Positions 1 through 64,000 of a stretch of 64,000 bases of DNA are shown piece after piece. The notes below the pieces were generated by a model. The model searched no databases, was not told the DNA's origin, and worked only from the letters and a program-made list of their open reading frames with translations. This DNA comes from Mucilaginibacter sp. (GTDB lineage Bacteria > Bacteroidota > Bacteroidia > Sphingobacteriales > Sphingobacteriaceae). How positions within the stretch are numbered: position 1 is the first letter of the stretch; each line of letters begins with the position of its first letter. Both the position numbers and the translations under genes were made by a program. The stretch lies in NCBI GenBank assembly GCA_025352225.1, contig JANXTT010000028.1, forward strand, positions 1 to 64,000, written 5' to 3'.

Positions 1-145
1 TTCCCCCATTGACTGCTCCCGTTGATTTAGACTTTTAGTGGCCTTCTGTTCCGGTTGTAGTAGGTCTTCCTGTTTTATCTTTTTCCATTTGATGGTCGTA
101 TAAATCCACTGTTTTATATTGCGGATTAGCAACCATGAAATGTTT
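1..145 (-). pseudogene. Frameshifted remnant of a duplicated tra-region gene tail
   Basis: Read on the minus strand, this stretch closely matches the 3' part of the intact gene at 4815-5585. Both encode NPQYKTVDLYDHQM, and the DNA stays similar on both sides of that segment. Compared with the intact copy, one extra base after the codons for DHQM shifts the frame, and a TAA follows soon after. Similarity is lost at about position 145, before the Fic gene, and the copy runs off the left edge of the window. It is therefore a decayed partial duplicate and not a working gene. It also makes a direct repeat that brackets the Fic-to-lipoprotein cargo block. Confidence 0.75.
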
Positions 146-169
146 TTTTTTCTATCGTCGCCGCCTAAG

Positions 170-1681
170 TTATTTGCTAGGCGTTACCTTTTTCTGAAAG
201 TTTAACTTTCCTAAAGCCGGTTCCTCAAATGCATCGCATAGCTTCAAATAGATTTCCATCTTATCCATATCTTCCTGATGTACGGTCGCACTAAATTCAT
301 AGGCACGTAACAGCATCCTGATGTACGCAGCCGATTCTCCCTGTTTGGTCAATTTTTTTAAAGCGCCCATATAATCTTCCCGGTAAACGGTAGGGATGAT
401 AATTTTGGATAATCCTTTTGACGTTAGTTCGGCATTCATCATCACCCTGGCTATTCTTCCGTTACCGTCTAAAAACGGGTGAACTTCACTTATCAGGAAC
501 ATGACATAGGCGGCTTTAGCAAATGAATTTCTGAGGATAGAATACAACTCAAATCCTTTTTTAAGCGTTCCATGAACGAGTTGCCAATCTACAAATTCCG
601 TACTTCCAGCCCTGTTATTTTTATCTTTAAAATGACCTGGATTTTTTGAAGGACGGGCACTTAACAAGATAGCGTGCCTATGCCGGAGGATACTTAATAA
701 CTGCTCCGCCGTATCAGGGCAACGGCTCATTTCTTTCCTGTTGGATACGATCTGGTATGTTCCTAATACATCATGTGAATCTTCATCTCGTGATGGCATG
801 GGCGTAGCGGTTAAAACAATTTCTTTAGCTTCTTCAATTTCAAAAATGGTGCCTTCTATATAATTAGAAAAGTAGCTTTCATAAAAGGCAAAGTTTTGAT
901 AAGCGTGGATCGTCGTGTTTTGATCTTGATAAGCGGGATATTCGTTTGCCGCAAGTTGTTCATAAAGATGGTTGAATAAATCTATCCTGGACGGATCATA
1001 GGGAAAACCAGAGAGCCTTGCTTTGGTTAGCGGCGATGATAATATTTTGTTACTGTTACTTGAAAGTAAAGCAGCGATGAGTTTGTTCAATCGCTCAAAC
1101 TCTTTTTTCATATCAAGTTCGTCCGCAACAAGCCTTGCCTGATCGCGCAAGCGATTTAATTCTTGTTCGCCCCTGATACGGACAATAGCATCCAATTTTT
1201 CTTCTATAGCTTCTTTAGATAGCACCTTTGAACTATTCTCTTTTTGCGTGGAAGATTGCATGTTTTCCAGATATGCCCTTGCTTCCTGGGAAACATATAA
1301 GTCTTTAAAAAATGAAACATCACCATTAACAGGCCCTTTGCCTTTTAACGACCGGATCGTTATACCGGGCAACACCATATTTTTGGTGTATTTATAGGTG
1401 ATGAAAATTTCGCCCGATAGAGAGGGCTTAAATTCCAATGCACTGCGGTGGCTTAATAATGCACCCGGATATTGATGGGCAAGTATTTTATACCAGTTTC
1501 TTTTGACCAGCACTTCGGGCTGTTCTGTCAGATTAGAAGTATAAATGCGTGGTGCTATCTTTTTAATCTTACCGGCTTTTTCCAACCTGCTAATTTGTTG
1601 GGAAAGCGCCTTATCAGAACTTCCGAATAGGATCTCGTCTATGGTTGATTGTAGATTTTTTTCTATTAGTTGTTTTGACAT
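170..1681 (-). CDS. Fic family protein with N-terminal winged-helix region
   Basis: Fic-domain enzymes transfer AMP or another nucleotide moiety from a nucleotide to hydroxyl groups of target proteins. The Fic core motif HPFLDGNGRIAR is complete at about residue 400, so the catalytic His and the phosphate-binding loop are present. At about residue 272 the segment SNYIEG fits the (S/T)xxxE(G/N) inhibitory-helix motif of self-inhibited Fic proteins. Residues 1-60 resemble a winged helix of the kind seen in AbiEi-like regulators, so DNA binding and autoregulation are plausible. Two perfect 19-bp direct repeats overlap the start of the gene and its upstream region. It is an accessory gene in the ICE and its target protein cannot be inferred. 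The family call is firm; the role (toxin, stress regulator or phage defence) is open. Confidence 0.9.
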   Translation of the reverse strand: MSKQLIEKNLQSTIDEILFGSSDKALSQQISRLEKAGKIKKIAPRIYTSNLTEQPEVLVKRNWYKILAHQYPGALLSHRSALEFKPSLSGEIFITYKYTKNMVLPGITIRSLKGKGPVNGDVSFFKDLYVSQEARAYLENMQSSTQKENSSKVLSKEAIEEKLDAIVRIRGEQELNRLRDQARLVADELDMKKEFERLNKLIAALLSSNSNKILSSPLTKARLSGFPYDPSRIDLFNHLYEQLAANEYPAYQDQNTTIHAYQNFAFYESYFSNYIEGTIFEIEEAKEIVLTATPMPSRDEDSHDVLGTYQIVSNRKEMSRCPDTAEQLLSILRHRHAILLSARPSKNPGHFKDKNNRAGSTEFVDWQLVHGTLKKGFELYSILRNSFAKAAYVMFLISEVHPFLDGNGRIARVMMNAELTSKGLSKIIIPTVYREDYMGALKKLTKQGESAAYIRMLLRAYEFSATVHQEDMDKMEIYLKLCDAFEEPALGKLNFQKKVTPSK

Positions 1682-1742
1682 ACGCTAATTTGTAGATTTT
1701 TTTCTATTAAAACAAGATTTATGTAGAAAAAAATAGAATCTA
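1650..1742. promoter_or_regulatory. Repeated operator-like sites at the fic promoter
   Basis: The 19-mer TGTAGATTTTTTTCTATTA occurs twice in the same orientation, at 1650-1668 (inside codons 5-11 of fic) and 1691-1709, 41 bp apart. A third, imperfect copy in reverse orientation lies at about 1722-1742. Spacing near four helical turns and position around the start codon suggest binding sites for a regulator, possibly the Fic protein's own winged helix. The function is inferred. Confidence 0.5.
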
Positions 1743-1910
1743 TTATGTCTATTGATCTACTAAACGGGGGACATCAAGTAATGTTCGCCACTTATTCGTT
1801 TCGGGAACAATTATTTGTGCAGGAACTTCATCATCCCATATTTTGAGATTTTTGGACAGGAATTTATAAAGTTTCTTCATTCCAACATTGTTAGTACTAA
1901 AGAAATGCTC

Positions 1911-2801
1911 TTAAGCGCTAATTTCAAGTTTATATCCTTTGCTGCGTATAACAACAATATTAATATTCGGATCAAGTTCCAATTTTTTTCTAAGTTTTGA
2001 TATGAACATATCCAGGCTGCGCCCCACAATAACACCTTCATCTTCCCATATCTCTTTTTGCAGGCGGCTTCTCTCTATAGTCTCGTTAGGAGATAACGCG
2101 AAAATGCGCAGCACGCGGGTTTCTGTTCCGGTCAGGTCTATCGTTTTCCCGTTGAGTATGAGTTTACGATTCTTCACGTCGAATAATACCGTGCCCAAAG
2201 TGACCGTACCGCTATTCCCATCATCCGGTAAGTTATTCGGCGACTTGCCTGATCTCAAAAAAAGAAAACCAACAAATGCTAAAAAGGGCAGGCTGCCTAA
2301 AAGATATCCGGTTTTTGCTGTAATTACCCCCGATGGTTTAAATTTAATGTTGATATTGTAGCATGCTTTGGGTTGCACCCTTCCCCTACAAGCTACAATA
2401 TCATCTTTTTTATTGTTAGATATAGCATATCCATAGGCTACACTGGAGTTGCCACAGTTCAGAACGTTAACTACATAATCACGGGCCAGCGGGTCTTTGG
2501 CTAACAAACGCCGGGTAGTATTCACCAGGGAGTCCGGTTGAAAAGTAAGCTCATTCTCGAACGTGATCTGGTATTCATTTTCCGCGATCTTTTTTACCGG
2601 CAGCACCCTTGATTTACTGTCGCCCGACTGTGTGAGTAGTTCATCTCCTATCCTGCGAAGCAAAACTTCCCTTCTTGCAGCATCAAAATCGTTATTATTC
2701 TCCATACTGAAAGCCACGCAGATCATAGAGCCAAACAAGAGGAGCAACAGTCCGCACAGGTACTTACGTTTCCCGGACAGGAGATTTTGGCTAACAAGCA
2801 T
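1911..2801 (-). CDS. Membrane-anchored winged-helix (OmpR-type) transcription regulator
   Basis: Residues 13-32 form a signal anchor, and a second hydrophobic segment lies at about 165-183 (GSLPFLAFVGFLFL). The C-terminal 95 residues are an OmpR/PhoB-type winged helix: an LTGTETRVL recognition-region start, the RSLDMFISKLRKKL helix and a final SKGYKLEI wing. The layout suggests a periplasmic sensing region of about 130 residues between the two membrane segments and a cytoplasmic DNA-binding tail, the reverse of ToxR/CadC order. Such proteins are common in Bacteroidetes. It is transcribed away from the BNR-repeat gene at 2905, with 103 bp between them that hold repeated TTTACA sites, so it may control that gene. 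The signal is unknown. Confidence 0.8.
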   Translation of the reverse strand: MLVSQNLLSGKRKYLCGLLLLLFGSMICVAFSMENNNDFDAARREVLLRRIGDELLTQSGDSKSRVLPVKKIAENEYQITFENELTFQPDSLVNTTRRLLAKDPLARDYVVNVLNCGNSSVAYGYAISNNKKDDIVACRGRVQPKACYNINIKFKPSGVITAKTGYLLGSLPFLAFVGFLFLRSGKSPNNLPDDGNSGTVTLGTVLFDVKNRKLILNGKTIDLTGTETRVLRIFALSPNETIERSRLQKEIWEDEGVIVGRSLDMFISKLRKKLELDPNINIVVIRSKGYKLEISA

Positions 2802-2811
2802 AATGTCAATA

Positions 2812-2844
2812 TTTTATTTACAAAGTTTACATTTTTATTTACAA
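2812..2844. promoter_or_regulatory. Direct repeats in a divergent promoter
   Basis: TTTTATTTACAA is present at 2812-2823 and again at 2833-2844, a 21-bp period, with a third TTTACA between them at 2826. The repeats lie between the divergent regulator (start 2801) and BNR gene (start 2905). Same-face spacing of two helical turns fits a dimeric activator or repressor site; the adjacent winged-helix regulator is the obvious candidate. Inference only. Confidence 0.4.
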
Positions 2845-2904
2845 TCCCGATTCTTCAGACGGAAATATATCAAAGTAATTTCGTCGAATCAATTTTAAAA
2901 GGAT

Positions 2905-3708
2905 ATGAAAAATAAAAAAATGAAAAGATTATTTGTGTTTGTTCCGGCCATCCTCATGGGATTATTTCTACTCAATTCTTTTGTACTAAAAGGAAACGAA
3001 GCAAAAATGAAACTAATAAAAGAGAGCAAATCATTTTTTGGGGTGAAGCTTGCCGGTAAGCGAGCGACAGACCCATTCGCGCAAGACTCAACATTTAACC
3101 CAAACAGCAATAAGTCGGCGCTTGTAAAAACTATATTAAAATCTACCGATGGCGGCCAAACCTGGCGGGACATCAGCAAAACGCCACCTGAAATTGAGTT
3201 GCCTGCATCTCAGAGTAATATCGTGAAGGCCGAAGGGGTTCTGATTGCGACAGGCCAAAAGGGTATCAAGAGATCGACAGATAATGGTAAGCATTGGGAA
3301 TGGGTAATCGCCGAGGGCGGCGTGGGTATAGCTGTTGAACGCATAAACGGGGGATTTGCTGCCATATCCTATAACACAGCAACCAGATCCAGAAGAATAC
3401 GCATTTCATTGGATAAAGGAAAAACCTGGCAAGCAATTGACGAGGGACTTCGGCCTTCTTCGTTCATTTCATCTATCAAACAAATAGGCCAGTATTTAAT
3501 ATGTGGTCATTCGGACGGCATATTCCGTTCATCTAACATGGGTAAAACGTGGAAGAGGATTCTTTGCGGTGTTAATAACAATGATAATAACAAAGAATTT
3601 AAATTTTCACAAACATGGAATAGTCCTCCCAGTGAACCTAAAAAGGTATTTAGGTTATATGTTTCCGATAATATACTGTATGCCGTAGTGGTGCCTGCCG
3701 GGTGCTGA
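2905..3708 (+). CDS. Exported BNR/Asp-box repeat protein (beta-propeller-like)
   Basis: The N-terminus has a hydrophobic signal segment (about residues 9-27) after a lysine-rich start. Four Asp-box repeats of the S-x-D-x-G-x-x-W type are visible: STDGGQTW, STDNGKHW, SLDKGKTW and a degenerate SSNMGKTW. These occur in sialidases and in YCF48/photosystem II assembly-like propellers. No catalytic residues of a sialidase can be assigned. At 267 residues with four blades it is short for a full propeller and may be truncated, since the protein ends abruptly after VVVPAGC. It lies divergent to a membrane-anchored regulator. Export is likely; the function is unknown. Confidence 0.65.
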   Translation: MKNKKMKRLFVFVPAILMGLFLLNSFVLKGNEAKMKLIKESKSFFGVKLAGKRATDPFAQDSTFNPNSNKSALVKTILKSTDGGQTWRDISKTPPEIELPASQSNIVKAEGVLIATGQKGIKRSTDNGKHWEWVIAEGGVGIAVERINGGFAAISYNTATRSRRIRISLDKGKTWQAIDEGLRPSSFISSIKQIGQYLICGHSDGIFRSSNMGKTWKRILCGVNNNDNNKEFKFSQTWNSPPSEPKKVFRLYVSDNILYAVVVPAGC

Positions 3709-3790
3709 AAATAACACTATTGACGGTGATATCAGCGTAAACTGTGGAGCTGGTATTTGTTAAAAATGATTTTTATATAAATAAAAAACG

Positions 3791-4474
3791 ATGAAATACG
3801 CGCTGGTTTATATGTTGTTCCTGATGTTAGCTTCCTGCATTTCCTGTGGACAAAACCAAACAGACCTCCCAAAAGAAAAAATCAAGTCTGAAACCAAAGA
3901 CATATCTACTTCCGGATGGATTGACACGAAGTATGAGTATACTGATTCTATCGGTAAGAGCCTGATAATACAAAATAGCCTACCAAAAGGTGGACAAAAA
4001 TACACTGACCCTGATGGCGAGGTATATAATTATGTTATATTTTTCACTCGACTAATCAATGAAACCGATAATCCTCTGGAATTGAAGATTGACTTTCCTG
4101 TAGATTCATTTGAGGTGCCGTCTTTACCTGGTAAATACTTTAAAATATTGGTTCCTCCCGACACAATGACACTTGATAAATTACCCTTGTATACGTATGG
4201 TCTGACAGATTTAGAATCTTTTTTAGATAATAGTATTCATAAACAGTCTTCGTCGAAAAGAACGATTAATCCAAAAGAATCGAGTGGCTTTTATGTTGTA
4301 ATGCTCTGTTTGATTGAAGGAGCACATGGTACCATGCGAACAGGACTTAGCCTAAAAGGGCAAAATCTTTTTTATAGAATAAAAATTGATGGATCAAAAA
4401 GTAACACTAAATCAATCGATAAAGAAATTAATTGTGGAAGTATTAATTTGAAAAATTTGATGTTACGGAAATAA
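3791..4474 (+). CDS. Putative lipoprotein of unknown function
   Basis: The start MKYALVYMLFLMLASC is a lipoprotein signal peptide with a lipobox-like LASC, followed by a charged linker. The remaining 200 residues have no motif I recognise. The segment ESSGFYVVMLCLIEG may be a beta-strand region. The gene follows the BNR protein by 82 bp on the same strand and probably shares its transcript. Both lie in the cargo block between the duplicated tra-gene tail and the tra operon. Confidence 0.6.
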   Translation: MKYALVYMLFLMLASCISCGQNQTDLPKEKIKSETKDISTSGWIDTKYEYTDSIGKSLIIQNSLPKGGQKYTDPDGEVYNYVIFFTRLINETDNPLELKIDFPVDSFEVPSLPGKYFKILVPPDTMTLDKLPLYTYGLTDLESFLDNSIHKQSSSKRTINPKESSGFYVVMLCLIEGAHGTMRTGLSLKGQNLFYRIKIDGSKSNTKSIDKEINCGSINLKNLMLRK

Positions 4475-4781
4475 AAAGCCAGCGCACAGTCAATGTGTAT
4501 AATATATAGGGGGACGTGGTAAATCCAAGGTCTTTTGGTCACTAATAACATGTATAGCTAATAATTAAATTAACTGATTTGAAAAACTTTAATGCCGGGT
4601 TAATAGTGATGTGCAATGGTTCGACCTTATCAGACTTTGATTATCCTTAATTAATGTGCCTCAGACTTACTTAAGACAGCAATTCGCTTTAAATCTTCAA
4701 TGAAATGGTTCGAGAATAGTTCCACTTTGGCTACAAAAATCTCGCAAGCTCGGTGCTCTCATATGCATTTGTAAGTAAAGA
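4475..4781. other. Intergenic stretch without recognisable gene
   Basis: About 300 bp between the convergent lipoprotein gene and the last gene of the tra operon. I see no ORF with a family signature, no RNA gene and no clear promoter. The only structure is the hairpin at its right end, listed separately. Confidence 0.5.
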
Positions 4782-4810
4782 AACAGGCCAAATTTGACCT
4801 GTTCCTTTTT
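4782..4810 (-). terminator. Probable terminator at the end of the tra operon
   Basis: AACAGG (4782-4787) pairs with CCTGTT (4798-4803), with a further CAAA/TTTG pairing inside. A run of T lies on the plus-strand side and TTTCTTTA follows the stem on the minus strand. It begins just after the stop of the minus-strand gene at 4815. The stem is short, so this is a moderate call. Confidence 0.45.
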
Positions 4811-4814
4811 CAAA

Positions 4815-5585
4815 TTAAACTTTCAGTTTAGCTTTTCGCGACTGCTTTTTTTTTAGCAATTCCTCCTTTGGCTGCTCCCGTTGTTGTAAACTTTTAGTTG
4901 CCTTCTGTTCCGGTTGCAATATTTCTTCCCTTTTGATCTTTTTCATTTGATGGTCGTACAAATCCACTGTTTTATATTGAGGATTGGCGGCCATAAAATA
5001 CTTTTGCTCGGAGCCATCACGGTTAACGGTAACCTGTTGGGCATTACCTTTTCTGAGGGAACGCATCAACTCCTCTTTGCTTTTGGGGTCGTCCAATTCT
5101 TTTATTCCCTTTCCGGCAATCACCTTATCTATGTCAAAGCCATAATTTTCATGGTAGTGTTTAATTTTTTTATTGCCGTTATCGGTAAGGTTCTTATCAT
5201 CAAGCTGTAACCAAGCCTGATATTTATGCCCTTCCAAGTTGTACAGTTGTTTGTGAACCGCCCTGCCTTCCATTAAGTTAAAGGCTTCTTTAGCGGTGAT
5301 ACCGCTACCTTTATTGATAAAAAACGATTGGTTCACATCTTTGGCCGGATCATCCTTGTGGCTGATCGTTGCATCGTATTTATTAAAGAAATACATATCT
5401 TTATTATCGCCAGCCTTGAAATGAAGCGTATAATCAATGGTTTTCTGGTTAAACTCATGTTGCATACCCAACTTAAATTCAGGTGTTTTCGCTTCCATTT
5501 CTTTGTCTAATTCGGTATTTAATTTGTCGCCAAACCCCAGGTTCAGCAAGCTTTTTTTCAAAAATTCAGAATTTTGCTCGTTCAT
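4815..5585 (-). CDS. Conserved conjugative-transposon protein (DUF3945-like)
   Basis: This protein of 256 residues resembles the small cytoplasmic proteins often found beside Bacteroidetes tra operons. It has no signal peptide or membrane helix. Motifs visible include HKQLYNLEGHKYQAWLQLD and YFMAANPQYKTVDLYD, which recall DUF3945/DUF4099 repeats. The last 40 residues are rich in K, E and Q and probably disordered. It is the last gene of the tra operon, 38 bp after traN, and a hairpin follows it. A frameshifted partial copy lies at the left edge of the window. The molecular role is unknown. Confidence 0.6.
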   Translation of the reverse strand: MNEQNSEFLKKSLLNLGFGDKLNTELDKEMEAKTPEFKLGMQHEFNQKTIDYTLHFKAGDNKDMYFFNKYDATISHKDDPAKDVNQSFFINKGSGITAKEAFNLMEGRAVHKQLYNLEGHKYQAWLQLDDKNLTDNGNKKIKHYHENYGFDIDKVIAGKGIKELDDPKSKEELMRSLRKGNAQQVTVNRDGSEQKYFMAANPQYKTVDLYDHQMKKIKREEILQPEQKATKSLQQREQPKEELLKKKQSRKAKLKV

Positions 5586-5623
5586 GATTGCTTTGTTTTA
5601 AATTAATAATTACTGTTAATTGA

Positions 5624-6445
5624 TTAGTTTGCAGCAAGGATAAACGATGCTGCTGGTGTAGCCGGATTGATCGTTTCCAGATCGTCCAGGTCTTTTTGTT
5701 TGATTTGAAGATAGAGGTGCCTATTACCGTTCCGCTCGTATAGTTCAATATTCAATGCCTGATCTTCCGAAAGGGAGAAACGATGGAAACCAAATACTTT
5801 AGCGATCTCCTTACTTTTTAATATCGTGGTATGTTTATTCAGGTTTGAATATATGGGGACTATTTCCTGCTCATGGGTTGCCATACGGGCAACCGTCTTT
5901 AAATCCCTGATATAAAAACGGATAAAATCGACATCATAAGGCAGGTTGGACCGGTTGCGAATATCCAGCCTGAAAAATACCTTGTTATTGGCAAGCGATA
6001 ATTTGTTTACCCAGGCTTTAACGCCTCCTGTTTTTTTACGGTCAACCACATCCGAGCGTTTGCCGGATGCAAGCAGGCTACCAATGGCCGAATAGTTGGT
6101 TACCGGGGATCTGATAACGGTAATATCGGCCCTGCCGCCTCCAACTTCAATTCTCCTTCCAGCCCGGCCATAAGAATACTGCACTGGTATATGATAAACC
6201 TGGTTAGTATTTTGATTCTGGATATTCAGCTTGACCGATTTGAAATCAGGATTGATTGCCTTTAGCGTTATTAACCCGTTTTGAATCTGCCTGACTTCAA
6301 AATCAGGTGGTGTTTTCCCAACGACTTTAACCGATGATTTGAAATACAAGGCCGTTGTTTTATCCCTGCTAATATATGCGGTGTCTTGCGCAAAGGAAAC
6401 TGTCCCTATGGCGGTGAGAAATATGATGATGATTAATGTTTTCAT
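5624..6445 (-). CDS. traN: Conjugative transposon protein TraN
   Basis: TraN (DUF4138) is the presumed VirB9-like outer part of the Bacteroidetes conjugation channel. The protein begins with a signal peptide (LIIIIFLTAIGTVSFA). It is beta-rich and contains the typical segments YISRDKTTALYF near the N-terminus and FRLDIRNRSNLPYDVDFIRF in the centre. It follows traM by 10 bp, the normal order in these elements. At 273 residues it is close to the usual size. Role by homology; location in the cell envelope is inferred from the signal peptide. Confidence 0.85.
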   Translation of the reverse strand: MKTLIIIIFLTAIGTVSFAQDTAYISRDKTTALYFKSSVKVVGKTPPDFEVRQIQNGLITLKAINPDFKSVKLNIQNQNTNQVYHIPVQYSYGRAGRRIEVGGGRADITVIRSPVTNYSAIGSLLASGKRSDVVDRKKTGGVKAWVNKLSLANNKVFFRLDIRNRSNLPYDVDFIRFYIRDLKTVARMATHEQEIVPIYSNLNKHTTILKSKEIAKVFGFHRFSLSEDQALNIELYERNGNRHLYLQIKQKDLDDLETINPATPAASFILAAN

Positions 6446-6455
6446 GATAATCTTT

Positions 6456-7736
6456 TTAATTGTCTCTTTCGTTGCTATCCTTTAGCAACACCTCGTAACC
6501 TGCCTTTATTTTAACTTTGATCTGCTTTACTTTATGGCCAAAAAGCCCTTTAGCGGCTTCAATGCCTACCCCGGCAGCTTGTGTGCCCACAGACTGATCC
6601 ATTGACATTAACTGTACGGATTGGACAGCATCGCCCACACCGTTCTTAGCGGCATCCCTGCCAATAGAACCCGGTACATATAAGCCCTCCATGCCGTCCA
6701 GATCATATACCGAAAGTGCCACCGGGAGTATGTTATTCAGGTAGCGGATGCTTGCGATCTTAATGATTAACCGTTCATTATTCAATCCACAAGTACCATA
6801 TACAAAGCTGCCTTTGGGGATCATCCGGCCATTAACATAAATACCGTCAACCAAACGCAATTTGACAACCGCGCCACTTACCAGTGTCTGATCTTCATGT
6901 ACCACTGCCTGAATCGTATTGCCTGGTGCCTGCCCTGTATTTGCGGTATGTCGTTTTTTGCCTTTGCCACCGCCGTCATAAGAAGCATAGCTGACCGATG
7001 GCTGATCATTTTGTACACCGTTATCATCTTCGTCATCCTCTTTAGCGGCCATTACCGGATATGCCCGTTGACGGTTCTTTAGGGATTGGCTACGTATGCG
7101 GCTATTTTCATTCCCCGGATTTTGAATATCATTGATCTGCTGCAACATTTGACTGAGCTGCCGCATTTCCGGGTCATTGCCGCCGCCGTTCATTGTTTTC
7201 ATCATCATTTCCAACCTTTTTACATCCGGCCCCGATTGCTGGACCTGTGTTCCACCGCCTGAATATTGCGGTGCCTCCGGCTGGCTGATCTGGCGGTTGA
7301 TCTGCGAAAGTTTGGCTTGAATTTTCAACTCGTTGGCATCCGCCATATTTTGTGGTTCGCCGGGGTTGATCGTATTACCTTTGCCCATAGAATCTAAAGG
7401 TTTGGCTTTGGCGGCATCAAACCCCATTGAGCGAACGAAGTTTTGATTAACCCCGCTATTTTCCGATCCTGCTGAATCCCTTTTGGCATCTTGATAGATA
7501 CCCATCTTATTTTCAGCTTTCTCGTCTTTAAACTGTGCCTGGGGCAGGGAGGTATTGAGGCCTTTAGTGGTTGAAGTGTCAAACTGGCCATTTACCTGTT
7601 TACCACCTCCTAAAGCCCAAAATCCCATTGTTAAGAATGGCAGGATCAATAAAGGAACAATCATTAAAAATTTGCGTTCTTTTAAAAACTCCTGCGAGTG
7701 TTGCGGCGTTTGACCGCTTACCTGTTGTGTTTCCAT
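6456..7736 (-). CDS. traM: Conjugative transposon protein TraM
   Basis: TraM is the VirB10-like protein that is thought to span the envelope in the transfer apparatus. It has one N-terminal transmembrane helix (about residues 26-45, KFLMIVPLLILPFLTMGFW). A long, low-complexity linker rich in Q, N, G and P follows (about 50-270). The C-terminal part of about 150 residues contains TLVSGAVVKLRLVDGIYVNG and YVPGSIGRD, typical of the family. Gene order traL-traM-traN with 3-10 bp gaps supports the call. Nothing appears broken. Confidence 0.9.
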   Translation of the reverse strand: METQQVSGQTPQHSQEFLKERKFLMIVPLLILPFLTMGFWALGGGKQVNGQFDTSTTKGLNTSLPQAQFKDEKAENKMGIYQDAKRDSAGSENSGVNQNFVRSMGFDAAKAKPLDSMGKGNTINPGEPQNMADANELKIQAKLSQINRQISQPEAPQYSGGGTQVQQSGPDVKRLEMMMKTMNGGGNDPEMRQLSQMLQQINDIQNPGNENSRIRSQSLKNRQRAYPVMAAKEDDEDDNGVQNDQPSVSYASYDGGGKGKKRHTANTGQAPGNTIQAVVHEDQTLVSGAVVKLRLVDGIYVNGRMIPKGSFVYGTCGLNNERLIIKIASIRYLNNILPVALSVYDLDGMEGLYVPGSIGRDAAKNGVGDAVQSVQLMSMDQSVGTQAAGVGIEAAKGLFGHKVKQIKVKIKAGYEVLLKDSNERDN

Positions 7737-7739
7737 GAT

Positions 7740-8084
7740 CTACTTTTTTATGGTTAAAGAATCTATTAATTGATGTTTACTAAAATTTGGCTTTGGTATT
7801 TCGGAAGCCATGCCGATATGAGCGGAGGTATAATTGCCCTGCGACCAAAGCGGTATGCTATAAAATGAGCTGAATACACCAGTTATTAAAAACCCGGCTA
7901 CCAATAATCCTGATAAAATCAGTATCCATTTCTTTTGCTTAACCGAATAGGTGTTAAACCAGGCATTCAAGTAATGGGCTATGCGGAACTGTACTTTAAT
8001 AAGCCTGTTCGCCAATACTGCCGCTAACCGGTCATTGACTTTATTACTGGCCTCCTTTGATCTGCTATTTTTAAATAAGTTCAT
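7740..8084 (-). CDS. traL: TraL-like small membrane protein (DUF3989)
   Basis: This protein of 114 residues has one transmembrane helix at about 51-72 (WILILSGLLVAGFLITGVF) after a basic cytoplasmic N-terminus. It sits between traK and traM with gaps of 4 and 3 bp, the position of traL in CTnDOT-type operons. Sequence alone gives little more; the assignment rests on topology and position. Confidence 0.75.
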   Translation of the reverse strand: MNLFKNSRSKEASNKVNDRLAAVLANRLIKVQFRIAHYLNAWFNTYSVKQKKWILILSGLLVAGFLITGVFSSFYSIPLWSQGNYTSAHIGMASEIPKPNFSKHQLIDSLTIKK

Positions 8085-8088
8085 CGTT

Positions 8089-8703
8089 TTAGTGTTGAAT
8101 AGTGGTATCCCTGTTGGCTAATGTTTCCCAATGCAAAATCAAAAAGCCATGAGGGTTATTATCGGAACGGGTAACGTTGCGCAGGTATCCCTGTGTAATT
8201 AAGCTCCTGTTTACCGTCGAGGTTGAGCGGATCAGCTTTTGCGTAGCAAAGCATTTGAAATAATAAGGATACTGGTTCATATCCAGTTGAATGCTATCTA
8301 CAGTTATCTCCTGGCTGATATTGCCGGAAATCAGGTTATTGTAATAACTTTTTTCCTTCAAGTCATTGTATTGATTTTTAGCACTTTCATCGGCGAGATA
8401 TAAGGCTTTGCTGATATTGGCATCAATAACTTTTTCATCCGGGTCAAGCGTAAAGAAATAGTGATGGAACATCCTGATATGATCCCGCGCTTCTACGGGG
8501 ATATTATCCTTGCGGTCTGCCGCAAAAGCCTCTAATGCTTTCCCGTTGGCTAATATGTAAATGTGCCTTCCCGCAAGATCTGCTGCTTGAAAACTTTTAA
8601 ACAGGGCGAAGCCTGAAATTAAGGTACATGCTCCTATGAGCAAATAACTGAACAGCTTAATATGCTTAAAGGCTGTTTCGATATTTTTGAGGTGTGCGAA
8701 CAT
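8089..8703 (-). CDS. traK: Conjugative transposon protein TraK (VirB8-like)
   Basis: TraK is the probable VirB8 counterpart, an inner-membrane protein with a periplasmic domain. The start NIETAFKHIKLFSYLLIGACTLISGFALF gives a cytoplasmic tail and a transmembrane helix (about residues 16-36). The rest fits the family: RDHIRMFHHYFFTLDPD, then LADESAKNQYNDLKEKSYY, and a strand-rich end. It lies between traJ (26 bp upstream) and traL. At 204 residues it has the usual size. Confidence 0.9.
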   Translation of the reverse strand: MFAHLKNIETAFKHIKLFSYLLIGACTLISGFALFKSFQAADLAGRHIYILANGKALEAFAADRKDNIPVEARDHIRMFHHYFFTLDPDEKVIDANISKALYLADESAKNQYNDLKEKSYYNNLISGNISQEITVDSIQLDMNQYPYYFKCFATQKLIRSTSTVNRSLITQGYLRNVTRSDNNPHGFLILHWETLANRDTTIQH

Positions 8704-8729
8704 AAGAATGAGATTAAAAGATGAGTTAA

Positions 8730-9947
8730 TTAAGATTTCTGTGGGTTAATTTTTGATGCTTGATAGCTATTTGCCGACTGTCCTTTATCCTGAAAGTAGG
8801 GCTTTGAAACAGCACTTTGAGCCACGCTTTGGCTGGTATTTTCCCTTTGATTTCCAAAAGCATCGGCAGCCATACCGGCACCCCCACTTGCCGCGCCAAC
8901 AACGGAATGACTGGTGCTGCTTACGATACTGTTTACCTTTTGCAATAATCCATTACCTCCACCTGCGTTTACTACATAATTGGCGACACTTGGTACGGTG
9001 AAATAACCGATGATACCAATAATTAAAAAAATAAGGTAGGCTGTATCTGTTGCACTAAAGAAAGTATCACCAGCATTTTGAACCTGTGAAATATCCAGTT
9101 TGAGCATATTTTCCTGCACCTTGCCAATGATGGCACCGAAAATATTAGCTATTGGCAGCCACAGAAAAACGTTGATATATTTTGCCAGCCATACCGTGAG
9201 TGTATGCTGAAAACCATCGAAAACAGCCAGTCCAAACACAATAGGCCCTAAAATGGCGAGGATTATCAAATAAAACGTTCGTATGGTATTTATACATAAA
9301 GCGGCAGCTTCATAGAGCACCTGCAGAACTTCCGACATCCATTGTTTAACTGTATTACGAAAGTTGTAAGAGGCCTTTGACATGGCAAACTTCATATCAT
9401 TTCCGACACTGGCCAGCATACCCTCACCACTTCCATTCTTATCATCGGGATGGGTATATTTATACCACTTGTCGCGGTCACCATCCCCATTGTCGCCCAC
9501 ATACATTTGCCACGTATCCGTCTTTTCAACTGCATCTTCTTTTGCTTTCAGTAAGGCAGCGATAGCATTATCTGAATTTTGTACCATGCCACCTGTCGCG
9601 CTAACGGTCGGTTGCATAATGCCATTGATAACGGCGATCACCGTTGGAAATAAAAGAATGGCCAACCCCAGGGCAAAGGGGCGCATTAAAGGATAAAAAT
9701 CTATGGGTTCGGCACATGCAAGCTGTCGCCAAACACGGCTACCTATATACCATAATGCACCAAAACCTGCTATTGCCCGGCCTACACCGATCAACTGGCT
9801 GCACATTGGCAGCATATCATTATATACGCCGTTTAGTGTTCCTTGCAAGCCCTGAATATCAGTCGCAAGTCCTTCTGCTTTGGAAAATGAAGGAAAAGCA
9901 ATCCCCGTTACCGCAATTATTGCGGTTAAATAAATCGTCTTTTTCAT
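8730..9947 (-). CDS. traJ: Conjugative transposon protein TraJ (VirB6-like)
   Basis: A polytopic inner-membrane protein of 405 residues with a cleavable signal peptide (LTAIIAVTGIAFPSFSKA). Several hydrophobic helices follow, at about residues 45-70, 90-115, 215-245, 255-275 and 305-330. The segment RPFALGLAILLFPTVIAVINGI is typical of TraJ. The C-terminus is glycine- and serine-rich. It would form part of the inner-membrane channel. It follows three tandem traI-like genes, the first 10 bp upstream. Confidence 0.9.
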   Translation of the reverse strand: MKKTIYLTAIIAVTGIAFPSFSKAEGLATDIQGLQGTLNGVYNDMLPMCSQLIGVGRAIAGFGALWYIGSRVWRQLACAEPIDFYPLMRPFALGLAILLFPTVIAVINGIMQPTVSATGGMVQNSDNAIAALLKAKEDAVEKTDTWQMYVGDNGDGDRDKWYKYTHPDDKNGSGEGMLASVGNDMKFAMSKASYNFRNTVKQWMSEVLQVLYEAAALCINTIRTFYLIILAILGPIVFGLAVFDGFQHTLTVWLAKYINVFLWLPIANIFGAIIGKVQENMLKLDISQVQNAGDTFFSATDTAYLIFLIIGIIGYFTVPSVANYVVNAGGGNGLLQKVNSIVSSTSHSVVGAASGGAGMAADAFGNQRENTSQSVAQSAVSKPYFQDKGQSANSYQASKINPQKS

Positions 9948-9957
9948 AAAATTCGGA

Positions 9958-10605
9958 TTAGTTATTTATACCATAAAGCTGTTTGAGCGTTCGTGTATCG
10001 CCTATTTCTTTACTTCGCTGAATACTAAGTATGGCTCCTTGCCGGTTAAAGTGCCGTAGAAATTGAAGCTTATCTGAACTGTTGCCATATATGCGGTCAA
10101 TCGCCCTCATTCGTTCGTCATCGGACATACGCAATTTGCCCGCTGTCAGTACATTGGTTAACTCATCGAGATTTTCTAAACTTTGAGTTACCAACTGTGT
10201 GTAAACATTACTCATGTAACTTAATTCACTCGCGCTGAACGTTCCGCTTTGACTGAACTGCTTATAAGAACTTTTATACTCGCTGATCAAGCTGGCCTGT
10301 TGGGTAATGATCTCTGCTATCCTACCATAATTTCTAACCGCGGGACTGATTGATAACAAACCGTTGAGGTAAACGCTATGCAGATCAAAGTTGCCTTTAG
10401 ATAATTGTGATATGCTGCCATAACCTTGCGTATAGATTTGATAGCCGGTTTTCATATCGGTCAATATTCCTTTTAATTGGGTCAGCTTTTCTATATCCAA
10501 AATCAACTGCTGCATTTCCTGCACCTGGGCCTGGCTCTTTTTTGCTAAACCAAGACAGGTAAAAAGTACCAGCGTAATAATGATATGTTTTAAATGCTTT
10601 TTCAT
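9958..10605 (-). CDS. TraI-like secreted conjugation protein, paralogue 3 of 3
   Basis: A signal peptide (IIITLVLFTCLGLAKKSQA) is followed by an alpha-helical protein with coiled-coil tendency. The C-terminal half carries ELSYMSNVYTQLVTQSL, MSDDERMRAIDRIYG and a final KQLYGINN. The two genes upstream share the same architecture, so three paralogues lie in tandem. In Bacteroidetes elements this position holds TraI (DUF4141) or the protein often labelled TerB-like. A VirB5-like periplasmic or pilus-tip role is a guess. The match to its siblings is clear; the exact family name is less so. Confidence 0.7.
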   Translation of the reverse strand: MKKHLKHIIITLVLFTCLGLAKKSQAQVQEMQQLILDIEKLTQLKGILTDMKTGYQIYTQGYGSISQLSKGNFDLHSVYLNGLLSISPAVRNYGRIAEIITQQASLISEYKSSYKQFSQSGTFSASELSYMSNVYTQLVTQSLENLDELTNVLTAGKLRMSDDERMRAIDRIYGNSSDKLQFLRHFNRQGAILSIQRSKEIGDTRTLKQLYGINN

Positions 10606-10612
10606 ATTGCTC

Positions 10613-11305
10613 TTATTGAATGCCGTAAATCTTCTTCTCCGCTATTGCATTGTTGTTTTCCTGTAACCGTTGGAAAGTATACACTTTAACCTGATCTGCA
10701 AATGACGAAGCAAAGCGGTAATTATCCTGCATGGCTTTATGAATCATCCCGATATGTTTTAATCGTTCCTCATCACTCATTTGAAGTTTGTTATCTGTCA
10801 CAACGTTCTGTAATTCGGTTATTTGCTCATTGCAGTCATTAAACAAAGCTGATTTTACCTGCGCGATGTACTTTTTTTCATTATCGTTTAGATTGGCTGT
10901 TTTATCCAGGTTACCCATACGGGTAAGTATATCCTTCTGCCATTGCATAATATCACTTACCTGTTTGTTATTTTTTACCACCGGGCTAACGTTTTTTAGA
11001 TTATTATAATAGGTGGTATGTAAACCGTTTTCTGAATTGAGTGAACCATTAATAGAGCCTAAACCATTATGAGCAATATTGTTGCCCTGTTTGTAATAGG
11101 CAGCATAGACTTGCAAAGCAGCGATTTGCTGTAATAGATACTTTTTCTGCGTTTTCTTCTGATCAAACCATTCTGCAAATGTTTGGGCCTTAACCTTTGT
11201 AATAAAGGTCGATGCCGTTACGGTCATAATTGCAAAGGCAAGTAATTTTTTACATTTCCGGCGGATCTCATCTGCCTGAATTTTCACGCGATTAATTGAT
11301 TCCAT
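10613..11305 (-). CDS. TraI-like conjugation protein, paralogue 2 of 3
   Basis: This copy of 230 residues has a basic N-terminus, a hydrophobic stretch (LLAFAIMTVTASTFITKVKAQ) serving as signal peptide, then helices. It ends in KIYGIQ, like the KQLYGINN and KKLYGIN ends of its siblings, and keeps LQMSDEERLKHIGMIHK in the same place. It is the most divergent of the three: the ELSYM motif is replaced by EKKYIAQV. Its start overlaps the end of the upstream paralogue by 14 bp, so translation is probably coupled. Confidence 0.65.
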   Translation of the reverse strand: MESINRVKIQADEIRRKCKKLLAFAIMTVTASTFITKVKAQTFAEWFDQKKTQKKYLLQQIAALQVYAAYYKQGNNIAHNGLGSINGSLNSENGLHTTYYNNLKNVSPVVKNNKQVSDIMQWQKDILTRMGNLDKTANLNDNEKKYIAQVKSALFNDCNEQITELQNVVTDNKLQMSDEERLKHIGMIHKAMQDNYRFASSFADQVKVYTFQRLQENNNAIAEKKIYGIQ

Positions 11306-11975
11306 AAAGCTTTTTAATTGATTGCGTATCGTTTAAATCCTTACTGCGTTGCAAGCTCAATTGAATACCTTGATTATTGAATTGATGCAGATCATTGTAA
11401 TTCTCATCAAGGTGATCGCTCGCATGGTTAATTAATTCCAAACGCTGTTCATCTGTCATTTGCGTTTTGGTAGGGCTAACCACAAGCATAATCTCATCTA
11501 AATTTTTGACACTGGCATCTAAAATCCCTGAATAAACCTGCTGCATATAACTTAGTTCTTGCGGGTTAAAATGACTATCCTGCCGGAACAAATTCCAGGC
11601 TTGTTTATATTCACTGACCAAGGCTGCTTGCTTCAAGGTTATATCCTTAATTCGCTGGTAGTTTGCAATGGCTGATTTTATCTTCCATAATTCTGTATAG
11701 TAGCTGCTATACAATTGCTTTTGCTGTTCTGTCCAGCCAGAAATTTCGGAAAGTTTGGTTTTTGACATCTGATTTTCAATAACCTTTTGCGTATTTTGAA
11801 GCCATATAGTTTTGTTCTGCATACGCTGTACTTTCAGGTCAATCGCTTTAATCACTTTGGTAACCGTTAGCTTAATTACTTCGCCTATTACAAATTGAGC
11901 ATTGGCTTTATTTACGGACGAAAACAAAAGCATTACTACAAGTCCTATGCTTGCCTTTACCTTTAAATTTTTCAT
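11292..11975 (-). CDS. TraI-like conjugation protein, paralogue 1 of 3
   Basis: I place the start at the Met of MKNLKVKASIG, which gives a clean signal peptide (IGLVVMLLFSSVNKANA); six more codons are open upstream. The helical body contains ELSYMQQVYSGILDASVKNLDE, TQMTDEQRLELINH and the ending KKLYGIN, all shared with the two following genes. Secretion to the periplasm is likely. It lies downstream of the TraG ATPase and a small lipoprotein in the transfer operon. Confidence 0.7.
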   Translation of the reverse strand: MKNLKVKASIGLVVMLLFSSVNKANAQFVIGEVIKLTVTKVIKAIDLKVQRMQNKTIWLQNTQKVIENQMSKTKLSEISGWTEQQKQLYSSYYTELWKIKSAIANYQRIKDITLKQAALVSEYKQAWNLFRQDSHFNPQELSYMQQVYSGILDASVKNLDEIMLVVSPTKTQMTDEQRLELINHASDHLDENYNDLHQFNNQGIQLSLQRSKDLNDTQSIKKLYGIN

Positions 11976-12040
11976 AAAGACCTCCCTTATCATCCGCTTT
12001 GTATGCGAATAATTGCTTTTTTTATTTGATAATCAATCTG

Positions 12041-12424
12041 TTATTTGATCTTATGATATTCCATATCTCCGATAAGTACGACTGGCTTATTAGAAATAAA
12101 TTGTATTTGCCGACCTAATCCTGTTTCCTCTAAAATCATCTTCTCATCGTTCCAAGTAGCCTTCCACTGCTTTATTTTAAATTCTTTCGGTTGGATGATA
12201 CCGTTTCTAATTTTTTGGAAGCCGGCTCTATATTCAATATTGTAAATTTTATCGGGCAAACTATAGACTGAAATTAACAAAGTATCTGTAGCTGAACTAT
12301 ACTCATTTTTAAATTGAGTTACATAAGTCCCTGTTAATTCCTGACTTTTATTTCCGCAAGACCCTAAGATCGAAGCGAGAAATACTATAATGGATAATTG
12401 AATAAGTTTCATTTTATTTTTCAT
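12041..12424 (-). CDS. Small lipoprotein encoded inside the tra operon
   Basis: The N-terminus LIQLSIIVFLASILGSCGNK is a lipoprotein signal with an LGSC lipobox. The mature part of about 105 residues looks like an all-beta domain with alternating strands and has no motif I recognise. It lies 6 bp after traG, where CTnDOT-type operons do not normally carry such a gene. An entry-exclusion or surface role would suit its place, but nothing in the sequence shows it. Confidence 0.6.
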   Translation of the reverse strand: MKNKMKLIQLSIIVFLASILGSCGNKSQELTGTYVTQFKNEYSSATDTLLISVYSLPDKIYNIEYRAGFQKIRNGIIQPKEFKIKQWKATWNDEKMILEETGLGRQIQFISNKPVVLIGDMEYHKIK

Positions 12425-12430
12425 TTAAGT

Positions 12431-14920
12431 TTATGCTGCTTGTTCTAATTCTTCCCTGACAATCGCGGCTATGCCCAATTGCATACTACCGTACTTCTTT
12501 GCATAGGCATGTACTTTAGCCTTTTCCGATGATTCCGTAGTATAAGTCCAGTATTCCTCCCGGCTTACCTCAGTACGGTAAACTTTAGATAATTGGCCAT
12601 TTAGGCTAATAAATACCTCTTTATATTGTAGTTTCTCATCGTTGTTCCTGTTCATACTCATTATTAAGGCTGTTTCCTTATCCGTGATACCTAATAGCTG
12701 TTGAACTTTAGGAAAGTCATTTTGATATTTACGCTGGTCAAGCAATATTTTACAGTCGCTATTATTGATAATGGCTTGCTTAACTACCGGGGAGCTTATA
12801 ATATCTTCAATATCCTGGGTCACCACAATGGCTTCACCAAAATATTTTCGGACTGTTTTAAACAGGTATTTAATGTATTCTGCCATACCTTCCCTTGCAA
12901 TCGCTTTCCAGGCTTCTTCAATTAATATTATTTTTCGGGTCTCCTTACTGAGTTTCCGCATTTTAGAAACAAATGTTTCCATAATAATTAGCGTAACAAC
13001 CGGAAACAAAATTGGATGATCTTTAATATTATCTAATTCAAATACAATAAATCGTTTTTGTAGTAAATCAAGGTTCTCTTTTGCATTTAACAGGTAGGCA
13101 TATTCACCGCCCTTATAGTACGGTTTTAATACAAACAGCATGTTGTCAATATCAAAACGAATATCTTTCACTTTAGATTGCTTCATTGTTTCATAAAACT
13201 CATTTGATAAAAAATCATAGAAACTGTCGAAGCAAGGGAATATGTCCGTTTCGACTTTTAGCTTTTCATAATAATGATACAAAGCATCAGATATGGCTAC
13301 ATATTCAGCCCTTTGTACCCCCTCGTCCTCTTTCTTCCATAAAGCAAGGATCATGGCTTTTATACTTTCTCTTTTTTCTGTATCCAGTTTGTCGCCTTCT
13401 GGAACATAAAATGGATTAAAGCTAATCGGCTTATCCTCGGTATAGGTAAAGTAATAGCCCCCCACAAATTCACATAAACCCTGATAGCTATGTCCAACAT
13501 CTACGATAACAACATGGGAGCCTTGTTCAAAATAGCTGCGTAGCATGTGGTTGGTAAAAAATGATTTACCGCTACCGGAAGGACCTAAAATAAACTTATT
13601 GCGGTTGGTAGTTATCCCTTTGGTCATCGGGGCATCGCTAATATCAACATGAACTGGTTTACCTGATAAGCGGTCGCCCAGGCGAATACCGCAAGGACTA
13701 ATGCTGGATTGATAATTAGTTTCGAGATTAAGGAAACAGGTAGCCTGCTCAACAAAGGTATCAAAGGTATCGTTCATCGGGAAACTTGCTTCATTACCCG
13801 GTAATCCCGCCCACCAGATCTGCGCCGCTCCATCTGTTTCCTGTTTCGGCTGCGCATCCATTTGAGCCAGCGAAGAACTCACCCTATTTTTAAGGTCTTT
13901 CAAATTTGCGGGGTTATCCGTCCACGCTAAAATATTAAAGTGTGCTTTAACAGGTAACCGTTGCTGACTGATTGCTTCATTCAAAAAATCGTGCGTAGCA
14001 TCCCTTCCAATCGCATTTTCCCGCGAATAGGCTGACAGGGATTGAAGCCGAAGTTTTTTAGATTCCAGTTTTTTTAGGGTTTGCTGACTATCGCCAATAA
14101 AGATATATTGGTTATACAAGTGATTGCATCTTAAAAGTGTGCCAATAGGTGTTGCAAAGCCGGTGCTGAATTTCGTTTTATCAGTACTGTACTTATCATA
14201 GGTTATTCTTGGGCCGCAAAGCGCCGGCAAGTCTTCCGCATCACTGAGCGTATAAAGCTGGCAATGATTATCGCCGATCCTGATCTCGTCCTCGATATGA
14301 ATATCCTTTAAAACCGGGGATTGATCTTTATTCAACAGGAAACAATATTGCTCTAAAATTCCGGGCACCTTCATCGTTCCGACAAGTTCGTCATCATTTA
14401 ACCTGGTTAAGGATATTAACCCACTATCTTCTAAAACTCTTATGAATTGACCCGCGCTGTCTTCAAAATCCCTAAACAACTCCTCACAAGTGGTTTGAAC
14501 TGGAACAATGCGTTTACGCATCAGCAAACTCACCCCGCTTGAATACCGCTTAAATTTATCCGGCTTTTTAGTCAAATAAATATTACAGTGATGATGTAAA
14601 AAGGCCCTTTCATTAAAATACCGCTCACTCGAATGAGCTAAAAATGTTTTAACATTTTCCTGGTTATCCTGTGTAAAGACGGCTTCATACTGGTCATTTA
14701 TAAACCAATCCTGTTTATGAAAAATGCTGTTTTTAGGAAGCAGTTTCAGGGCTTTGATCAATACCTCGTGGAAAGCATGGTACTCATCATTAGATAATGT
14801 AAATATCTCCGGCAGATTGACTTTATAACCAATTGTCAAATCGCCTTGCGCTGAGACCATACATTGATGCTCAACTTTATAAATGGGGAATACTTGTTCC
14901 GCTTTGCTATGTGATGCCAT
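12431..14920 (-). CDS. traG: Conjugation ATPase TraG (VirB4 family)
   Basis: TraG powers assembly of the conjugation apparatus. The Walker A motif GPSGSGKSFF lies at about residue 445. The Walker B strand KIILIEEAWKAIA is at about 665, with the second acidic residue in place. Both flanking regions, VIVDVGHSYQGLCEFVGG and QDIEDIISSPVVKQAIINNSD, are typical of VirB4/TraG proteins. At 829 residues it is full length. It overlaps no gene, and traF precedes it by 2 bp, so the operon is tight. The protein is cytoplasmic or membrane-associated. Confidence 0.95.
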   Translation of the reverse strand: MASHSKAEQVFPIYKVEHQCMVSAQGDLTIGYKVNLPEIFTLSNDEYHAFHEVLIKALKLLPKNSIFHKQDWFINDQYEAVFTQDNQENVKTFLAHSSERYFNERAFLHHHCNIYLTKKPDKFKRYSSGVSLLMRKRIVPVQTTCEELFRDFEDSAGQFIRVLEDSGLISLTRLNDDELVGTMKVPGILEQYCFLLNKDQSPVLKDIHIEDEIRIGDNHCQLYTLSDAEDLPALCGPRITYDKYSTDKTKFSTGFATPIGTLLRCNHLYNQYIFIGDSQQTLKKLESKKLRLQSLSAYSRENAIGRDATHDFLNEAISQQRLPVKAHFNILAWTDNPANLKDLKNRVSSSLAQMDAQPKQETDGAAQIWWAGLPGNEASFPMNDTFDTFVEQATCFLNLETNYQSSISPCGIRLGDRLSGKPVHVDISDAPMTKGITTNRNKFILGPSGSGKSFFTNHMLRSYFEQGSHVVIVDVGHSYQGLCEFVGGYYFTYTEDKPISFNPFYVPEGDKLDTEKRESIKAMILALWKKEDEGVQRAEYVAISDALYHYYEKLKVETDIFPCFDSFYDFLSNEFYETMKQSKVKDIRFDIDNMLFVLKPYYKGGEYAYLLNAKENLDLLQKRFIVFELDNIKDHPILFPVVTLIIMETFVSKMRKLSKETRKIILIEEAWKAIAREGMAEYIKYLFKTVRKYFGEAIVVTQDIEDIISSPVVKQAIINNSDCKILLDQRKYQNDFPKVQQLLGITDKETALIMSMNRNNDEKLQYKEVFISLNGQLSKVYRTEVSREEYWTYTTESSEKAKVHAYAKKYGSMQLGIAAIVREELEQAA

Positions 14921-14922
14921 GA

Positions 14923-15237
14923 TTATTGTTTTAATCGTAAAAAAATCCTCCGGGAGCTGAATTTCAAATGGTTGGGCAGATAATGTTTGGCTGCTTTCTT
15001 CATCAGGCCATGCTCTCCGTATTTATGGCTTAATCTGAATACCTGGTAAAATAAGGCGCTCCCTAATCCGGCAACTATGATAATGCACCAATAAACTGGT
15101 ACGCCTATCAGGTACATGATCGCAAACCCAATTAATAGTATAACCAGCCCTACGGCGAGATAAGCAATATATTGTGCTTTGAGCCCTTTAAACTCTATGG
15201 GTTTGTTAATACCCTTGTTGATCTGATACATTGACAT
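14923..15237 (-). CDS. traF: Conjugation membrane protein TraF (DUF4133, VirB3-like)
   Basis: A protein of 104 residues opening with YQINKGINKPIEFKGLKAQYI, a DUF4133 signature. Two transmembrane helices follow at about 26-46 and 48-68. DUF4133 proteins always precede TraG in Bacteroidetes elements and act like VirB3, helping the ATPase dock at the membrane. The gap to traG is 2 bp. Confidence 0.9.
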   Translation of the reverse strand: MSMYQINKGINKPIEFKGLKAQYIAYLAVGLVILLIGFAIMYLIGVPVYWCIIIVAGLGSALFYQVFRLSHKYGEHGLMKKAAKHYLPNHLKFSSRRIFLRLKQ

Positions 15238-15252
15238 AGTCTTTTATTTAGC

Positions 15253-15591
15253 CTATACTCCAAAAAAAGATTTTAAAACCGTCGCGACTACCACAAGGAA
15301 AATACAGCTACCAAACCAGCTTGATGCTACTTTGCCAGTATCATGCTCACCGTCATTCCATTTTTTGAAAACTTTTATAGCACCGACTAATCCCATGATC
15401 GCGCCGATGGCATACATTAAACTGGTGCCGGTTGAAAAATAACCTTTAACCTGCGTTGTGGCTTGGGTTATTCCCGCGTTACCATCCTGAGCGTAAAGTG
15501 ACAGGCTAATCAGCAAAAAGGAGATTATTGCTATTACCTGCTTGAAAAAGGCTACCGTTCTAAAACGGAGGTTTGTTTTTTGAGATTCCAT
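15253..15591 (-). CDS. traE: Conjugation membrane protein TraE (DUF4134, VirB2-like)
   Basis: A protein of 112 residues with an N-terminal signal segment (IAIISFLLISLSLYAQ) and two further hydrophobic helices, at about 57-73 and 92-110. The stretch YAIGAIMGLVGAIKVFKKWNDG is the typical DUF4134 centre. The size and topology are those of a pilin-like VirB2 protein. It lies directly before traF. Confidence 0.9.
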   Translation of the reverse strand: MESQKTNLRFRTVAFFKQVIAIISFLLISLSLYAQDGNAGITQATTQVKGYFSTGTSLMYAIGAIMGLVGAIKVFKKWNDGEHDTGKVASSWFGSCIFLVVVATVLKSFFGV

Positions 15592-15629
15592 AATGATTAA
15601 TTTAAAATGGGTTATAAATTTATTAAGCG

Positions 15630-16145
15630 TTATGCCCAGCTAACTTGCAAATCCGTCAAGGCAATAGGAAACATTAGTTTTTCTTTTGATAATTCCACAA
15701 CACGGTTTAGCGTTACTGGCAAATCAATTTCATCTTTATATCTTTTATAAGACCCAACCAATATCCGAAGCAGGGTTATAAACTCAGGCTTGTTATCAAT
15801 CTCTTTAAAAGCTTCTATTAAATTACCGGCCTCAACCGCTAATTCCTGCGATGGGGTAATGTCCGCCGCGCTGGTTAAACCTGCTGCCGGATGATCTTCT
15901 AATGGTTCGGAAAAAACCAAGTCCTGAGATTCGGTGATGGATACGCCACTATCTAACTTCGCATCGCCCATAACCTGATAAGACCCGGTTTGAACATTTG
16001 AGAATAGTGAAGTCGCATCTTGCTTGCGGTTAAACAAGCTGCTAATTTCTTTTTGGTAATAACGAAGTACTACATACCCGTAATAAATGAGGGATAGAAT
16101 AATTATGGCTGCTAAATAGTGCTGCCAGGAAATTGAAGACAACAT
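15630..16145 (-). CDS. First gene of the tra operon, unknown membrane protein
   Basis: A protein of 171 residues with a single N-terminal transmembrane helix (about 9-28, YLAAIIILSLIYYGYVVL) and a cytoplasmic tail rich in acidic residues. The last 70 residues look helical. I do not recognise a family; small proteins of this shape often precede TraE in Sphingobacteriaceae elements. It is the first gene after the shared 29-bp promoter box at 16221-16249 and so probably the head of the transfer operon. Confidence 0.6.
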   Translation of the reverse strand: MLSSISWQHYLAAIIILSLIYYGYVVLRYYQKEISSLFNRKQDATSLFSNVQTGSYQVMGDAKLDSGVSITESQDLVFSEPLEDHPAAGLTSAADITPSQELAVEAGNLIEAFKEIDNKPEFITLLRILVGSYKRYKDEIDLPVTLNRVVELSKEKLMFPIALTDLQVSWA

Positions 16146-16207
16146 AGGATTTTAGTTTAAAAGTTGCCACTCCATGCGGTAACCTTGAAACAAAGGTGAG
16201 GGTGCCA

Positions 16208-16249
16208 ACAATTTAAAATTCACACCTTGTACATGAGGTAGGTGTTTTT
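16208..16249 (-). promoter_or_regulatory. tra operon promoter with shared 29-bp box
   Basis: The box at 16221-16249 (plus-strand start CACACCTTGTACATGAGGTA) differs by one base from a box at 22136-22164 before the mob operon. In both places it ends 5 bp upstream of a -7-like element on the minus strand, here TAAATTGT. The box carries inverted ends (ACACCT/AGGTGT). I read it as the binding site of a common regulator near the -33 region. Confidence 0.6.
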
Positions 16250-16315
16250 TATTGGGAATATTAGGGGGAATGTTTAAATCAAACTAAAAACAGGCTATAA
16301 CATGGCAATTTGGTT

Positions 16316-17185
16316 TCAATTAAAGTGCATAGATTGTTGAATAGGTTCATCAAGAGCGAATTTTTCATCTATGCGCCTTAAAAGTGCGACTTTGAGTTTA
16401 TCTAAAAAGCAAGTACGTTCTTTTTTCCTTCGGGTAATATCGGTGTATTTATGGTAATAGGCCCCGAGGTCGACTTGTAAAATATGCTGAAAGAAGGTGA
16501 TCACTGATTTAATTTCAGCGTTCCCATTATTAAATACACCTAAAGCGACCAGAGCGTAGATCAGCTCTACCATATCGGTTTTATTAGAAGTCCATGTTAG
16601 GGGAAGTTCAAGAGCGGTCTCCTGTGAATGATTTGCGTTGTTATTGATATTCACCAGTTCGAGGTTGAGATAATCCTGGTATTTTTCATTAGCTATGATC
16701 TTTGATAACTTATAATCATGGCTGGTGGAATAAACTTCATCATCTTCAAAATCGTCCAATTCCACATGAGCATCAAATCCACCACGGGTAAAATAGACTT
16801 CATCCATTTGAGTTGACCCAGACCTATAATATTGATAAAATGATTGATTATGGTCAAAAAAACGTTTTAAATCAGTCAATTCAATGTTGATGTATTCTTT
16901 TAATATCTCATCTCCACCAAGCGGTTTTTGCATAATGAGATTATATACATTTATAAAATAAATGTACCGGTTATAAAACTGAGGTTTTACTTTTTTAAAG
17001 AAATGGATCTCATCCTCCGTATTTTCAAAGGAATAGCTGTGGATATAATTTTTAAGCTTGGCCATCGCTTTTTTGGAAAGCATAATTGAGGCTCTGTATC
17101 GCTCTGCTAATGTTTCCCCGTTGGAAGAAACTTCGTTTAATTGGTTTTCAAGTGCGCTATTTAACCGCTCCGCAAATTTTCTCAT
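16316..17185 (-). CDS. rteC: RteC family regulator of element mobilisation
   Basis: In CTnDOT, RteC activates the excision operon. This protein of 289 residues has the RteC features I know: an N-terminal helical region, the central RFFDHNQSFYQYYRSGSTQMDEVYF segment, and the C-terminal LPLTWTSNKTDMVELIYALVALGVFNNG followed by a histidine- and lysine-rich end. It is cytoplasmic. It lies between the tra and mob operons and could act on the two shared promoter boxes, although RteC is not known to bind this sequence. RteA and RteB are not seen in the window. Confidence 0.85.
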   Translation of the reverse strand: MRKFAERLNSALENQLNEVSSNGETLAERYRASIMLSKKAMAKLKNYIHSYSFENTEDEIHFFKKVKPQFYNRYIYFINVYNLIMQKPLGGDEILKEYINIELTDLKRFFDHNQSFYQYYRSGSTQMDEVYFTRGGFDAHVELDDFEDDEVYSTSHDYKLSKIIANEKYQDYLNLELVNINNNANHSQETALELPLTWTSNKTDMVELIYALVALGVFNNGNAEIKSVITFFQHILQVDLGAYYHKYTDITRRKKERTCFLDKLKVALLRRIDEKFALDEPIQQSMHFN

Positions 17186-17354
17186 AGACTATGATATCAG
17201 GTGAAAGAAATATTATATGGAGTAAGTTCTTACGCTATAGGCTATGTTGTTTAATTCGCACTAATAAAATAAACGGACTATAATGGTGTAGTTGAAAAGT
17301 AATTAGCAGGGGTATTTCACATCATTCCTTTCAAAATGAAAAGTTTATCTAAAA

Positions 17355-17579
17355 TCAGGCTGACAATCTATTCAGAATATCTAACAGCGATACGTTTAAG
17401 CCGTTAGCAATTTCACAAAGATAAATATAGGACGGATTGATATTTCCGGCCTCTAAACGTTGAATTGACTGCTGATCCTTACCAATTAAATGGGCAAGTT
17501 GTTTCTGTGTAAGACCTTTTTCTATTCGGATAACACGAATTTGTTCACCAATCTTCTTTAGTAATTCTTCCTTTTTCAT
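17355..17579 (-). CDS. XRE-type helix-turn-helix regulator
   Basis: I start the gene at MKKEELLKKIGEQIR; the ORF track adds 14 upstream codons that do not look like part of the domain. The 74 residues are a complete XRE helix-turn-helix: GLTQKQLAHLIGKDQQSIQRLEAGNINPS, then the YLCEIANGLNVSLLDIL helices. It is a small DNA-binding protein standing alone between rteC and the coupling-protein gene. Its targets could be the element's own promoters. No operator can be assigned. Confidence 0.85.
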   Translation of the reverse strand: MKKEELLKKIGEQIRVIRIEKGLTQKQLAHLIGKDQQSIQRLEAGNINPSYIYLCEIANGLNVSLLDILNRLSA

Positions 17580-17677
17580 AGGAAGTATAAAAGAATAGCA
17601 ATCTAATTGAATATCGCACAACGGATACGTTGTATTGAAGTCCTATTTATAAATATTAAGCAAAATATTTGCTTAAT

Positions 17678-19615
17678 TCAACAAAGTTGGCTCAAAACCG
17701 TTTCCACCAAAACTTTAATATCCTCTTTAATCTGGTGGTAGTTCATTAAGACCTCCGCCTGATCTACTTCTCTAACCGAAGGGATCGGCAGATAGGTTTC
17801 TTCTTCCTTTTTTATGGCATCGTGGTCATTTTGAATCGCACAATGAAAAGTTTTAAGGTCAATTTTGTTACCCGGGTCATCGGCAACCATGCCCACAAAT
17901 TCGCCGGATGAAAGTCCTGATATTTTAGAAGCTGGTACGGCATAATCTAATTGTACAGATTTACTAACTGAGGTATCCGAACTATTGATAGAAATACTTT
18001 CCTTCTCCTGGTTGATCTTGCCAAATCGTTCTGACAATTGTTTTGCTGTGTCGCCTGTTACCTGACCAAATATCACGTTGCCTACAATGTTTAAGATCAC
18101 TTCCGCCTGTTCACGCCCATAATCCTTTTTTAACTGGCTGTAATCCTGTACGGCCAAAGTAACTGCCACTTTATTTGATCTTGCGGTAGCGATGAGATTA
18201 TCTATCCCGTTAAAATAAATTGTAGGAAACTCATCGAAAATCATACTGCACTTTTGCTGATTCTTACGATTGACCAGTTTATTGATCCTGTTGATATATA
18301 AAGATAATACAGCGCCATAAACCTGTGATTTTACCGGATTATTTGCCAGGCAAACTATTTTAGGCTCCTCGGGGTTATTAATGTCCAATGAAAAATCATT
18401 ACCACTCAAAACGTAATATAATTGTGGGGATGACAATCGGGCCAAACTTATCTTCGCACTGGCCACCTGACCTTCCAACTGTTCGTAAGCTTCATTCTTC
18501 CATGCTGAAACAAAGGGATTTATCAACACCTCAATTTCAGGCTCTTGCAATAAAACCTCAAAAAGTTCCTGGTATTCTACCTGTGCCAGTTCAATAACAT
18601 GCGGTAAGGTGCAATAGCGGCCACCCTCATACTTCTTCAAAAACCACATAATGGCGGTAATAAAATTGATCGGTGATTCTACGAAAAAGTCGCCTTGCTT
18701 CTTTATCCATTCCCGGTTAAGGCCCAGCATAATGGTACGACTGGAATCTATCGCATCTGTTATATCAAGCATGGTCTGCGGCTCCAAGGGATTAGCGCGG
18801 TGCATGATCTGTTCAAGGTTGATGATGTATTGTGATGGTTTTACTTTATACAGGTGCCCATATTTTAGCAGGGCATTGTAAACGATCTTGGAAAGGTCAT
18901 CATACTTAAAATCATATACTAACATGGTAAAACCCTTTTGAATATGCTGTGTGATCACATGCCGTATCACAAAATATGACTTTCCCGATCCTGGGCTGCC
19001 GCCAATTAAAGTCCCCCTGAAAGGATTTATGATGTTGATCCAACTTTTGCGGCTTTTACCCTTTAAGTTATAGATAGCAGGTAGATTGATGGAGTATTCA
19101 TTTTCAAGCAGCCTTTCTTCTTGTGGAAATGATTCGTTGTCCTTATTGAAAATATCTTTCCCCAATGTCAGCTTTAACATTCTAAAAAGCAGGCTTACAC
19201 CTGAAAGCAACAGAATATACCCTAATGATGTTAAACCGATATAAAGGATGGCGATGGTATAAGCAGGGTATGCTAATGTCAATATTAGATTACTGATGAA
19301 GTATAACAGCAACCCGGTAACGCAATAGGTAATTATTGTTTTCGTCCTGATCTTTTCATCCTTTTTACCTTTACTACCCACTAACGAAACCAGTAACAGA
19401 AAAAGAGCAAAAATCTTCGCATACATCACCTTTCTAAAAATCAACATTTTAGAAAGCGGTAGTAGTACGTGATTTATTATGGGTTTTGTTAGCCCAAATT
19501 GCATAAATGCTGGATAGCAACTTAAATAGAAGTGGATCAGCAATACCCCTAAACTCAGTAGCCTGGTAAAATCAATGATTTTTCTTAGGGCCTGTTCATT
19601 TTCACCTGTTTGCAT
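17678..19615 (-). CDS. Type IV coupling protein (MobC/TraD-like ATPase)
   Basis: The coupling protein brings the relaxase-DNA complex to the channel. Four hydrophobic segments occupy about residues 12-165. The Walker A motif GGSPGSGKSYF lies at about residue 207 and the Walker B strand CSMIFDEFPTIYF at about 460. The segment NKVAVTLAVQDYSQLKKDYG after it is typical of TraD/VirD4 proteins. In Bacteroides elements this gene is called mobC or traD-like. It follows the relaxase gene by 10 bp and would share its transcript. Confidence 0.9.
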   Translation of the reverse strand: MQTGENEQALRKIIDFTRLLSLGVLLIHFYLSCYPAFMQFGLTKPIINHVLLPLSKMLIFRKVMYAKIFALFLLLVSLVGSKGKKDEKIRTKTIITYCVTGLLLYFISNLILTLAYPAYTIAILYIGLTSLGYILLLSGVSLLFRMLKLTLGKDIFNKDNESFPQEERLLENEYSINLPAIYNLKGKSRKSWINIINPFRGTLIGGSPGSGKSYFVIRHVITQHIQKGFTMLVYDFKYDDLSKIVYNALLKYGHLYKVKPSQYIINLEQIMHRANPLEPQTMLDITDAIDSSRTIMLGLNREWIKKQGDFFVESPINFITAIMWFLKKYEGGRYCTLPHVIELAQVEYQELFEVLLQEPEIEVLINPFVSAWKNEAYEQLEGQVASAKISLARLSSPQLYYVLSGNDFSLDINNPEEPKIVCLANNPVKSQVYGAVLSLYINRINKLVNRKNQQKCSMIFDEFPTIYFNGIDNLIATARSNKVAVTLAVQDYSQLKKDYGREQAEVILNIVGNVIFGQVTGDTAKQLSERFGKINQEKESISINSSDTSVSKSVQLDYAVPASKISGLSSGEFVGMVADDPGNKIDLKTFHCAIQNDHDAIKKEEETYLPIPSVREVDQAEVLMNYHQIKEDIKVLVETVLSQLC

Positions 19616-19625
19616 AATAATTGAA

Positions 19626-20891
19626 TTATAGTGAGTGTCCTTTTCGTTTCTTTTTCCTTTTTGTTTGTTGTAGCCGTCCTAAAGCAGACATATCCTGATG
19701 CTCTTCCTGAAAGAGATTATCCAGTAATGTATTACCTGAATTAAAATCGACCTGGCTACTTGTAAGGTCTTTTATGGTACTGATATTATCGTTACCGCTA
19801 CCAGTATCTTTATTTGCGGTAAACACTTGACTTTTGAGGTTATCCGTAATACCAAATCGGTCTATAAACGAGGCCGCGCTATAGGCCTTACCCAGATCAC
19901 TGCCATTAAAAACAGATTTAGTTTGATGATCCACAAAAGTTACCCCATACAATCTGCCCTCCTCGTTTTGCCGGAATATTACCTGTATCCCTTTTTGATG
20001 AAGATCTTGTTGGAATTTTGCTTTATTAATGGGTTTAGACAATACGGCATCAATGGAGTTTTTTAATTGCTCCCGTAATGGTTTGCGTAATACTTCATTT
20101 AGCCTGAAACGATCTTCCAGTGTTTTTAAAGTAGGCTTCCCATAAATGCTGCTGGCCTTTATTGGTACGCCAAGCTTGTTGCCCTTTTCATCCATTACCC
20201 AATAAACAAGTCCGTTCTTTTCATACATCCTTGAATCTTTAGAGCCCCTGTCTGCGGTTACATTAAACTGGTTAAGTACTGCGTTTAATTCGGGTATGCT
20301 GGTGAATTTATAACTTTTCAATACCTCACTAACCACATTGGTTATGGCTCTTTTAGTTTCTGTTTTCCCATAGCTAACCTGTTTTAATGGTATCCTTTCC
20401 GGCAGCCTTAGCTCATTGGATTTGTTGCCGGCCTGTTGCAAACCATACTGAATTTCTATTGCTTTCCTTGCTGTTTCAGATTTGGTTTTACCCAACAGAT
20501 GCAGGCTTATCCGTTCACCCGATGTTTGGATATTAGTAGTAACAATATGAACGTGCGGGTGCCCGGCATCGGAGTGTTGGTAGGCCAAATAAGGCTGATT
20601 GCCAAACCCAATCTGCTCCATATAATCATTAACGATCTGCTGAAGTATGTGTTTTTCAAGCTGCTCACCTATAGCAAAATTCAAAGAAATATGGACAGTA
20701 TTGGTTTTGGTTCTTTCATTTCTTGACGCCAAATCTGTCAACCGTAACAGCTTGTCATTAAAATTCAGGTCCTCCAAATCCTTGAAATAGCCGCTCGCCA
20801 CAATAAGCTGCGCTTTATCATTTCGCAATTTATTCTCATTGTAATTCAATGCGCCGATGAGGCTTTTTCCGCTTATAATTTTTGCGACCAT
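19626..20891 (-). CDS. mobB: Relaxase (MobB type, HUH family)
   Basis: The relaxase nicks oriT and leads the strand into the recipient. The N-terminal domain begins MVAKIISGKSLIGALNYN. The metal-binding three-histidine motif appears as HSDAGHPHVHIV at about residue 106, with a tyrosine-containing start. The C-terminal 150 residues are charged, as is usual. It overlaps the mobA end by 19 bp, so translation is probably coupled. At 421 residues it is normal size. The oriT should lie near mobA, but I could not place it. Confidence 0.92.
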   Translation of the reverse strand: MVAKIISGKSLIGALNYNENKLRNDKAQLIVASGYFKDLEDLNFNDKLLRLTDLASRNERTKTNTVHISLNFAIGEQLEKHILQQIVNDYMEQIGFGNQPYLAYQHSDAGHPHVHIVTTNIQTSGERISLHLLGKTKSETARKAIEIQYGLQQAGNKSNELRLPERIPLKQVSYGKTETKRAITNVVSEVLKSYKFTSIPELNAVLNQFNVTADRGSKDSRMYEKNGLVYWVMDEKGNKLGVPIKASSIYGKPTLKTLEDRFRLNEVLRKPLREQLKNSIDAVLSKPINKAKFQQDLHQKGIQVIFRQNEEGRLYGVTFVDHQTKSVFNGSDLGKAYSAASFIDRFGITDNLKSQVFTANKDTGSGNDNISTIKDLTSSQVDFNSGNTLLDNLFQEEHQDMSALGRLQQTKRKKKRKGHSL

Positions 20892-21268
20892 ATATCTGCA
20901 TATTTGTTCATCCGGTCTTTTATTTGGAGGATGGACGGCTCCAGTTTGCTATTAATTACACCAAGCAAATTAACCCATAACCGGGTGTCGGCATGGCCGT
21001 GTGCGCTATTTATATTACGTACCGCCTGGTTCAAATTATTACCAATGGCATTGAGTTCTTTCCGTAACAAAATGAGCTCTTCCAATACCTCATCCATTGA
21101 CTTATCGCGATAAGTTACGGTTATCGGTTTTTCGAGTAAAACGCTCCTGATATACTCACTTAATTTTCGGAACCGTGTCTTTTTAAATCTGTTATCCAGG
21201 ATTGAAAATTCATTGGGCTTAAACCTGGTGGTAACCCTTTTCAGCCTGTTTACTTCTTCATTTTCCAT
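20873..21268 (-). CDS. mobA: Relaxosome accessory protein MobA
   Basis: I choose the Met of MENEEVNRLKRVTTRFKPNE as start; the 41 codons upstream in the track look unrelated. The protein of 131 residues has the ribbon-helix-helix-like opening RVTTRFKPNEFSILDNRFKKT and the helix EELILLRKELNAIGNNLNQAVRNIN, both typical of MobA/MbpC proteins that bind oriT and help the relaxase. It overlaps the relaxase gene by 19 bp. Confidence 0.85.
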   Translation of the reverse strand: MENEEVNRLKRVTTRFKPNEFSILDNRFKKTRFRKLSEYIRSVLLEKPITVTYRDKSMDEVLEELILLRKELNAIGNNLNQAVRNINSAHGHADTRLWVNLLGVINSKLEPSILQIKDRMNKYADIWSQKL

Positions 21269-21439
21269 CTTCTTAATCTTTAAAAATCCGACCTCGAAGG
21301 ATTTTTCTATGTCACGGACTGACTTCGGAAGGGAGGGCAAGATTTCGTTTGTCAGACAAACGTACATCTTGCTGATTGCTGAAAGAGGCAATCTCCTCCT
21401 TTTTCAAAGTCCTCGATTGGATTTGTCAAACATCCACAT

Positions 21440-21760
21440 TCAAATTGATTCGCTGCAATATGGCGATAGCCTTGATTTCCGCTTCATCCGCTGCCGATGG
21501 TCAAAAATCCAGTCAGCCGCACAGACTTTCCAATTCCGAATTGGCGTACCTGTTCCCGTTTGCCATTGCCGTAATTCCTGCTCCGCTAAGAACACATCTG
21601 CATATTCCGCCAAATCTTTTTGGTCAAAATAGATGTGTACCGCAAACCTGTCGGGGGGCACATTAACACCAAATCCGTCCACAGTTTGAACTCCGATTTT
21701 GAGGTTAGCTTGGGGGGCTTTTGGACGTTTTGGAATGACCCGTTTTGCCTTCCGCTTCAT
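21440..21760 (-). CDS. Small basic protein of the mob operon, unknown
   Basis: A protein of 106 residues with a very basic, proline-containing N-terminus (KRKAKRVIPKRPKAP) and a core ending in FDHRQRMKRK. I do not recognise a family. It overlaps the upstream HTH gene by 4 bp and so is translated with it. A DNA-binding or relaxosome role would suit its charge and place. Confidence 0.5.
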   Translation of the reverse strand: MKRKAKRVIPKRPKAPQANLKIGVQTVDGFGVNVPPDRFAVHIYFDQKDLAEYADVFLAEQELRQWQTGTGTPIRNWKVCAADWIFDHRQRMKRKSRLSPYCSESI

Positions 21761-22086
21761 GCCATTTTCATCTGATCAATCAATGTCCCTGAGTGCATCA
21801 GGTTTTCGATCTCTTCCAGGTTATAGTACGTTACACCACCCAATTTCTTGAAAGGAATAACGCCTTTATCCCGTAGGTATTGAAGCTTGCTTTCCGACAG
21901 GCGGAGCATCTTTTTAATTTCAAAAGCCTTGAGCCATTGGTGGCCCGGATGCCCGGATTGTTCTTTTAGCAATTTCTTAATGTCGCCAATAAGTTGCTGT
22001 TTAAAATCAATCAAGTCCTGAACAGTTATCAACTGGTCCCTGTGAACTTTTGGAAAGTCGTTCTGAGTTTCATTGTAATTTGCCAT
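21757..22086 (-). CDS. Excisionase-like helix-turn-helix protein
   Basis: Residues 50-105 form a MerR/Xis-type helix-turn-helix: KAFEIKKMLRLSESKLQYLRDKG, then IPFKKLGGVTYYNLEEIENLM. The first half is a helical extension. Such proteins head the mobilisation or excision operons of Bacteroidetes elements and bend DNA during excision or act as regulators. It is the first gene downstream of the 29-bp box at 22136-22164. The role as excisionase versus regulator cannot be decided from the sequence. Confidence 0.8.
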   Translation of the reverse strand: MANYNETQNDFPKVHRDQLITVQDLIDFKQQLIGDIKKLLKEQSGHPGHQWLKAFEIKKMLRLSESKLQYLRDKGVIPFKKLGGVTYYNLEEIENLMHSGTLIDQMKMA

Positions 22087-22122
22087 AGCTTAAATTTTAC
22101 AGTGGCAAATCTGGGAAAGGCT

Positions 22123-22164
22123 AAAATATATTTATCACACCTTATACATGAGGTAGGTGTTTTT
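22123..22164 (-). promoter_or_regulatory. mob operon promoter with shared 29-bp box
   Basis: The box at 22136-22164 is 28/29 identical to the one before the tra operon, with the same five-base spacer to a -7-like TATATTTT. The gap to the start codon at 22086 gives a leader of roughly 30 nt. It probably binds the same regulator, coupling transfer and mobilisation. Confidence 0.6.
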
Positions 22165-22380
22165 ATTTGCGGTACGCCATACCTCAATTCTAACTGTGCC
22201 CATTATGATGGATATTCTAATCAGGACTTCGAAAACCTGCTTGCTTTACTGATCAATAGTCATTCAATTATGACCTGCGTTGCGCATGTAATTATCTTCG
22301 TTAACTTACCTATATTTACCCTATTATCCTTTGCTTTAAAATAAATCAAACCGGCCTGGATAATATCACGGTTAATTTAT

Positions 22381-25149
22381 ATGAATATAGTCCAAATTGA
22401 AAATAGTATTAACGATCTTATTAAATCATTCGATGAAGCGACTTTTATTTATGATTTCCTTTTAGCTTATGATACTCCAAAGTCTATTATTAAACGATTA
22501 AAAGATGGCGGTTTAAATCTCTCGAAAAATGAGGGCGAGGTATTATGGAAAAAGAAGATCTTTTTTAAGGCTATTAAAGATATTGACCTGCACCTTGAGA
22601 TAGTCAGGTTAAAATCGGAACCTGCTGTCATTTCTCACTCACCCAGGTTTATTATCGTAACAGACTATGACAAACTACTTGCGATAGACATCAAAAATCA
22701 AGATAGTTTGGAAATACCAATTCTTGAGTTGAACAGGCATTACGCCTTTTTTCGGCCTTTGGCAGGAATGGAAAAAGCGCTCTTTAAAGTCGAAAATCCT
22801 GCTGATGTTAAAGCAGCCGAAAAGATGGCGAAGCTGTATGATGAGATCAAGAAACATAATCCGACTACTACCGCCGATGAAGTTCACAGTTTAAATGTAT
22901 TCTTGTCGCGGCTCCTGTTTTGCTTTTTTGCGGAGGATACTGAAATTTTCAGCAAAAGTATTTTTACCAACGCTATTAAATCCCATACCCAGCCGGATGG
23001 CAGTGATTTGAAAAATTACTTGGAAAGACTTTTCAAAATTTTAAATACTGATTATCCTTTTCGTAGTAATCTGCCGGAACATTTGAATGTTTTCCAGTAT
23101 GTTAATGGCGGTTTATTTAGGGAAGATTATGCCATACCGAAATTTACCTATAAATCACGTAACGCGATAATTGAATGCGGTGAATTAAATTGGAAGGATA
23201 TTAATCCGGATATATTCGGTTCGATGATCCAGGCGGTTGTTACGCCTGAACATCGCGGAGGCTTAGGTATGCACTATACTTCCGTTCCTAATATTATGAA
23301 AGTAATAGAGCCGTTGTTTTTAAATGAGCTTTATGAGGAATTTGAAAGCAACAAAAATCAACCGCAAAAACTCGATAATTTGTTATTGCGATTATCTAAG
23401 TTAAAAATATTTGACCCGGCCTGTGGTAGTGGCAATTTTTTAATTATTGCCTATAAAGAATTGCGTTTCTTAGAAATTAAAATTATTCAAAGGCTTGAAC
23501 AATTACAACAAGCGGTAACGGGCTTTGAGGAAAAACAGTTGGCACTGATACCCAAAGCACAGCAAAGCCTTGCGGCTATGTATCAACGCAAGCTATTTTC
23601 AAATATACAGCTAACTCAATTCTACGGCATTGAATTGGATGATTTCGCACATGAAGTTGCTATGCTTTCCTTGTGGCTAGCGCAACACCAGATGAACATG
23701 AAATTTAAAGAGGAATTTGGGCAGAGCAACCCGACTTTACCTTTGAAAGATGGCGGAAACATTACACATGGAAATGCCACCCGGTTAAACTGGGAAATAA
23801 ATTGTCCTAAAAAAGAGGGTGATGAAATATATATTTTAGGAAACCCGCCTTATTTAGGCTCAAAAAATTTAGACGATGGGCAGAGGGATGATATGGTTTT
23901 TGTATTTGGCAATCATGGCAAAGTTTTAGACTACATCGCTGCTTGGTTTTATTTAGCTGCGAAATTTTGCCTGGACTTCAATTGTAAATTTGCCTTCGTT
24001 ACTACCAATTCCATTTGCCAAGGGGAACAAGTTGCAATTCTCTGGCCTATTGTTTTACAAAAATCCCTTGAAATATTTTTTGCTCATCAATCATTTAAAT
24101 GGGAAAACAATGCAAAAAACAAAGCTGCTGTAACTGTAGCAGTTGTTGGAGTCCGCAACAAATCAACCAAATTTAAGCTAATATTTAATGAGTTGATCTT
24201 CAAACAAGTTGCAAACATCAATCCATATTTAATCGCTGGAGAAACAATTTATGTAAAAAGCAAAGCGCAACCATTTCTCCATTTCCCTGAAATGATTGGA
24301 GGAAATGTTGCCTATGATAGTGGTTACTTAATTTTTGAAGAATCAGAAGTAGACACGTTTCTTCAAAAAGAACCAAAATCAGACCATCTTTTTAAAAAAT
24401 TGATTGGAGGCAAAGAATTATTAAATGACGGAATACGATATTGTTTGTGGATGAAAAACGTTTCCTTAGAAGACATTTCAGATTTACCTCATGTGTTAGA
24501 GCGGGTTGAATTCGTTAAAAGAGCAAGACTTAGCGCAAAAGATGAAGGCACCCACAGATTGGCCGAACGGTCTCATCAATTTAGAGATTTAAATAATCCA
24601 AGTCTTTATCTTGCGATTCCAAAGACTTCAAGTGAAAGAAGGGATTACATTCCAATCAAATACTTTGACGACAGTTTTATACCAGCCGATTCAATAAGAT
24701 TAATACCAGATGCACAGCCGTATATATTTGCATTGTTGAGTTCCAGGATGCATATGGTATGGATGAAAACTGTGTCAGGCAGGTTGAAAACGGACTATCG
24801 ATATTCGAAAAATCTGAGCTATAATACCTATCCTTTTCCACAAATTAATGAAAGTCAAAAACTTGAATTGGAAAAATATACATACAGAATCTTACAGGAG
24901 CGGGAAAATTACTCAGAAAAAACTTTGGCAGAATTATACGATCCTGATAAAATGCCTATTGAATTGAAGGATTTTCATTTACAATTAGATAATGCTGTCG
25001 AAAAATGTTACAGAAGTCGACCATTTGAAAATGATGAGGAACGACTAGAGTTCCTTTTTAAGCTTTATGAACAAATGATATTAAAAGACGAGGAAAGTGG
25101 GACTTTATTTGAATTAACGAAGAACCTAAAAAAATCAAATAAAAAATAG
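22381..25149 (+). CDS. MmeI-like class I DNA methyltransferase of an R-M-like operon
   Basis: An adenine-N6 DNA methyltransferase. Motif I FDPACGSGNFLI is at about residue 343 and catalytic motif IV NPPY at about 487. The parts between, FYGIELDDFAHEVAMLSLWLAQHQM, and the C-terminal SGRLKTDYRYSKNLSYNTYPFP resemble MmeI/type IIG proteins with a target-recognition domain. I see no intact D-ExK nuclease motif in the first 160 residues, so cleavage is likely left to a partner. The helicase gene begins 1 bp after the stop and the GIY-YIG nuclease follows that. The operon is the first unit of the defence island, facing away from the mob genes. Confidence 0.88.
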   Translation: MNIVQIENSINDLIKSFDEATFIYDFLLAYDTPKSIIKRLKDGGLNLSKNEGEVLWKKKIFFKAIKDIDLHLEIVRLKSEPAVISHSPRFIIVTDYDKLLAIDIKNQDSLEIPILELNRHYAFFRPLAGMEKALFKVENPADVKAAEKMAKLYDEIKKHNPTTTADEVHSLNVFLSRLLFCFFAEDTEIFSKSIFTNAIKSHTQPDGSDLKNYLERLFKILNTDYPFRSNLPEHLNVFQYVNGGLFREDYAIPKFTYKSRNAIIECGELNWKDINPDIFGSMIQAVVTPEHRGGLGMHYTSVPNIMKVIEPLFLNELYEEFESNKNQPQKLDNLLLRLSKLKIFDPACGSGNFLIIAYKELRFLEIKIIQRLEQLQQAVTGFEEKQLALIPKAQQSLAAMYQRKLFSNIQLTQFYGIELDDFAHEVAMLSLWLAQHQMNMKFKEEFGQSNPTLPLKDGGNITHGNATRLNWEINCPKKEGDEIYILGNPPYLGSKNLDDGQRDDMVFVFGNHGKVLDYIAAWFYLAAKFCLDFNCKFAFVTTNSICQGEQVAILWPIVLQKSLEIFFAHQSFKWENNAKNKAAVTVAVVGVRNKSTKFKLIFNELIFKQVANINPYLIAGETIYVKSKAQPFLHFPEMIGGNVAYDSGYLIFEESEVDTFLQKEPKSDHLFKKLIGGKELLNDGIRYCLWMKNVSLEDISDLPHVLERVEFVKRARLSAKDEGTHRLAERSHQFRDLNNPSLYLAIPKTSSERRDYIPIKYFDDSFIPADSIRLIPDAQPYIFALLSSRMHMVWMKTVSGRLKTDYRYSKNLSYNTYPFPQINESQKLELEKYTYRILQERENYSEKTLAELYDPDKMPIELKDFHLQLDNAVEKCYRSRPFENDEERLEFLFKLYEQMILKDEESGTLFELTKNLKKSNKK

Positions 25150-25150
25150 T

Positions 25151-27082
25151 ATGCCAGATATAGTAAATGTTACTTATTCGCAGACCGGCCAAAGCTCAAA
25201 GATCAACAATTTGGGTATGCGTGAAATGCAAGAAAAGGCATACCAAGCTCGCGATGCACAATACCTTTTATTGAAAGCACCTCCGGCTTCTGGAAAATCT
25301 CGTGCGTTGATGTTTGTTGCATTGGATAAACTTGTTTATCAAAATATCAAAAAGGTTATCGTTGCCGTGCCTGAAAGGTCAATTGGCTCTTCTTTTCGTT
25401 CAACTAACTTAACTGAACATGGTTTTTATGCCAATTGGCAAATTAATGATGCCTATAATCTATGTACACCTGGAAGCGACGGCAGTAAAAGTAAAGTGCA
25501 AGCTTTTAAAAATTTTTTAGCAAATGAAGAAAAAGTTTTGATTTGCACCCATGCAACATTAAGGTTTGCTGTAGATGAATTGGAAGAATCGGCCTTTAAC
25601 AATACTCTGTTAGCGATAGATGAATTTCACCACGTTTCAGCGGATGCTGATAGCAGGTTGGGGGAACATTTGCGTGCTATCATGCAAAAATCAACGGCCC
25701 ATATAATTGCAATGACCGGTTCATACTTTAGAGGTGATAGCGTACCTGTTTTATTGCCGGAAGATGAATCAAAATTCACTAAAGTAACCTATAATTATTA
25801 CGAACAGCTTAATGGTTATACTTATCTCAAATCTTTAGGAATAGGCTATCATTTTTATCAAGGTAGGTACACAACGGCAATTCTGGAAATTTTAGATACC
25901 GATAAAAAGACCATACTGCACATACCAAATGTCAACTCCGGTGAATCTACAAAGCAAAAAGATATAGAGGTTGGGTTTATTATAGATGCTATAGGGGAAA
26001 TAACCCACCAGGACAGCGAAACCGGGGTTATTTACGTCAAACGTACCACTGATGGGAAAATAATTAAGGTTGCCGATTTGGTGAATGATAAAGCTAACGA
26101 GAGGGAAAAGATATCCACTTATTTGCGCAATATGACTGCTCTTGACGATATGGATCTCATTATCGCTTTGGGTATGGCCAAAGAAGGATTCGATTGGCCT
26201 TATTGCGAAAATGCTTTAACGGTTGGCTACCGGGGATCATTGACGGAAATTATCCAGATCATCGGCCGTTGCACCCGCGATAGTAGCAATAAAACGCATG
26301 CTCAATTCACCAACCTTATTGCAGAACCTGATGCGCAAAGGGAAGATGTGCAGCTTTCAGTAAATAATATGCTAAAAGCAATCACGGCATCCTTGTTAAT
26401 GGAACAGGTTTTGGCCCCAAATTTCAAATTTAAAACCAAGCTTAATGATGAAGACAAACCCAAGCCTGGGGAGATGAAAATTTGGGGTTTAAAAGAGCCC
26501 AGCTCAAAACGTGTCAAGGATATTATAGAATCTGATTTGAACGACCTTAAAGCCACCATATTGCAGGATAATACTATGCTGAAAGCCATGCCCGGCAATT
26601 TAGACCCGGAGGTTATTAATAAAGTACTTATCCCTAAAATAATTCAGATTAAATACCCTGATTTAACTGAGGGTGAAGTTGAAGAATTACGCCAGCATGT
26701 TGTTGCTGATTCTGTCATCAAAAATGGGGAAATAAAAACCGTTGGTGATAAGCGGTTTTTAATCATGGCTAACAAATTTGTCGACATAGACCAGTTGCAT
26801 ATTGATTTAATCGACCAGGTCAACCCTTTTCAAAAGGCTTTTGAAGTTTTGTCAAAAACTGTAACTACCCACGTACTTAAACTAATTCAGGAAAGTATTG
26901 ATTCTACCCGGATACAAGTAACAAAAGAGGAAGCAATTGTATTATGGCCTAAGATCAAGGACTTTAGGGCTACTCATGGCCGGGAACCGAATATTAGTTC
27001 TCTCGATTCACTGGAAAAAAGAATGGCTGAAGTAATAATTTACCTAAAGGCAGAAAAGCGGAAACAAGCAAATGGCAATTAA
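25151..27082 (+). CDS. SF2 DEAD/DEAH-type helicase of the R-M-like operon
   Basis: Motif I is KAPPASGKSRALMF at about residue 42, motif II the DEFH box (LLAIDEFHHVS) at about 155, motif III AMTGSYFRG, and motif VI QIIGRCTRDSS at about 368. It thus has both RecA-like halves of an ATP-driven helicase or translocase. The C-terminal segment IKDFRATHGREPNISSL resembles the N-terminal region of the next protein. It overlaps the nuclease gene by 11 bp. Its probable role is translocation on foreign DNA for cleavage by the nuclease, as in type I or III restriction; this is inferred. Confidence 0.88.
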   Translation: MPDIVNVTYSQTGQSSKINNLGMREMQEKAYQARDAQYLLLKAPPASGKSRALMFVALDKLVYQNIKKVIVAVPERSIGSSFRSTNLTEHGFYANWQINDAYNLCTPGSDGSKSKVQAFKNFLANEEKVLICTHATLRFAVDELEESAFNNTLLAIDEFHHVSADADSRLGEHLRAIMQKSTAHIIAMTGSYFRGDSVPVLLPEDESKFTKVTYNYYEQLNGYTYLKSLGIGYHFYQGRYTTAILEILDTDKKTILHIPNVNSGESTKQKDIEVGFIIDAIGEITHQDSETGVIYVKRTTDGKIIKVADLVNDKANEREKISTYLRNMTALDDMDLIIALGMAKEGFDWPYCENALTVGYRGSLTEIIQIIGRCTRDSSNKTHAQFTNLIAEPDAQREDVQLSVNNMLKAITASLLMEQVLAPNFKFKTKLNDEDKPKPGEMKIWGLKEPSSKRVKDIIESDLNDLKATILQDNTMLKAMPGNLDPEVINKVLIPKIIQIKYPDLTEGEVEELRQHVVADSVIKNGEIKTVGDKRFLIMANKFVDIDQLHIDLIDQVNPFQKAFEVLSKTVTTHVLKLIQESIDSTRIQVTKEEAIVLWPKIKDFRATHGREPNISSLDSLEKRMAEVIIYLKAEKRKQANGN

Positions 27083-28229
27083 AGGTTCTTTAGAAGATAT
27101 TTTCAATGATGACCCTTTTGGTTTATTAGATATAAAACCAGCCGGGACACAGGCCAGAAACGCAGATGAACGTTTGGTTTCTTCCTTTGAGGAAATTAAT
27201 TCCTTTTATGAAAAAAACAATCGGGAGCCTACTTCAGGCAACGGGGTGCAGGAACATCAATTAAAGTCACGATTAAATGGTATCCGATCAGATCAACAAA
27301 AAATTGAAATGCTCAAGCCTCATGACCGATTTAATTTATTGGAAATCGTTCAAAAGCCCATCGAAAGCATTGACGATATATGGGAAGATGACGATTTTGG
27401 ATTATTAGAAACCAGTGCTGAAAGTATTTTCGATCTTAAACATGTATCTAAAGAGACAACAATGCCTGATTATGTTGCCTCACGGAAACCGTGCATGGAC
27501 TTCGAAAATTTTGAACACTTATTTATTGCCTGTCACCAGGATTTGAGAGCTAAAAGAAGGAAACTTTATCCATTTAAAAATGAGCAGCAAATAGATAAAG
27601 GGTATTTTTTTGTTCTAAAAGGGATTTTGCTATATGTAGCTGAAGTATCTGAAAAGGAAAAAATAGGCGGCAAGGTCAATGCCCGTTTAAGGTGCATTTT
27701 TGAAAATGGAACGGAATCAGATATGCTACTCCGTTCACTTGCGGCAGAATTATATAAAAATGGCCGACGTGTCACAGAAAAGGCTGAAAACCTACTCGAT
27801 AACTTCAACAGTATATCTAATGAAGACAAAGAATCAGGATACATATATGTTTTGCGCTCCCTAAGCGAAAACCCTGAAATTAAAGCAACAAAAAACCTTT
27901 TTAAGATAGGATTTTCTACCACCGAAGTTGAAGAAAGGATTAAAAATGCGCATTTGGAGGCCACTTACTTGTTTGCGCCCGTGATTATAGTATCTGTTTT
28001 CAAATGCTACAACATGAATACGCAAAGGCTTGAATTATTACTCCATACGTTTTTTGGCGCCTCTTGCCTAAACATTGACATATTTGATAAAGATTCTAAA
28101 AGGTTCACCCCCAGGGAATGGTTTATAGCACCAATCGACATAATTGAACAAGCAATCGAATTTATAATTAGCGGTGAGATCGTTAATTATAAGTATGAAG
28201 CGAACTCGCAGATAATTGTAAATAAATAA
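27072..28229 (+). CDS. GIY-YIG (T5orf172-type) nuclease of the R-M-like operon
   Basis: The C-terminal third is a T5orf172/GIY-YIG nuclease: GYIYVLRS at about residue 256, LFKIGFSTTEVEERI, and a glutamate in QRLELLLHTFF. It ends with the FTPREWFIAP segment typical of the subfamily. The first 130 residues contain an acidic motif twice (EDIFNDDPFGLLD, DDIWEDDDFGLLE) that may bind a partner. Its gene overlaps the helicase gene by 11 bp. It is the likely cleaving subunit of the operon; the host strand would be protected by the methyltransferase. The mechanism is inferred. Confidence 0.82.
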   Translation: MAIKGSLEDIFNDDPFGLLDIKPAGTQARNADERLVSSFEEINSFYEKNNREPTSGNGVQEHQLKSRLNGIRSDQQKIEMLKPHDRFNLLEIVQKPIESIDDIWEDDDFGLLETSAESIFDLKHVSKETTMPDYVASRKPCMDFENFEHLFIACHQDLRAKRRKLYPFKNEQQIDKGYFFVLKGILLYVAEVSEKEKIGGKVNARLRCIFENGTESDMLLRSLAAELYKNGRRVTEKAENLLDNFNSISNEDKESGYIYVLRSLSENPEIKATKNLFKIGFSTTEVEERIKNAHLEATYLFAPVIIVSVFKCYNMNTQRLELLLHTFFGASCLNIDIFDKDSKRFTPREWFIAPIDIIEQAIEFIISGEIVNYKYEANSQIIVNK

Positions 28230-28386
28230 ATTTGAATTGGTCATTAATCGCAAATTGTTTAAACTGCCGAACTTGGAGATTCTGATGAACTTTTCTACCC
28301 CTTAATAAAGATGAGGCATTCTGCCCTCCACATCGGTTTAGGCATCCACAAATTGTGCGTAAGTTATTTACTCTGCCCGAGGTGTG

Positions 28387-29193
28387 TTAGAAACGGCCAC
28401 GCCTTTTATAGGTTACGGGTCTGGGAAAATTTGCTATGGCTTGCCTTTGCTGAATTCTTTGCAGCATGGTAATCTGATTTTGCAGGTCCCGTATAAATTG
28501 TTCTTTATTATTCAAAAAACTGCGAAGCCGCAATGACGACCTACCATTAATGGCATCGTCTATAAAAGATTTAACAGGTATCTTTTCCAAAAGCGCGGAG
28601 TTTCCAATTCTTACCGGAAACAAGCAAAATACATGTTCTTTTAAATCAGTTGACCCGTAAAACGTTTGGTCGCTCTTAAAGTCAAAGATCACCGGGATAG
28701 GACTTCCGAGCCATGCAGCCGGTAAACTATATTCCGGGTTACCCACCAAAAAGCTACCGGCATTCATTTGAAAAAAATGGTCTTTCGAGTCAATAAAGCG
28801 CTGGTGTTCCCGCTTCAGACGTGTTCCATCGGCCACCCAAACCATGTTTTTGTAAAAATTTTCGCGGGAAACACGCTCCAAAGGGTCAATGCGGGAGTGC
28901 TGGAATTCAATCACCATTCCATGAACAGTACGTATATCAGCAATATGTTTTTCTCCTATTAGTTCATCATATAAAATGACTTCCTGCCATTCAACAGGAA
29001 AATTACCCTTCCATGATCGGTGCCATTCGGTTTCCGGTTCCCACCAGAGATCGCACATTTTATTGCGGTGCGCCCAATGATGCATTCGTTGTATTCCGCA
29101 TTTTGCGATAAGAAGCAAGCCGCATCCGGGACAGATTCCTGTTAATCCAGGACTTGCCTCAACACGCATATTATCAATCATTGCAAAACGCAT
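28387..29193 (-). CDS. CoiA-like nuclease-domain protein
   Basis: The N-terminus has a zinc-ribbon-like CPGCG and HHWAHRN, and a nuclease-like strand pair, EKHIADIRTVHGMVIEFQHSRID, at about residue 80. This is the restriction-endonuclease-like core (D...ExQ) of CoiA-family proteins. CoiA was named from competence, but such stand-alone copies are frequent on mobile elements. It is 268 residues long, opposite in strand to both neighbouring defence operons. A processing role for incoming DNA is possible; no partner gene is obvious. Confidence 0.8.
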   Translation of the reverse strand: MRFAMIDNMRVEASPGLTGICPGCGLLLIAKCGIQRMHHWAHRNKMCDLWWEPETEWHRSWKGNFPVEWQEVILYDELIGEKHIADIRTVHGMVIEFQHSRIDPLERVSRENFYKNMVWVADGTRLKREHQRFIDSKDHFFQMNAGSFLVGNPEYSLPAAWLGSPIPVIFDFKSDQTFYGSTDLKEHVFCLFPVRIGNSALLEKIPVKSFIDDAINGRSSLRLRSFLNNKEQFIRDLQNQITMLQRIQQRQAIANFPRPVTYKRRGRF

Positions 29194-29213
29194 GGTTGGT
29201 ATTAAGTCAGCAG

Positions 29214-29239
29214 CACCCCGGTCTTTTAAGACCGGGGTG
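29214..29239. terminator. Strong hairpin between two minus-strand genes
   Basis: CACCCCGGTCTT pairs perfectly with AAGACCGGGGTG around a two-base centre. On the plus strand it is followed by TTTT. On the minus strand, the direction of both flanking genes, no T run follows. It could be a terminator for plus-strand read-through or an RNA-stabilising hairpin. The structure is certain, the role is not. Confidence 0.55.
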
Positions 29240-29251
29240 TTTTGCTATTGT

Positions 29252-29488
29252 TTAATTTTCAGTTTCAGGTGGCGATATAATGGTAACCTCGTGAAAACCT
29301 TTGCCCGGAATATCCTGTGAGGCAACATTATATACAAGACCACATTTTTTTAGGATTAATACAAGGTTTTCAAGCCAGTCATTATCAGTATATATCTTAT
29401 CACCGGGTTTTACCCTTTGTTTTATCGTTTCAGGATGCTCGGTATAAAGCATGCGTAATTCATCGACCGTGTGTGTTTTGTTTTCCAT
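29252..29488 (-). CDS. Small hypothetical protein
   Basis: A protein of 78 residues without signal peptide or membrane helix. It contains LRMLYTEHPETIKQRVKPGDKIYTDNDW and ends in an acidic tail. I recognise no family. It stands upstream of the CoiA-like gene on the same strand with a hairpin between them. Coding is supported by codon-like composition and position only. Confidence 0.45.
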   Translation of the reverse strand: MENKTHTVDELRMLYTEHPETIKQRVKPGDKIYTDNDWLENLVLILKKCGLVYNVASQDIPGKGFHEVTIISPPETEN

Positions 29489-29870
29489 TGTAATTTATAA
29501 ATAAATATACGGACAATCGCGAACCGAATTAATGCGACGACATTAAAATTATTGGTTTCCCCAATGGGTCAATCATGGTACCGAATTTTATTATTTCCTT
29601 AGCTATACCCTGAGAATGTAAATGACCGATCCAAATAGGTCAGGGACTCTCCGCCAAGCTAAATATTTTCAATAGGTAGCATTTTAAATAATCACGAATT
29701 TTATCCACAATGGTTACGATATAATTCCCCGATACGTAAAAATCCATAGAATAAGTGAATAAAGAAATTGGTTACTTCTCCTTGAAAACTTAATATATCG
29801 TTAACTTTACTTATAATTATGATTATGCGTATAACGGTCGAATTTGTCACACCTGGCCTTAATTTATAAT
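29489..29870. other. Intergenic stretch upstream of the ssp-like operon
   Basis: About 380 bp, AT-rich, between the divergent small ORF and the eight-gene operon. I see no gene, no RNA gene and no array. The right end leads into the promoter listed next. Confidence 0.5.
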
Positions 29871-29878
29871 TACCTTTG
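29843..29878 (+). promoter_or_regulatory. Probable promoter of the eight-gene operon
   Basis: TACCTTTG at 29871-29878 fits the Bacteroidetes -7 consensus TAnnTTTG exactly. A TTTG at 29843 may be the -33 element, though the spacer of 24 bp is long. The start codon at 29896 lies only 17 bp after the -7 box, so the leader would be about 10 nt. Confidence 0.55.
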
Positions 29879-29895
29879 TCCCTTTACTTAGTTAT

Positions 29896-30780
29896 ATGAA
29901 ACTTCAATTTACCGGCCATGAATCATTTATTTGTAAGCAGCTTTGGCTTAAAAAGGGATATGATTTTGTAAAAAATAAAGGTGATTTTAATAATGAAGCC
30001 GCTGTAATCGAACTTGGTGTAGGGAAAAATATGGTGGCTTCCGTATCTTATTGGCTAAAAGCTTTTGGCATAACAGACCCTAACAATAACATATCAGAGT
30101 TTGGAAACTTTCTTTTCGACGATGAAAAAGGTGTAGACCCCTACATCGAAGACATTGCTACCATATGGCTACTGCACTATAATTTAAATAAGATAGAAAA
30201 GGCTTCGATCTATAGTTTGTTCTTTAATGAGTTTAGAAAGGGGCGCCCTGATTTTACCAAAAGTCAGCTTTTGAATTTTATAAAATTAAAATTAGAACAA
30301 TCCGATCAAAAAGGCGCAAACGAAAATACTGTATTGGGAGATATAAATGTTTTTATAAGAAATTATTTAAAACCAACCTCAAAAGAGACAAAAATTGACA
30401 TTGAGGAAGATTTCTCCAGTTTGATGATCGATCTTGATTTGATGCAATCATTTAAGTCCGAAGATTCAGAAGGAAAGATAACAGACTGGTATAAAGCGGA
30501 AAATAAAATACAAATTGACTTACCTGAAAACATCCTACTCTTCGCTTTATTGGACAATAACACATACGGTAATTCGATCAATTTTAGAGAAATACTCAAC
30601 GGATTACACTCACCCGGCACAATTTTCTTATTAAATGAAGTTGGGCTACTCGACAAACTAACAAAAATTGCAAATATTTACGATTCTATTACTTATTCAG
30701 AAACAGCTGGAGTGAGAGAAATACAGTTTAAATCTAAACCTAATAAATGGAAAATATTAAATGACTATTACACAAAATAA
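29896..30780 (+). CDS. sspB: DUF4007 protein, SspB-like phosphorothioation component
   Basis: The opening LQFTGHESFICKQLWLKKGYDFV and the following GVGKNMVASVSYWLKAFGI are the DUF4007 signature. In the SspBCD system, which places phosphorothioate on one DNA strand, SspB is a DUF4007 protein reported to nick DNA. The gene is followed by an ATPase (20-bp overlap) and a PAPS-reductase-like enzyme, the SspB-C-D order. No sspA (cysteine desulfurase) is in the window, so a chromosomal IscS-type enzyme would have to supply sulfur. The family call is firm, the Ssp assignment rests on context. Confidence 0.75.
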   Translation: MKLQFTGHESFICKQLWLKKGYDFVKNKGDFNNEAAVIELGVGKNMVASVSYWLKAFGITDPNNNISEFGNFLFDDEKGVDPYIEDIATIWLLHYNLNKIEKASIYSLFFNEFRKGRPDFTKSQLLNFIKLKLEQSDQKGANENTVLGDINVFIRNYLKPTSKETKIDIEEDFSSLMIDLDLMQSFKSEDSEGKITDWYKAENKIQIDLPENILLFALLDNNTYGNSINFREILNGLHSPGTIFLLNEVGLLDKLTKIANIYDSITYSETAGVREIQFKSKPNKWKILNDYYTK

Positions 30781-33700
30781 GTACTCGCCATCCATTAATA
30801 TATTAAGGGATAGTGATTTTTCATTTAATTATATCCCAACAACAAATGCTACTCATGCATTTAACTCAATATTTTCAAAGATACAAATTGGCGGAAAATC
30901 ACATAATATAATCGGAGCCTATGGAACGGGTAAGTCGTCATTTCTATTAGCGTTGATACAAACGTTAAAAGGAAAGGCATCACATTTTCCCTCCGAAAAA
31001 GAATTACCAAACGGCCATTTGAAATATGAGTTTATAACACTGATAGGTGAATATGGATCGTTGCAGTTAAAGTTCGCACAACTCTTTAACTTATCTGATG
31101 ATTATACTGTAACCGATATAATTACGGCCCTTGACAAAAAATATAGCCAATTAGACGCAAAACAAAAAGGGCTTTTTATAATTATTGATGAGTTTGGGAA
31201 GTTTTTGGAGTATGCAGCAAAAAATAATCCGGAGGCGGAATTATATTTTATTCAACAACTTGCTGAATGGATAAATGATGTAAATAAACACACACACTTC
31301 ATAACTGTTTTACATCAAAACTTCAATGCCTATTCAATTCAGTTAGATCATCTACAACGCCAGGAATGGGAGAAAATAAAAGGGCGCTTTATAGATATAC
31401 CTTTTAACGAACCAGTCGAACAGTTGTTGTACTTAGCATCTGAACGATTGGATCAAAAAAACACATCAAAACTAGTTGATAAGAATTTTGATAGGCTTTT
31501 TGACGTTATTAAAGAAGCAAAAGCTTTTCCTCTAAAGGATTATTTAGATAGAGATTTTGCAAAAAAGCTGTATCCTTTTGATATTTTATCTGCCTCAATT
31601 TTAACTCTTTCTTTGCAAAAGTATGGACAAAACGAAAGAAGCCTTTTCTCTTTTATTGAAACAAAAGAACATTTGCGGTTTGATGTTGTAAATCAACAAA
31701 ATTCAGCTAATATTCACATCCCAGCACTCTATAATTATTTACTACATGACTATTATACTTTTCTAACTTCAAAGTATAATCCTGATTATTCTCAATGGTC
31801 TGCGATAAGACGGGCATTAGAACGAATTGAAGGACTTTTTTCTGACGCAAGTCAGCAGAAAAATGCAGAAGATATCTTAAAACTAATAGGCTTATTAAAC
31901 ATATTTGCCACGCATTCCGCTAAATTGGAACCAAGATTTTATGCAAATTATGCTCGGTTGGCCTTGTCTATAAAATCACCAGAAGATATTATAAGGCACC
32001 TGGAAAAGAAAAAAATTATCAGATTCGTCAATCACAATTTAAGATATATTTTATTTGAAGGAACTGACCTGGATATTGAACTTGCTATAGACGACGCAGG
32101 AAGACTAGTTGAAAAAGTTACAAATGTTGTAAATCACCTAAATCAGTATTTTGAATTTCCTTTCATTTCGGCACGGTCAATTTATTACAAAACCGGAACA
32201 CCTAGATTTTTCCAATTCAAACTAACTGATAGGGCGACTTCTTTGATTCCAGAAGGGGAAGTTGACGGATTTATAAATCTCGTTTTTTCTGAAGAAGATA
32301 ACGCCGATGGTGATGTTAAAGAATTTTCAGACTCCTGTAGTGAAGCGATCTTGTTTGGGTATTATAAAAATACTGGTATCATTAGAAATTTATTATTTGA
32401 TATTCAAAAAATTCAAAAGGTAATTGAAAACAATCAAGACGATAAGGCTGCTATTGTTTTATTGAATGAGGAATTCCAAATTAAGATAAAGCTCCTTAAC
32501 CATTATGTTTTAGATAATATTTATACAGATAAAGGAAATGTAGTTTGGTATTTCCAAGGCCGCAAAATCAGGCTTGAAAATCGAAAAAAATTAAATAGGG
32601 AATTATCGAAAATTTGTGCAAAAATTTATGATAACACTCCTATTTACAAGAATGAACTTATAAATAAAACAAAGGTTTCAGGGCAAATTGCCCTGGCCCG
32701 AAATAAGTTAAATAGAAGACTTTTAAGTGATCTCAACTTACCAAATTTGGGGTTTAATGATAACGAGTTTCCACCCGAAAAATCGACCTATTTATCGCTT
32801 TTAAAACATACAGGGATACATCAAATTACTAATGGTATAGGTGCATTAACTCAACCTACCCATGAATCATTCAGGTTTTTGTGGGAAGCGGGAATAAACT
32901 TCTTAAATAGCTCTAAAAATAAGGAGAGAAATTTGGAAGACTTTATTCAGACAATTTCCTCAAAACCGTTTAAGCTTAAACGAGGATTAATCGATTACTG
33001 GGTTCCTGTTTTTTTATTGGCTAACAAAGATGATTTCGCACTATATACTAACGGAGTATATGTTCCAGAGATTGAAAGCGACATTCTTGAATTGATCAAT
33101 AAAAAGCCAAGTCATTTTTTTCTAAAAGCTTTCGATGTTGAGGGTGTTAAATTAAAACTTTTTAATCATTACAGGATTTTTCTTGACCAATCGGAAAACC
33201 ATAAACCTAACAACAAACTTTTTATACAGACTATTAAGCCATTTTTGGTGTTCTATCGAGATTTGACCGAATACGCTCAGAAAACAACCCGTCTAAGTAA
33301 AAAAACGATAGCATTACGTCAAGTAATCGCAAATGCTAAAGATCCCGAAAAAACATTTTTCGAAGATTTTCCCGCTGCAATGGGATATACTATTAGTGAA
33401 TTACAAAAAGAGCCGTTAAAAGCCGAGACATTTATCCAAAGCCTACAAACTTCCGTACGCGAAATAAGAAGTAGCTACGATATGTTAGTTGATAGATTTG
33501 AAACTTATCTCGTTAGGGATGTTATTGGTAGTGGTTCATCGTTTCCCGAATATAGGGAGGATATTAGAGAGAGATTTAAAAACATTAAGGTTCATTTATT
33601 GCTTGCCCGGCAAAAGCCTTTTTATAGTCGCTTACAGTCTGAGTTGGATGACAGAACCGCTTGGCTAAATTCCATCGCACAATCTTGCATCGGAAAACCA

Positions 33701-33997
33701 TTAAACGCAGTTAATGATGAAGAAGAAATACTTTTATTTGAAAGACTAAAAGATATTATTTACGAGTTAGATAATCTTTCGGAAATCAACCAATTGGATG
33801 TCGATCAAAACAATGAGGATTTAATAAAGATAGAAATTACATCATTAATGCAAGGACTTAACAAAGGTCTTCTTAGAATTCCAAAAGAAAAATCCAAAGA
33901 AGTAGTGGCTATCCAGGATAAAATCAGATTGTTATTGGGAACGGATAAAAAGATCAATCTAACTATATTAGCTAAATTATTACAAGAGTATATTTAA
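30761..33997 (+). CDS. sspC: Large P-loop ATPase, SspC-like
   Basis: Walker A GAYGTGKSSFLLAL is at about residue 52 and Walker B FIIIDEFGKFLEYA at about 138. The rest of the 1078 residues is mostly helical, with TETHFITVLHQNF-like sensor region (NKHTHFITVLHQNF) near 185. The C-terminal 300 residues may form a coiled region. In the Ssp system, SspC is the ATPase that works with SspB and SspD. BrxC of BREX is another large ATPase of this kind, but no PglZ gene accompanies it here. It overlaps sspB by 20 bp and abuts sspD. Confidence 0.7.
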   Translation: MTITQNKYSPSINILRDSDFSFNYIPTTNATHAFNSIFSKIQIGGKSHNIIGAYGTGKSSFLLALIQTLKGKASHFPSEKELPNGHLKYEFITLIGEYGSLQLKFAQLFNLSDDYTVTDIITALDKKYSQLDAKQKGLFIIIDEFGKFLEYAAKNNPEAELYFIQQLAEWINDVNKHTHFITVLHQNFNAYSIQLDHLQRQEWEKIKGRFIDIPFNEPVEQLLYLASERLDQKNTSKLVDKNFDRLFDVIKEAKAFPLKDYLDRDFAKKLYPFDILSASILTLSLQKYGQNERSLFSFIETKEHLRFDVVNQQNSANIHIPALYNYLLHDYYTFLTSKYNPDYSQWSAIRRALERIEGLFSDASQQKNAEDILKLIGLLNIFATHSAKLEPRFYANYARLALSIKSPEDIIRHLEKKKIIRFVNHNLRYILFEGTDLDIELAIDDAGRLVEKVTNVVNHLNQYFEFPFISARSIYYKTGTPRFFQFKLTDRATSLIPEGEVDGFINLVFSEEDNADGDVKEFSDSCSEAILFGYYKNTGIIRNLLFDIQKIQKVIENNQDDKAAIVLLNEEFQIKIKLLNHYVLDNIYTDKGNVVWYFQGRKIRLENRKKLNRELSKICAKIYDNTPIYKNELINKTKVSGQIALARNKLNRRLLSDLNLPNLGFNDNEFPPEKSTYLSLLKHTGIHQITNGIGALTQPTHESFRFLWEAGINFLNSSKNKERNLEDFIQTISSKPFKLKRGLIDYWVPVFLLANKDDFALYTNGVYVPEIESDILELINKKPSHFFLKAFDVEGVKLKLFNHYRIFLDQSENHKPNNKLFIQTIKPFLVFYRDLTEYAQKTTRLSKKTIALRQVIANAKDPEKTFFEDFPAAMGYTISELQKEPLKAETFIQSLQTSVREIRSSYDMLVDRFETYLVRDVIGSGSSFPEYREDIRERFKNIKVHLLLARQKPFYSRLQSELDDRTAWLNSIAQSCIGKPLNAVNDEEEILLFERLKDIIYELDNLSEINQLDVDQNNEDLIKIEITSLMQGLNKGLLRIPKEKSKEVVAIQDKIRLLLGTDKKINLTILAKLLQEYI

Positions 33998-35104
33998 ATG
34001 GATCAACAAGTAAGGCATGTATTAGGTATTTCAGGGGGGAAAGATAGCGCTGCCTTGGCAATCTATTTGCGGAAAAATTGCCCAGAGCTTGATATCGAAT
34101 ATTACTTCTGTGATACCGGCAAAGAACTCGACGAAACTTACACTCTCATACGTAATCTTGAAACTTACCTCGGACGAAAAGTTACAGTCTTGAAGGCGGC
34201 AGGTAAGAGTACGCAAGATCCATTTGATCATTTTTATAATGTATTTGGCAATTATTTGCCGTCCTCTAACATCCGATGGTGTACCAAATACTTAAAATTA
34301 CAGCCATTTGAAGATTTTGTGGGAAACGGCCCTGTTGTGTCGTATGTCGGAATCCGTGGCGATGAAGATCGCGAAGGCTACATCTCCAAAAAAACAAATA
34401 TCCAGTCTATATTTCCATTCAGGAAGAATATATGGAGTGAGGATGTTATAAATAAGGTATTAAAAGACGAAAATATAAGCCGTCTTATACAGCTTAATGA
34501 AAAGATATTTGGTGCTGAAACTTTGAATAGGCGGGTTGAAATTCTTAACCTGCCACTCTCGGCAAAGTTTCCAATATCTCAAAAATTAAATCAATTATTA
34601 GACCAGGGCATAAAGGAATTTAATCAGATAGTGTTTGAGTTTTTAAAGACAACGGATTATCCATTATCCCTTGAAACTGATTATTCATTAGTTTCTAATG
34701 AAGACAATCTTGTAAGAGATGACATTTTCAAATTGCTGAGAGAAAGCGGAGTTGGTGTGCCTGAGTATTACGAGAAAATTCAATTTGAAGTAGATGGGAT
34801 GATTGGAGAATATGCTCGTAGCAGGTCTGGCTGTTATTTTTGTTTCTTCCAACAAAAAATTGAATGGGTATGGCTGTTGGAGCAGCATCCGGATTTATTT
34901 AAAATGGCTATGACGTATGAAAATGAGAAAGAGGGTTTTACTTGGAATCAAAAAGAAAGCTTAAAGGAGTTGATGCAACCCGAACGAGTTCTTACGATCA
35001 AAAGAGATTTTTTAAATAAAAACAAAACCAAATCAAAATCTCCATATCTATTAGACATTTTGGACGATTCTGAATCAGAAGGTTGCGCAGCCTGTTTTAT
35101 ATAA
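33998..35104 (+). CDS. sspD: PAPS reductase/ATP-pyrophosphatase, SspD (DndC)-like
   Basis: This enzyme would activate the DNA backbone for sulfur insertion. The PP-loop motif SGGKDS is at residues 11-16. CDTGKELDETY follows at about 40. RWCTKYLKLQPFEDFV and YVGIRGDEDREGY, conserved in DndC-like proteins, lie at about 100-130. Near the C-terminus SGCYFCFFQQKIEW and a final GCAACFI give cysteines that could bind an iron-sulfur cluster. It starts immediately after the ATPase stop, and its stop overlaps the next start (TAATG). DndC and SspD cannot be told apart from motifs; the DUF4007 neighbour favours SspD. Confidence 0.82.
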   Translation: MDQQVRHVLGISGGKDSAALAIYLRKNCPELDIEYYFCDTGKELDETYTLIRNLETYLGRKVTVLKAAGKSTQDPFDHFYNVFGNYLPSSNIRWCTKYLKLQPFEDFVGNGPVVSYVGIRGDEDREGYISKKTNIQSIFPFRKNIWSEDVINKVLKDENISRLIQLNEKIFGAETLNRRVEILNLPLSAKFPISQKLNQLLDQGIKEFNQIVFEFLKTTDYPLSLETDYSLVSNEDNLVRDDIFKLLRESGVGVPEYYEKIQFEVDGMIGEYARSRSGCYFCFFQQKIEWVWLLEQHPDLFKMAMTYENEKEGFTWNQKESLKELMQPERVLTIKRDFLNKNKTKSKSPYLLDILDDSESEGCAACFI

Positions 35105-36231
35105 TGAGTAATGAGCAATTTGTAATCACTATCGATGGTTTTCGATTTATAGAAAATTTGCAAACCACAGCACGACAATTGATTGTGTGTACGGAGATTG
35201 CAAAACAACTTAATAACAGACAACTGCCTAAACGCATCTTAGAAGAAATGCTTATAAAGTGGAGTCTAAATGAGGAAGCAATTAACCAAGAATATAAGGA
35301 AAGTAAGGGTAAAATAACAAAAGACGGTGGGAAGACTGCTGCGTTAAGATATTATTTTTCACTTGCTGAATCGTTGGGTTTGATTAAGGGATTTAACAAC
35401 GTATTCATTGATACAAATATTTCTTATACGCTGTTATATTTCATAGAGGAACACAAGGAACACTATGTCGCTAAAAAATTATGTGAAAATATTTTTTATT
35501 TATACCAACTTCTCAATAACGACGCAGATGGAATTTTGCTTTGTGTAGATCAAATCGCAGTTGATAATGCAAGAAGTCAAAGGGAACTTCAATCAAAATT
35601 TAAAGAAACCCTTAATTATCGGTTAGTTACTAAAGGAGACCTCGCCTCACCACATTTAAAGAATAGCATAGTTAATAAGTTTAGGGCAGTAAATTATGTT
35701 TGGAAAAAGCCAGAGGTTTATGCTGAACACATAATTGCTCCGCGTTATGAGTGGCTGTCGACATTAGGGTTGGTGAAAATTAATAGAGGCTCAAAGTTTA
35801 CATTCTATTCGCTTACAGAAAAAGGTGATAAATTTAGGAACGCATGCCCTAAAATAGGTGCTGATATTTTGATCACTGATATTTCTGAAAAATGGCTATC
35901 ATCTTCCTTTTTCGATATCGCAAGTTTGTTGTATTGTGAACAAGAAGTAGTCAAGTTTGGACTCTTACCAAATAACACGAAAAACCAGCAACTTGGGGCT
36001 TCTTTAGAAAGAGCATCAAAATTTGTAAAGTCCAGTATATCTTATAGATTACCACTAATTAACAGCTATTTATTTATTTGCATGGATTTATTAGTCAATC
36101 AAAATATTATAATTAATTTTAATGATATTTATGAAAGTCTCAATCCCGCTTTCACTTATAATTTGAAAACCTATAAACCTAAAATAAGTGGCCGCCTGAA
36201 CGAAAGCTATATCACAATCACACACATTTAG
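35104..36231 (+). CDS. Unknown protein with possible winged helix, ssp operon gene 4
   Basis: I start it at MSNEQFVITIDGF, where ATG overlaps the sspD stop codon by one base. The 375 residues have no signal peptide and match no family I can name. One region, RYEWLSTLGLVKINRGSKFTFYSLTEKG (about residues 220-248), has the shape of a winged helix. An N-terminal helical part precedes it. Tight coupling to sspD suggests a subunit or regulator of the modification system. It could be a specificity or reader protein, which is conjecture. Confidence 0.65.
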   Translation: MSNEQFVITIDGFRFIENLQTTARQLIVCTEIAKQLNNRQLPKRILEEMLIKWSLNEEAINQEYKESKGKITKDGGKTAALRYYFSLAESLGLIKGFNNVFIDTNISYTLLYFIEEHKEHYVAKKLCENIFYLYQLLNNDADGILLCVDQIAVDNARSQRELQSKFKETLNYRLVTKGDLASPHLKNSIVNKFRAVNYVWKKPEVYAEHIIAPRYEWLSTLGLVKINRGSKFTFYSLTEKGDKFRNACPKIGADILITDISEKWLSSSFFDIASLLYCEQEVVKFGLLPNNTKNQQLGASLERASKFVKSSISYRLPLINSYLFICMDLLVNQNIIINFNDIYESLNPAFTYNLKTYKPKISGRLNESYITITHI

Positions 36232-36852
36232 ATGAAACTTAATTGTATTATAGATACTTGCAGTTGTATAATTCTCAACAACGCAGAATTTAAACAATCG
36301 TCTTTACTTTCGTACTTTAATAATCGTTCTCATCTATCTTATTGCAAAGAAGTTAAGCTCGAGTTAAATGATCATAGAGTCAAAGGTTTGCCAAAATTTT
36401 TATACGATAAAAAGAGAAAACTGAAACCATTTAGGTATTCAATTGATGAATATGAAATGCGAATGGTTGAAAAATTACTATCCTCCAGGACACACGGTAA
36501 CAACAAAGGAGAAATTGATAATTTTGCTGTATCAATTGATCAGGTTCATCATTTAAAAGTGAACCCTATTATCTATATAACTGATGACAAAAAGGCCCTG
36601 AGAGGGATACTTTCGGATTATTTTCCAGCATTTCCTGCTTTAAGTGTCTGGACTTCCCTTGATGTTGTTCTATACTTATATGCAGAAAATATCATACCTT
36701 CAAAAGATATTGCTATGGAGATGATTCAGTCAATAGTATCCTTTTCTGCACCGGCACCGGCAGATCGTAGTCAAAAAACTACCGACGAGTTGATAAATAC
36801 ACGAAAGAATTATACGAAGAGGATTGAAGTTATTAGTAAATTAATAAAGTAA
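36232..36852 (+). CDS. PIN-domain-like nuclease, ssp operon gene 5
   Basis: The start KLNCIIDTCSCIIL gives the first acidic residue after a hydrophobic strand, as in PIN domains. Further acidic residues follow in KLELNDHR, GEIDNFAVSI and YITDDKKAL, in the order expected for a PIN active site. At 206 residues it is somewhat longer than VapC toxins. There is no small antitoxin gene before it; the start codon directly follows the stop of the previous gene. It probably works with the ATPase gene 7 bp downstream. An RNase or DNase effector role is inferred. Confidence 0.65.
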   Translation: MKLNCIIDTCSCIILNNAEFKQSSLLSYFNNRSHLSYCKEVKLELNDHRVKGLPKFLYDKKRKLKPFRYSIDEYEMRMVEKLLSSRTHGNNKGEIDNFAVSIDQVHHLKVNPIIYITDDKKALRGILSDYFPAFPALSVWTSLDVVLYLYAENIIPSKDIAMEMIQSIVSFSAPAPADRSQKTTDELINTRKNYTKRIEVISKLIK

Positions 36853-36859
36853 CATCGCA

Positions 36860-37951
36860 ATGAACTTAGAACAGATTAATTTATCATACAACCCGTTTAA
36901 AGATGTATCGCCCAATATAGATGATACACATATGGTGTGGGCCAGTATGGGCGAAGTAAAGGCAAAACTTGAACGGAGTTATAAAGATTGCATTAATAAC
37001 AACTCCAAACAGATCATCCTTAATTGGGGACAATATGGTGGTGGTAAGACATTTAGTGCTTATTATTTTTCCAAACAAATGAGCGATGTCGATAATATAA
37101 AACATATCTACTTGAGATGTCCAAAAGATGGAGCAAAAGCTACTGATGAGTTTTTTATTTCAATTATCGATGCACTGGGTTTCGAAGAGCTCAATCAACA
37201 TATTCATAAATTAATCACCGAAGTAGGGGAAGATGCTCTAATTGCATATTTAACACCACGAGCCACAAGGGAATTTGCCAAAGCGATATGTTTGATTGGT
37301 TCGCAAGAGCCCGATACACGCGAAATGATGAACAGATTCCTGTTTAGCGGTATTTCAAAAGCAGAATTAAAGAAACTGGGCTTGGCGAAAGATATTTATA
37401 CAGATAGTGACTCAGGAAGATTTCTTTCGGGAATATTATCTTGTTACACCGGGACAAATGCAATCAATAATGGCCGGGTTGTAATATGGTTAGACGAAAT
37501 GGAAGATCTGATTTATTATGCTCCCAAAAATTACAAAGCATTCTCTCAAATACTTAGAGATTTATTCGACAATATCTCTGATCGTTTTTTGTTTTTCTTA
37601 AATTTTACTTTGGCTGAAGGTGAGGAATCTGTAATTGAGCTTATGTTAGGCGCAGCACTTTGGTCGAGAGTCACTAAGAAAATTAGGTATAAGGAATTTA
37701 GTGAGGCGAACGCATTGGAATATGCTAACGAGCTCTTAGCAGTTGCTCGGATAAATAAAAACATTGAAAGTCCGCTTAGTCCAGAAATTTTAAATATCTT
37801 AATTAGTAATATACCCATAAACATATTGACACCCAGGGAAATAAATAAACACATTAACAGCTTGTTAAGCTATTCAATGGAGCATGAGCTATCAACTATA
37901 ACGCTGGAAGTCTTTAATAACTGGTCTAAGGAGTATTCCGAAGATTTTTAG
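36860..37951 (+). CDS. AAA/ORC-like ATPase, ssp operon gene 6
   Basis: Walker A GQYGGGKTF lies at about residue 56 and Walker B VVIWLDEMEDLIYY at about 207. The N-terminal LSYNPFKDVSPN is the NPF-type opening common to ExeA/ORC-like ATPases. The C-terminal 80 residues look like a winged-helix or lid domain (ILTPREINKHINSLL). It follows the PIN-like gene by 7 bp. A sensor or loader that controls the nuclease is the simplest idea, but nothing shows it directly. Confidence 0.75.
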   Translation: MNLEQINLSYNPFKDVSPNIDDTHMVWASMGEVKAKLERSYKDCINNNSKQIILNWGQYGGGKTFSAYYFSKQMSDVDNIKHIYLRCPKDGAKATDEFFISIIDALGFEELNQHIHKLITEVGEDALIAYLTPRATREFAKAICLIGSQEPDTREMMNRFLFSGISKAELKKLGLAKDIYTDSDSGRFLSGILSCYTGTNAINNGRVVIWLDEMEDLIYYAPKNYKAFSQILRDLFDNISDRFLFFLNFTLAEGEESVIELMLGAALWSRVTKKIRYKEFSEANALEYANELLAVARINKNIESPLSPEILNILISNIPINILTPREINKHINSLLSYSMEHELSTITLEVFNNWSKEYSEDF

Positions 37952-38017
37952 ATTTTCCGATATCCTGTAACAAAAGTTAATGTTTAATAATTCTAAAAGC
38001 ATAATCTAAAACTATTA

Positions 38018-39079
38018 ATGGAGACAACTATAGTAGAGTGGAATATAAATGAGCTCCATAAAAAGCTGGATGTAATTCAAAATCAGCCCAAGTATCAAAG
38101 AGGCGCTGTTTGGACATTATTAAAAAGACAAATGCTCATTGATTCCATGCTAAGGGGGATTGATATACCGAAGTTATACCTACGGAAAATCGACTTTGGT
38201 CTATTCAAATATGAAGTAGCAGATGGACAACAACGCATTCGCGCAATTAAGGACTATTTAAATGGCGTATTTTCTCTCTCGACAAAAACAGTCAATGGAC
38301 TTGATTTAAATAAAATCGGATCATTTCTAGTTGGCGATAAAAAATTTAGTGAATTAAATGATAAATTAAAGGAACGGTTTTTGTCTTATAAACTGACGGT
38401 CGCCGTTGTAAATGATGCCTCACCTTCTGAAATTAGAACTTTATTTGGACGTCTACAGATGGGCGACCCTCTTAATCCGGCGGAGAAAAGAAACGCTATA
38501 ATAAGTACGTTGGGTAAAGAAATTGATAATATTGCCGTAAACCATGACTTCTTTACCAGTTGTAAAATTGCCCCGGAACGTTTTAAAAGACAGGATTTTG
38601 TAACTCACATTTTCGCGTTGGTGTTATACAAAAACAGGTACGATCTTAAAGCCCCTTTGTTACAGTCAATGTACCTTGATAAGACAGTTGACTTTTCAGG
38701 AAACCTGATACCAAAGGTTGTAAATGTTCTTACGTTTATGAAGGCCATCGATCACCCCTCGTACAAAAGGATTGTAAATAAATGGAGTTTTGTTGATATT
38801 TTCAGGGTGATCTTTGACTGGTATGATAAAATAGATAATATAGATTCAACAGAGTTTGCAATTGCCTTTCGCGACTTCGAAAAAAGACGATTGGAATATT
38901 CTTCAGAGCCTGAATTGCTGATTAGAAAAAAGAAAGTGAATCAAGAGGATGAATATCTTTATAATTATATCATGGCATTTAGGGCTAATGGCGGTAACCC
39001 GAGTAATTTGAACAAACGAAATGAGGCTTTAAAAAACATTTTTAAGGATTCTATTAAATTTAAAGAGCATGCCATTTGA
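38018..39079 (+). CDS. DUF262 (DGQQR) protein without HNH domain, ssp operon gene 7
   Basis: DUF262 domains are ParB/Srx-like and use the DGQQR motif. Here QPKYQRGAVW is at about residue 24 and ADGQQRIRAI at about 68. In SspE a DUF262 domain senses phosphorothioate and controls a C-terminal HNH nuclease. This protein of 353 residues ends without the HNH part (no IEHIxPQ motif). The gene downstream overlaps it by 11 bp and encodes a SIR2 protein. That suggests a reader whose output is carried by a separate effector. The reader role is inferred. Confidence 0.82.
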   Translation: METTIVEWNINELHKKLDVIQNQPKYQRGAVWTLLKRQMLIDSMLRGIDIPKLYLRKIDFGLFKYEVADGQQRIRAIKDYLNGVFSLSTKTVNGLDLNKIGSFLVGDKKFSELNDKLKERFLSYKLTVAVVNDASPSEIRTLFGRLQMGDPLNPAEKRNAIISTLGKEIDNIAVNHDFFTSCKIAPERFKRQDFVTHIFALVLYKNRYDLKAPLLQSMYLDKTVDFSGNLIPKVVNVLTFMKAIDHPSYKRIVNKWSFVDIFRVIFDWYDKIDNIDSTEFAIAFRDFEKRRLEYSSEPELLIRKKKVNQEDEYLYNYIMAFRANGGNPSNLNKRNEALKNIFKDSIKFKEHAI

Positions 39080-39932
39080 TCCAAAAAGAATCCCGACCGA
39101 CTTGATAGATAACCTGAAGAAAGGTAACTCTGCACTATACGTGGGCTCTGGTCTTTCAATTAAGGCCGGATTGCCGAGTTGGGCTACTTTAATGACTGAA
39201 TTAATTGAAGAAGTCAAAAAGCTACCATATGACATGACAGCGCAGATTAGCGATTATGAGATAATGAAGAAAGACCCTAATAAGTTTTTGTCATTGGCTC
39301 AAGATTTAAAGTCTGCCCTCGGAGATAAGATGTATAATGAGTACTTAGAAAAACGTTTTGGAAATGACTCATTATCGCCAACAGAAGATCATAAGACAAT
39401 TACAAACATTCCGTTTGCTTTCATAATTACTACAAATTATGATCAGCTTATTGAAAAAGCATTTGCTTTTAATAAGCATCATTATCCTGCCGTTTTGACC
39501 CATATAAGCAGCAGAGACATCGCCTATAAGTTATGGAATAACCAATTTTTCATTTTGAAAGCCCACGGTGACGTCGTCATTAGGAAGGACGAGATCATAA
39601 TGACTGAGCGTGATTATCGAGAAATACTCTTTAAAAGCCAGGGATTTCAGACGGTATTGCAAGTGATGTTTTCAACAAAGTCAATCGTTTTTGTAGGAAC
39701 ATCCTTTACCGACCCTGATTTTATTTTATTGATGCGATATTTACACACAGCTTATGACGGAGGCGGCCCAACTCACTACATCTTAATAAATGAAAATGAA
39801 GTTTTGGACGTCGAAGCCAAGCGCAATATGGAGGATTTTAATTTGCACTCTATAAAATACAATCCCGAAAATGATCGTGAGCAAGTCGGACAATTTCTAA
39901 CTGCATTAAAAGACAGTGTTTCTGTAGTTTAA
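39069..39932 (+). CDS. SIR2 family protein, probable NAD-dependent effector
   Basis: SIR2 domains in phage defence often cleave NAD. The N-terminal nucleotide-binding segment is SALYVGSGLSIKAGLPSWATLM at about residue 22. FIITTNYDQLIEKAF follows at about 118, and the catalytic histidine lies in ILKAHGDV at about 165. SIVFVGTSFTDPDFILLMRYL completes the fold. The 287 residues are essentially only the SIR2 domain. It is the last gene of the operon and overlaps the DUF262 gene. NADase activity is expected from related Thoeris/Avs-type proteins but not proven by sequence. Confidence 0.85.
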   Translation: MPFDPKRIPTDLIDNLKKGNSALYVGSGLSIKAGLPSWATLMTELIEEVKKLPYDMTAQISDYEIMKKDPNKFLSLAQDLKSALGDKMYNEYLEKRFGNDSLSPTEDHKTITNIPFAFIITTNYDQLIEKAFAFNKHHYPAVLTHISSRDIAYKLWNNQFFILKAHGDVVIRKDEIIMTERDYREILFKSQGFQTVLQVMFSTKSIVFVGTSFTDPDFILLMRYLHTAYDGGGPTHYILINENEVLDVEAKRNMEDFNLHSIKYNPENDREQVGQFLTALKDSVSVV

Positions 39933-39935
39933 TAG

Positions 39936-39986
39936 AAATCCATAATGTGGCTTTATATACTAAGCTTAGATTTATTATATGGATTT
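39936..39986. terminator. Weak inverted repeat between convergent operons
   Basis: AAATCCATA (39936-39944) pairs with TATGGATTT (39978-39986) across a 33-base loop, directly after the SIR2 stop and before the end of the convergent DUF262 gene. The long loop makes it a poor classical terminator. Listed because it is the only structure in this convergent gap. Confidence 0.3.
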
Positions 39987-40072
39987 TAAACCTATCCGGA
40001 ACATATAAAATCCAGTAAAATTGAATTAATCTGCGAGACTACGATATTTGCGGGCAATTCAAAAAAACTCGC

Positions 40073-42385
40073 TTAAACGCTAAAGCTTTCGAAGGCCGAC
40101 AACGCCAAATCGACATTTGCCATAATTGAAAGCCCAGGAGTATCTTCAAAAAAAAGGACTGCAGTAGTGAGTAAAATATCGTCCTTATCTCTCGTCTCTA
40201 CTGTCCATTTCTGCTGTTCGTACTTAACTACCAGTGAATTTCCCGGGCCCGTATTTATATAACAAGCCCGGTGATGGTATTTAGCCCGCTCTCCGAAATT
40301 GGCAATAAATACCATTAGCTGAATTTCACAGTAATCGGCGCTCATAATCGTCTTCGACAATAGAATGATTTTCTGATGATTCTGGAACAATATCTTTTTT
40401 TGCTGACAATAAGCCATTATTTGGGGTAGGCGAATAAAAGCGTACCGCCAGTCATTGGTGTCCGTAAAGGCATTGATTAATTCGTGAAAGTAAGCTTGTA
40501 TCGTTTGGAACCTGTAGTCTGTGAGACTGACGTACAAATCCTTGATAAATTCAATTAAAACCAACTTCTGATCGAGGTGAGCAAATAACCGGCGCCATTC
40601 ACCATTATCGCTGACAAAGCTAAACTTGTGGATGTATTCCTGCCGGTAAGTGCCACCGCTCTCCTGCAATGCATAGTCATCGAAAGTTAGCATGGCACGT
40701 CGTAGGATGTCGGATCTAAAATGGTCTGCGATTAATCGTTGGAGCAGGCTGTAATAACCGCCAAGTTCAATAATTTGATCGTGACTGATTACTTCAAGAT
40801 CCAACGCGACACAATCGAATAAAATCGTTATGTTACCTTCTAAAAAACCGGATATTTTGGCATCATTGGTAATTTTCCAGATAAATTCTTCCAATTCTGC
40901 CCTGCTGTCTTCCCGTCCTTGTCGGCTCAATAAACGTAGTTTAGCCATTTCGCCAGGCGTTAGTATATTACGAAACTTTCTATCAAACAAAGGGTCTAAA
41001 AAGCCTGTAATGTCAGTTAGGTTCAAATCACACAGTATCTTGACCATTTTTAGCAGATCAATTGTTGCAGTATCCGGCGCTCTGCCTACAGTACTAGCAA
41101 AATAAGTGATGTTTTTAAGAAACATCCCCATCCGAATTACATCCCGCTGCTTTAGCGCCACATCTTCCCAATTGCTATGTGCAATAAAGTAGAGAAGGGG
41201 GCATATAATAACGTAGTCTATGGTCTGTAGATGATTTGCAAGGTATGATTTTCGTAGAAAAGGTTTGAATGCGCCATAAACTTCTTTGTCATAAAGATAG
41301 GACAACGTATTTGCAAGTTTCTGTAAATAAACGAAGGAGAAAGCGGGACTATTTAGCTGGTATTTTTCGAGCAATTCAGTCTGGAAAATCACTCTGCCCT
41401 GTATTCGGTGAATAAATTCTTCCGGCCTTTTATGATCGCCATTGAAAATTTGTAAAATAGTTGCCCATTTTAGAAATTCCTGGAAACCAACATCTGCGTT
41501 TTCACGTTGCAGCCGGATTTTTTCAGTCCAATAAAAGCGATGCTGCCAGAAAAAATTCTGCCAATTCTCCCATTCGTGGCCAGCCGCCTTTTTCTTATCC
41601 GTTTCACTCTCTTTTAAGACAATCTCGGATTTGATCCGTTCCTGAAAGGAAAGATCTTCGCCACGGCTGTTCATATAAAGGTATAGCTGCTCACCCTGTT
41701 CACTAAGACTGGTATCAAAATAATTGACCTCAACGAATTCTTCTATAAAATACGTGAACGGCTGTAGTTCATTATCGGGCATTTCGGCAATTCGATGCTG
41801 TATATGCTTATAGTTAGCGATCAGATTACAAATTGTAGTATCCTCATCATAATTTTTATAATATGCATTGTTCTGCTTAATATCCCGGCTGTCAGCTACA
41901 AGTTCATTTTGCACAAAAGCGACCATAAAATCGTGAGAAGCTTCCCGCACTTTATAATCTATCCGGAGCTGGTTGTTTTTGAAATAAACGGACCTGAACT
42001 CTTCCCCACGACCTGTTTTTTTATAAAGCGCCAATAACAGCAGGTATAAAGAGGTTAGCCGTTGTTGTCCGTCAATAAGAAAGAATTTGCCGGCATATTC
42101 GAGGTCGTGATAAGCATAAATAAAACCGATTTTAACATGATATACAAGTCGTTCATATTCCTTTTTTAAGTAACTGACAAGGTTTGGCTCTAAAATAAGT
42201 TCTTGGTTAACATACGCACCAAATTCCAGACGTTCCTTTTTAGAAAAGTGTTCCCTGATGGCACTAAGTAAACGCTCAACGTTTACTTGTTGCCATACAT
42301 AATCCCGTTGGATCTCAGGGATAATAACCTGATCGATCTCATTATGTGTCAATAATTCCTTTAAGCTGTAACGTCCTGTTTTCAT
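40073..42385 (-). CDS. Large DUF262 protein, partner of the HNH protein
   Basis: I start it at MKTGRYSLKELLTHNEI, where ATG overlaps the upstream stop (ATGA). The DUF262 part shows IQRDYVWQ at about residue 25 and FLIDGQQRLTSLYLL at about 105; SRGEDLSFQERIKSE follows near 240. The remaining 500 residues have no HNH motif that I can see, and the function of that part is unknown. It is translationally coupled to a DUF262-HNH protein, like split GmrS/GmrD or a reader pair. It points towards the ssp operon, end to end with the SIR2 gene. Confidence 0.82.
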   Translation of the reverse strand: MKTGRYSLKELLTHNEIDQVIIPEIQRDYVWQQVNVERLLSAIREHFSKKERLEFGAYVNQELILEPNLVSYLKKEYERLVYHVKIGFIYAYHDLEYAGKFFLIDGQQRLTSLYLLLLALYKKTGRGEEFRSVYFKNNQLRIDYKVREASHDFMVAFVQNELVADSRDIKQNNAYYKNYDEDTTICNLIANYKHIQHRIAEMPDNELQPFTYFIEEFVEVNYFDTSLSEQGEQLYLYMNSRGEDLSFQERIKSEIVLKESETDKKKAAGHEWENWQNFFWQHRFYWTEKIRLQRENADVGFQEFLKWATILQIFNGDHKRPEEFIHRIQGRVIFQTELLEKYQLNSPAFSFVYLQKLANTLSYLYDKEVYGAFKPFLRKSYLANHLQTIDYVIICPLLYFIAHSNWEDVALKQRDVIRMGMFLKNITYFASTVGRAPDTATIDLLKMVKILCDLNLTDITGFLDPLFDRKFRNILTPGEMAKLRLLSRQGREDSRAELEEFIWKITNDAKISGFLEGNITILFDCVALDLEVISHDQIIELGGYYSLLQRLIADHFRSDILRRAMLTFDDYALQESGGTYRQEYIHKFSFVSDNGEWRRLFAHLDQKLVLIEFIKDLYVSLTDYRFQTIQAYFHELINAFTDTNDWRYAFIRLPQIMAYCQQKKILFQNHQKIILLSKTIMSADYCEIQLMVFIANFGERAKYHHRACYINTGPGNSLVVKYEQQKWTVETRDKDDILLTTAVLFFEDTPGLSIMANVDLALSAFESFSV

Positions 42386-44238
42386 GCTAATATTTCCTCC
42401 AGGCGCACTACAAGCCAAGACCTGTGTACATCGACATCGTTCCGGCTCCAGTTAACGAACGATGCGTCAAAATCAATTGCTTTGCCCGCACCATCCTTCA
42501 GTTCCTTCGTTTCCAGCATTTTCGAAAAAACGTCTAATGTATGTTTTGGAACGAAACTTCCGGTATTGATCTTACGAAGCAGTATCTTTCTTTTAGTGTT
42601 GAAAAAACCGTTGCTTAATGCGCTATTAACTTTCCCCGACAACAACGCAAGATTACCAAGATTATTGACATCCCCTATTTCAGCGAGTAGCCAGTCAACA
42701 TAAGTACTGTCAATTTCAGTAGCGGTACTGATATTCTCCTTTAATTGATTAAGTTTTTTAGTAAGTTCTTCGTCTGCATCGGCCTCTTTCTTTTTTATTT
42801 TTTTCAACAACCATTGTTTATCATCCTGTACGTTAAGCTTGCCAGATTTAGGATTTTGCGGAAAAATATGTTCAATGCTCCAGTTCTCTGTAGCGTAAGC
42901 ATAAAAATCAAACCGGTAAAGCTTATTGCTATTAAATTCCTCGCTCTTGGGAAATACACTTAGCGCCAGCAAGATACGTGTGACGGCCAATTTATCTCCA
43001 ATATAGCTCAAGTCCTTTATTTGTTTAGCGGGCCGAAGCTGGCTGTATAGATAATCCTTCAGGTGCTTAATCGCAGCTCTTGTATCTTTTTTGAGTAATA
43101 GATCTTTAATATTGGCAGTATGCTTTTTACTCGTTTCCTGCATGTAGCCAAGCAAGTTATAAATCACCGGATCATCATGCCAGCTCTTTAACCGTTTGTA
43201 AATATGTTTGATTTCATTCAAACACTCAAGCGCGTCCTGGGCGGATATGACCTGGTCATGAAATTGATTAAAAAGATCATAATCCCGCAACACCTCGTCC
43301 TTTTTTAGCCCTGATCTAAAGGTTGTTATTACTTTATTAGACGCACGGTCAGTTTTTTCTACTAAGCGCAAAAGGTTTTCCATTCCATCGGCATCCGGTC
43401 CAAAAAAATAACGACTGATGTCTGGACGTGTAATCCAGGCATTCATTTCGTCCCAGGTACGGCCCATGATAGCCCTTTCATCAATAATCTCTCGGAACCT
43501 TTTGTACTCAACACCGCTACTTATCATTCTAGAGGCTTTAGTTAATAACAATCCCTTCACCAGATAGGCGTTAGTCAAAGGAACCTTATTGCCATTTAAA
43601 TTGGAAAATATTTCCTCGGCCGAGACCATTTCGTCTTCTTTATTGAGAATGATTTTAACATTGTAATTGATATACTCACAGAAGCTTTTTAAGTTATTGG
43701 CTTCTTCCACGAGGGTGAAAAAACCTTTGAAACAACGGAATGCACCGAGCATATAATACTGATCTTGTGCTTCCATTTTCTCAGGGATGCTTATCGTTTC
43801 ATCCAGTTCAGTTATAGTATGGAAAATGTTATCTTCATATCTCGCATAACTGACCAGTGGCCCAGAATTATTCGCTGCTAGGTTCTCACGTTCAAAGAAT
43901 TTTTCAAGCGCATAATATAAAAGGCTTAACGAGGTAAGGCGCTGTTGCCCGTCTATCACCTCAAATTTTGGCTCACCTTTTATCAGGGCTTTTTTTACTG
44001 TAATGTACTGTAGAAAATATTCTTGTTGCGAGCGTGTACTGGAAGCACTTTTTAAATAGGCATCATAAAGATCTGTGAGTAAAACGGGTACGGCATCATT
44101 TATGGTGCTTGACTTCCACTTGTAAGTGCGCTGGTAAGGGCCAATATAATACCCATTGACTTCGTTGTCCTTCAAACACCCATCGGCGGAATTACTGAAG
44201 AGTTCTTTGATCGAAAAAATAAATCTGTTTAATGACAT
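42382..44238 (-). CDS. DUF262-DUF1524 (HNH) nuclease, SspE/GmrSD-like
   Basis: The N-terminal DUF262 domain shows GPYQRTYKWK at about residue 33 and EVIDGQQRLTSL at about 95. The C-terminal DUF1524 domain has the HNH-type motif WSIEHIFPQNP at about residue 450 and NLGNLALLSGKVNSALSN at about 548. This order is the one of SspE, which senses phosphorothioate and nicks DNA, and of GmrSD, which attacks modified phage DNA. Location 3 kb from the phosphorothioation-like operon makes an SspE-like role attractive. It is 618 residues, somewhat short for a fused GmrSD. It is translated with the next DUF262 gene. Confidence 0.85.
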   Translation of the reverse strand: MSLNRFIFSIKELFSNSADGCLKDNEVNGYYIGPYQRTYKWKSSTINDAVPVLLTDLYDAYLKSASSTRSQQEYFLQYITVKKALIKGEPKFEVIDGQQRLTSLSLLYYALEKFFERENLAANNSGPLVSYARYEDNIFHTITELDETISIPEKMEAQDQYYMLGAFRCFKGFFTLVEEANNLKSFCEYINYNVKIILNKEDEMVSAEEIFSNLNGNKVPLTNAYLVKGLLLTKASRMISSGVEYKRFREIIDERAIMGRTWDEMNAWITRPDISRYFFGPDADGMENLLRLVEKTDRASNKVITTFRSGLKKDEVLRDYDLFNQFHDQVISAQDALECLNEIKHIYKRLKSWHDDPVIYNLLGYMQETSKKHTANIKDLLLKKDTRAAIKHLKDYLYSQLRPAKQIKDLSYIGDKLAVTRILLALSVFPKSEEFNSNKLYRFDFYAYATENWSIEHIFPQNPKSGKLNVQDDKQWLLKKIKKKEADADEELTKKLNQLKENISTATEIDSTYVDWLLAEIGDVNNLGNLALLSGKVNSALSNGFFNTKRKILLRKINTGSFVPKHTLDVFSKMLETKELKDGAGKAIDFDASFVNWSRNDVDVHRSWLVVRLEEILA

Positions 44239-44370
44239 AGCGATAGGGCTGTCTAAAACTAATAATTATTTCGATAATACATTGTTTAAACGTAGGATTA
44301 ATAGATGAGTTAAAAATTGTTTTTAATAATGTCGATGTAATTGATGTCCACTCTTGAATCTCATAATGAT

Positions 44371-45192
44371 TTAAACAACATCGTGCATCCCATCATGCAT
44401 CGCCTGCCACAAGCTTGTAGGCCGTTTCGCCAGTATTTGTTCAACACGTTCCCGTAATTGATCGGAATCGTTCAATAGCTCTTTGATTTTCCGTCCCATG
44501 ACGCGGCAGCACACCAATTGCAGGTAGTCATTTTGGACGGTATCATAAAGGTCCATCGTATCAAAATGCTCCTCGTAAATATCCCCGGAATACAAGTCAA
44601 AATAAACCTGTACAATATGTTCAATATCTGAAATATCCTTTGTCCGTTCCGGCCTGTCATCATTTGAGATTAGTTTCAACAAGATGATGCCCTCCATGGT
44701 ACAAACTTTGACCGTAAAGTTCTCGTCTACGATAATATCATCGACAAATGGATAGATCTCCCGGAAGCCTGGCATATTCAACACGAACGTGGGGTCTGTT
44801 AAGTTTACATTTCTGTTCGGCCCCTCTATTTCACCAAATGGCATAAGGTCGACCTCTATACCGTCCTTATAAAACAGTTTAATAGCCTCTGTTGGATGCG
44901 GGGTAAAATGTCCGGTAGCTACCAGTGCTTTTTTCAGTTGATTATATTGGTCGTGGTCATTGATCGTAATGGCCAAATCAACATCATTTGTTTTCCTTAT
45001 CGTTTCGGCACCGGCATCCGCTGACAAGTGAATATCCCTGGCAACGGCACCCACCAGGTAATAATCTATTCCAAAATCGGTAAAAATACCCTGCATGTCT
45101 TTCAGCATTTCAATGATGCTGGGGTGCAACAATAAATTAGTCAAGATACTGTGTTTTAAGGCGATCAGCCGTTTCGCGGTTACGGCTATCAA
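44371..45192 (-). CDS. AbiEii-like nucleotidyltransferase toxin
   Basis: The nucleotidyltransferase core is YYLVGAVARDIHL (about residues 44-56) followed by TNDVDLAITIND with the D-x-D pair of metal ligands. This is the fold of AbiEii toxins, which in type IV systems modify tRNA or otherwise stop growth. The gene overlaps the upstream AbiEi-like gene by up to 56 bp. The track start is a TTG; the first ATG (about 45108) would remove the overlap, so the start is open. The pairing with the next protein supports the toxin call. Confidence 0.75.
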   Translation of the reverse strand: MIAVTAKRLIALKHSILTNLLLHPSIIEMLKDMQGIFTDFGIDYYLVGAVARDIHLSADAGAETIRKTNDVDLAITINDHDQYNQLKKALVATGHFTPHPTEAIKLFYKDGIEVDLMPFGEIEGPNRNVNLTDPTFVLNMPGFREIYPFVDDIIVDENFTVKVCTMEGIILLKLISNDDRPERTKDISDIEHIVQVYFDLYSGDIYEEHFDTMDLYDTVQNDYLQLVCCRVMGRKIKELLNDSDQLRERVEQILAKRPTSLWQAMHDGMHDVV

Positions 45193-46150
45193 AGCTCGTT
45201 ATTAAATCCGCATATACCAATAGTGGCGGTACGGTTGCGCTATGGCTGGTTTCAGTTTCTTCATCCGGCCAAAACTGTTGTATCATTTCCACATTTCCGG
45301 CGGGATCAGGAACAAGTTTCAAACTCTGCATGAGTTTTACCCGGCTTTCGGTTATATATATCGTGAACTTTTCCGGTTGTAGATATTTGGTTAATAAAGC
45401 CCCGGCATTCTCACCGCCCCATTTGAAGCCTATTGTCTCTAAATTCTCCCATGATCTGGCGGCAGCTTTGTCCAGAAACCTGAAATTGCCGATCATTTCT
45501 TTCGGGCGCAGGTTTGCCCGGTAAGCTTCCGCCCATCGCTCGATGAGCCGGTTACGGTTTCCTATAAAGAGGGCTTTACCGCCATTATTATTACCGGTAT
45601 GCAAAAAGCCTTCTCTGGTCAGTTCTTCCAATAATCCGCCGATACTGCCTAATGCGATACCTGCTTCTTCGGCGATAGCGCGGTACGAACTATTCAATAA
45701 CTCGGGGAACCTTAAAACTACAAACAAAAATTTAAGGCCTGCGGTTTTCCATAGCTTCCCCTCGGTAGGTACACGAAAATCGGTCACCTGCTGGTCATTG
45801 ATATAAATAAACATATCTTGTGTGCTGATAAAGCAATTGCCGGCCGCTTCCAGATAATTAATCTCTCTTGTTTTTAGCTCCTTTTTCAGCGGCATGGGGA
45901 TATATTGGCTGATCAATAGGTTTGGGGTGCCATTTTGTTGTTTGGTCATTAATGAAACCGGAAAGCTATTGCCTCTTAATTCATTCTTTATTTCAATCTC
46001 AAATATGTCTGTCCTATTATTCAGCTTGATCTCAATTGAACCATCAGAGCCGTTATCGGGCCCGTGGTGCAAGCTAAGATTTTTGATTGTTGCCCCGGTC
46101 AGTTGAGCTAACTTTTCAGTGGCGATCTGTAAGGTTTCCTGCTCTTTCAT
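45137..46150 (-). CDS. AbiEi-like antitoxin and transcription repressor
   Basis: I place the start at the ATG for MKEQETLQIATEKL (46150). The longer ORF would run through the palindrome that carries the -7 box. The N-terminal 130 residues resemble a nuclease-like fold (DIFEIEIKNEL). At about residues 155-190 lies a winged helix (YRAIAEEAGIALGSIGGLLEELTREGFL). The C-terminal half belongs to the AbiEi family. Such antitoxins counter AbiEii and repress their own promoter by binding inverted repeats. Two such repeats lie directly upstream. It is coupled to the toxin gene by overlap. Confidence 0.78.
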   Translation of the reverse strand: MKEQETLQIATEKLAQLTGATIKNLSLHHGPDNGSDGSIEIKLNNRTDIFEIEIKNELRGNSFPVSLMTKQQNGTPNLLISQYIPMPLKKELKTREINYLEAAGNCFISTQDMFIYINDQQVTDFRVPTEGKLWKTAGLKFLFVVLRFPELLNSSYRAIAEEAGIALGSIGGLLEELTREGFLHTGNNNGGKALFIGNRNRLIERWAEAYRANLRPKEMIGNFRFLDKAAARSWENLETIGFKWGGENAGALLTKYLQPEKFTIYITESRVKLMQSLKLVPDPAGNVEMIQQFWPDEETETSHSATVPPLLVYADLITSFDSRNRETADRLKTQYLD

Positions 46151-46202
46151 GTTCATTATATTTGATTGTTCATGTTGCATGAACAATCAAATATAATGAA
46201 CA
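46150..46202 (-). promoter_or_regulatory. Perfect 25-bp-arm palindrome over the abiE promoter
   Basis: Two 25-bp arms (46150-46174 and 46178-46202) are exact inverted copies separated by TTG. Each arm carries two GTTCAT units. On the minus strand the upstream arm contains TATATTTG (46188-46195), an exact -7 TAnnTTTG box. Transcription would start inside the palindrome, so a bound repressor would block it. Confidence 0.8.
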
Positions 46203-46251
46203 ATAATCTAATTTCCTAATCATTTTAAGAAAATGTTCAAAATAATCAAGC

Positions 46252-46268
46252 GTTCATGATTCATGAAC
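46252..46268. promoter_or_regulatory. Second GTTCATGA palindrome upstream of the abiE pair
   Basis: GTTCATGA and TCATGAAC face each other around one central base. The same GTTCATG core is used in the larger palindrome 50 bp away. It is probably a second, upstream operator for the AbiEi-like repressor. Confidence 0.65.
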
Positions 46269-46378
46269 AGGTTGAATAAAAAGTTGATATAGACAGTAGT
46301 TCCACGGTTAAGGTTATTGAACTTATGTATGTATTTGTCAATCGCAGGCATATCAAACTATACTATGCCAAATCTGCT

Positions 46379-46410
46379 AAAAAAACCGATTGTAAAATCG
46401 GCTTTTTTTT
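46379..46410. terminator. Rho-independent terminator of the integrase gene
   Basis: CCGATT (46386-46391) pairs with AATCGG (46396-46401) around GTAA, with A runs before and T runs after, so it works in both directions. It follows the stop of the minus-strand integrase gene (46440) by about 30 bp. Confidence 0.8.
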
Positions 46411-46439
46411 AGAACGCATTTATCAATGAGGTAAATAAG

Positions 46440-47669
46440 TTATTTGGAAGCTAAACGGTTTTTTAGATTTTGCATATCCTCCTTTAATTTCCTCTCAACT
46501 ACCTTTGCATATATTTGCGTTGTAGTAATCTTCGTATGCCCTAACATTTTGCTCACTGTTTCAATAGGGACACCGTTTGAAAGCGTGATCGTAGTAGCGA
46601 AAGTATGTCTGGCTAAGTGAAAGGTTACATTTTTAGTAATGTTACATACTTCCGAAATCTCCTTTAAATAGCTATTCACTTTTTGATTGGACATTACCGG
46701 GAAAACTTTACCACCTGACAAGGACCGTATATTGGCTTTGTATTTATCCAATATTTTTAGTGCTTGCGGTAACAGGGGCACATTAACCGGGATCATTGTT
46801 TTTTCGCGGCAGGTTCTGATCCACTTTTCGCCATCGGTGCCGGCAACAATATGGCCGGGTGTTAAATTGATAACATCTACATAGGACAACCCGGTATAAC
46901 AGCAAAAAACAAACAAGTCCCTAACCATATCAAGGCGCTCAATGGCAAACACTTTCTTTTCCATATCAGCCAGTTCTGTTTCAGAGAGTTGTTCGCGGTT
47001 TACCTTTAGTATCTTCAATTTATAAGCCGCAAAAGGATCATTGTCGATCCATTGCAGGTTCATCGCCAGATTAACCATTTTTTTGAGCCGGATAATATGC
47101 TTCATCACGCCATTGTTGTTCATCTGCTTTTGGTGATCTTTTGGTTTATGGTTACGCAGGTAAACTTCAAAGTCTTTCACAAATTTAAAATTTAGTTCAT
47201 GCAGGTATATGTCAGATGATTTATAATGTTCCTCCAGGAACTTCACGATATAGCGCTGGGTGACATAATAATGTTTCAAGGTACTCCACTTCAAATCTGT
47301 GGTAGATGTTTCGTTATGGTACTTAATAAGGCTACTCATGGTATAAACATCATCCTTCTCGCCGAGGAAAAGACTTTTGATCGCTTTAGCACTGATCATT
47401 TTACCTTTTAACTGGAGGTCCTTGTAACAATTGCCTAAAGTAAGGCGCACATCATCAAGATACGCGTTCAATTCTTTTGCTTCATTTTTGGTGCCCTTTG
47501 CGGCACCTTTGCCGCAATCCCAGATATTAACGTCTACCATTAATTGTTTTAAAGCGATAAAGCATTTTTCCTTGTTGACAGTTACTGACGCGTAAATAGG
47601 CGCTTTGCCATCTTTTTCTTTATCATTTTTCATGGTAAAGTAGATGCGAAATGACTGTGATGTTCTCAT
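46440..47669 (-). CDS. int: Tyrosine integrase of the conjugative element
   Basis: This recombinase catalyses integration and excision. The N-terminal arm-binding domain (SQSFRIYFTMKNDKEKDGKAPIY) is followed by the SAM-like core-binding domain. In the catalytic domain I see the lysine in REKTMIPVNVPL, HLARHTFAT (His, Arg), LGHTKITTTQIYAKV (His, nucleophile Tyr). The first catalytic Arg is replaced: TGLSYVDV has Ser where TGLR is usual. The same substitution is known in IntDOT. It reads away from the tRNA-Met gene, 306 bp off, as expected for an integrase at the element's end. Confidence 0.93.
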   Translation of the reverse strand: MRTSQSFRIYFTMKNDKEKDGKAPIYASVTVNKEKCFIALKQLMVDVNIWDCGKGAAKGTKNEAKELNAYLDDVRLTLGNCYKDLQLKGKMISAKAIKSLFLGEKDDVYTMSSLIKYHNETSTTDLKWSTLKHYYVTQRYIVKFLEEHYKSSDIYLHELNFKFVKDFEVYLRNHKPKDHQKQMNNNGVMKHIIRLKKMVNLAMNLQWIDNDPFAAYKLKILKVNREQLSETELADMEKKVFAIERLDMVRDLFVFCCYTGLSYVDVINLTPGHIVAGTDGEKWIRTCREKTMIPVNVPLLPQALKILDKYKANIRSLSGGKVFPVMSNQKVNSYLKEISEVCNITKNVTFHLARHTFATTITLSNGVPIETVSKMLGHTKITTTQIYAKVVERKLKEDMQNLKNRLASK

Positions 47670-47726
47670 AAATAATTATTTTTAGTTGATTATCAATTAG
47701 TTACATCCTGTTTTTAGTTCTTTTCC

Positions 47727-47873
47727 AGGTGTTCAAAAAGGTGCTCAGTTTTTTGCAGCTTTTGAGCTGTTTTAGGCCGTTTTTAAGGTGTCTAACAGAT
47801 TAAAATACAGCGACTTACATCACTTTCGAACACCTAAGATAAAAACTAATCTCAGGTAGTCAGTTAGGTGTTC
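47727..47873. other. Cluster of AGGTGTTC-type repeats, putative attachment-site arm region
   Basis: The octamer AGGTGTTC or a close variant occurs at 47727, 47739 (AGGTGCTC), 47786 (AGGTGTCT), 47854 (AGGTAGTC) and 47866, and inverted at 47828-47835. The cluster lies between the integrase start and the tRNA. Arm-type integrase sites or excisionase sites normally have this arrangement. The function is inferred. Confidence 0.55.
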
Positions 47874-47916
47874 AGAAGTCTGGTTTTCTTTAAGGTTGTT
47901 GAGGGGAGAATAAATG

Positions 47917-47950
47917 AAAAAACCCTCTAAATCAGCGACTTAGAGGGTTT
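47917..47950 (-). terminator. Rho-independent terminator of the tRNA gene
   Basis: AAACCCTCTAA (47920-47930) pairs perfectly with TTAGAGGGTTT (47940-47950). On the minus strand the stem is followed by a T run. It lies 26 bp after the 3' end of tRNA-Met. Confidence 0.85.
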
Positions 47951-47975
47951 CGAGTGGGCTTTAAAACCCGTTTTG

Positions 47976-48049
47976 TGCGCCCACCTGGGCTCGAACCAGG
48001 GACCAAAAGATTATGAGTCTTCTACTCTAACCAACTGAGCTATAGGCGC
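47976..48049 (-). tRNA. tRNA-Met (anticodon CAT)
   Basis: The minus strand folds as a full tRNA of 74 nt: acceptor GCGCCTA/TGGGCGC with discriminator A, D-arm GCTCAGTTGGTTAGAG, anticodon loop CTCATAA and T-arm GGTTCGAGCCC. CCA is not encoded. The CAT anticodon allows elongator Met or the lysidine-modified Ile tRNA; the C1-paired acceptor argues against the initiator. Its 3' end faces the integrase, so it is the probable integration target. Confidence 0.93.
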
Positions 48050-48064
48050 AGAAATATAATTTTT

Positions 48065-48101
48065 ATTTCGGCTGCAATTTTAAGCAAATTACAGCCGAAA
48101 T
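48065..48101. other. Long hairpin upstream of the tRNA gene
   Basis: ATTTCGGCTG (48065-48074) pairs with CAGCCGAAAT (48092-48101); a further AATTT/AAATT pairing after one mismatch leaves a loop of five bases. It lies between the end of the YncE-like gene and the tRNA 5' end, both on the minus strand. No T run follows on the minus strand. It may separate the two transcripts or stabilise the mRNA end. Confidence 0.6.
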
Positions 48102-48175
48102 CCAAGAATGATTTTAATTTAATTGGTTGTTTGTATTACTTTTATTGATAAGTACGCTGCAAACCAACCCGATAT

Positions 48176-49198
48176 TTATTTGCCAACTTCTATAACGTGA
48201 AATGTGCCAGGTATTTGCCGTGGCCTTCCACCCCCTGCATTAGGCTCTGTTTTTGCAGCAGGTAAAAATAAATGATGCGTTGTTAAATCAATACCAATAG
48301 TTCTGGCGCTTGGTTCGGTTACTATATTTTCTACAAATTCGAATTTATCTGCACTCAATTCCCTAACAACGCTTATAGTACCTTCACCATTTGAAGCATA
48401 GGCTAGTTTTAATACGGGGTCAAACACTAATCCGTCGGTATTGCCAATAGGGAATGTACCAATTGTTTTACCGTTAGCTGCATCCATTACAACCATGGTT
48501 TTACTATCACCGCACCCAGTAAATAAGCGGTTTGTTTTACGGTCAATATCTAAACCCGATGGAGACGAACCGCCGTCTATTTTATATCTAGCTACCTCTT
48601 TATAGGTTTTGGCATTAATTACTATAATAGTACTAGTACCCTCACCATTAACAAATATTTTTCCTTTACCATCGGAAACTGCCGTTTCTGGTTTATCCCC
48701 TAATGGGACTGTAGCCACTACTTTTCCGGTAACTGGATCAACAAATGTAGCATCCTTACTGCGTCCATTACAGGTAATAATCTTTTTTGAGAAATCATCA
48801 TAAAAAATCGCATCCGGGTTTTGCCCTACTGGTATTTCGGCCAAAACCTTGAATGTTTTCAAATCAAATACAGAAACAGTATTGGCCCTGCCATTGCTGG
48901 TATAGCCTTTACCAAACTCAGTTGCTACTGCTACACCATGTACCCCTTGTGTATTTGTAATAACACCTACAGAATCACCGGTGGTGGTAGATAAAACATT
49001 TACCTGATTGCCATGTGATACATATACACGTTTTGCAGCCCCATCAACAAAAATGTAATCCCACCCGCCAGAGCTTCCAATTTTATGATCTTTCAATACC
49101 TTAAAACCTGTTTTCTTTTGCGACCATGCATGGAAGGGTATACTAATGGCTACACTAAAAACCAAAACTAATGCAGCAGTTTTTTTAATTGAGTTCAT
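48176..49198 (-). CDS. Exported YncE-like beta-propeller protein
   Basis: A signal peptide (AALVLVFSVAISIPFHAWS) is followed by repeats of about 40 residues with YVTN-type features: KRVYVSHGNQVNVLS, KGYTSNGRANTVSVFDLKTFKVL, KIFVNGEGTSTIIVINAKTYKEVA and others, about six or seven blades. The family forms periplasmic or secreted propellers, often of unknown ligand. It is the first clear chromosomal gene beyond the ICE. No partner gene is next to it; the desaturase gene is divergent. Confidence 0.85.
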   Translation of the reverse strand: MNSIKKTAALVLVFSVAISIPFHAWSQKKTGFKVLKDHKIGSSGGWDYIFVDGAAKRVYVSHGNQVNVLSTTTGDSVGVITNTQGVHGVAVATEFGKGYTSNGRANTVSVFDLKTFKVLAEIPVGQNPDAIFYDDFSKKIITCNGRSKDATFVDPVTGKVVATVPLGDKPETAVSDGKGKIFVNGEGTSTIIVINAKTYKEVARYKIDGGSSPSGLDIDRKTNRLFTGCGDSKTMVVMDAANGKTIGTFPIGNTDGLVFDPVLKLAYASNGEGTISVVRELSADKFEFVENIVTEPSARTIGIDLTTHHLFLPAAKTEPNAGGGRPRQIPGTFHVIEVGK

Positions 49199-49444
49199 AA
49201 TTTTTTAATTTTTATGCTATTTAATAAATAATTCTGTAGCAAAACTGAATATAATAATAATGATACAAAGCAGGATGCATTTTAAACCTGCAATCGTATC
49301 GCAAACAAATTTAATTACCATCAGTTATAACTAAAATTAGTGCAGCTTTTAATTTATGGTAATCAAAAGGTAATTTTCTAATTTCTTAAGCGTGTAATTT
49401 TAATCTCCATTGTAACTTGCACTATAATTATTGTAAACATTTGA

Positions 49445-50458
49445 ATGGCAACAGAAAAAAACTTTAATTGGTCGGATGATAGTGAACCTCATAAAAAACG
49501 AACTAAACTGATCATCAGGCAACACCCGGAGATCAGGGAGCTTATAGGCCGAAACCCCTATACTATGCTTGTTATCATATTATGTGTAGGCATACAAGTG
49601 GGCTTAGCTGTATGGTTGCAACATGCGTCGTGGATGGTTGTTTTAATGGTTTCGTATTTGATAGGTGCTTTCGCTAGCCATGCCTTGTTTATTTGTATAC
49701 ATGAGTGCGCACATAATCTGGTATTTAAAAATAAAACGCTAAATACTCTTGCAGGTATATTTGCAAACCTTCCCCAGGCATTTCCAAGTTCAGTATCGTT
49801 TCAAAAATATCACCTCAAACATCATTCGTATCAGGGTGTACCCGAGTTAGATGCTGATATGCCTTTTGGATGGGAAGCTAAACTGATCAATAACACCTGG
49901 TACGGCAAGGCTTTATGGTTGCTGTTTTTCCCAATATTTCAATTATTAAGGCCCTTTAGATTGAAGGAGATTGAATTACTTGATGCATGGACCATTGTTA
50001 ACTGGATGTTAGAGATCGCATTTATGGCGGCGGTGATCTATTTTTTTGGTGCCAAAGCGGCGCTCTATATGGTGTTCAGTTTTTTCTTCTCGGTAGGATT
50101 ACACCCGCTTGGTGCCCGCTGGATACAGGAACATTATTTAACGCATGGCGATCATCAGGAAACAAAAAGCTACTATGGCATTTTAAATTTTGTTAACCTA
50201 AATGTAGGCTACCATAATGAGCATCACGACTTTCCTTCGGTACCATGGAACAAGCTCCCTTTGATAAAGAAATTTGCCGATGAACACTACGAAACATTAG
50301 GTTATCATACCTCATATACCGGTTTATTGTTCCGCTTTTTATTTGACAGGGAACTCTCTCTCTTTTCGCGAACCCGAAGATCAAACAGAGGCGGTAAATC
50401 TAAAATAAATACAGAACAAGCTACAGAAACACTTACCTTAGTTTCAAAATCTGCTTAG
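49445..50458 (+). CDS. DES1-like sphingolipid/fatty acid desaturase
   Basis: A membrane di-iron desaturase. The three histidine boxes are HECAHN (about residue 87), HLKHH (about 122) and HNEHHDFP (about 258). The N-terminus FNWSDDSEPHKKRTKLIIRQ resembles the Lipid_DES start of eukaryotic dihydroceramide delta-4-desaturase, and the region YYGILNFVNLNVGYHNEHHD is also close to DES1. Four or more membrane helices are visible. Bacteroidetes of this group make sphingolipids, so a role in ceramide desaturation is plausible. The substrate cannot be read from the sequence; a plain acyl-lipid desaturase is the alternative. Confidence 0.85.
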   Translation: MATEKNFNWSDDSEPHKKRTKLIIRQHPEIRELIGRNPYTMLVIILCVGIQVGLAVWLQHASWMVVLMVSYLIGAFASHALFICIHECAHNLVFKNKTLNTLAGIFANLPQAFPSSVSFQKYHLKHHSYQGVPELDADMPFGWEAKLINNTWYGKALWLLFFPIFQLLRPFRLKEIELLDAWTIVNWMLEIAFMAAVIYFFGAKAALYMVFSFFFSVGLHPLGARWIQEHYLTHGDHQETKSYYGILNFVNLNVGYHNEHHDFPSVPWNKLPLIKKFADEHYETLGYHTSYTGLLFRFLFDRELSLFSRTRRSNRGGKSKINTEQATETLTLVSKSA

Positions 50459-50476
50459 TATATTATTTATTCGGCC

Positions 50477-51109
50477 ATGACAAACATTAAAAATATCATT
50501 TTTGATTACGGCAACGTAATTTTTAGTATTGATTTTTCACTCGCCCAAAATGCATGGGAACAATTAGGTGTAATGAATGCCGAATCCTTTTTTGGCCACG
50601 GGCAACAGGACAAATTGTTTGACGCGTTTGATAAGGGAGAGATCACCCCTGCGGAATTTAGAGACCAGATACGGTTGATAACCAATAACGACAAACTTAC
50701 CGACCAACAAATAGATACCGCCTGGAATAGTATGCTTATAGGCATCCCAAAAGGCATGCACGAGCTTTTGTTGCAGCTTAAATCAAAATACCGCACCTTT
50801 CTGCTCAGTAATATCAATGCTATCCACTATGAGTATATTATGGGATACTTAAAGCGCGAATTTGATTTTGAAGGCAACACGCATCTCTTTGAGAAAGTAT
50901 ACTATTCGCACTTTGTGGGTAAGCGTAAACCTAATGCCAATATTTTTGAGCAGGTTTTACACGAGAACAATTTAACCCCTGCCGAAACTCTTTTTATTGA
51001 CGATAGCCCGCAACATATAGCCACTGCCGTTAAACTAGGCATCCAAACTTATTTAATGAAAGCACCCGACACTTTACAGGCTTTTATTGAAAAGGAAAAA
51101 CTGCTTTAA
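50477..51109 (+). CDS. HAD family hydrolase (YihX-like phosphatase)
   Basis: Motif I is IIFDYGNVIFSID, with the nucleophile Asp and the usual GNV form of YihX-type HAD-IA enzymes. Motif II is FLLSN at about residue 112, motif III GKRKPNANIF with the Lys, and motif IV LFIDDSPQHI at about 175. A helical cap lies between motifs I and II. It would hydrolyse a small phosphate ester. It begins 18 bp after the desaturase stop and is probably cotranscribed. Confidence 0.88.
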   Translation: MTNIKNIIFDYGNVIFSIDFSLAQNAWEQLGVMNAESFFGHGQQDKLFDAFDKGEITPAEFRDQIRLITNNDKLTDQQIDTAWNSMLIGIPKGMHELLLQLKSKYRTFLLSNINAIHYEYIMGYLKREFDFEGNTHLFEKVYYSHFVGKRKPNANIFEQVLHENNLTPAETLFIDDSPQHIATAVKLGIQTYLMKAPDTLQAFIEKEKLL

Positions 51110-51151
51110 TATTGATGTAATAACCGCTTTATGGGCGGGAATTAATTTGGT

Positions 51152-52039
51152 TTAAAACTTCTTTTTTATTTTGACTAAAATATTTTTCACCTTTTTAATA
51201 TACCTGTTCAATTCGCCAATAGGTTTGGCATTGCGCCATTCGGTTAATTTAAGGTACTGGTAAAATAACGCTTTATATTTGGGGTTATAGTTATAAGAGC
51301 TATAAAACGGTTTACGCGATATAAAATGAACCAGGTATGGATTTTCCAGATCGCCGGATGCAAAGTAATTCCAACGGGTATCCAACTCGAGCCATTGGTT
51401 GGCTAACACCACGTTAAAACCATATTGATCCGGATAGTTAGCAAATTTGATATTATCGTTTATACAGTCAATAATTTTGGTAGCCAGGTTTTGTTCGGCC
51501 CATTTTTGGGTGTTGATCAGCAATAACCCGGTATTAAAATATTTGGTATCGGGTGCAAAACCAAGTTCCTTATAATTCATTATACCGCCCCACGAGTTAT
51601 CAAAGGTAAGTAAGCGTGGGTCTTGCACTGCGCCAATTACATTTTCGCCCAGTTCCATGTTGTACAATTTGCTAATCTCTTCAAGCACAATCATATCCAC
51701 ATCTAAAAACAGCGCCTTCTTAGTTTCTGCCGGCACTATATACTGGATAAATAAGCGCAGGTAAATAGTAACCGGATACGAGGTACGGTCGAGCGGTAAT
51801 TTAACACCTGCCGGAATGGTATCTTCCATTTTTATCCACTTGATCGTGAACATCGCAGGGTCCACAGAACTATGTATTTTTTTCTGACTGCTTTTTTTAA
51901 CACCATCAGCTATAACATATACTTCTATTTTTTCGCCGGTTTTATGGTTAGTTTCTATTGATTTTAGCAGCGCGGCCAAATGAATAACATAATGTTCATC
52001 GGTAACAATTACTATTGGGATGGCTGTTGATGATTTCAT
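51152..52039 (-). CDS. Glycosyltransferase family 8 protein
   Basis: The N-terminal AIPIVIVTDEHYVIHLAALLKSI and the metal-binding DxD in ALFLDVDMIVLEEI (about residue 108) are GT8 signatures. FNTGLLLINTQKW at about 168 and DQYGFNVVLANQWLELDTRWN later complete the family pattern. Such enzymes transfer glucose or galactose to lipopolysaccharide or glycans. No LPS gene cluster surrounds it. It is 295 residues and convergent with the HAD gene. Confidence 0.9.
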   Translation of the reverse strand: MKSSTAIPIVIVTDEHYVIHLAALLKSIETNHKTGEKIEVYVIADGVKKSSQKKIHSSVDPAMFTIKWIKMEDTIPAGVKLPLDRTSYPVTIYLRLFIQYIVPAETKKALFLDVDMIVLEEISKLYNMELGENVIGAVQDPRLLTFDNSWGGIMNYKELGFAPDTKYFNTGLLLINTQKWAEQNLATKIIDCINDNIKFANYPDQYGFNVVLANQWLELDTRWNYFASGDLENPYLVHFISRKPFYSSYNYNPKYKALFYQYLKLTEWRNAKPIGELNRYIKKVKNILVKIKKKF

Positions 52040-52528
52040 ATTTAGATATTTTCCCCGGGTTTTTTGACCTAATTTCGTTTTTTATAATATTCACTAAAAA
52101 TGATAATTAAAAATCAGAGGTAAAAATTTAGTTTGTATCAAGTCGCTGGTATCAGGTATGTTTAAAAGTACCCACCTTTTTCAGGACATGACAAACCGAT
52201 CCGCTACTCAAAAACGGACATGGTATTTTACTTATGTGTTTATTGAGTTATTAGGATTTGCAAAGGGTATAGAGCACCCTTACTCCTTCGCTGTTAAACG
52301 AACATCTGCGCTATCAGGAGATAAACATATTGTTGTTATACCCATTTTTACCCATGTTTGTATTTAATGATGAGAGAACAAACTTTTTTTTCAAAAAAAA
52401 CGTAAACTAATATGGCATTAAAAATGCAATAGCGGTCAATTAGTTATAAGTTTAGTATAAACTTTATAACTTTACAAAACCCTACAATTAACATGATTTT
52501 AATATTGCTTAAGATATCGGTTTAAACC
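52040..52528. other. Intergenic region with an inverted repeat before the OMP pair
   Basis: About 490 bp without a credible gene; the 69-codon ORF at 52158 has no family features. At 52443-52470, GTTATAAGTTTA faces TAAACTTTATAAC with one bulged base around GTA. It lies some 60-85 bp before the outer-membrane protein gene and may be an operator. Confidence 0.4.
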
Positions 52529-53770
52529 ATGCGAAAATACTTATTAACCGTAATTATACTTTTTAACTTTACGGTAGTTTTAGCCCAAATCGATAAGACC
52601 CTGATACCGGTAACCTTAAATGACAAACTTGATACTGTCAAGAAAGCAGCTCTTGATACTGCCAATCAACTTGATGTTATTGACGTAATATCAAGAATCA
52701 TCCATAATAAACCGCAGGCTGCCGCGCCAGTCAAAAAATTAACATTCTCCTTGTTACCGTCAGCGGGGTATTCGCTTTCTACCGGTTTTGCAGTTAATTT
52801 AAGTAGTAATGTTTTATTCTACACCGGCAAAGACAGAACTAAGGTTAATGCCTCGTTAATTAATGCAAGTGGCTTTATTGATACCTATAACCAACGTTCG
52901 TTTCTGGTGCAAACGGATATATGGTCAGACAATAATAATTTCGACTTCACCAGTGATTTCCGCTGGCTCAAATATCCGGGCAGTACATATGGGTTAGGCG
53001 GTTTAACTTCGCCCGAAAAGGAAAACCCGATAAATTACAACTACGTAAAATTTTATGCCACCTTAGTACGTAAGGTAATTCCGGATTATTATATTGGTTT
53101 CGGGTACAACCTTGACTACCATACCAATATTATTGAGATGGGTAATATGGATAACACTATTAGCGATTTTACCCTTTATGGCAAGCCTTATACCACAACA
53201 TCATCTGGGTATAATATTGATTTATTATACGACAAGCGAGTTAACCCTATTAATCCGGTGGGTGGTGGTGCCTATGCTAATATAGTTTTCAGGCAAAATC
53301 TGGACTTTTTAGGAAGTGATAGCAACTGGCAATCATTAATTATTGATTTGCGTAAATACGTAAAAACCTCGGCGCGGAACAATAATGTTTTGGCATTTTG
53401 GACGTACCTGTGGTTCACTTATAATGGCAATACGCCCTACCTTGATTTGCCTAGTACCGGTTGGGACCCCTATGGCAGTAGTGGACGCGGCTATGCCGAG
53501 GGCAGGTTTAGAGGCAAACAAATGCTATATGTCGAAGCCGAATACCGTTTTGGCATCACCCATAATGGTTTATTAGGTGGCGTATTATTTGCTAACGGGC
53601 AAACGTACCCCGAATATCCGGGCGGCAACTTCAAAAAGTTTATCCCGGCAGCAGGCACCGGCCTGCGGCTTAAACTTAATAAGCACTCCAATAGCAATAT
53701 CTGCATTGACTATGGATTTGGCATTGATGGCTCACATGGTTTTTTTGTAAACCTGGGCGAAGGATTTTAG
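52529..53770 (+). CDS. Outer-membrane beta-barrel protein (Omp85/BamA-like), copy 1
   Basis: A signal peptide (YLLTVIILFNFTVVLAQ) precedes about 390 residues of alternating strands. The segment GRGYAEGRFRGKQMLYVEAEYRFG near residue 325 resembles the conserved RG(F/Y) loop and following strand of Omp85 barrels. The end GFFVNLGEGF is an aromatic barrel terminus. POTRA domains are missing, so it is a barrel-only protein, perhaps of the surface antigen D15 type. It is followed by a clear paralogue 162 bp later. The cargo is unknown. Confidence 0.8.
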   Translation: MRKYLLTVIILFNFTVVLAQIDKTLIPVTLNDKLDTVKKAALDTANQLDVIDVISRIIHNKPQAAAPVKKLTFSLLPSAGYSLSTGFAVNLSSNVLFYTGKDRTKVNASLINASGFIDTYNQRSFLVQTDIWSDNNNFDFTSDFRWLKYPGSTYGLGGLTSPEKENPINYNYVKFYATLVRKVIPDYYIGFGYNLDYHTNIIEMGNMDNTISDFTLYGKPYTTTSSGYNIDLLYDKRVNPINPVGGGAYANIVFRQNLDFLGSDSNWQSLIIDLRKYVKTSARNNNVLAFWTYLWFTYNGNTPYLDLPSTGWDPYGSSGRGYAEGRFRGKQMLYVEAEYRFGITHNGLLGGVLFANGQTYPEYPGGNFKKFIPAAGTGLRLKLNKHSNSNICIDYGFGIDGSHGFFVNLGEGF

Positions 53771-53932
53771 AGGATTTTTTGTTCTAATCTCTAGCAAGAA
53801 TAACATCATCTATTTTTATTAATCCCACATCTATTGATTATTTTTTATATAAACTCGGCATCTACATTAAATAAATTACGTAAATATTATAATTGACTGG
53901 CTTTATTAAACAATCAATTTACGACAAAGCCA

Positions 53933-55195
53933 ATGAAAATGATCAATTTTGCTTTGCTTCAGCCAACTTTTATGACATCCAAGATCTACTTGCTTTCTTT
54001 TATTTTTACATTTTGCTTTTGGGAAGCCAACGCTCATCCAGATACTTCCCAAATTAAAAAGAATGACAATACTGAAATAGATTCCAGTAAGCAAAAGGAT
54101 ATGATTGATGTTTTAAACAAGTTTTTTAAAAAGAACGCAAATCCTGAAGACAGAAAAACTCCACCCAGATTAATTGTTTCGTTAGTGCCGGCGGCAGGAT
54201 ACACGCTTTCAACAGGGTTCGCTGTAGACTTAAGCGCCAGCCTGGCTTTTTATACGCAGCAAAATTTCAAAAACAATATTTCCTTTATAAATTTTGAAGC
54301 TTTTTATGATACTAGAGCTCAAAAAAACTTTTTCACCCAGTCTAGCATCTGGGCCGATAAAGAAAGGCTGCGATTTGTAACTGATTTACGATTTTTAAAA
54401 TACCCTGATGATACTTTTGGTTTAGGTAGTTTTTCTACCAACATGGGTGATAATCCAATAAACTACAACTACATACGATTGTATGAAACGGCGTTTCGTA
54501 AAATTTTACCTGCCCTTTTTATTGGTGGAGGTTATAACCTGGATTATCACTATAATATAACCCAAAGCGGCACAGTGAATAAAACCATTACTGATTTCCA
54601 AACCTATGGTTTTTCAAACACATCAATCTCATCGGGTGTAAATTTGGCATTGCTGTATGATACACGCAAAAATCCAATAAACGCGCTGGGAGGAACTTAT
54701 GCTAATTTGATTTTCAGACAAAACGCGCGTTTTTTAGGTAGCGATGCAAATTGGGAATCTATACAACTTGACTTTAGGAAATATTATAAATTCCCTGCAA
54801 ATTCAAATAACGTTGTAGCTATTTGGAATATGGAGTGGTTTAACTTCAATGGAAACTCGCCTTACATGGATTTGCCAAGTACAGGTTGGGATACCTTTAA
54901 TAACGTGGGGCGCGGCTATGTAATAGGCCGGTTTAGGAGCCCAGGCTTAATATACCTGGAAACTGAATATCGGTTTGGACTTACTAAGAATGGCTTATTG
55001 GGTGGTGTGGTATTTGCCAATGGCCAAAGCTTTTCTGAGTATCCAAGTGGTGGATTCAAAAAAATAATCCCGGCAATAGGCTCTGGCCTGCGTGTTAAGA
55101 TAAACAAACACTCTAATACAAATGTTTGTGTTGATTATGCTTATGGCTTTGATAATTCCAAAGGGTTTTTTGTGAATTTAGGCGAGATGTTTTAA
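53933..55195 (+). CDS. Outer-membrane beta-barrel protein (Omp85/BamA-like), copy 2
   Basis: This paralogue matches copy 1 along its whole length: SLVPAAGYTLSTGFAVDLSA, DNPINYNYIRLYETAFRK, LDLPSTGWDTF-like (MDLPSTGWDTF), GRGYVIGRFR, and GFFVNLGEMF at the end. The signal peptide is clearest if translation begins at the internal Met of MTSKIYLLSFIFTFCFW (53972); the track start adds 13 residues. Like its sibling it has no POTRA domains. The two probably arose by tandem duplication and have diverged a good deal in their N-terminal linkers. Confidence 0.8.
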   Translation: MKMINFALLQPTFMTSKIYLLSFIFTFCFWEANAHPDTSQIKKNDNTEIDSSKQKDMIDVLNKFFKKNANPEDRKTPPRLIVSLVPAAGYTLSTGFAVDLSASLAFYTQQNFKNNISFINFEAFYDTRAQKNFFTQSSIWADKERLRFVTDLRFLKYPDDTFGLGSFSTNMGDNPINYNYIRLYETAFRKILPALFIGGGYNLDYHYNITQSGTVNKTITDFQTYGFSNTSISSGVNLALLYDTRKNPINALGGTYANLIFRQNARFLGSDANWESIQLDFRKYYKFPANSNNVVAIWNMEWFNFNGNSPYMDLPSTGWDTFNNVGRGYVIGRFRSPGLIYLETEYRFGLTKNGLLGGVVFANGQSFSEYPSGGFKKIIPAIGSGLRVKINKHSNTNVCVDYAYGFDNSKGFFVNLGEMF

Positions 55196-55223
55196 ATAGT
55201 TGTACTTATACAAACCCCAATAG

Positions 55224-56222
55224 TTATTGAAGCTTAACCATCATATCATAAGAATCAACCGACTTGTTTGCTGATGGCCACTTATTTAGAGCCGAAAAAA
55301 GCAAGTACTTTTTATCCTTATCTATACCTTGAATTACCTGGCCGATCACCTTTTTGATGGTGTTATTTTCTTTCCGGATGGCTACGGTATCCTTCAGTTT
55401 AACCTTGGATATATAGTAGATGGTTGGAACAATTCCGTACACGCTGCTTTGATTAAATATCCTGATTATTTGGGGTTTGGTTGGTACTTGTGTAAGGATT
55501 AAAGGGAGTTTGTACTTTAAAGTAGCCTCGTTTAATATTTTTGCATAATAACTATACATTTCAGCAGTGGCCGGATATTCCAATAAACCGCTTGGCCGTA
55601 TGCACATGTTGGCCATTTCCATTGCATTTAGAGCGTTAACAAGGTAAGCTTTTTTATACTGTTGTTTGGCACGCTCAAAAAGCTGTGGCGCAGTTTTACC
55701 AGCCTGAGTATATCTATCCATGCTCAGTTTATTGAGTTTCCAGCCATAATCATATTTACAATACATGGCTGTGAGCATCCATTTATCTTCGTCGCTGGTT
55801 TTAGGAACCAAAAAGGCGATATATACTTCCCGGGTTGGAGATTGGTACTTGATATCAATTTTCTCGCCATCAACTGTGCTGGTTGATATTTTATAATCGC
55901 CGGGGTGTGCCCTGATAATATTGTATTCGCCTAGTATGGTATAACCTAATTTACAGCGTGAATTATACATTTCGACCTGATTTTTATAATAGCCATTGTC
56001 AAGCAGTTCTTTTGACAAGAGATCTTCTAACTGTTTTGGTTTGTCGTCTTTAAGGTCGGTAAATAACTGTTCGTTGAGTTGATGAAAATCGTCTTTTTTA
56101 TTGGGTTTAATTTGCTCGTTCGTCCAGGTACCGGGCCTATCCGAATCATCGCAACTTTGCAAAGCGACAGCAAAGGTTAAAAGGAAAAACAATGGTATAA
56201 AACAAGGTCTAAAGATTATCAT
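55224..56222 (-). CDS. Putative lipoprotein of unknown function
   Basis: The signal LIPLFFLLTFAVALQSC-type start (PLFFLLTFAVALQSC) has a clear lipobox, followed by DDSDRPG. The 310-residue mature part contains KSVDSYDMMVKLQ at the end and no catalytic motif I can name. It stands alone between the outer-membrane protein and the DUF2236 gene and is convergent with the former. A periplasmic or outer-membrane anchored location is expected. Confidence 0.65.
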   Translation of the reverse strand: MIIFRPCFIPLFFLLTFAVALQSCDDSDRPGTWTNEQIKPNKKDDFHQLNEQLFTDLKDDKPKQLEDLLSKELLDNGYYKNQVEMYNSRCKLGYTILGEYNIIRAHPGDYKISTSTVDGEKIDIKYQSPTREVYIAFLVPKTSDEDKWMLTAMYCKYDYGWKLNKLSMDRYTQAGKTAPQLFERAKQQYKKAYLVNALNAMEMANMCIRPSGLLEYPATAEMYSYYAKILNEATLKYKLPLILTQVPTKPQIIRIFNQSSVYGIVPTIYYISKVKLKDTVAIRKENNTIKKVIGQVIQGIDKDKKYLLFSALNKWPSANKSVDSYDMMVKLQ

Positions 56223-56287
56223 AGCAATAAAAGATGATAAGGGTAGTCAAATATCATTATAATATTTCAAATGTATATGCTAAATAT

Positions 56288-57058
56288 TTAGTTGTTAAAG
56301 CTTTCCTGATTTAGACTTTTTACCTGTACTTTATAAGCTGACGGTAAAATTAAATCTCTTAAATAACTATCAAGTTTAACTAAACTGCTTAATTTATAGA
56401 GCCATAAAACAGGGCTAAGGAAAGGGGTATTTCCCAGTGAAAGTAAACCTCTTACGTTTGGAGGAACAATTAAAACCTGCACCTGCCTTAAAAGCTGATA
56501 TCTTAAAAAGCCCAGATGTTTTTTGTATTGAGCATATAAGTGCGCTGTAAAATCACTATTCAGTAAATCTTGCTGTAAATGTTCTTTGCGCATTATAACC
56601 CATTGGTTGTATGTGCAGGGCAGGCCGGCGATGCCCATACGGCTCCCCACACGGACAAAAACCTCAAAAACCTCTGCTTTTTCAAGCTCAGTCAGTTTCC
56701 GTTCTAATACTTCGTAAGATCGGATGGAGCAATCAATTAACATAAACAAAACATCGCGATAAGCCCACGCGGGGATCTGAGCATTCCGTTTGGTTTCAAC
56801 TGCTGTATGGATAGCTTTTATTTGATCTATTGCCGTATTGGCGGCTTCCATCTCCGAAAATATAATAAGCCGGGCATAGGCAACCGTTGAGAATAATCTA
56901 TCCAATGGATTATTAGGCAGGCGGCCGGTAAAGTAAAGCCAGTCAACTGCTTTATTTAATGCAAACTCAGCCGCAGAGCCTGCAAAAATAAAAAGCACGG
57001 TATCTGCTTTACCCCAAATTTTTCTGACTATTGAGCTTTGGCTCACAAAATATTCCAT
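56288..57058 (-). CDS. MpaB/DUF2236 family oxygenase-like protein
   Basis: Segments FAGSAAEFALNKAVDWLYF and NPLDRLFSTVAYARLIIF, then MRSY-like and IPAWAYRDVLFMLIDCSIRSYE (about residues 95-117), follow the DUF2236 (latex-clearing protein/MpaB-like) pattern. Family members bind haem and oxidise hydrophobic substrates. I cannot point to a haem ligand with certainty. It is 256 residues and lies 1 bp after a small membrane protein gene, so the pair is an operon. The substrate is unknown. Confidence 0.7.
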   Translation of the reverse strand: MEYFVSQSSIVRKIWGKADTVLFIFAGSAAEFALNKAVDWLYFTGRLPNNPLDRLFSTVAYARLIIFSEMEAANTAIDQIKAIHTAVETKRNAQIPAWAYRDVLFMLIDCSIRSYEVLERKLTELEKAEVFEVFVRVGSRMGIAGLPCTYNQWVIMRKEHLQQDLLNSDFTAHLYAQYKKHLGFLRYQLLRQVQVLIVPPNVRGLLSLGNTPFLSPVLWLYKLSSLVKLDSYLRDLILPSAYKVQVKSLNQESFNN

Positions 57059-57059
57059 A

Positions 57060-57551
57060 TTAAATTTGATGTATTTTAATGCTTTTTTTGACCGACATGT
57101 AGGCTATAATTAACGGTAAAGAACCAAACACTCCAAATGAGCAATCAATAAGCCGCCAGAAGATAGGTATTCCCCGGATGCTTCCGGCAATAAATGCAAG
57201 CGGAAATATTAGTATACATGCTATGATCCCAAATTCAATAATCCAAATATTTTTAACCGGATCCCTTAATGGGCCTATAAATAAAACCGCCAGCATAAGA
57301 TGCGCAAATGCCAGCCAATCTGTACCATAACTTAAATATGGGTAATTATGATTAGTAGTTTTTACTGCCAGATAAACCGTATTTAACCAATTGTTTACTA
57401 TACCTGTACCACCCAACCCAAGCTTAACTAAATAACCAATTTCGGTTTGGAGCGGAAAGGCAGTGATGCCGCTTATAGTGAGGCCAATTATTATTAACCA
57501 TATACAACGCCTAATGATAATTATTGAATGTGCTTCAATTTTTTGTCTCAT
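57060..57551 (-). CDS. Small polytopic membrane protein
   Basis: Four hydrophobic segments span the 163 residues, at about 12-30, 78-96, 104-122 and 133-152. There is no motif I recognise. It precedes the DUF2236 gene by 1 bp and would be translated with it. Confidence 0.65.
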   Translation of the reverse strand: MRQKIEAHSIIIIRRCIWLIIIGLTISGITAFPLQTEIGYLVKLGLGGTGIVNNWLNTVYLAVKTTNHNYPYLSYGTDWLAFAHLMLAVLFIGPLRDPVKNIWIIEFGIIACILIFPLAFIAGSIRGIPIFWRLIDCSFGVFGSLPLIIAYMSVKKSIKIHQI

Positions 57552-57601
57552 GATTTATTCATTAAAAGAACTTTGAATTTCAAAGTATAAGTATAAAAAA
57601 A

Positions 57602-57904
57602 TTAACTTTTTTGCTGCTTAATTAAATTTTCTAGTGATTCGAGGTGTTTTTTAAATGCCGATATTCCCTTTACCGATGCCATATAACGGGTATTAGGTTT
57701 ACGGCCTAAAAAAGATTTGTTTACGGTAATGTATTCTTCTTTCTCCAAAGCTTTTAAATGCGAAGCCAGATTACCATCGGTAACATCAAGCAACTCTTTT
57801 AGAGAGTTAAAATCATAACTATCGTTAGCTACTAGTACACTCATAATTTGCAAGCGTATCCTATTTTCAAAAGCTTTATCAAAATTACTTAGTGCTATTT
57901 TCAC
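57602..57904 (-). CDS. Winged-helix transcription regulator (HTH_34-like)
   Basis: I start it at a GTG (57904) that gives MKIALSNFDKAFENRIRLQIM. The ORF-track start upstream runs through a hydrophobic frame that belongs to the overlapping gene. The 100 residues form one winged helix: RIRLQIMSVLVANDSYDFN, SLKELLDVTDGNLASHLKAL, and the wing EEYITVNKSFLGRKPNTRY. Such proteins regulate neighbouring membrane-protein genes in Bacteroidetes. It overlaps the end of the upstream membrane protein gene by 20 bp. Confidence 0.82.
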   Translation of the reverse strand: MKIALSNFDKAFENRIRLQIMSVLVANDSYDFNSLKELLDVTDGNLASHLKALEKEEYITVNKSFLGRKPNTRYMASVKGISAFKKHLESLENLIKQQKS

Positions 57905-58532
57905 GATCGTATTTAAAGTGCATAACAGTACCGTACAAAATATGAAGTACGCCAAAACCTATTGCCCAAAATGCCAGGCCATAACCCGGTATTATAGTTG
58001 AAAGCAAACCTAAACCAATTTCGCATATTCCCAACCATTTAACATCGCCATAAGTATATTGGCTTGCGGCTACTAGCGTTAAACCATAAAAAATAAGGCA
58101 AGTTGGTGCTATTAGTCCATAATACTCCTGATATAGTAAAATTAAAACAAAACCGCCGCCTGTTAACAAAGGTACAATTCCATTAAGTAACAATAACTTA
58201 CTGCTTTGGTTCCATACACTTAATGCTTTACGCTTTGCCTTTAAGATAGTGAGCCAAATACCTGTTGCTATAGATAATGCCAGTACAGCGGAAGCAATTC
58301 CGAATAACTGCATGGGCAAATTCCCATAATAAATACGATATACCTCTGTTTTATCGCTGATGTAAAGTAATTTATAAGCTATACCAGCCCCCGTTAAGGC
58401 ATATATACCCGCCATCACACCGGATAGGCCGCTTAGCGAAATGAACTTTGTTGAGCGTTCCATCAATAATCTGATGGAGCTAATTTCGTCATATAAGTGT
58501 TTATCATCCATGTAAAGTACTTTGTAATGCAA
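57885..58532 (-). CDS. Polytopic membrane protein, operon with regulator
   Basis: Six hydrophobic segments lie in the 215 residues, the first at about 31-51 (ISLSGLSGVMAGIYALTGAGIAY). It begins with an acidic cytoplasmic helix (DKHLYDEISSIRLLMERSTKF). The family is unknown to me. The winged-helix gene overlaps its end, so the two are coupled. A membrane sensor or partner for the regulator is a fair guess. Confidence 0.7.
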   Translation of the reverse strand: MHYKVLYMDDKHLYDEISSIRLLMERSTKFISLSGLSGVMAGIYALTGAGIAYKLLYISDKTEVYRIYYGNLPMQLFGIASAVLALSIATGIWLTILKAKRKALSVWNQSSKLLLLNGIVPLLTGGGFVLILLYQEYYGLIAPTCLIFYGLTLVAASQYTYGDVKWLGICEIGLGLLSTIIPGYGLAFWAIGFGVLHILYGTVMHFKYDRENSTK

Positions 58533-58626
58533 AGTAACATAAAGATTATTACTAATCCAAATTGATTTTTACAATATCAAGGGATCATACGAGAAAACCA
58601 TTGCTGATTGGGCGAAATAGCTGAAT

Positions 58627-61600
58627 TTATTTTATGGCTTTAAGTTTAGCATTATAACCTTCTTTTAAAATGCCAATCAATAAATCCAATTTAAGTGGCT
58701 TTGATATATAATTATCCATACCAGCATTATAACAGTCTTCACGGTCTTCGGGCATAGCGTTAGCCGTCATAGCAACAATATAAGGCTGATCAATATTACT
58801 ATCTTCCCGTATATGCCGGGTAGTTTCCAAGCCATCCATTTCTGGCATTTGTATATCCATCAATATAATATCATATGTTTCATCAGCCATTAATTTTAAC
58901 GCTTCGGTGCCATTATTAGCCAATGAAGGCTCATAACCTAATTTATTTAATATTTTGATGATCAGCTTTTGGTTAATCAGGTTATCTTCGGCAACCAACA
59001 GTTTTACAGGATGTTGTTCTGCAAAATCGGCCGATAAAAATGAGGTGCTTTTAGGTTCATTACTAGCAGTATATTGCTGATGTTTAAACTCATTTTGTAT
59101 AACCATACTCAGGTGATGCTGTTTAACCGGCTTAGTGAGCGTTGCTGCAAAAAGAAGTGGATAATTCTTTCTGGTCTCATCACCAATAGAACTTAACAGA
59201 ATAACTGGCAATTTAGGATAGCTTTTTTTAACCAGCCGTGCAAATTCTAACCCGTCCATATCCGGCATTTGCATATCGGTTATAATCATGTCAAAAGTTT
59301 CTCCGTTCTGTAACAGCATAAGTGCTTCTGCGCCAGAGTGAGCTGCAGTAGCGTGTAATTTCCATAAATCCAGTTGCCCTTTTAATACCTTTAAGTTAGT
59401 TTCATTATCGTCAACTATTAATATACGCTTACCTTCAACATCAGGAAGAGTGGTGGCCTGTAATCTATCACGATGTAAAGCTTCGCATTTAATAGTAAAG
59501 CTAAATTTTGTTCCTTTTCCCTCCTCGCTTTCTACCTTAACATCGCCTCCCATTAAGCGCACAAGGCGTTCGCTTATAGCAAGGCCCAAGCCTGTACCTC
59601 CATACCTCCGTGTTGTTGATGAATCAACTTGTGTAAAAGGCTTAAAAAGGTTAGAAAGTTTTTCGGCTGGTATACCAATACCAGTATCACTTACTTCAAA
59701 AGCCAATTCTAAGGCTGTGTCCATTTCTGCAGCTATAGTAACATTTAAAAAAACCTCACCCTTATGCGTAAATTTCATAGCATTACCTACTAAATTTGTC
59801 AATATCTGCCGCAACCGCATACTATCAGCAATGAGTATATTGGGTACATGGTGGTCAATTTGATATATTAAATCCACATTTGTTTCAGATGCTTTGGCAG
59901 CAAACAGATCAAGCACTTCTTCGATACATGAACGCAGTTCAAATTCATTCGGATCAAGTTCCATTTTACCTGATTCGATTTTTGAAAAATCCAGTATCCC
60001 ATTAATAATATTTAATAATGCTTCACCGCTATGTATTATAGTTTTCGCATAATCATACTGCTCATCGTTAAGCTCTGTTTCGCCTAATAAAGAAGCCATA
60101 CCAATAACTCCATTCATTGGCGTACGGATCTCGTGGCTCATTGTAGCTAAGAATATACTTTTTGCCTGGTTAGCATTTTCAGCTTCTAAACGGGCTTGCT
60201 CTGCATCGGCCCGTGCCCGCTGTTCCTGCAGACGCTGTTCAAATAACTCCTCATTTAAAGTCTGCAGCTCTTCAGTTTGATCTATCAATTCGCCATTTAA
60301 GCTCTGTAATTCTACTGATTGCGACTGTAACTCTTCTGATGTGGCCTGTAATTCTTCATTTAATGATTGCAGATCTTTAGCTTGTTGAAGCACTTCGCGT
60401 GTGCGCTCGTCTACTTGCTTTTCCAATACCCTTTTTTGAGCTTGAATATTTTTTACCCTATACTGATATATACCATATATAATTAAGCATGCAAATACAC
60501 CTACAAATAGTTTAAACCACCATGTTAACCAAAAAGGCGGCGTAACTATAATTTTCATAGAAGTGCCTTGTTGGTTCCAAACCCCATCATTGTTAGACGC
60601 CTTTACCCTAAAAGTGTACTCGCCGGGATCAAGGTTAGTATAGGTAGCTTTATGTTGATTACCTACGTAATTCCACTCTTTTTCAAAACCTTCGAGCATA
60701 TACGCATATTCATTTTTTTCGGGTATGGTATAATCTAAGGCGGAAAACTCAAAAGTAAATACAGTTTGTTTGTAATTAAGCTTAATGGTGCGTGTATCTG
60801 TGATTGATTGTTGCAATGGCGAATTGGCCGAACCAGCTATTACCGTTTTATTAAATAATTGAAAATCTGTAAATACAATTGGAGGAATATTTTTATTTTC
60901 ATTGATAGTATTTGGGTCAAAACTATTAAAGCCGGTTATACCCCCAAAATAAATCTCACCTGTACTTGCTTTAAAACCAGCATGTAATGCAAACTCGTGG
61001 TTTTGCAACCCATTTTGCAAAGTATAATTTTTAAAGGTACTATTCTTGGGGTTAAAACGGCTCAGCCCATTGTTGGTACTTAACCATAAATAACCTTTAT
61101 CATCTTGAATGATACTATTTACCGAATTATTGGCTAAACCATCTTTAGTTGTATACGCAATAAATTTATGGTGTTGATAATCGTATTTATTTAAACCACC
61201 ACCAAATGTACCAATCCATATATTATTGCTTTTATCTGCATAAATGGTGTATATGATATCATTGGAGAGGCCGCTGTTGGCTTTAGTTAAACGGGTAATT
61301 GTATTAGTTTTCCAGTGATAAATACTTATCCCTGCATCATAGGTGCCAATCCATATATCGCCCTTTTTATCTTCATAAAAACATCTTATTACGTTATTAC
61401 CAATAGTGTTTAAATCTCCAATTTTAGTTTTAAGGCTTTTAACTTTTTTTGTCGATAAATTAAACACATCTACCCCTCCGCCATTTGATCCAATCCACAA
61501 ATTGTTTCGTGTGTCTTCTAATAATGCATATATTCTTTCATCAGATATTGGATGCTCGCCTTTTCCTTTTGTATAGTTAGTGAAAGTTTTTGTCTTAGGA

Positions 61601-62949
61601 TCATAAAGGTCTACCCCACCTGTATAAGTACCTATCCAAAGTTGGTTTTGAGATTTTCTCTTTAATAGTACAAGTACAGAATTTCCTGCTAAAGTATTTT
61701 TCACTCCTTCTTTGTGCATATAATGAGTGAAGCTCTGCGTTTTTTTATCAAGCAGATCCAGGCCCCCCCCATCTGTGCCAACCCAAATATCTCCATTGCT
61801 TGCTTCAGCAAATGAGGTTATAACTTTGTATGATAAGCCATGCTTATTGTCGCTTTGATAGTGGTAAACATTAAATAGCGCAAGATTTTTGTCGAATTTG
61901 CTAATGCCTCCCGAGTATGTGGAAACCCATAATATTCCTAAATTATCAACATATATCGTTCTAACCGAAGCTATACTTAATGTTGTATTATCATCGGGCT
62001 TGTTACTATAAGTGGTAAAAGTATTTTTCGCAATGTTATAAAAATCCAGCCCTTGTTCGGTACCGATCCATAAATTACCGTTCCCGGCATTAGTCATACT
62101 AAAAATAGTATTATTGCTTAAACTATGCGCATCTTGAGGTTTGTGTTTGTAATGCTGAAAAAAACCGGTTTGGATATTTAATTTATCAACGCCGCTCTCA
62201 TTGGTACCTATCCATAGGTTTCCTTTAGCATCATCAACAATAGCGGTAATAATATTACTGGCAATAGTGCGGGCATCTTTATCATCATGAAGATAAACAG
62301 CAAATTTACCTGTTTTATAGTTATATAAATTTAAACCTTTAGTTGTTCCAACCCATAGCCTATGGTTCCTGTCTTTAGTAACGATTGATATTTGGACGTT
62401 AATTAAACTCCCTGGTTTATTATCAGCTAAAAAACGACGAGTTACCTTACGGGTTTTAGTGTCAAATAAATTAAGCCCCGAGTAAGTACCAACCCATAAA
62501 TAACCGTTGTCATCTTCCTTAATAGCTTGTATGGCTTCACTAGTTAAAGTGCTATTATCACCAGGGTTAGAATGATAAGTGATAAAACTATCGCTTGCGC
62601 GGTTGTATAAGCTTAATCCCGCGGTAGTGCCAACCCACATATTACCTGCCTTATCCTGATACAATACGTTGATGCTATTTGCGCCTACACTAGTTTTATC
62701 ACCCACAACATTTCGGTATATTTTAAAATGATACCCATCGTATTTATTAAGTCCATCCTGAGTTCCAAACCACATAAAACCATCTCTATCTCTTAGAACA
62801 GAAATAACTGTATTTTGCGAAAGCCCCTCCAAGGTAGTAAAATGTGTAAATTTTACATTTGGCTGAGCGTAACCTGTTTGAATATTGAGCAAACCCACCA
62901 ATAAAAAAACAATTGAAATATGATACAGGCGAATAAAATATTTATACAT
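58627..62949 (-). CDS. Hybrid two-component histidine kinase with propeller sensor
   Basis: A large one-protein signalling system. A signal peptide leads into about 14 Reg_prop propeller repeats (residues about 30-700, such as [15 protein letters not shown]), then a Y_Y_Y domain ([16 protein letters not shown]). A transmembrane helix lies at about 815-835 and a long glutamine/glutamate-rich coiled coil to about 920. HisKA ([14 protein letters not shown], about residue 937) and HATPase ([21 protein letters not shown]) follow. Two receiver domains end the protein ([20 protein letters not shown]). There is no AraC helix-turn-helix at the end, unlike typical HTCS proteins, so output must pass to another protein. 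Confidence 0.95.
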
Positions 62950-63177
62950 TTTAAAAAAAATAGTTTACGATCGTAACCAGGTATATTTATGACCACCTAT
63001 ATAACTAATAGCACAATACATGTCAATGTACTGGTTTACGAAAACATGACCGAATATGTTTTACGAAATAACCTTAAATGTTGTAACACCTTATATTGCA
63101 CACGTTTTATTATGATGTTTTATTAAAAAACAGCTACCACAGCTTAAATAGATAACAGCATATAGGTTCTATTAAAA

Positions 63178-63216
63178 ACAAAAACCCTGACCGAAAATTC
63201 AGTCAGGGTTTTTATA
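63178..63216. terminator. Rho-independent terminator of the TonB-receptor gene
   Basis: AAAACCCTGAC pairs with GTCAGGGTTTT around a short loop, with T and A runs on both sides. It follows the receptor stop (63236) by 20 bp on the minus strand. Confidence 0.85.
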
Positions 63217-63235
63217 AAAAAAAAGTTATATAAGA

Positions 63236-64000
63236 TTAGAAGGTGTAACGTACACCAAATTGCATTTGATAACGTGATGTAAACAGATCAACTTGGTAAG
63301 GAACACCTGGATCGGCGAATTTATAAGTTGGATTTGTTGTTGGTGCATTAGCAAATGTTGGTGTTACTGCTTGTGATAAACCAACGCTTGCTGTTGAGTT
63401 GAAAGTATTTGATGAGAAATAGTAGTGACCCCAATCTTTGTTCAACAAGTTTGTAAGGTTGATAATGTCAAACGTGAATGTTAACATTTGTTTATGTTTA
63501 TCAACTCCCAAATTAACATCTTGAGTAAAACGGAAATCAACATCAGTATTCCAAGGTGTGTGTGCTGCGTTACGTTCAGTAAACTGGCCCCTTCTTGAAG
63601 TTAAGTACTCGTTTCCGTTAATGAATGAATCAAAGGCGGTAGCGTAACCTTGTTCGGTGGCTGTTGGAGTACCAGGAGTTGTACTGAACAAATTAATAGT
63701 TTCGCCAACCTTAGGTATGTAAGCCAAATTAACTTGTTGGCCAGTACCATTAATTGCAGCATTATAAAAGCCGAATGTATAAGGATTACCCGATTGAGCA
63801 CTCAAGAATATAGTAAAGTTTGATACTAAGCTTTTGTTTGTACCATAAGCCAACCTATAGTTTAAGGTAGATACGATACGGTGGCGAATATCAAAATTAG
63901 AATAAGCAGCTTGTGGATTATTAGGATTTAATGCCTGGTTTAATTGCCAGTTTGATTCCATTGAATTACGAATACCGTTAGTTACATCTTTGGATTCGCC
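63236..64000 (-). CDS. TonB-dependent receptor, C-terminal part (partial)
   Basis: The reading frame stays open to the right edge, so only the last 254 codons are in the window. It is the barrel end of an Oar/SusC-type receptor: FDIRHRIVSTLNYRLAYG, FTFDIINLTNLLNKDWGHYYF and a final MQFGVRYTF with aromatic end. Such receptors import large substrates across the outer membrane with TonB energy. The plug domain and any partner lie outside the window. Confidence 0.85.
   Translation of the reverse strand, partial: GESKDVTNGIRNSMESNWQLNQALNPNNPQAAYSNFDIRHRIVSTLNYRLAYGTNKSLVSNFTIFLSAQSGNPYTFGFYNAAINGTGQQVNLAYIPKVGETINLFSTTPGTPTATEQGYATAFDSFINGNEYLTSRRGQFTERNAAHTPWNTDVDFRFTQDVNLGVDKHKQMLTFTFDIINLTNLLNKDWGHYYFSSNTFNSTASVGLSQAVTPTFANAPTTNPTYKFADPGVPYQVDLFTSRYQMQFGVRYTF

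Follow-up and report, generated by a model that had tools for sequence, protein, structure and literature searches.

What role might a DUF262 protein play that carries the NTPase motif of a DNA-modification reader, lacks a nuclease domain and is immediately followed by a SIR2 gene? The 64,000-nt stretch of Mucilaginibacter sp. DNA analyzed here (contig JANXTT010000028.1; hereafter the window) raises this question at the end of an Ssp operon, where the first-pass annotation had read the two genes as a reader and a separate NAD-consuming effector, an abortive-infection counterpart of SspE. The best reading of the evidence set out below is that the pair represents a new effector class for defence based on DNA phosphorothioation (PT). 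Specifically, we think it rather probable that the pair is the effector module of the SspBCD system, with the DUF262 NTPase reading PT status and gating the NADase.

The pair closes a run of eight genes on one strand (29896-39932) in which the largest gap is 66 bp, and the gene after SIR2 lies on the opposite strand (Table 1). SspB, SspC and SspD are intact, full length and contiguous (29896-35104), and they share one operon with the pair. To judge by gene content, they make up a complete PT module, and PT on the host DNA is predicted. The GC content of the Ssp operon is 34%, against 37-40% in its surroundings. It lies within a defence island (22381-47669) that also contains an MmeI-type restriction-modification system, a helicase, a T5orf172 protein, an AbiE pair, two further DUF262 proteins (one of them GmrSD) and a tyrosine integrase near a tRNA-Met gene (47975-48049); a search of the window for an exact att repeat matching the end of tRNA-Met was negative.

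Table 1. Features of the Ssp operon and of the DUF262-SIR2 pair, in window coordinates
Feature	Coordinates	Strand	Evidence
SspB (DUF4007), first gene of the operon	29896..30780	+	PADLOC SspB 1.8e-102; Pfam DUF4007 8.9e-77
SspC ATPase, 1078 aa, full length	30761..33997	+	PADLOC SspC E=0, 1305 bits
SspD, PAPS-reductase-like sulfurtransferase	33998..35104	+	PADLOC SspD 5e-93; Pfam PAPS_reduct 8.1e-8
Trio: 382 aa unknown, 206 aa PIN-like (by eye), 363 aa AAA ATPase	35083..37951	+	
DUF262 reader/NTPase, 353 aa, without nuclease domain	38018..39079	+	Pfam GmrSD_N/DUF262 5.8e-15
P24-x-Y26-Q27 of DUF262	38087..38098	+	motif-aligns with SspE PT-sensing cavity
DGQQR NTPase motif, DUF262 residues 69-73	38222..38236	+	invariant, 28/28 aligned members
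DUF262/SIR2 reading-frame overlap, 11 bp	39069..39079	+	sequence
SIR2 NADase (predicted), 287 aa, single domain	39069..39932	+	Pfam SIR2_2 (PF13289) 1.3e-26
SIR2 N123, catalytic Asn in TTNYD	39435..39437	+	invariant 24/24
SIR2 H166, catalytic His in KAHGD	39564..39566	+	invariant 24/24

The domain content of both proteins is as the first-pass annotation had described it. In the 353-aa DUF262 protein, which has the DGQQR site, Pfam detected GmrSD_N but neither HNH nor GmrSD_C. The SIR2 protein, described as almost only a catalytic domain with no sensor of its own, matched SIR2_2 only, showed no second domain above the Pfam cut-off along its 287 aa and was modelled as one compact domain (pLDDT 92). 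Its residues G26, G28, S30, N123, H166 and D215 are invariant (24/24), and the model aligns along its full length with KomC, a stand-alone NADase of 264 aa, as well as with the SIR2 portions of ThsA and DSR2; ThsA, KomC and DSR2 are also its closest solved relatives. The protein is a defence-type SIR2 with all NADase residues, for which NAD+ hydrolysis is predicted. A separate partner that binds nucleotides can drive a stand-alone SIR2 of the KomC kind, as KomC itself shows. The claim that an 11-bp overlap couples the two genes stands only in part: the overlap is real and tight spacing is kept, as nearly all intact pairs are separated by -11 to +12 nt and most show a gap of 1-5 nt or an overlap of 1-4 nt, but the exact overlap is not conserved, and we reject it as a conserved feature in favor of the spacing alone.

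For the reader, we observed that P24, Q27 and R28 are invariant across 24 pair members, as is D69-G-Q-Q-R73, and that position 26 is Tyr in 15 of them and Trp in 9. By motif alignment, position 26 is the counterpart of the PT-sensing Tyr in SspE and DndI: in EcSspE the PT-sensing cavity comprises P61, Y63 and Q64 (PMC13251355), and in DndI the aromatic Y25 stands at the PT-sensing position and discriminates self from non-self DNA (PMC11662687). Residue 26 is Tyr in most Bacteroidota and Trp in Alphaproteobacteria and Binatota, and this split at the expected PT-contact position may mean that a different PT context is tracked. The P-x-Y-Q-R Tyr motif is widespread across DUF262 proteins generally, so its presence in the reader is no proof of PT sensing. 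The DUF262 model (pLDDT 89, pTM 0.63) returned only weak Foldseek matches, all of ParB or Srx fold at a TM of about 0.2 and with SspE not among them, and nearness to SspE therefore cannot be claimed from structure; a PDB sequence search with DUF262 profiles found nothing.

Searching plasmids by tblastn with the DUF262 query and with the SIR2 query led to the same three top records. On the Hymenobacter plasmid NZ_CP110137, SspB, SspC, SspD, DUF262 and SIR2 form a minimal five-gene operon with nothing between them, and in Sinorhizobium americanum the pair adjoins SspFGH, and SspD and SspC are encoded on the other strand. A three-row DUF262 alignment taken from the plasmid records, free of SIR2 and Ssp sequence, served as query for a scan of one genome per species (84,980 species), from which 80 loci were kept and annotated with profiles. 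The same genome scan found no relatives when a single DUF262 sequence was the query. Viral contigs scanned with the DUF262 query likewise yielded no relatives, and phage records contained only distant DUF262 proteins. The 80 loci split cleanly into 32 of high similarity, which we refer to as the clade, and 48 of lower similarity. A SIR2 gene was directly adjacent in 24 of the 32 clade members, whereas it was found next to none of the 48 more distant DUF262 genes. Recurrence on this scale in an unbiased scan shows that the arrangement is not due to chance, and the first-pass annotation's reading thereby survives one of the refuting outcomes it had named, a lack of recurring co-occurrence. Ssp genes were present within the flank (~10 kb) of 28/32 clade members and of 0/48 others (Fisher p 1.2e-17), so the clustering of defence genes in islands does not by itself explain the link. 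Four clade members lack SspBCD in the flank: L059 and L063 have SspFGH beside the pair, L061 is a 5.4-kb contig and L071 is an orphan DUF262. At L026, the same Sinorhizobium locus, SspC and SspD lie just beyond the flank. Hosts of the pair are Bacteroidota, in most of which it directly follows SspD, Alphaproteobacteria and one Binatota bacterium; basal relatives without SIR2 occur in Poribacteria, Chloroflexota and one Mycobacterium. The linkage of the pair to Ssp is near exclusive and positional.

As an independent sample we took 401 genomes from the order to which the window belongs; SspD is present in 34 of them. Searching the sample with the DUF262 profile yielded eight matches of more than 300 bits, the next best scoring 166 bits, and all eight strong carriers were among the 34 SspD-positive genomes (hypergeometric p 1.2e-9); six of these readers adjoin a SIR2 gene and two stand alone. 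Counting the window, the pair follows 6 of the 32 complete SspBCD loci in the order sample. At L148 and L150 the same reader type follows SspD without SIR2, the only neighbour being a gene for an ATPase of ~810 aa on the opposite strand. Pairwise distances among DUF262 and SIR2 proteins correlate closely (r=0.91, 24 pairs), as do those of SspC and SspD (0.90), and correlations between the pair and SspC or SspD are clearly lower (0.49-0.64). DUF262 and SIR2 move together as a unit, which at times passes from one Ssp module to another.

In a tree of 78 DUF262 proteins inferred by maximum likelihood, every reader of this type falls into a 31-row clade (support 100/99) that is entirely Ssp-linked. 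The SIR2-linked readers are nested within it as a clade of 26 rows (100/100), 25 of which have SIR2 and one of which has switched its neighbour. The other Ssp-linked branch (Poribacteria, Anaerolineae) combines the same DUF262 with a C-terminal HNH; the basal Ssp-linked members L066, L070, L072 and L073 carry this domain, as does the outgroup without Ssp. Given the C-terminal HNH of the nearest outgroups, the reader lineage has probably lost its nuclease and acquired SIR2 in its place. The simplest history, based on domain hits and tree position rather than on formal reconstruction, would be that a DUF262-HNH protein tied to SspBCD lost ~60 HNH residues and gained SIR2 there. We also observed that L066, L072 and L073 are poribacterial SspBCD operons in which the DUF262-HNH gene is followed by a DndB-like gene, so that Ssp and Dnd parts are mixed.

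Other modules also sit on SspBCD. Another DUF262 lineage is joined by a protein kinase (Ser/Thr-type, with HRD and DLG intact) directly or soon after SspD at L028 (9516-11676), L048 (7816-9967), L129, L134, L144 and L149, and at L048 the DUF262-kinase and DUF262-SIR2 pairs stand in tandem within one operon. These genes appear to constitute a second two-gene reader-effector pair on SspBCD, which would have arisen independently of the DUF262-SIR2 pair. Genes of the trio type (365-550 aa unknown, PIN-like, 360-371 aa AAA ATPase) follow SspD without the pair at L029, L139 and L140. None of the PADLOC, Pfam or NCBIfam families matched the trio above cut-off. It is a module of its own, linked to SspBCD and distinct from the pair, and is probably a further unnamed Ssp effector. 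We considered SspFGH as an identity for the trio in the window and rejected it: the PADLOC models for SspF, SspG and SspH, which give 200-790 bits on true members, did not match, and the AAA gene encodes 363 aa. In the window and in several relatives the pair is accompanied in its operon or locus by a second module (trio, SspFGH or kinase pair), an arrangement consistent with suicide as a backup to restriction; at many loci the pair is the only recognized effector.

Further observations concern the surroundings of SspBCD. The protein of ~810 aa mentioned above, which matches HATPase_c_3 (GHKL-type ATPase) weakly and is absent from PADLOC, is often encoded beside SspBCD, mostly in convergent orientation (L025, L049, L050, L052, L053, L055, L056, L067, L068, L070, L073, L028 and others). 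A candidate swapped effector at L067, an Mrr nuclease, was downgraded, since at L136 and L145 Mrr homologues are neighbours of the oppositely oriented ~810-aa ATPase gene, so that the nuclease may belong with that gene. A small two-gene unit (about 225-235 aa and 127-140 aa) follows SspD in several Bacteroidota (L126, L133, L137, L034 and L128).

In the mechanism that we propose, SspBCD together with a cysteine desulfurase from elsewhere would place PT marks on host DNA. DUF262, as a ParB/Srx-like NTPase, would read the PT status of DNA through the P-x-[Y/W]-Q cavity and the DGQQR site, and its NTP-driven state would gate the partner SIR2. PT on self DNA would hold the module off, whereas incoming DNA free of PT, or phage DNA replicated without the mark, would release the SIR2, which would then hydrolyse NAD+ and stop the infection. 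Such a scheme presupposes PT binding by the reader, contact between DUF262 and SIR2, NADase activity in vivo and a gate that opens in this direction. Given the rest of the scheme, the direction itself is put forward tentatively, at slightly under an even chance; we regard it as the likeliest because a constitutive host mark cannot trigger a suicide enzyme, and SspFGH (PMC8092258) and DndI (PMC11662687) treat PT as a safe signal by the same logic as the proposed gate.

The gate could also work the other way: PT-bearing DNA would license the DUF262 NTPase, and the SIR2 would fire only upon a further signal of infection. This would be in keeping with SspE, which needs PT for its activity and is harmless without it (PMC8092258, PMC13251355), and the pair was never clearly found without Ssp genes, as expected of a module that is inert without PT. 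Nevertheless, we consider it unlikely: a constitutive mark that licenses an NADase requires a second trigger, and PT is the safe signal for both DndI (PMC11662687) and SspFGH (PMC8092258), the latter often encoded beside the pair in Alphaproteobacteria.

Besides the generality of the P-x-Y-Q-R motif, the Trp at position 26 in some members and the weak structural matches, the observations that run against the reading of the pair as a PT effector are that the reader is nearer to Menshen NsnA than to SspE by sequence, that the Ssp loci L148 and L150 have the reader but not SIR2, and that defence genes cluster in islands. Another possibility is an independent system, in which a Menshen-like reader would recognize another DNA feature or a phage product and SspBCD would be a neighbour by clustering. 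The closest PADLOC family of the reader is indeed NsnA of Menshen, and the Dazbog DUF262 is thought to read methylation (PMC10952713). We judge such independence improbable, as the positional linkage is near exclusive and absent from the 48 other DUF262 loci, no strong reader match fell outside the 34 SspD-positive genomes and the operon has neither NsnB nor NsnC. Still more remote is a DUF262 that restrains the SIR2 as a DndB-like regulator or antitoxin without reading PT: DndB is a related PT-system protein, the Pfam DndB model weakly matches some clade members (L066, 5.4e-5) and DUF262 precedes a toxic enzyme in a toxin-antitoxin-like gene order, but the NTPase motif and the aromatic pocket are invariant, and the presence of an HNH nuclease within related readers themselves implies that the reader senses and activates.

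Returning to the DUF262-SIR2 pair as an SspBCD effector, a broader reading is that SspBCD is a general PT platform into which two-gene modules plug, each with a nuclease-free DUF262 NTPase, its nuclease either lost or never present, that reads PT and fires a SIR2 or a kinase. We see this as evenly balanced between right and wrong. If true, it would describe abortive infection gated by an epigenetic mark with swappable effectors and would for the first time connect DNA phosphorothioation with NAD+ depletion; the PT-based defences that we found in the literature all end in DNA damage. An NADase or kinase driven by a PT reader would extend PT beyond restriction to a checkpoint for cell suicide, and the pair would show a DNA-modification reader swapping its fused nuclease for a separate enzyme. 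The NADase also offers a simple toxicity readout with and without SspBCD, by which PT as ‘self, stay off’ and PT as ‘licence to act’ become testable.

In the open-licence literature we found no prior description of DUF262 with SIR2, of SspBCD with an NADase or of SspBCD with DUF262, and we rejected the identification of the pair as Menshen, Thoeris, SspFGH or DndI on the defining genes of each. Menshen (NsnABC) is similar in that NsnA is a DUF262 protein without DUF1524; the reader matches PADLOC NsnA (PDLC03877) at 9.3e-32 over residues 12-346 of 353. In contrast to the pair, Menshen has the partners NsnB and NsnC (a predicted OLD nuclease), neither of which PADLOC matched in the ten genes at 29896-44238, and it has no SspBCD and no SIR2. 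In Kongming (KomBC) and Thoeris (ThsAB) a SIR2 NADase is likewise set off by a separate partner or signal, but their triggers are nucleotides (dITP and gcADPR), without DUF262 or DNA modification; the 287-aa SIR2 lacks the C-terminal SLOG sensor of Thoeris, and no ThsB TIR partner is present in the operon. Backup suicide effectors on PT systems, including S/T/Y kinases, have been proposed for Dnd neighbourhoods with variable suicide effectors (PMC10853773), a study that covers the Dnd core and whose text mentions neither SIR2 nor DUF262. IscS-DndBCDE-DndI relies on a single PT-sensing NTPase that tells self from non-self DNA through an aromatic residue, but DndI is a nickase that goes with double-stranded PT, and there is no SIR2. 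SspABCD-SspFGH places a multi-gene effector on the same SspBCD module and co-occurs with the pair in Sinorhizobium and an unclassified proteobacterium, but it damages unmodified DNA and has no genes in common with the pair. The system originally suggested as a counterpart, SspABCD-SspE, shares the SspBCD module, a DUF262 reader encoded with it, the DGQQR motif and the aromatic residue of the P-x-Y-Q cavity. By sequence the reader is not a truncated SspE, with profile models of 749-793 positions for SspE against 353 aa for the reader, and the PADLOC SspE profiles gave no match to it at E<=0.01; together with the near full-length NsnA match, this means that the reader is at most a functional analogue of SspE, not an SspE that lacks its nuclease. 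SspE nicks DNA with its own C-terminal nuclease, whereas the reader in the window lacks such a domain and stands directly ahead of a SIR2 gene. What holds of the original proposal is a split reader and effector that are tightly coupled, widely recurring and tied to SspBCD, with an HNH loss indicated by the outgroups.
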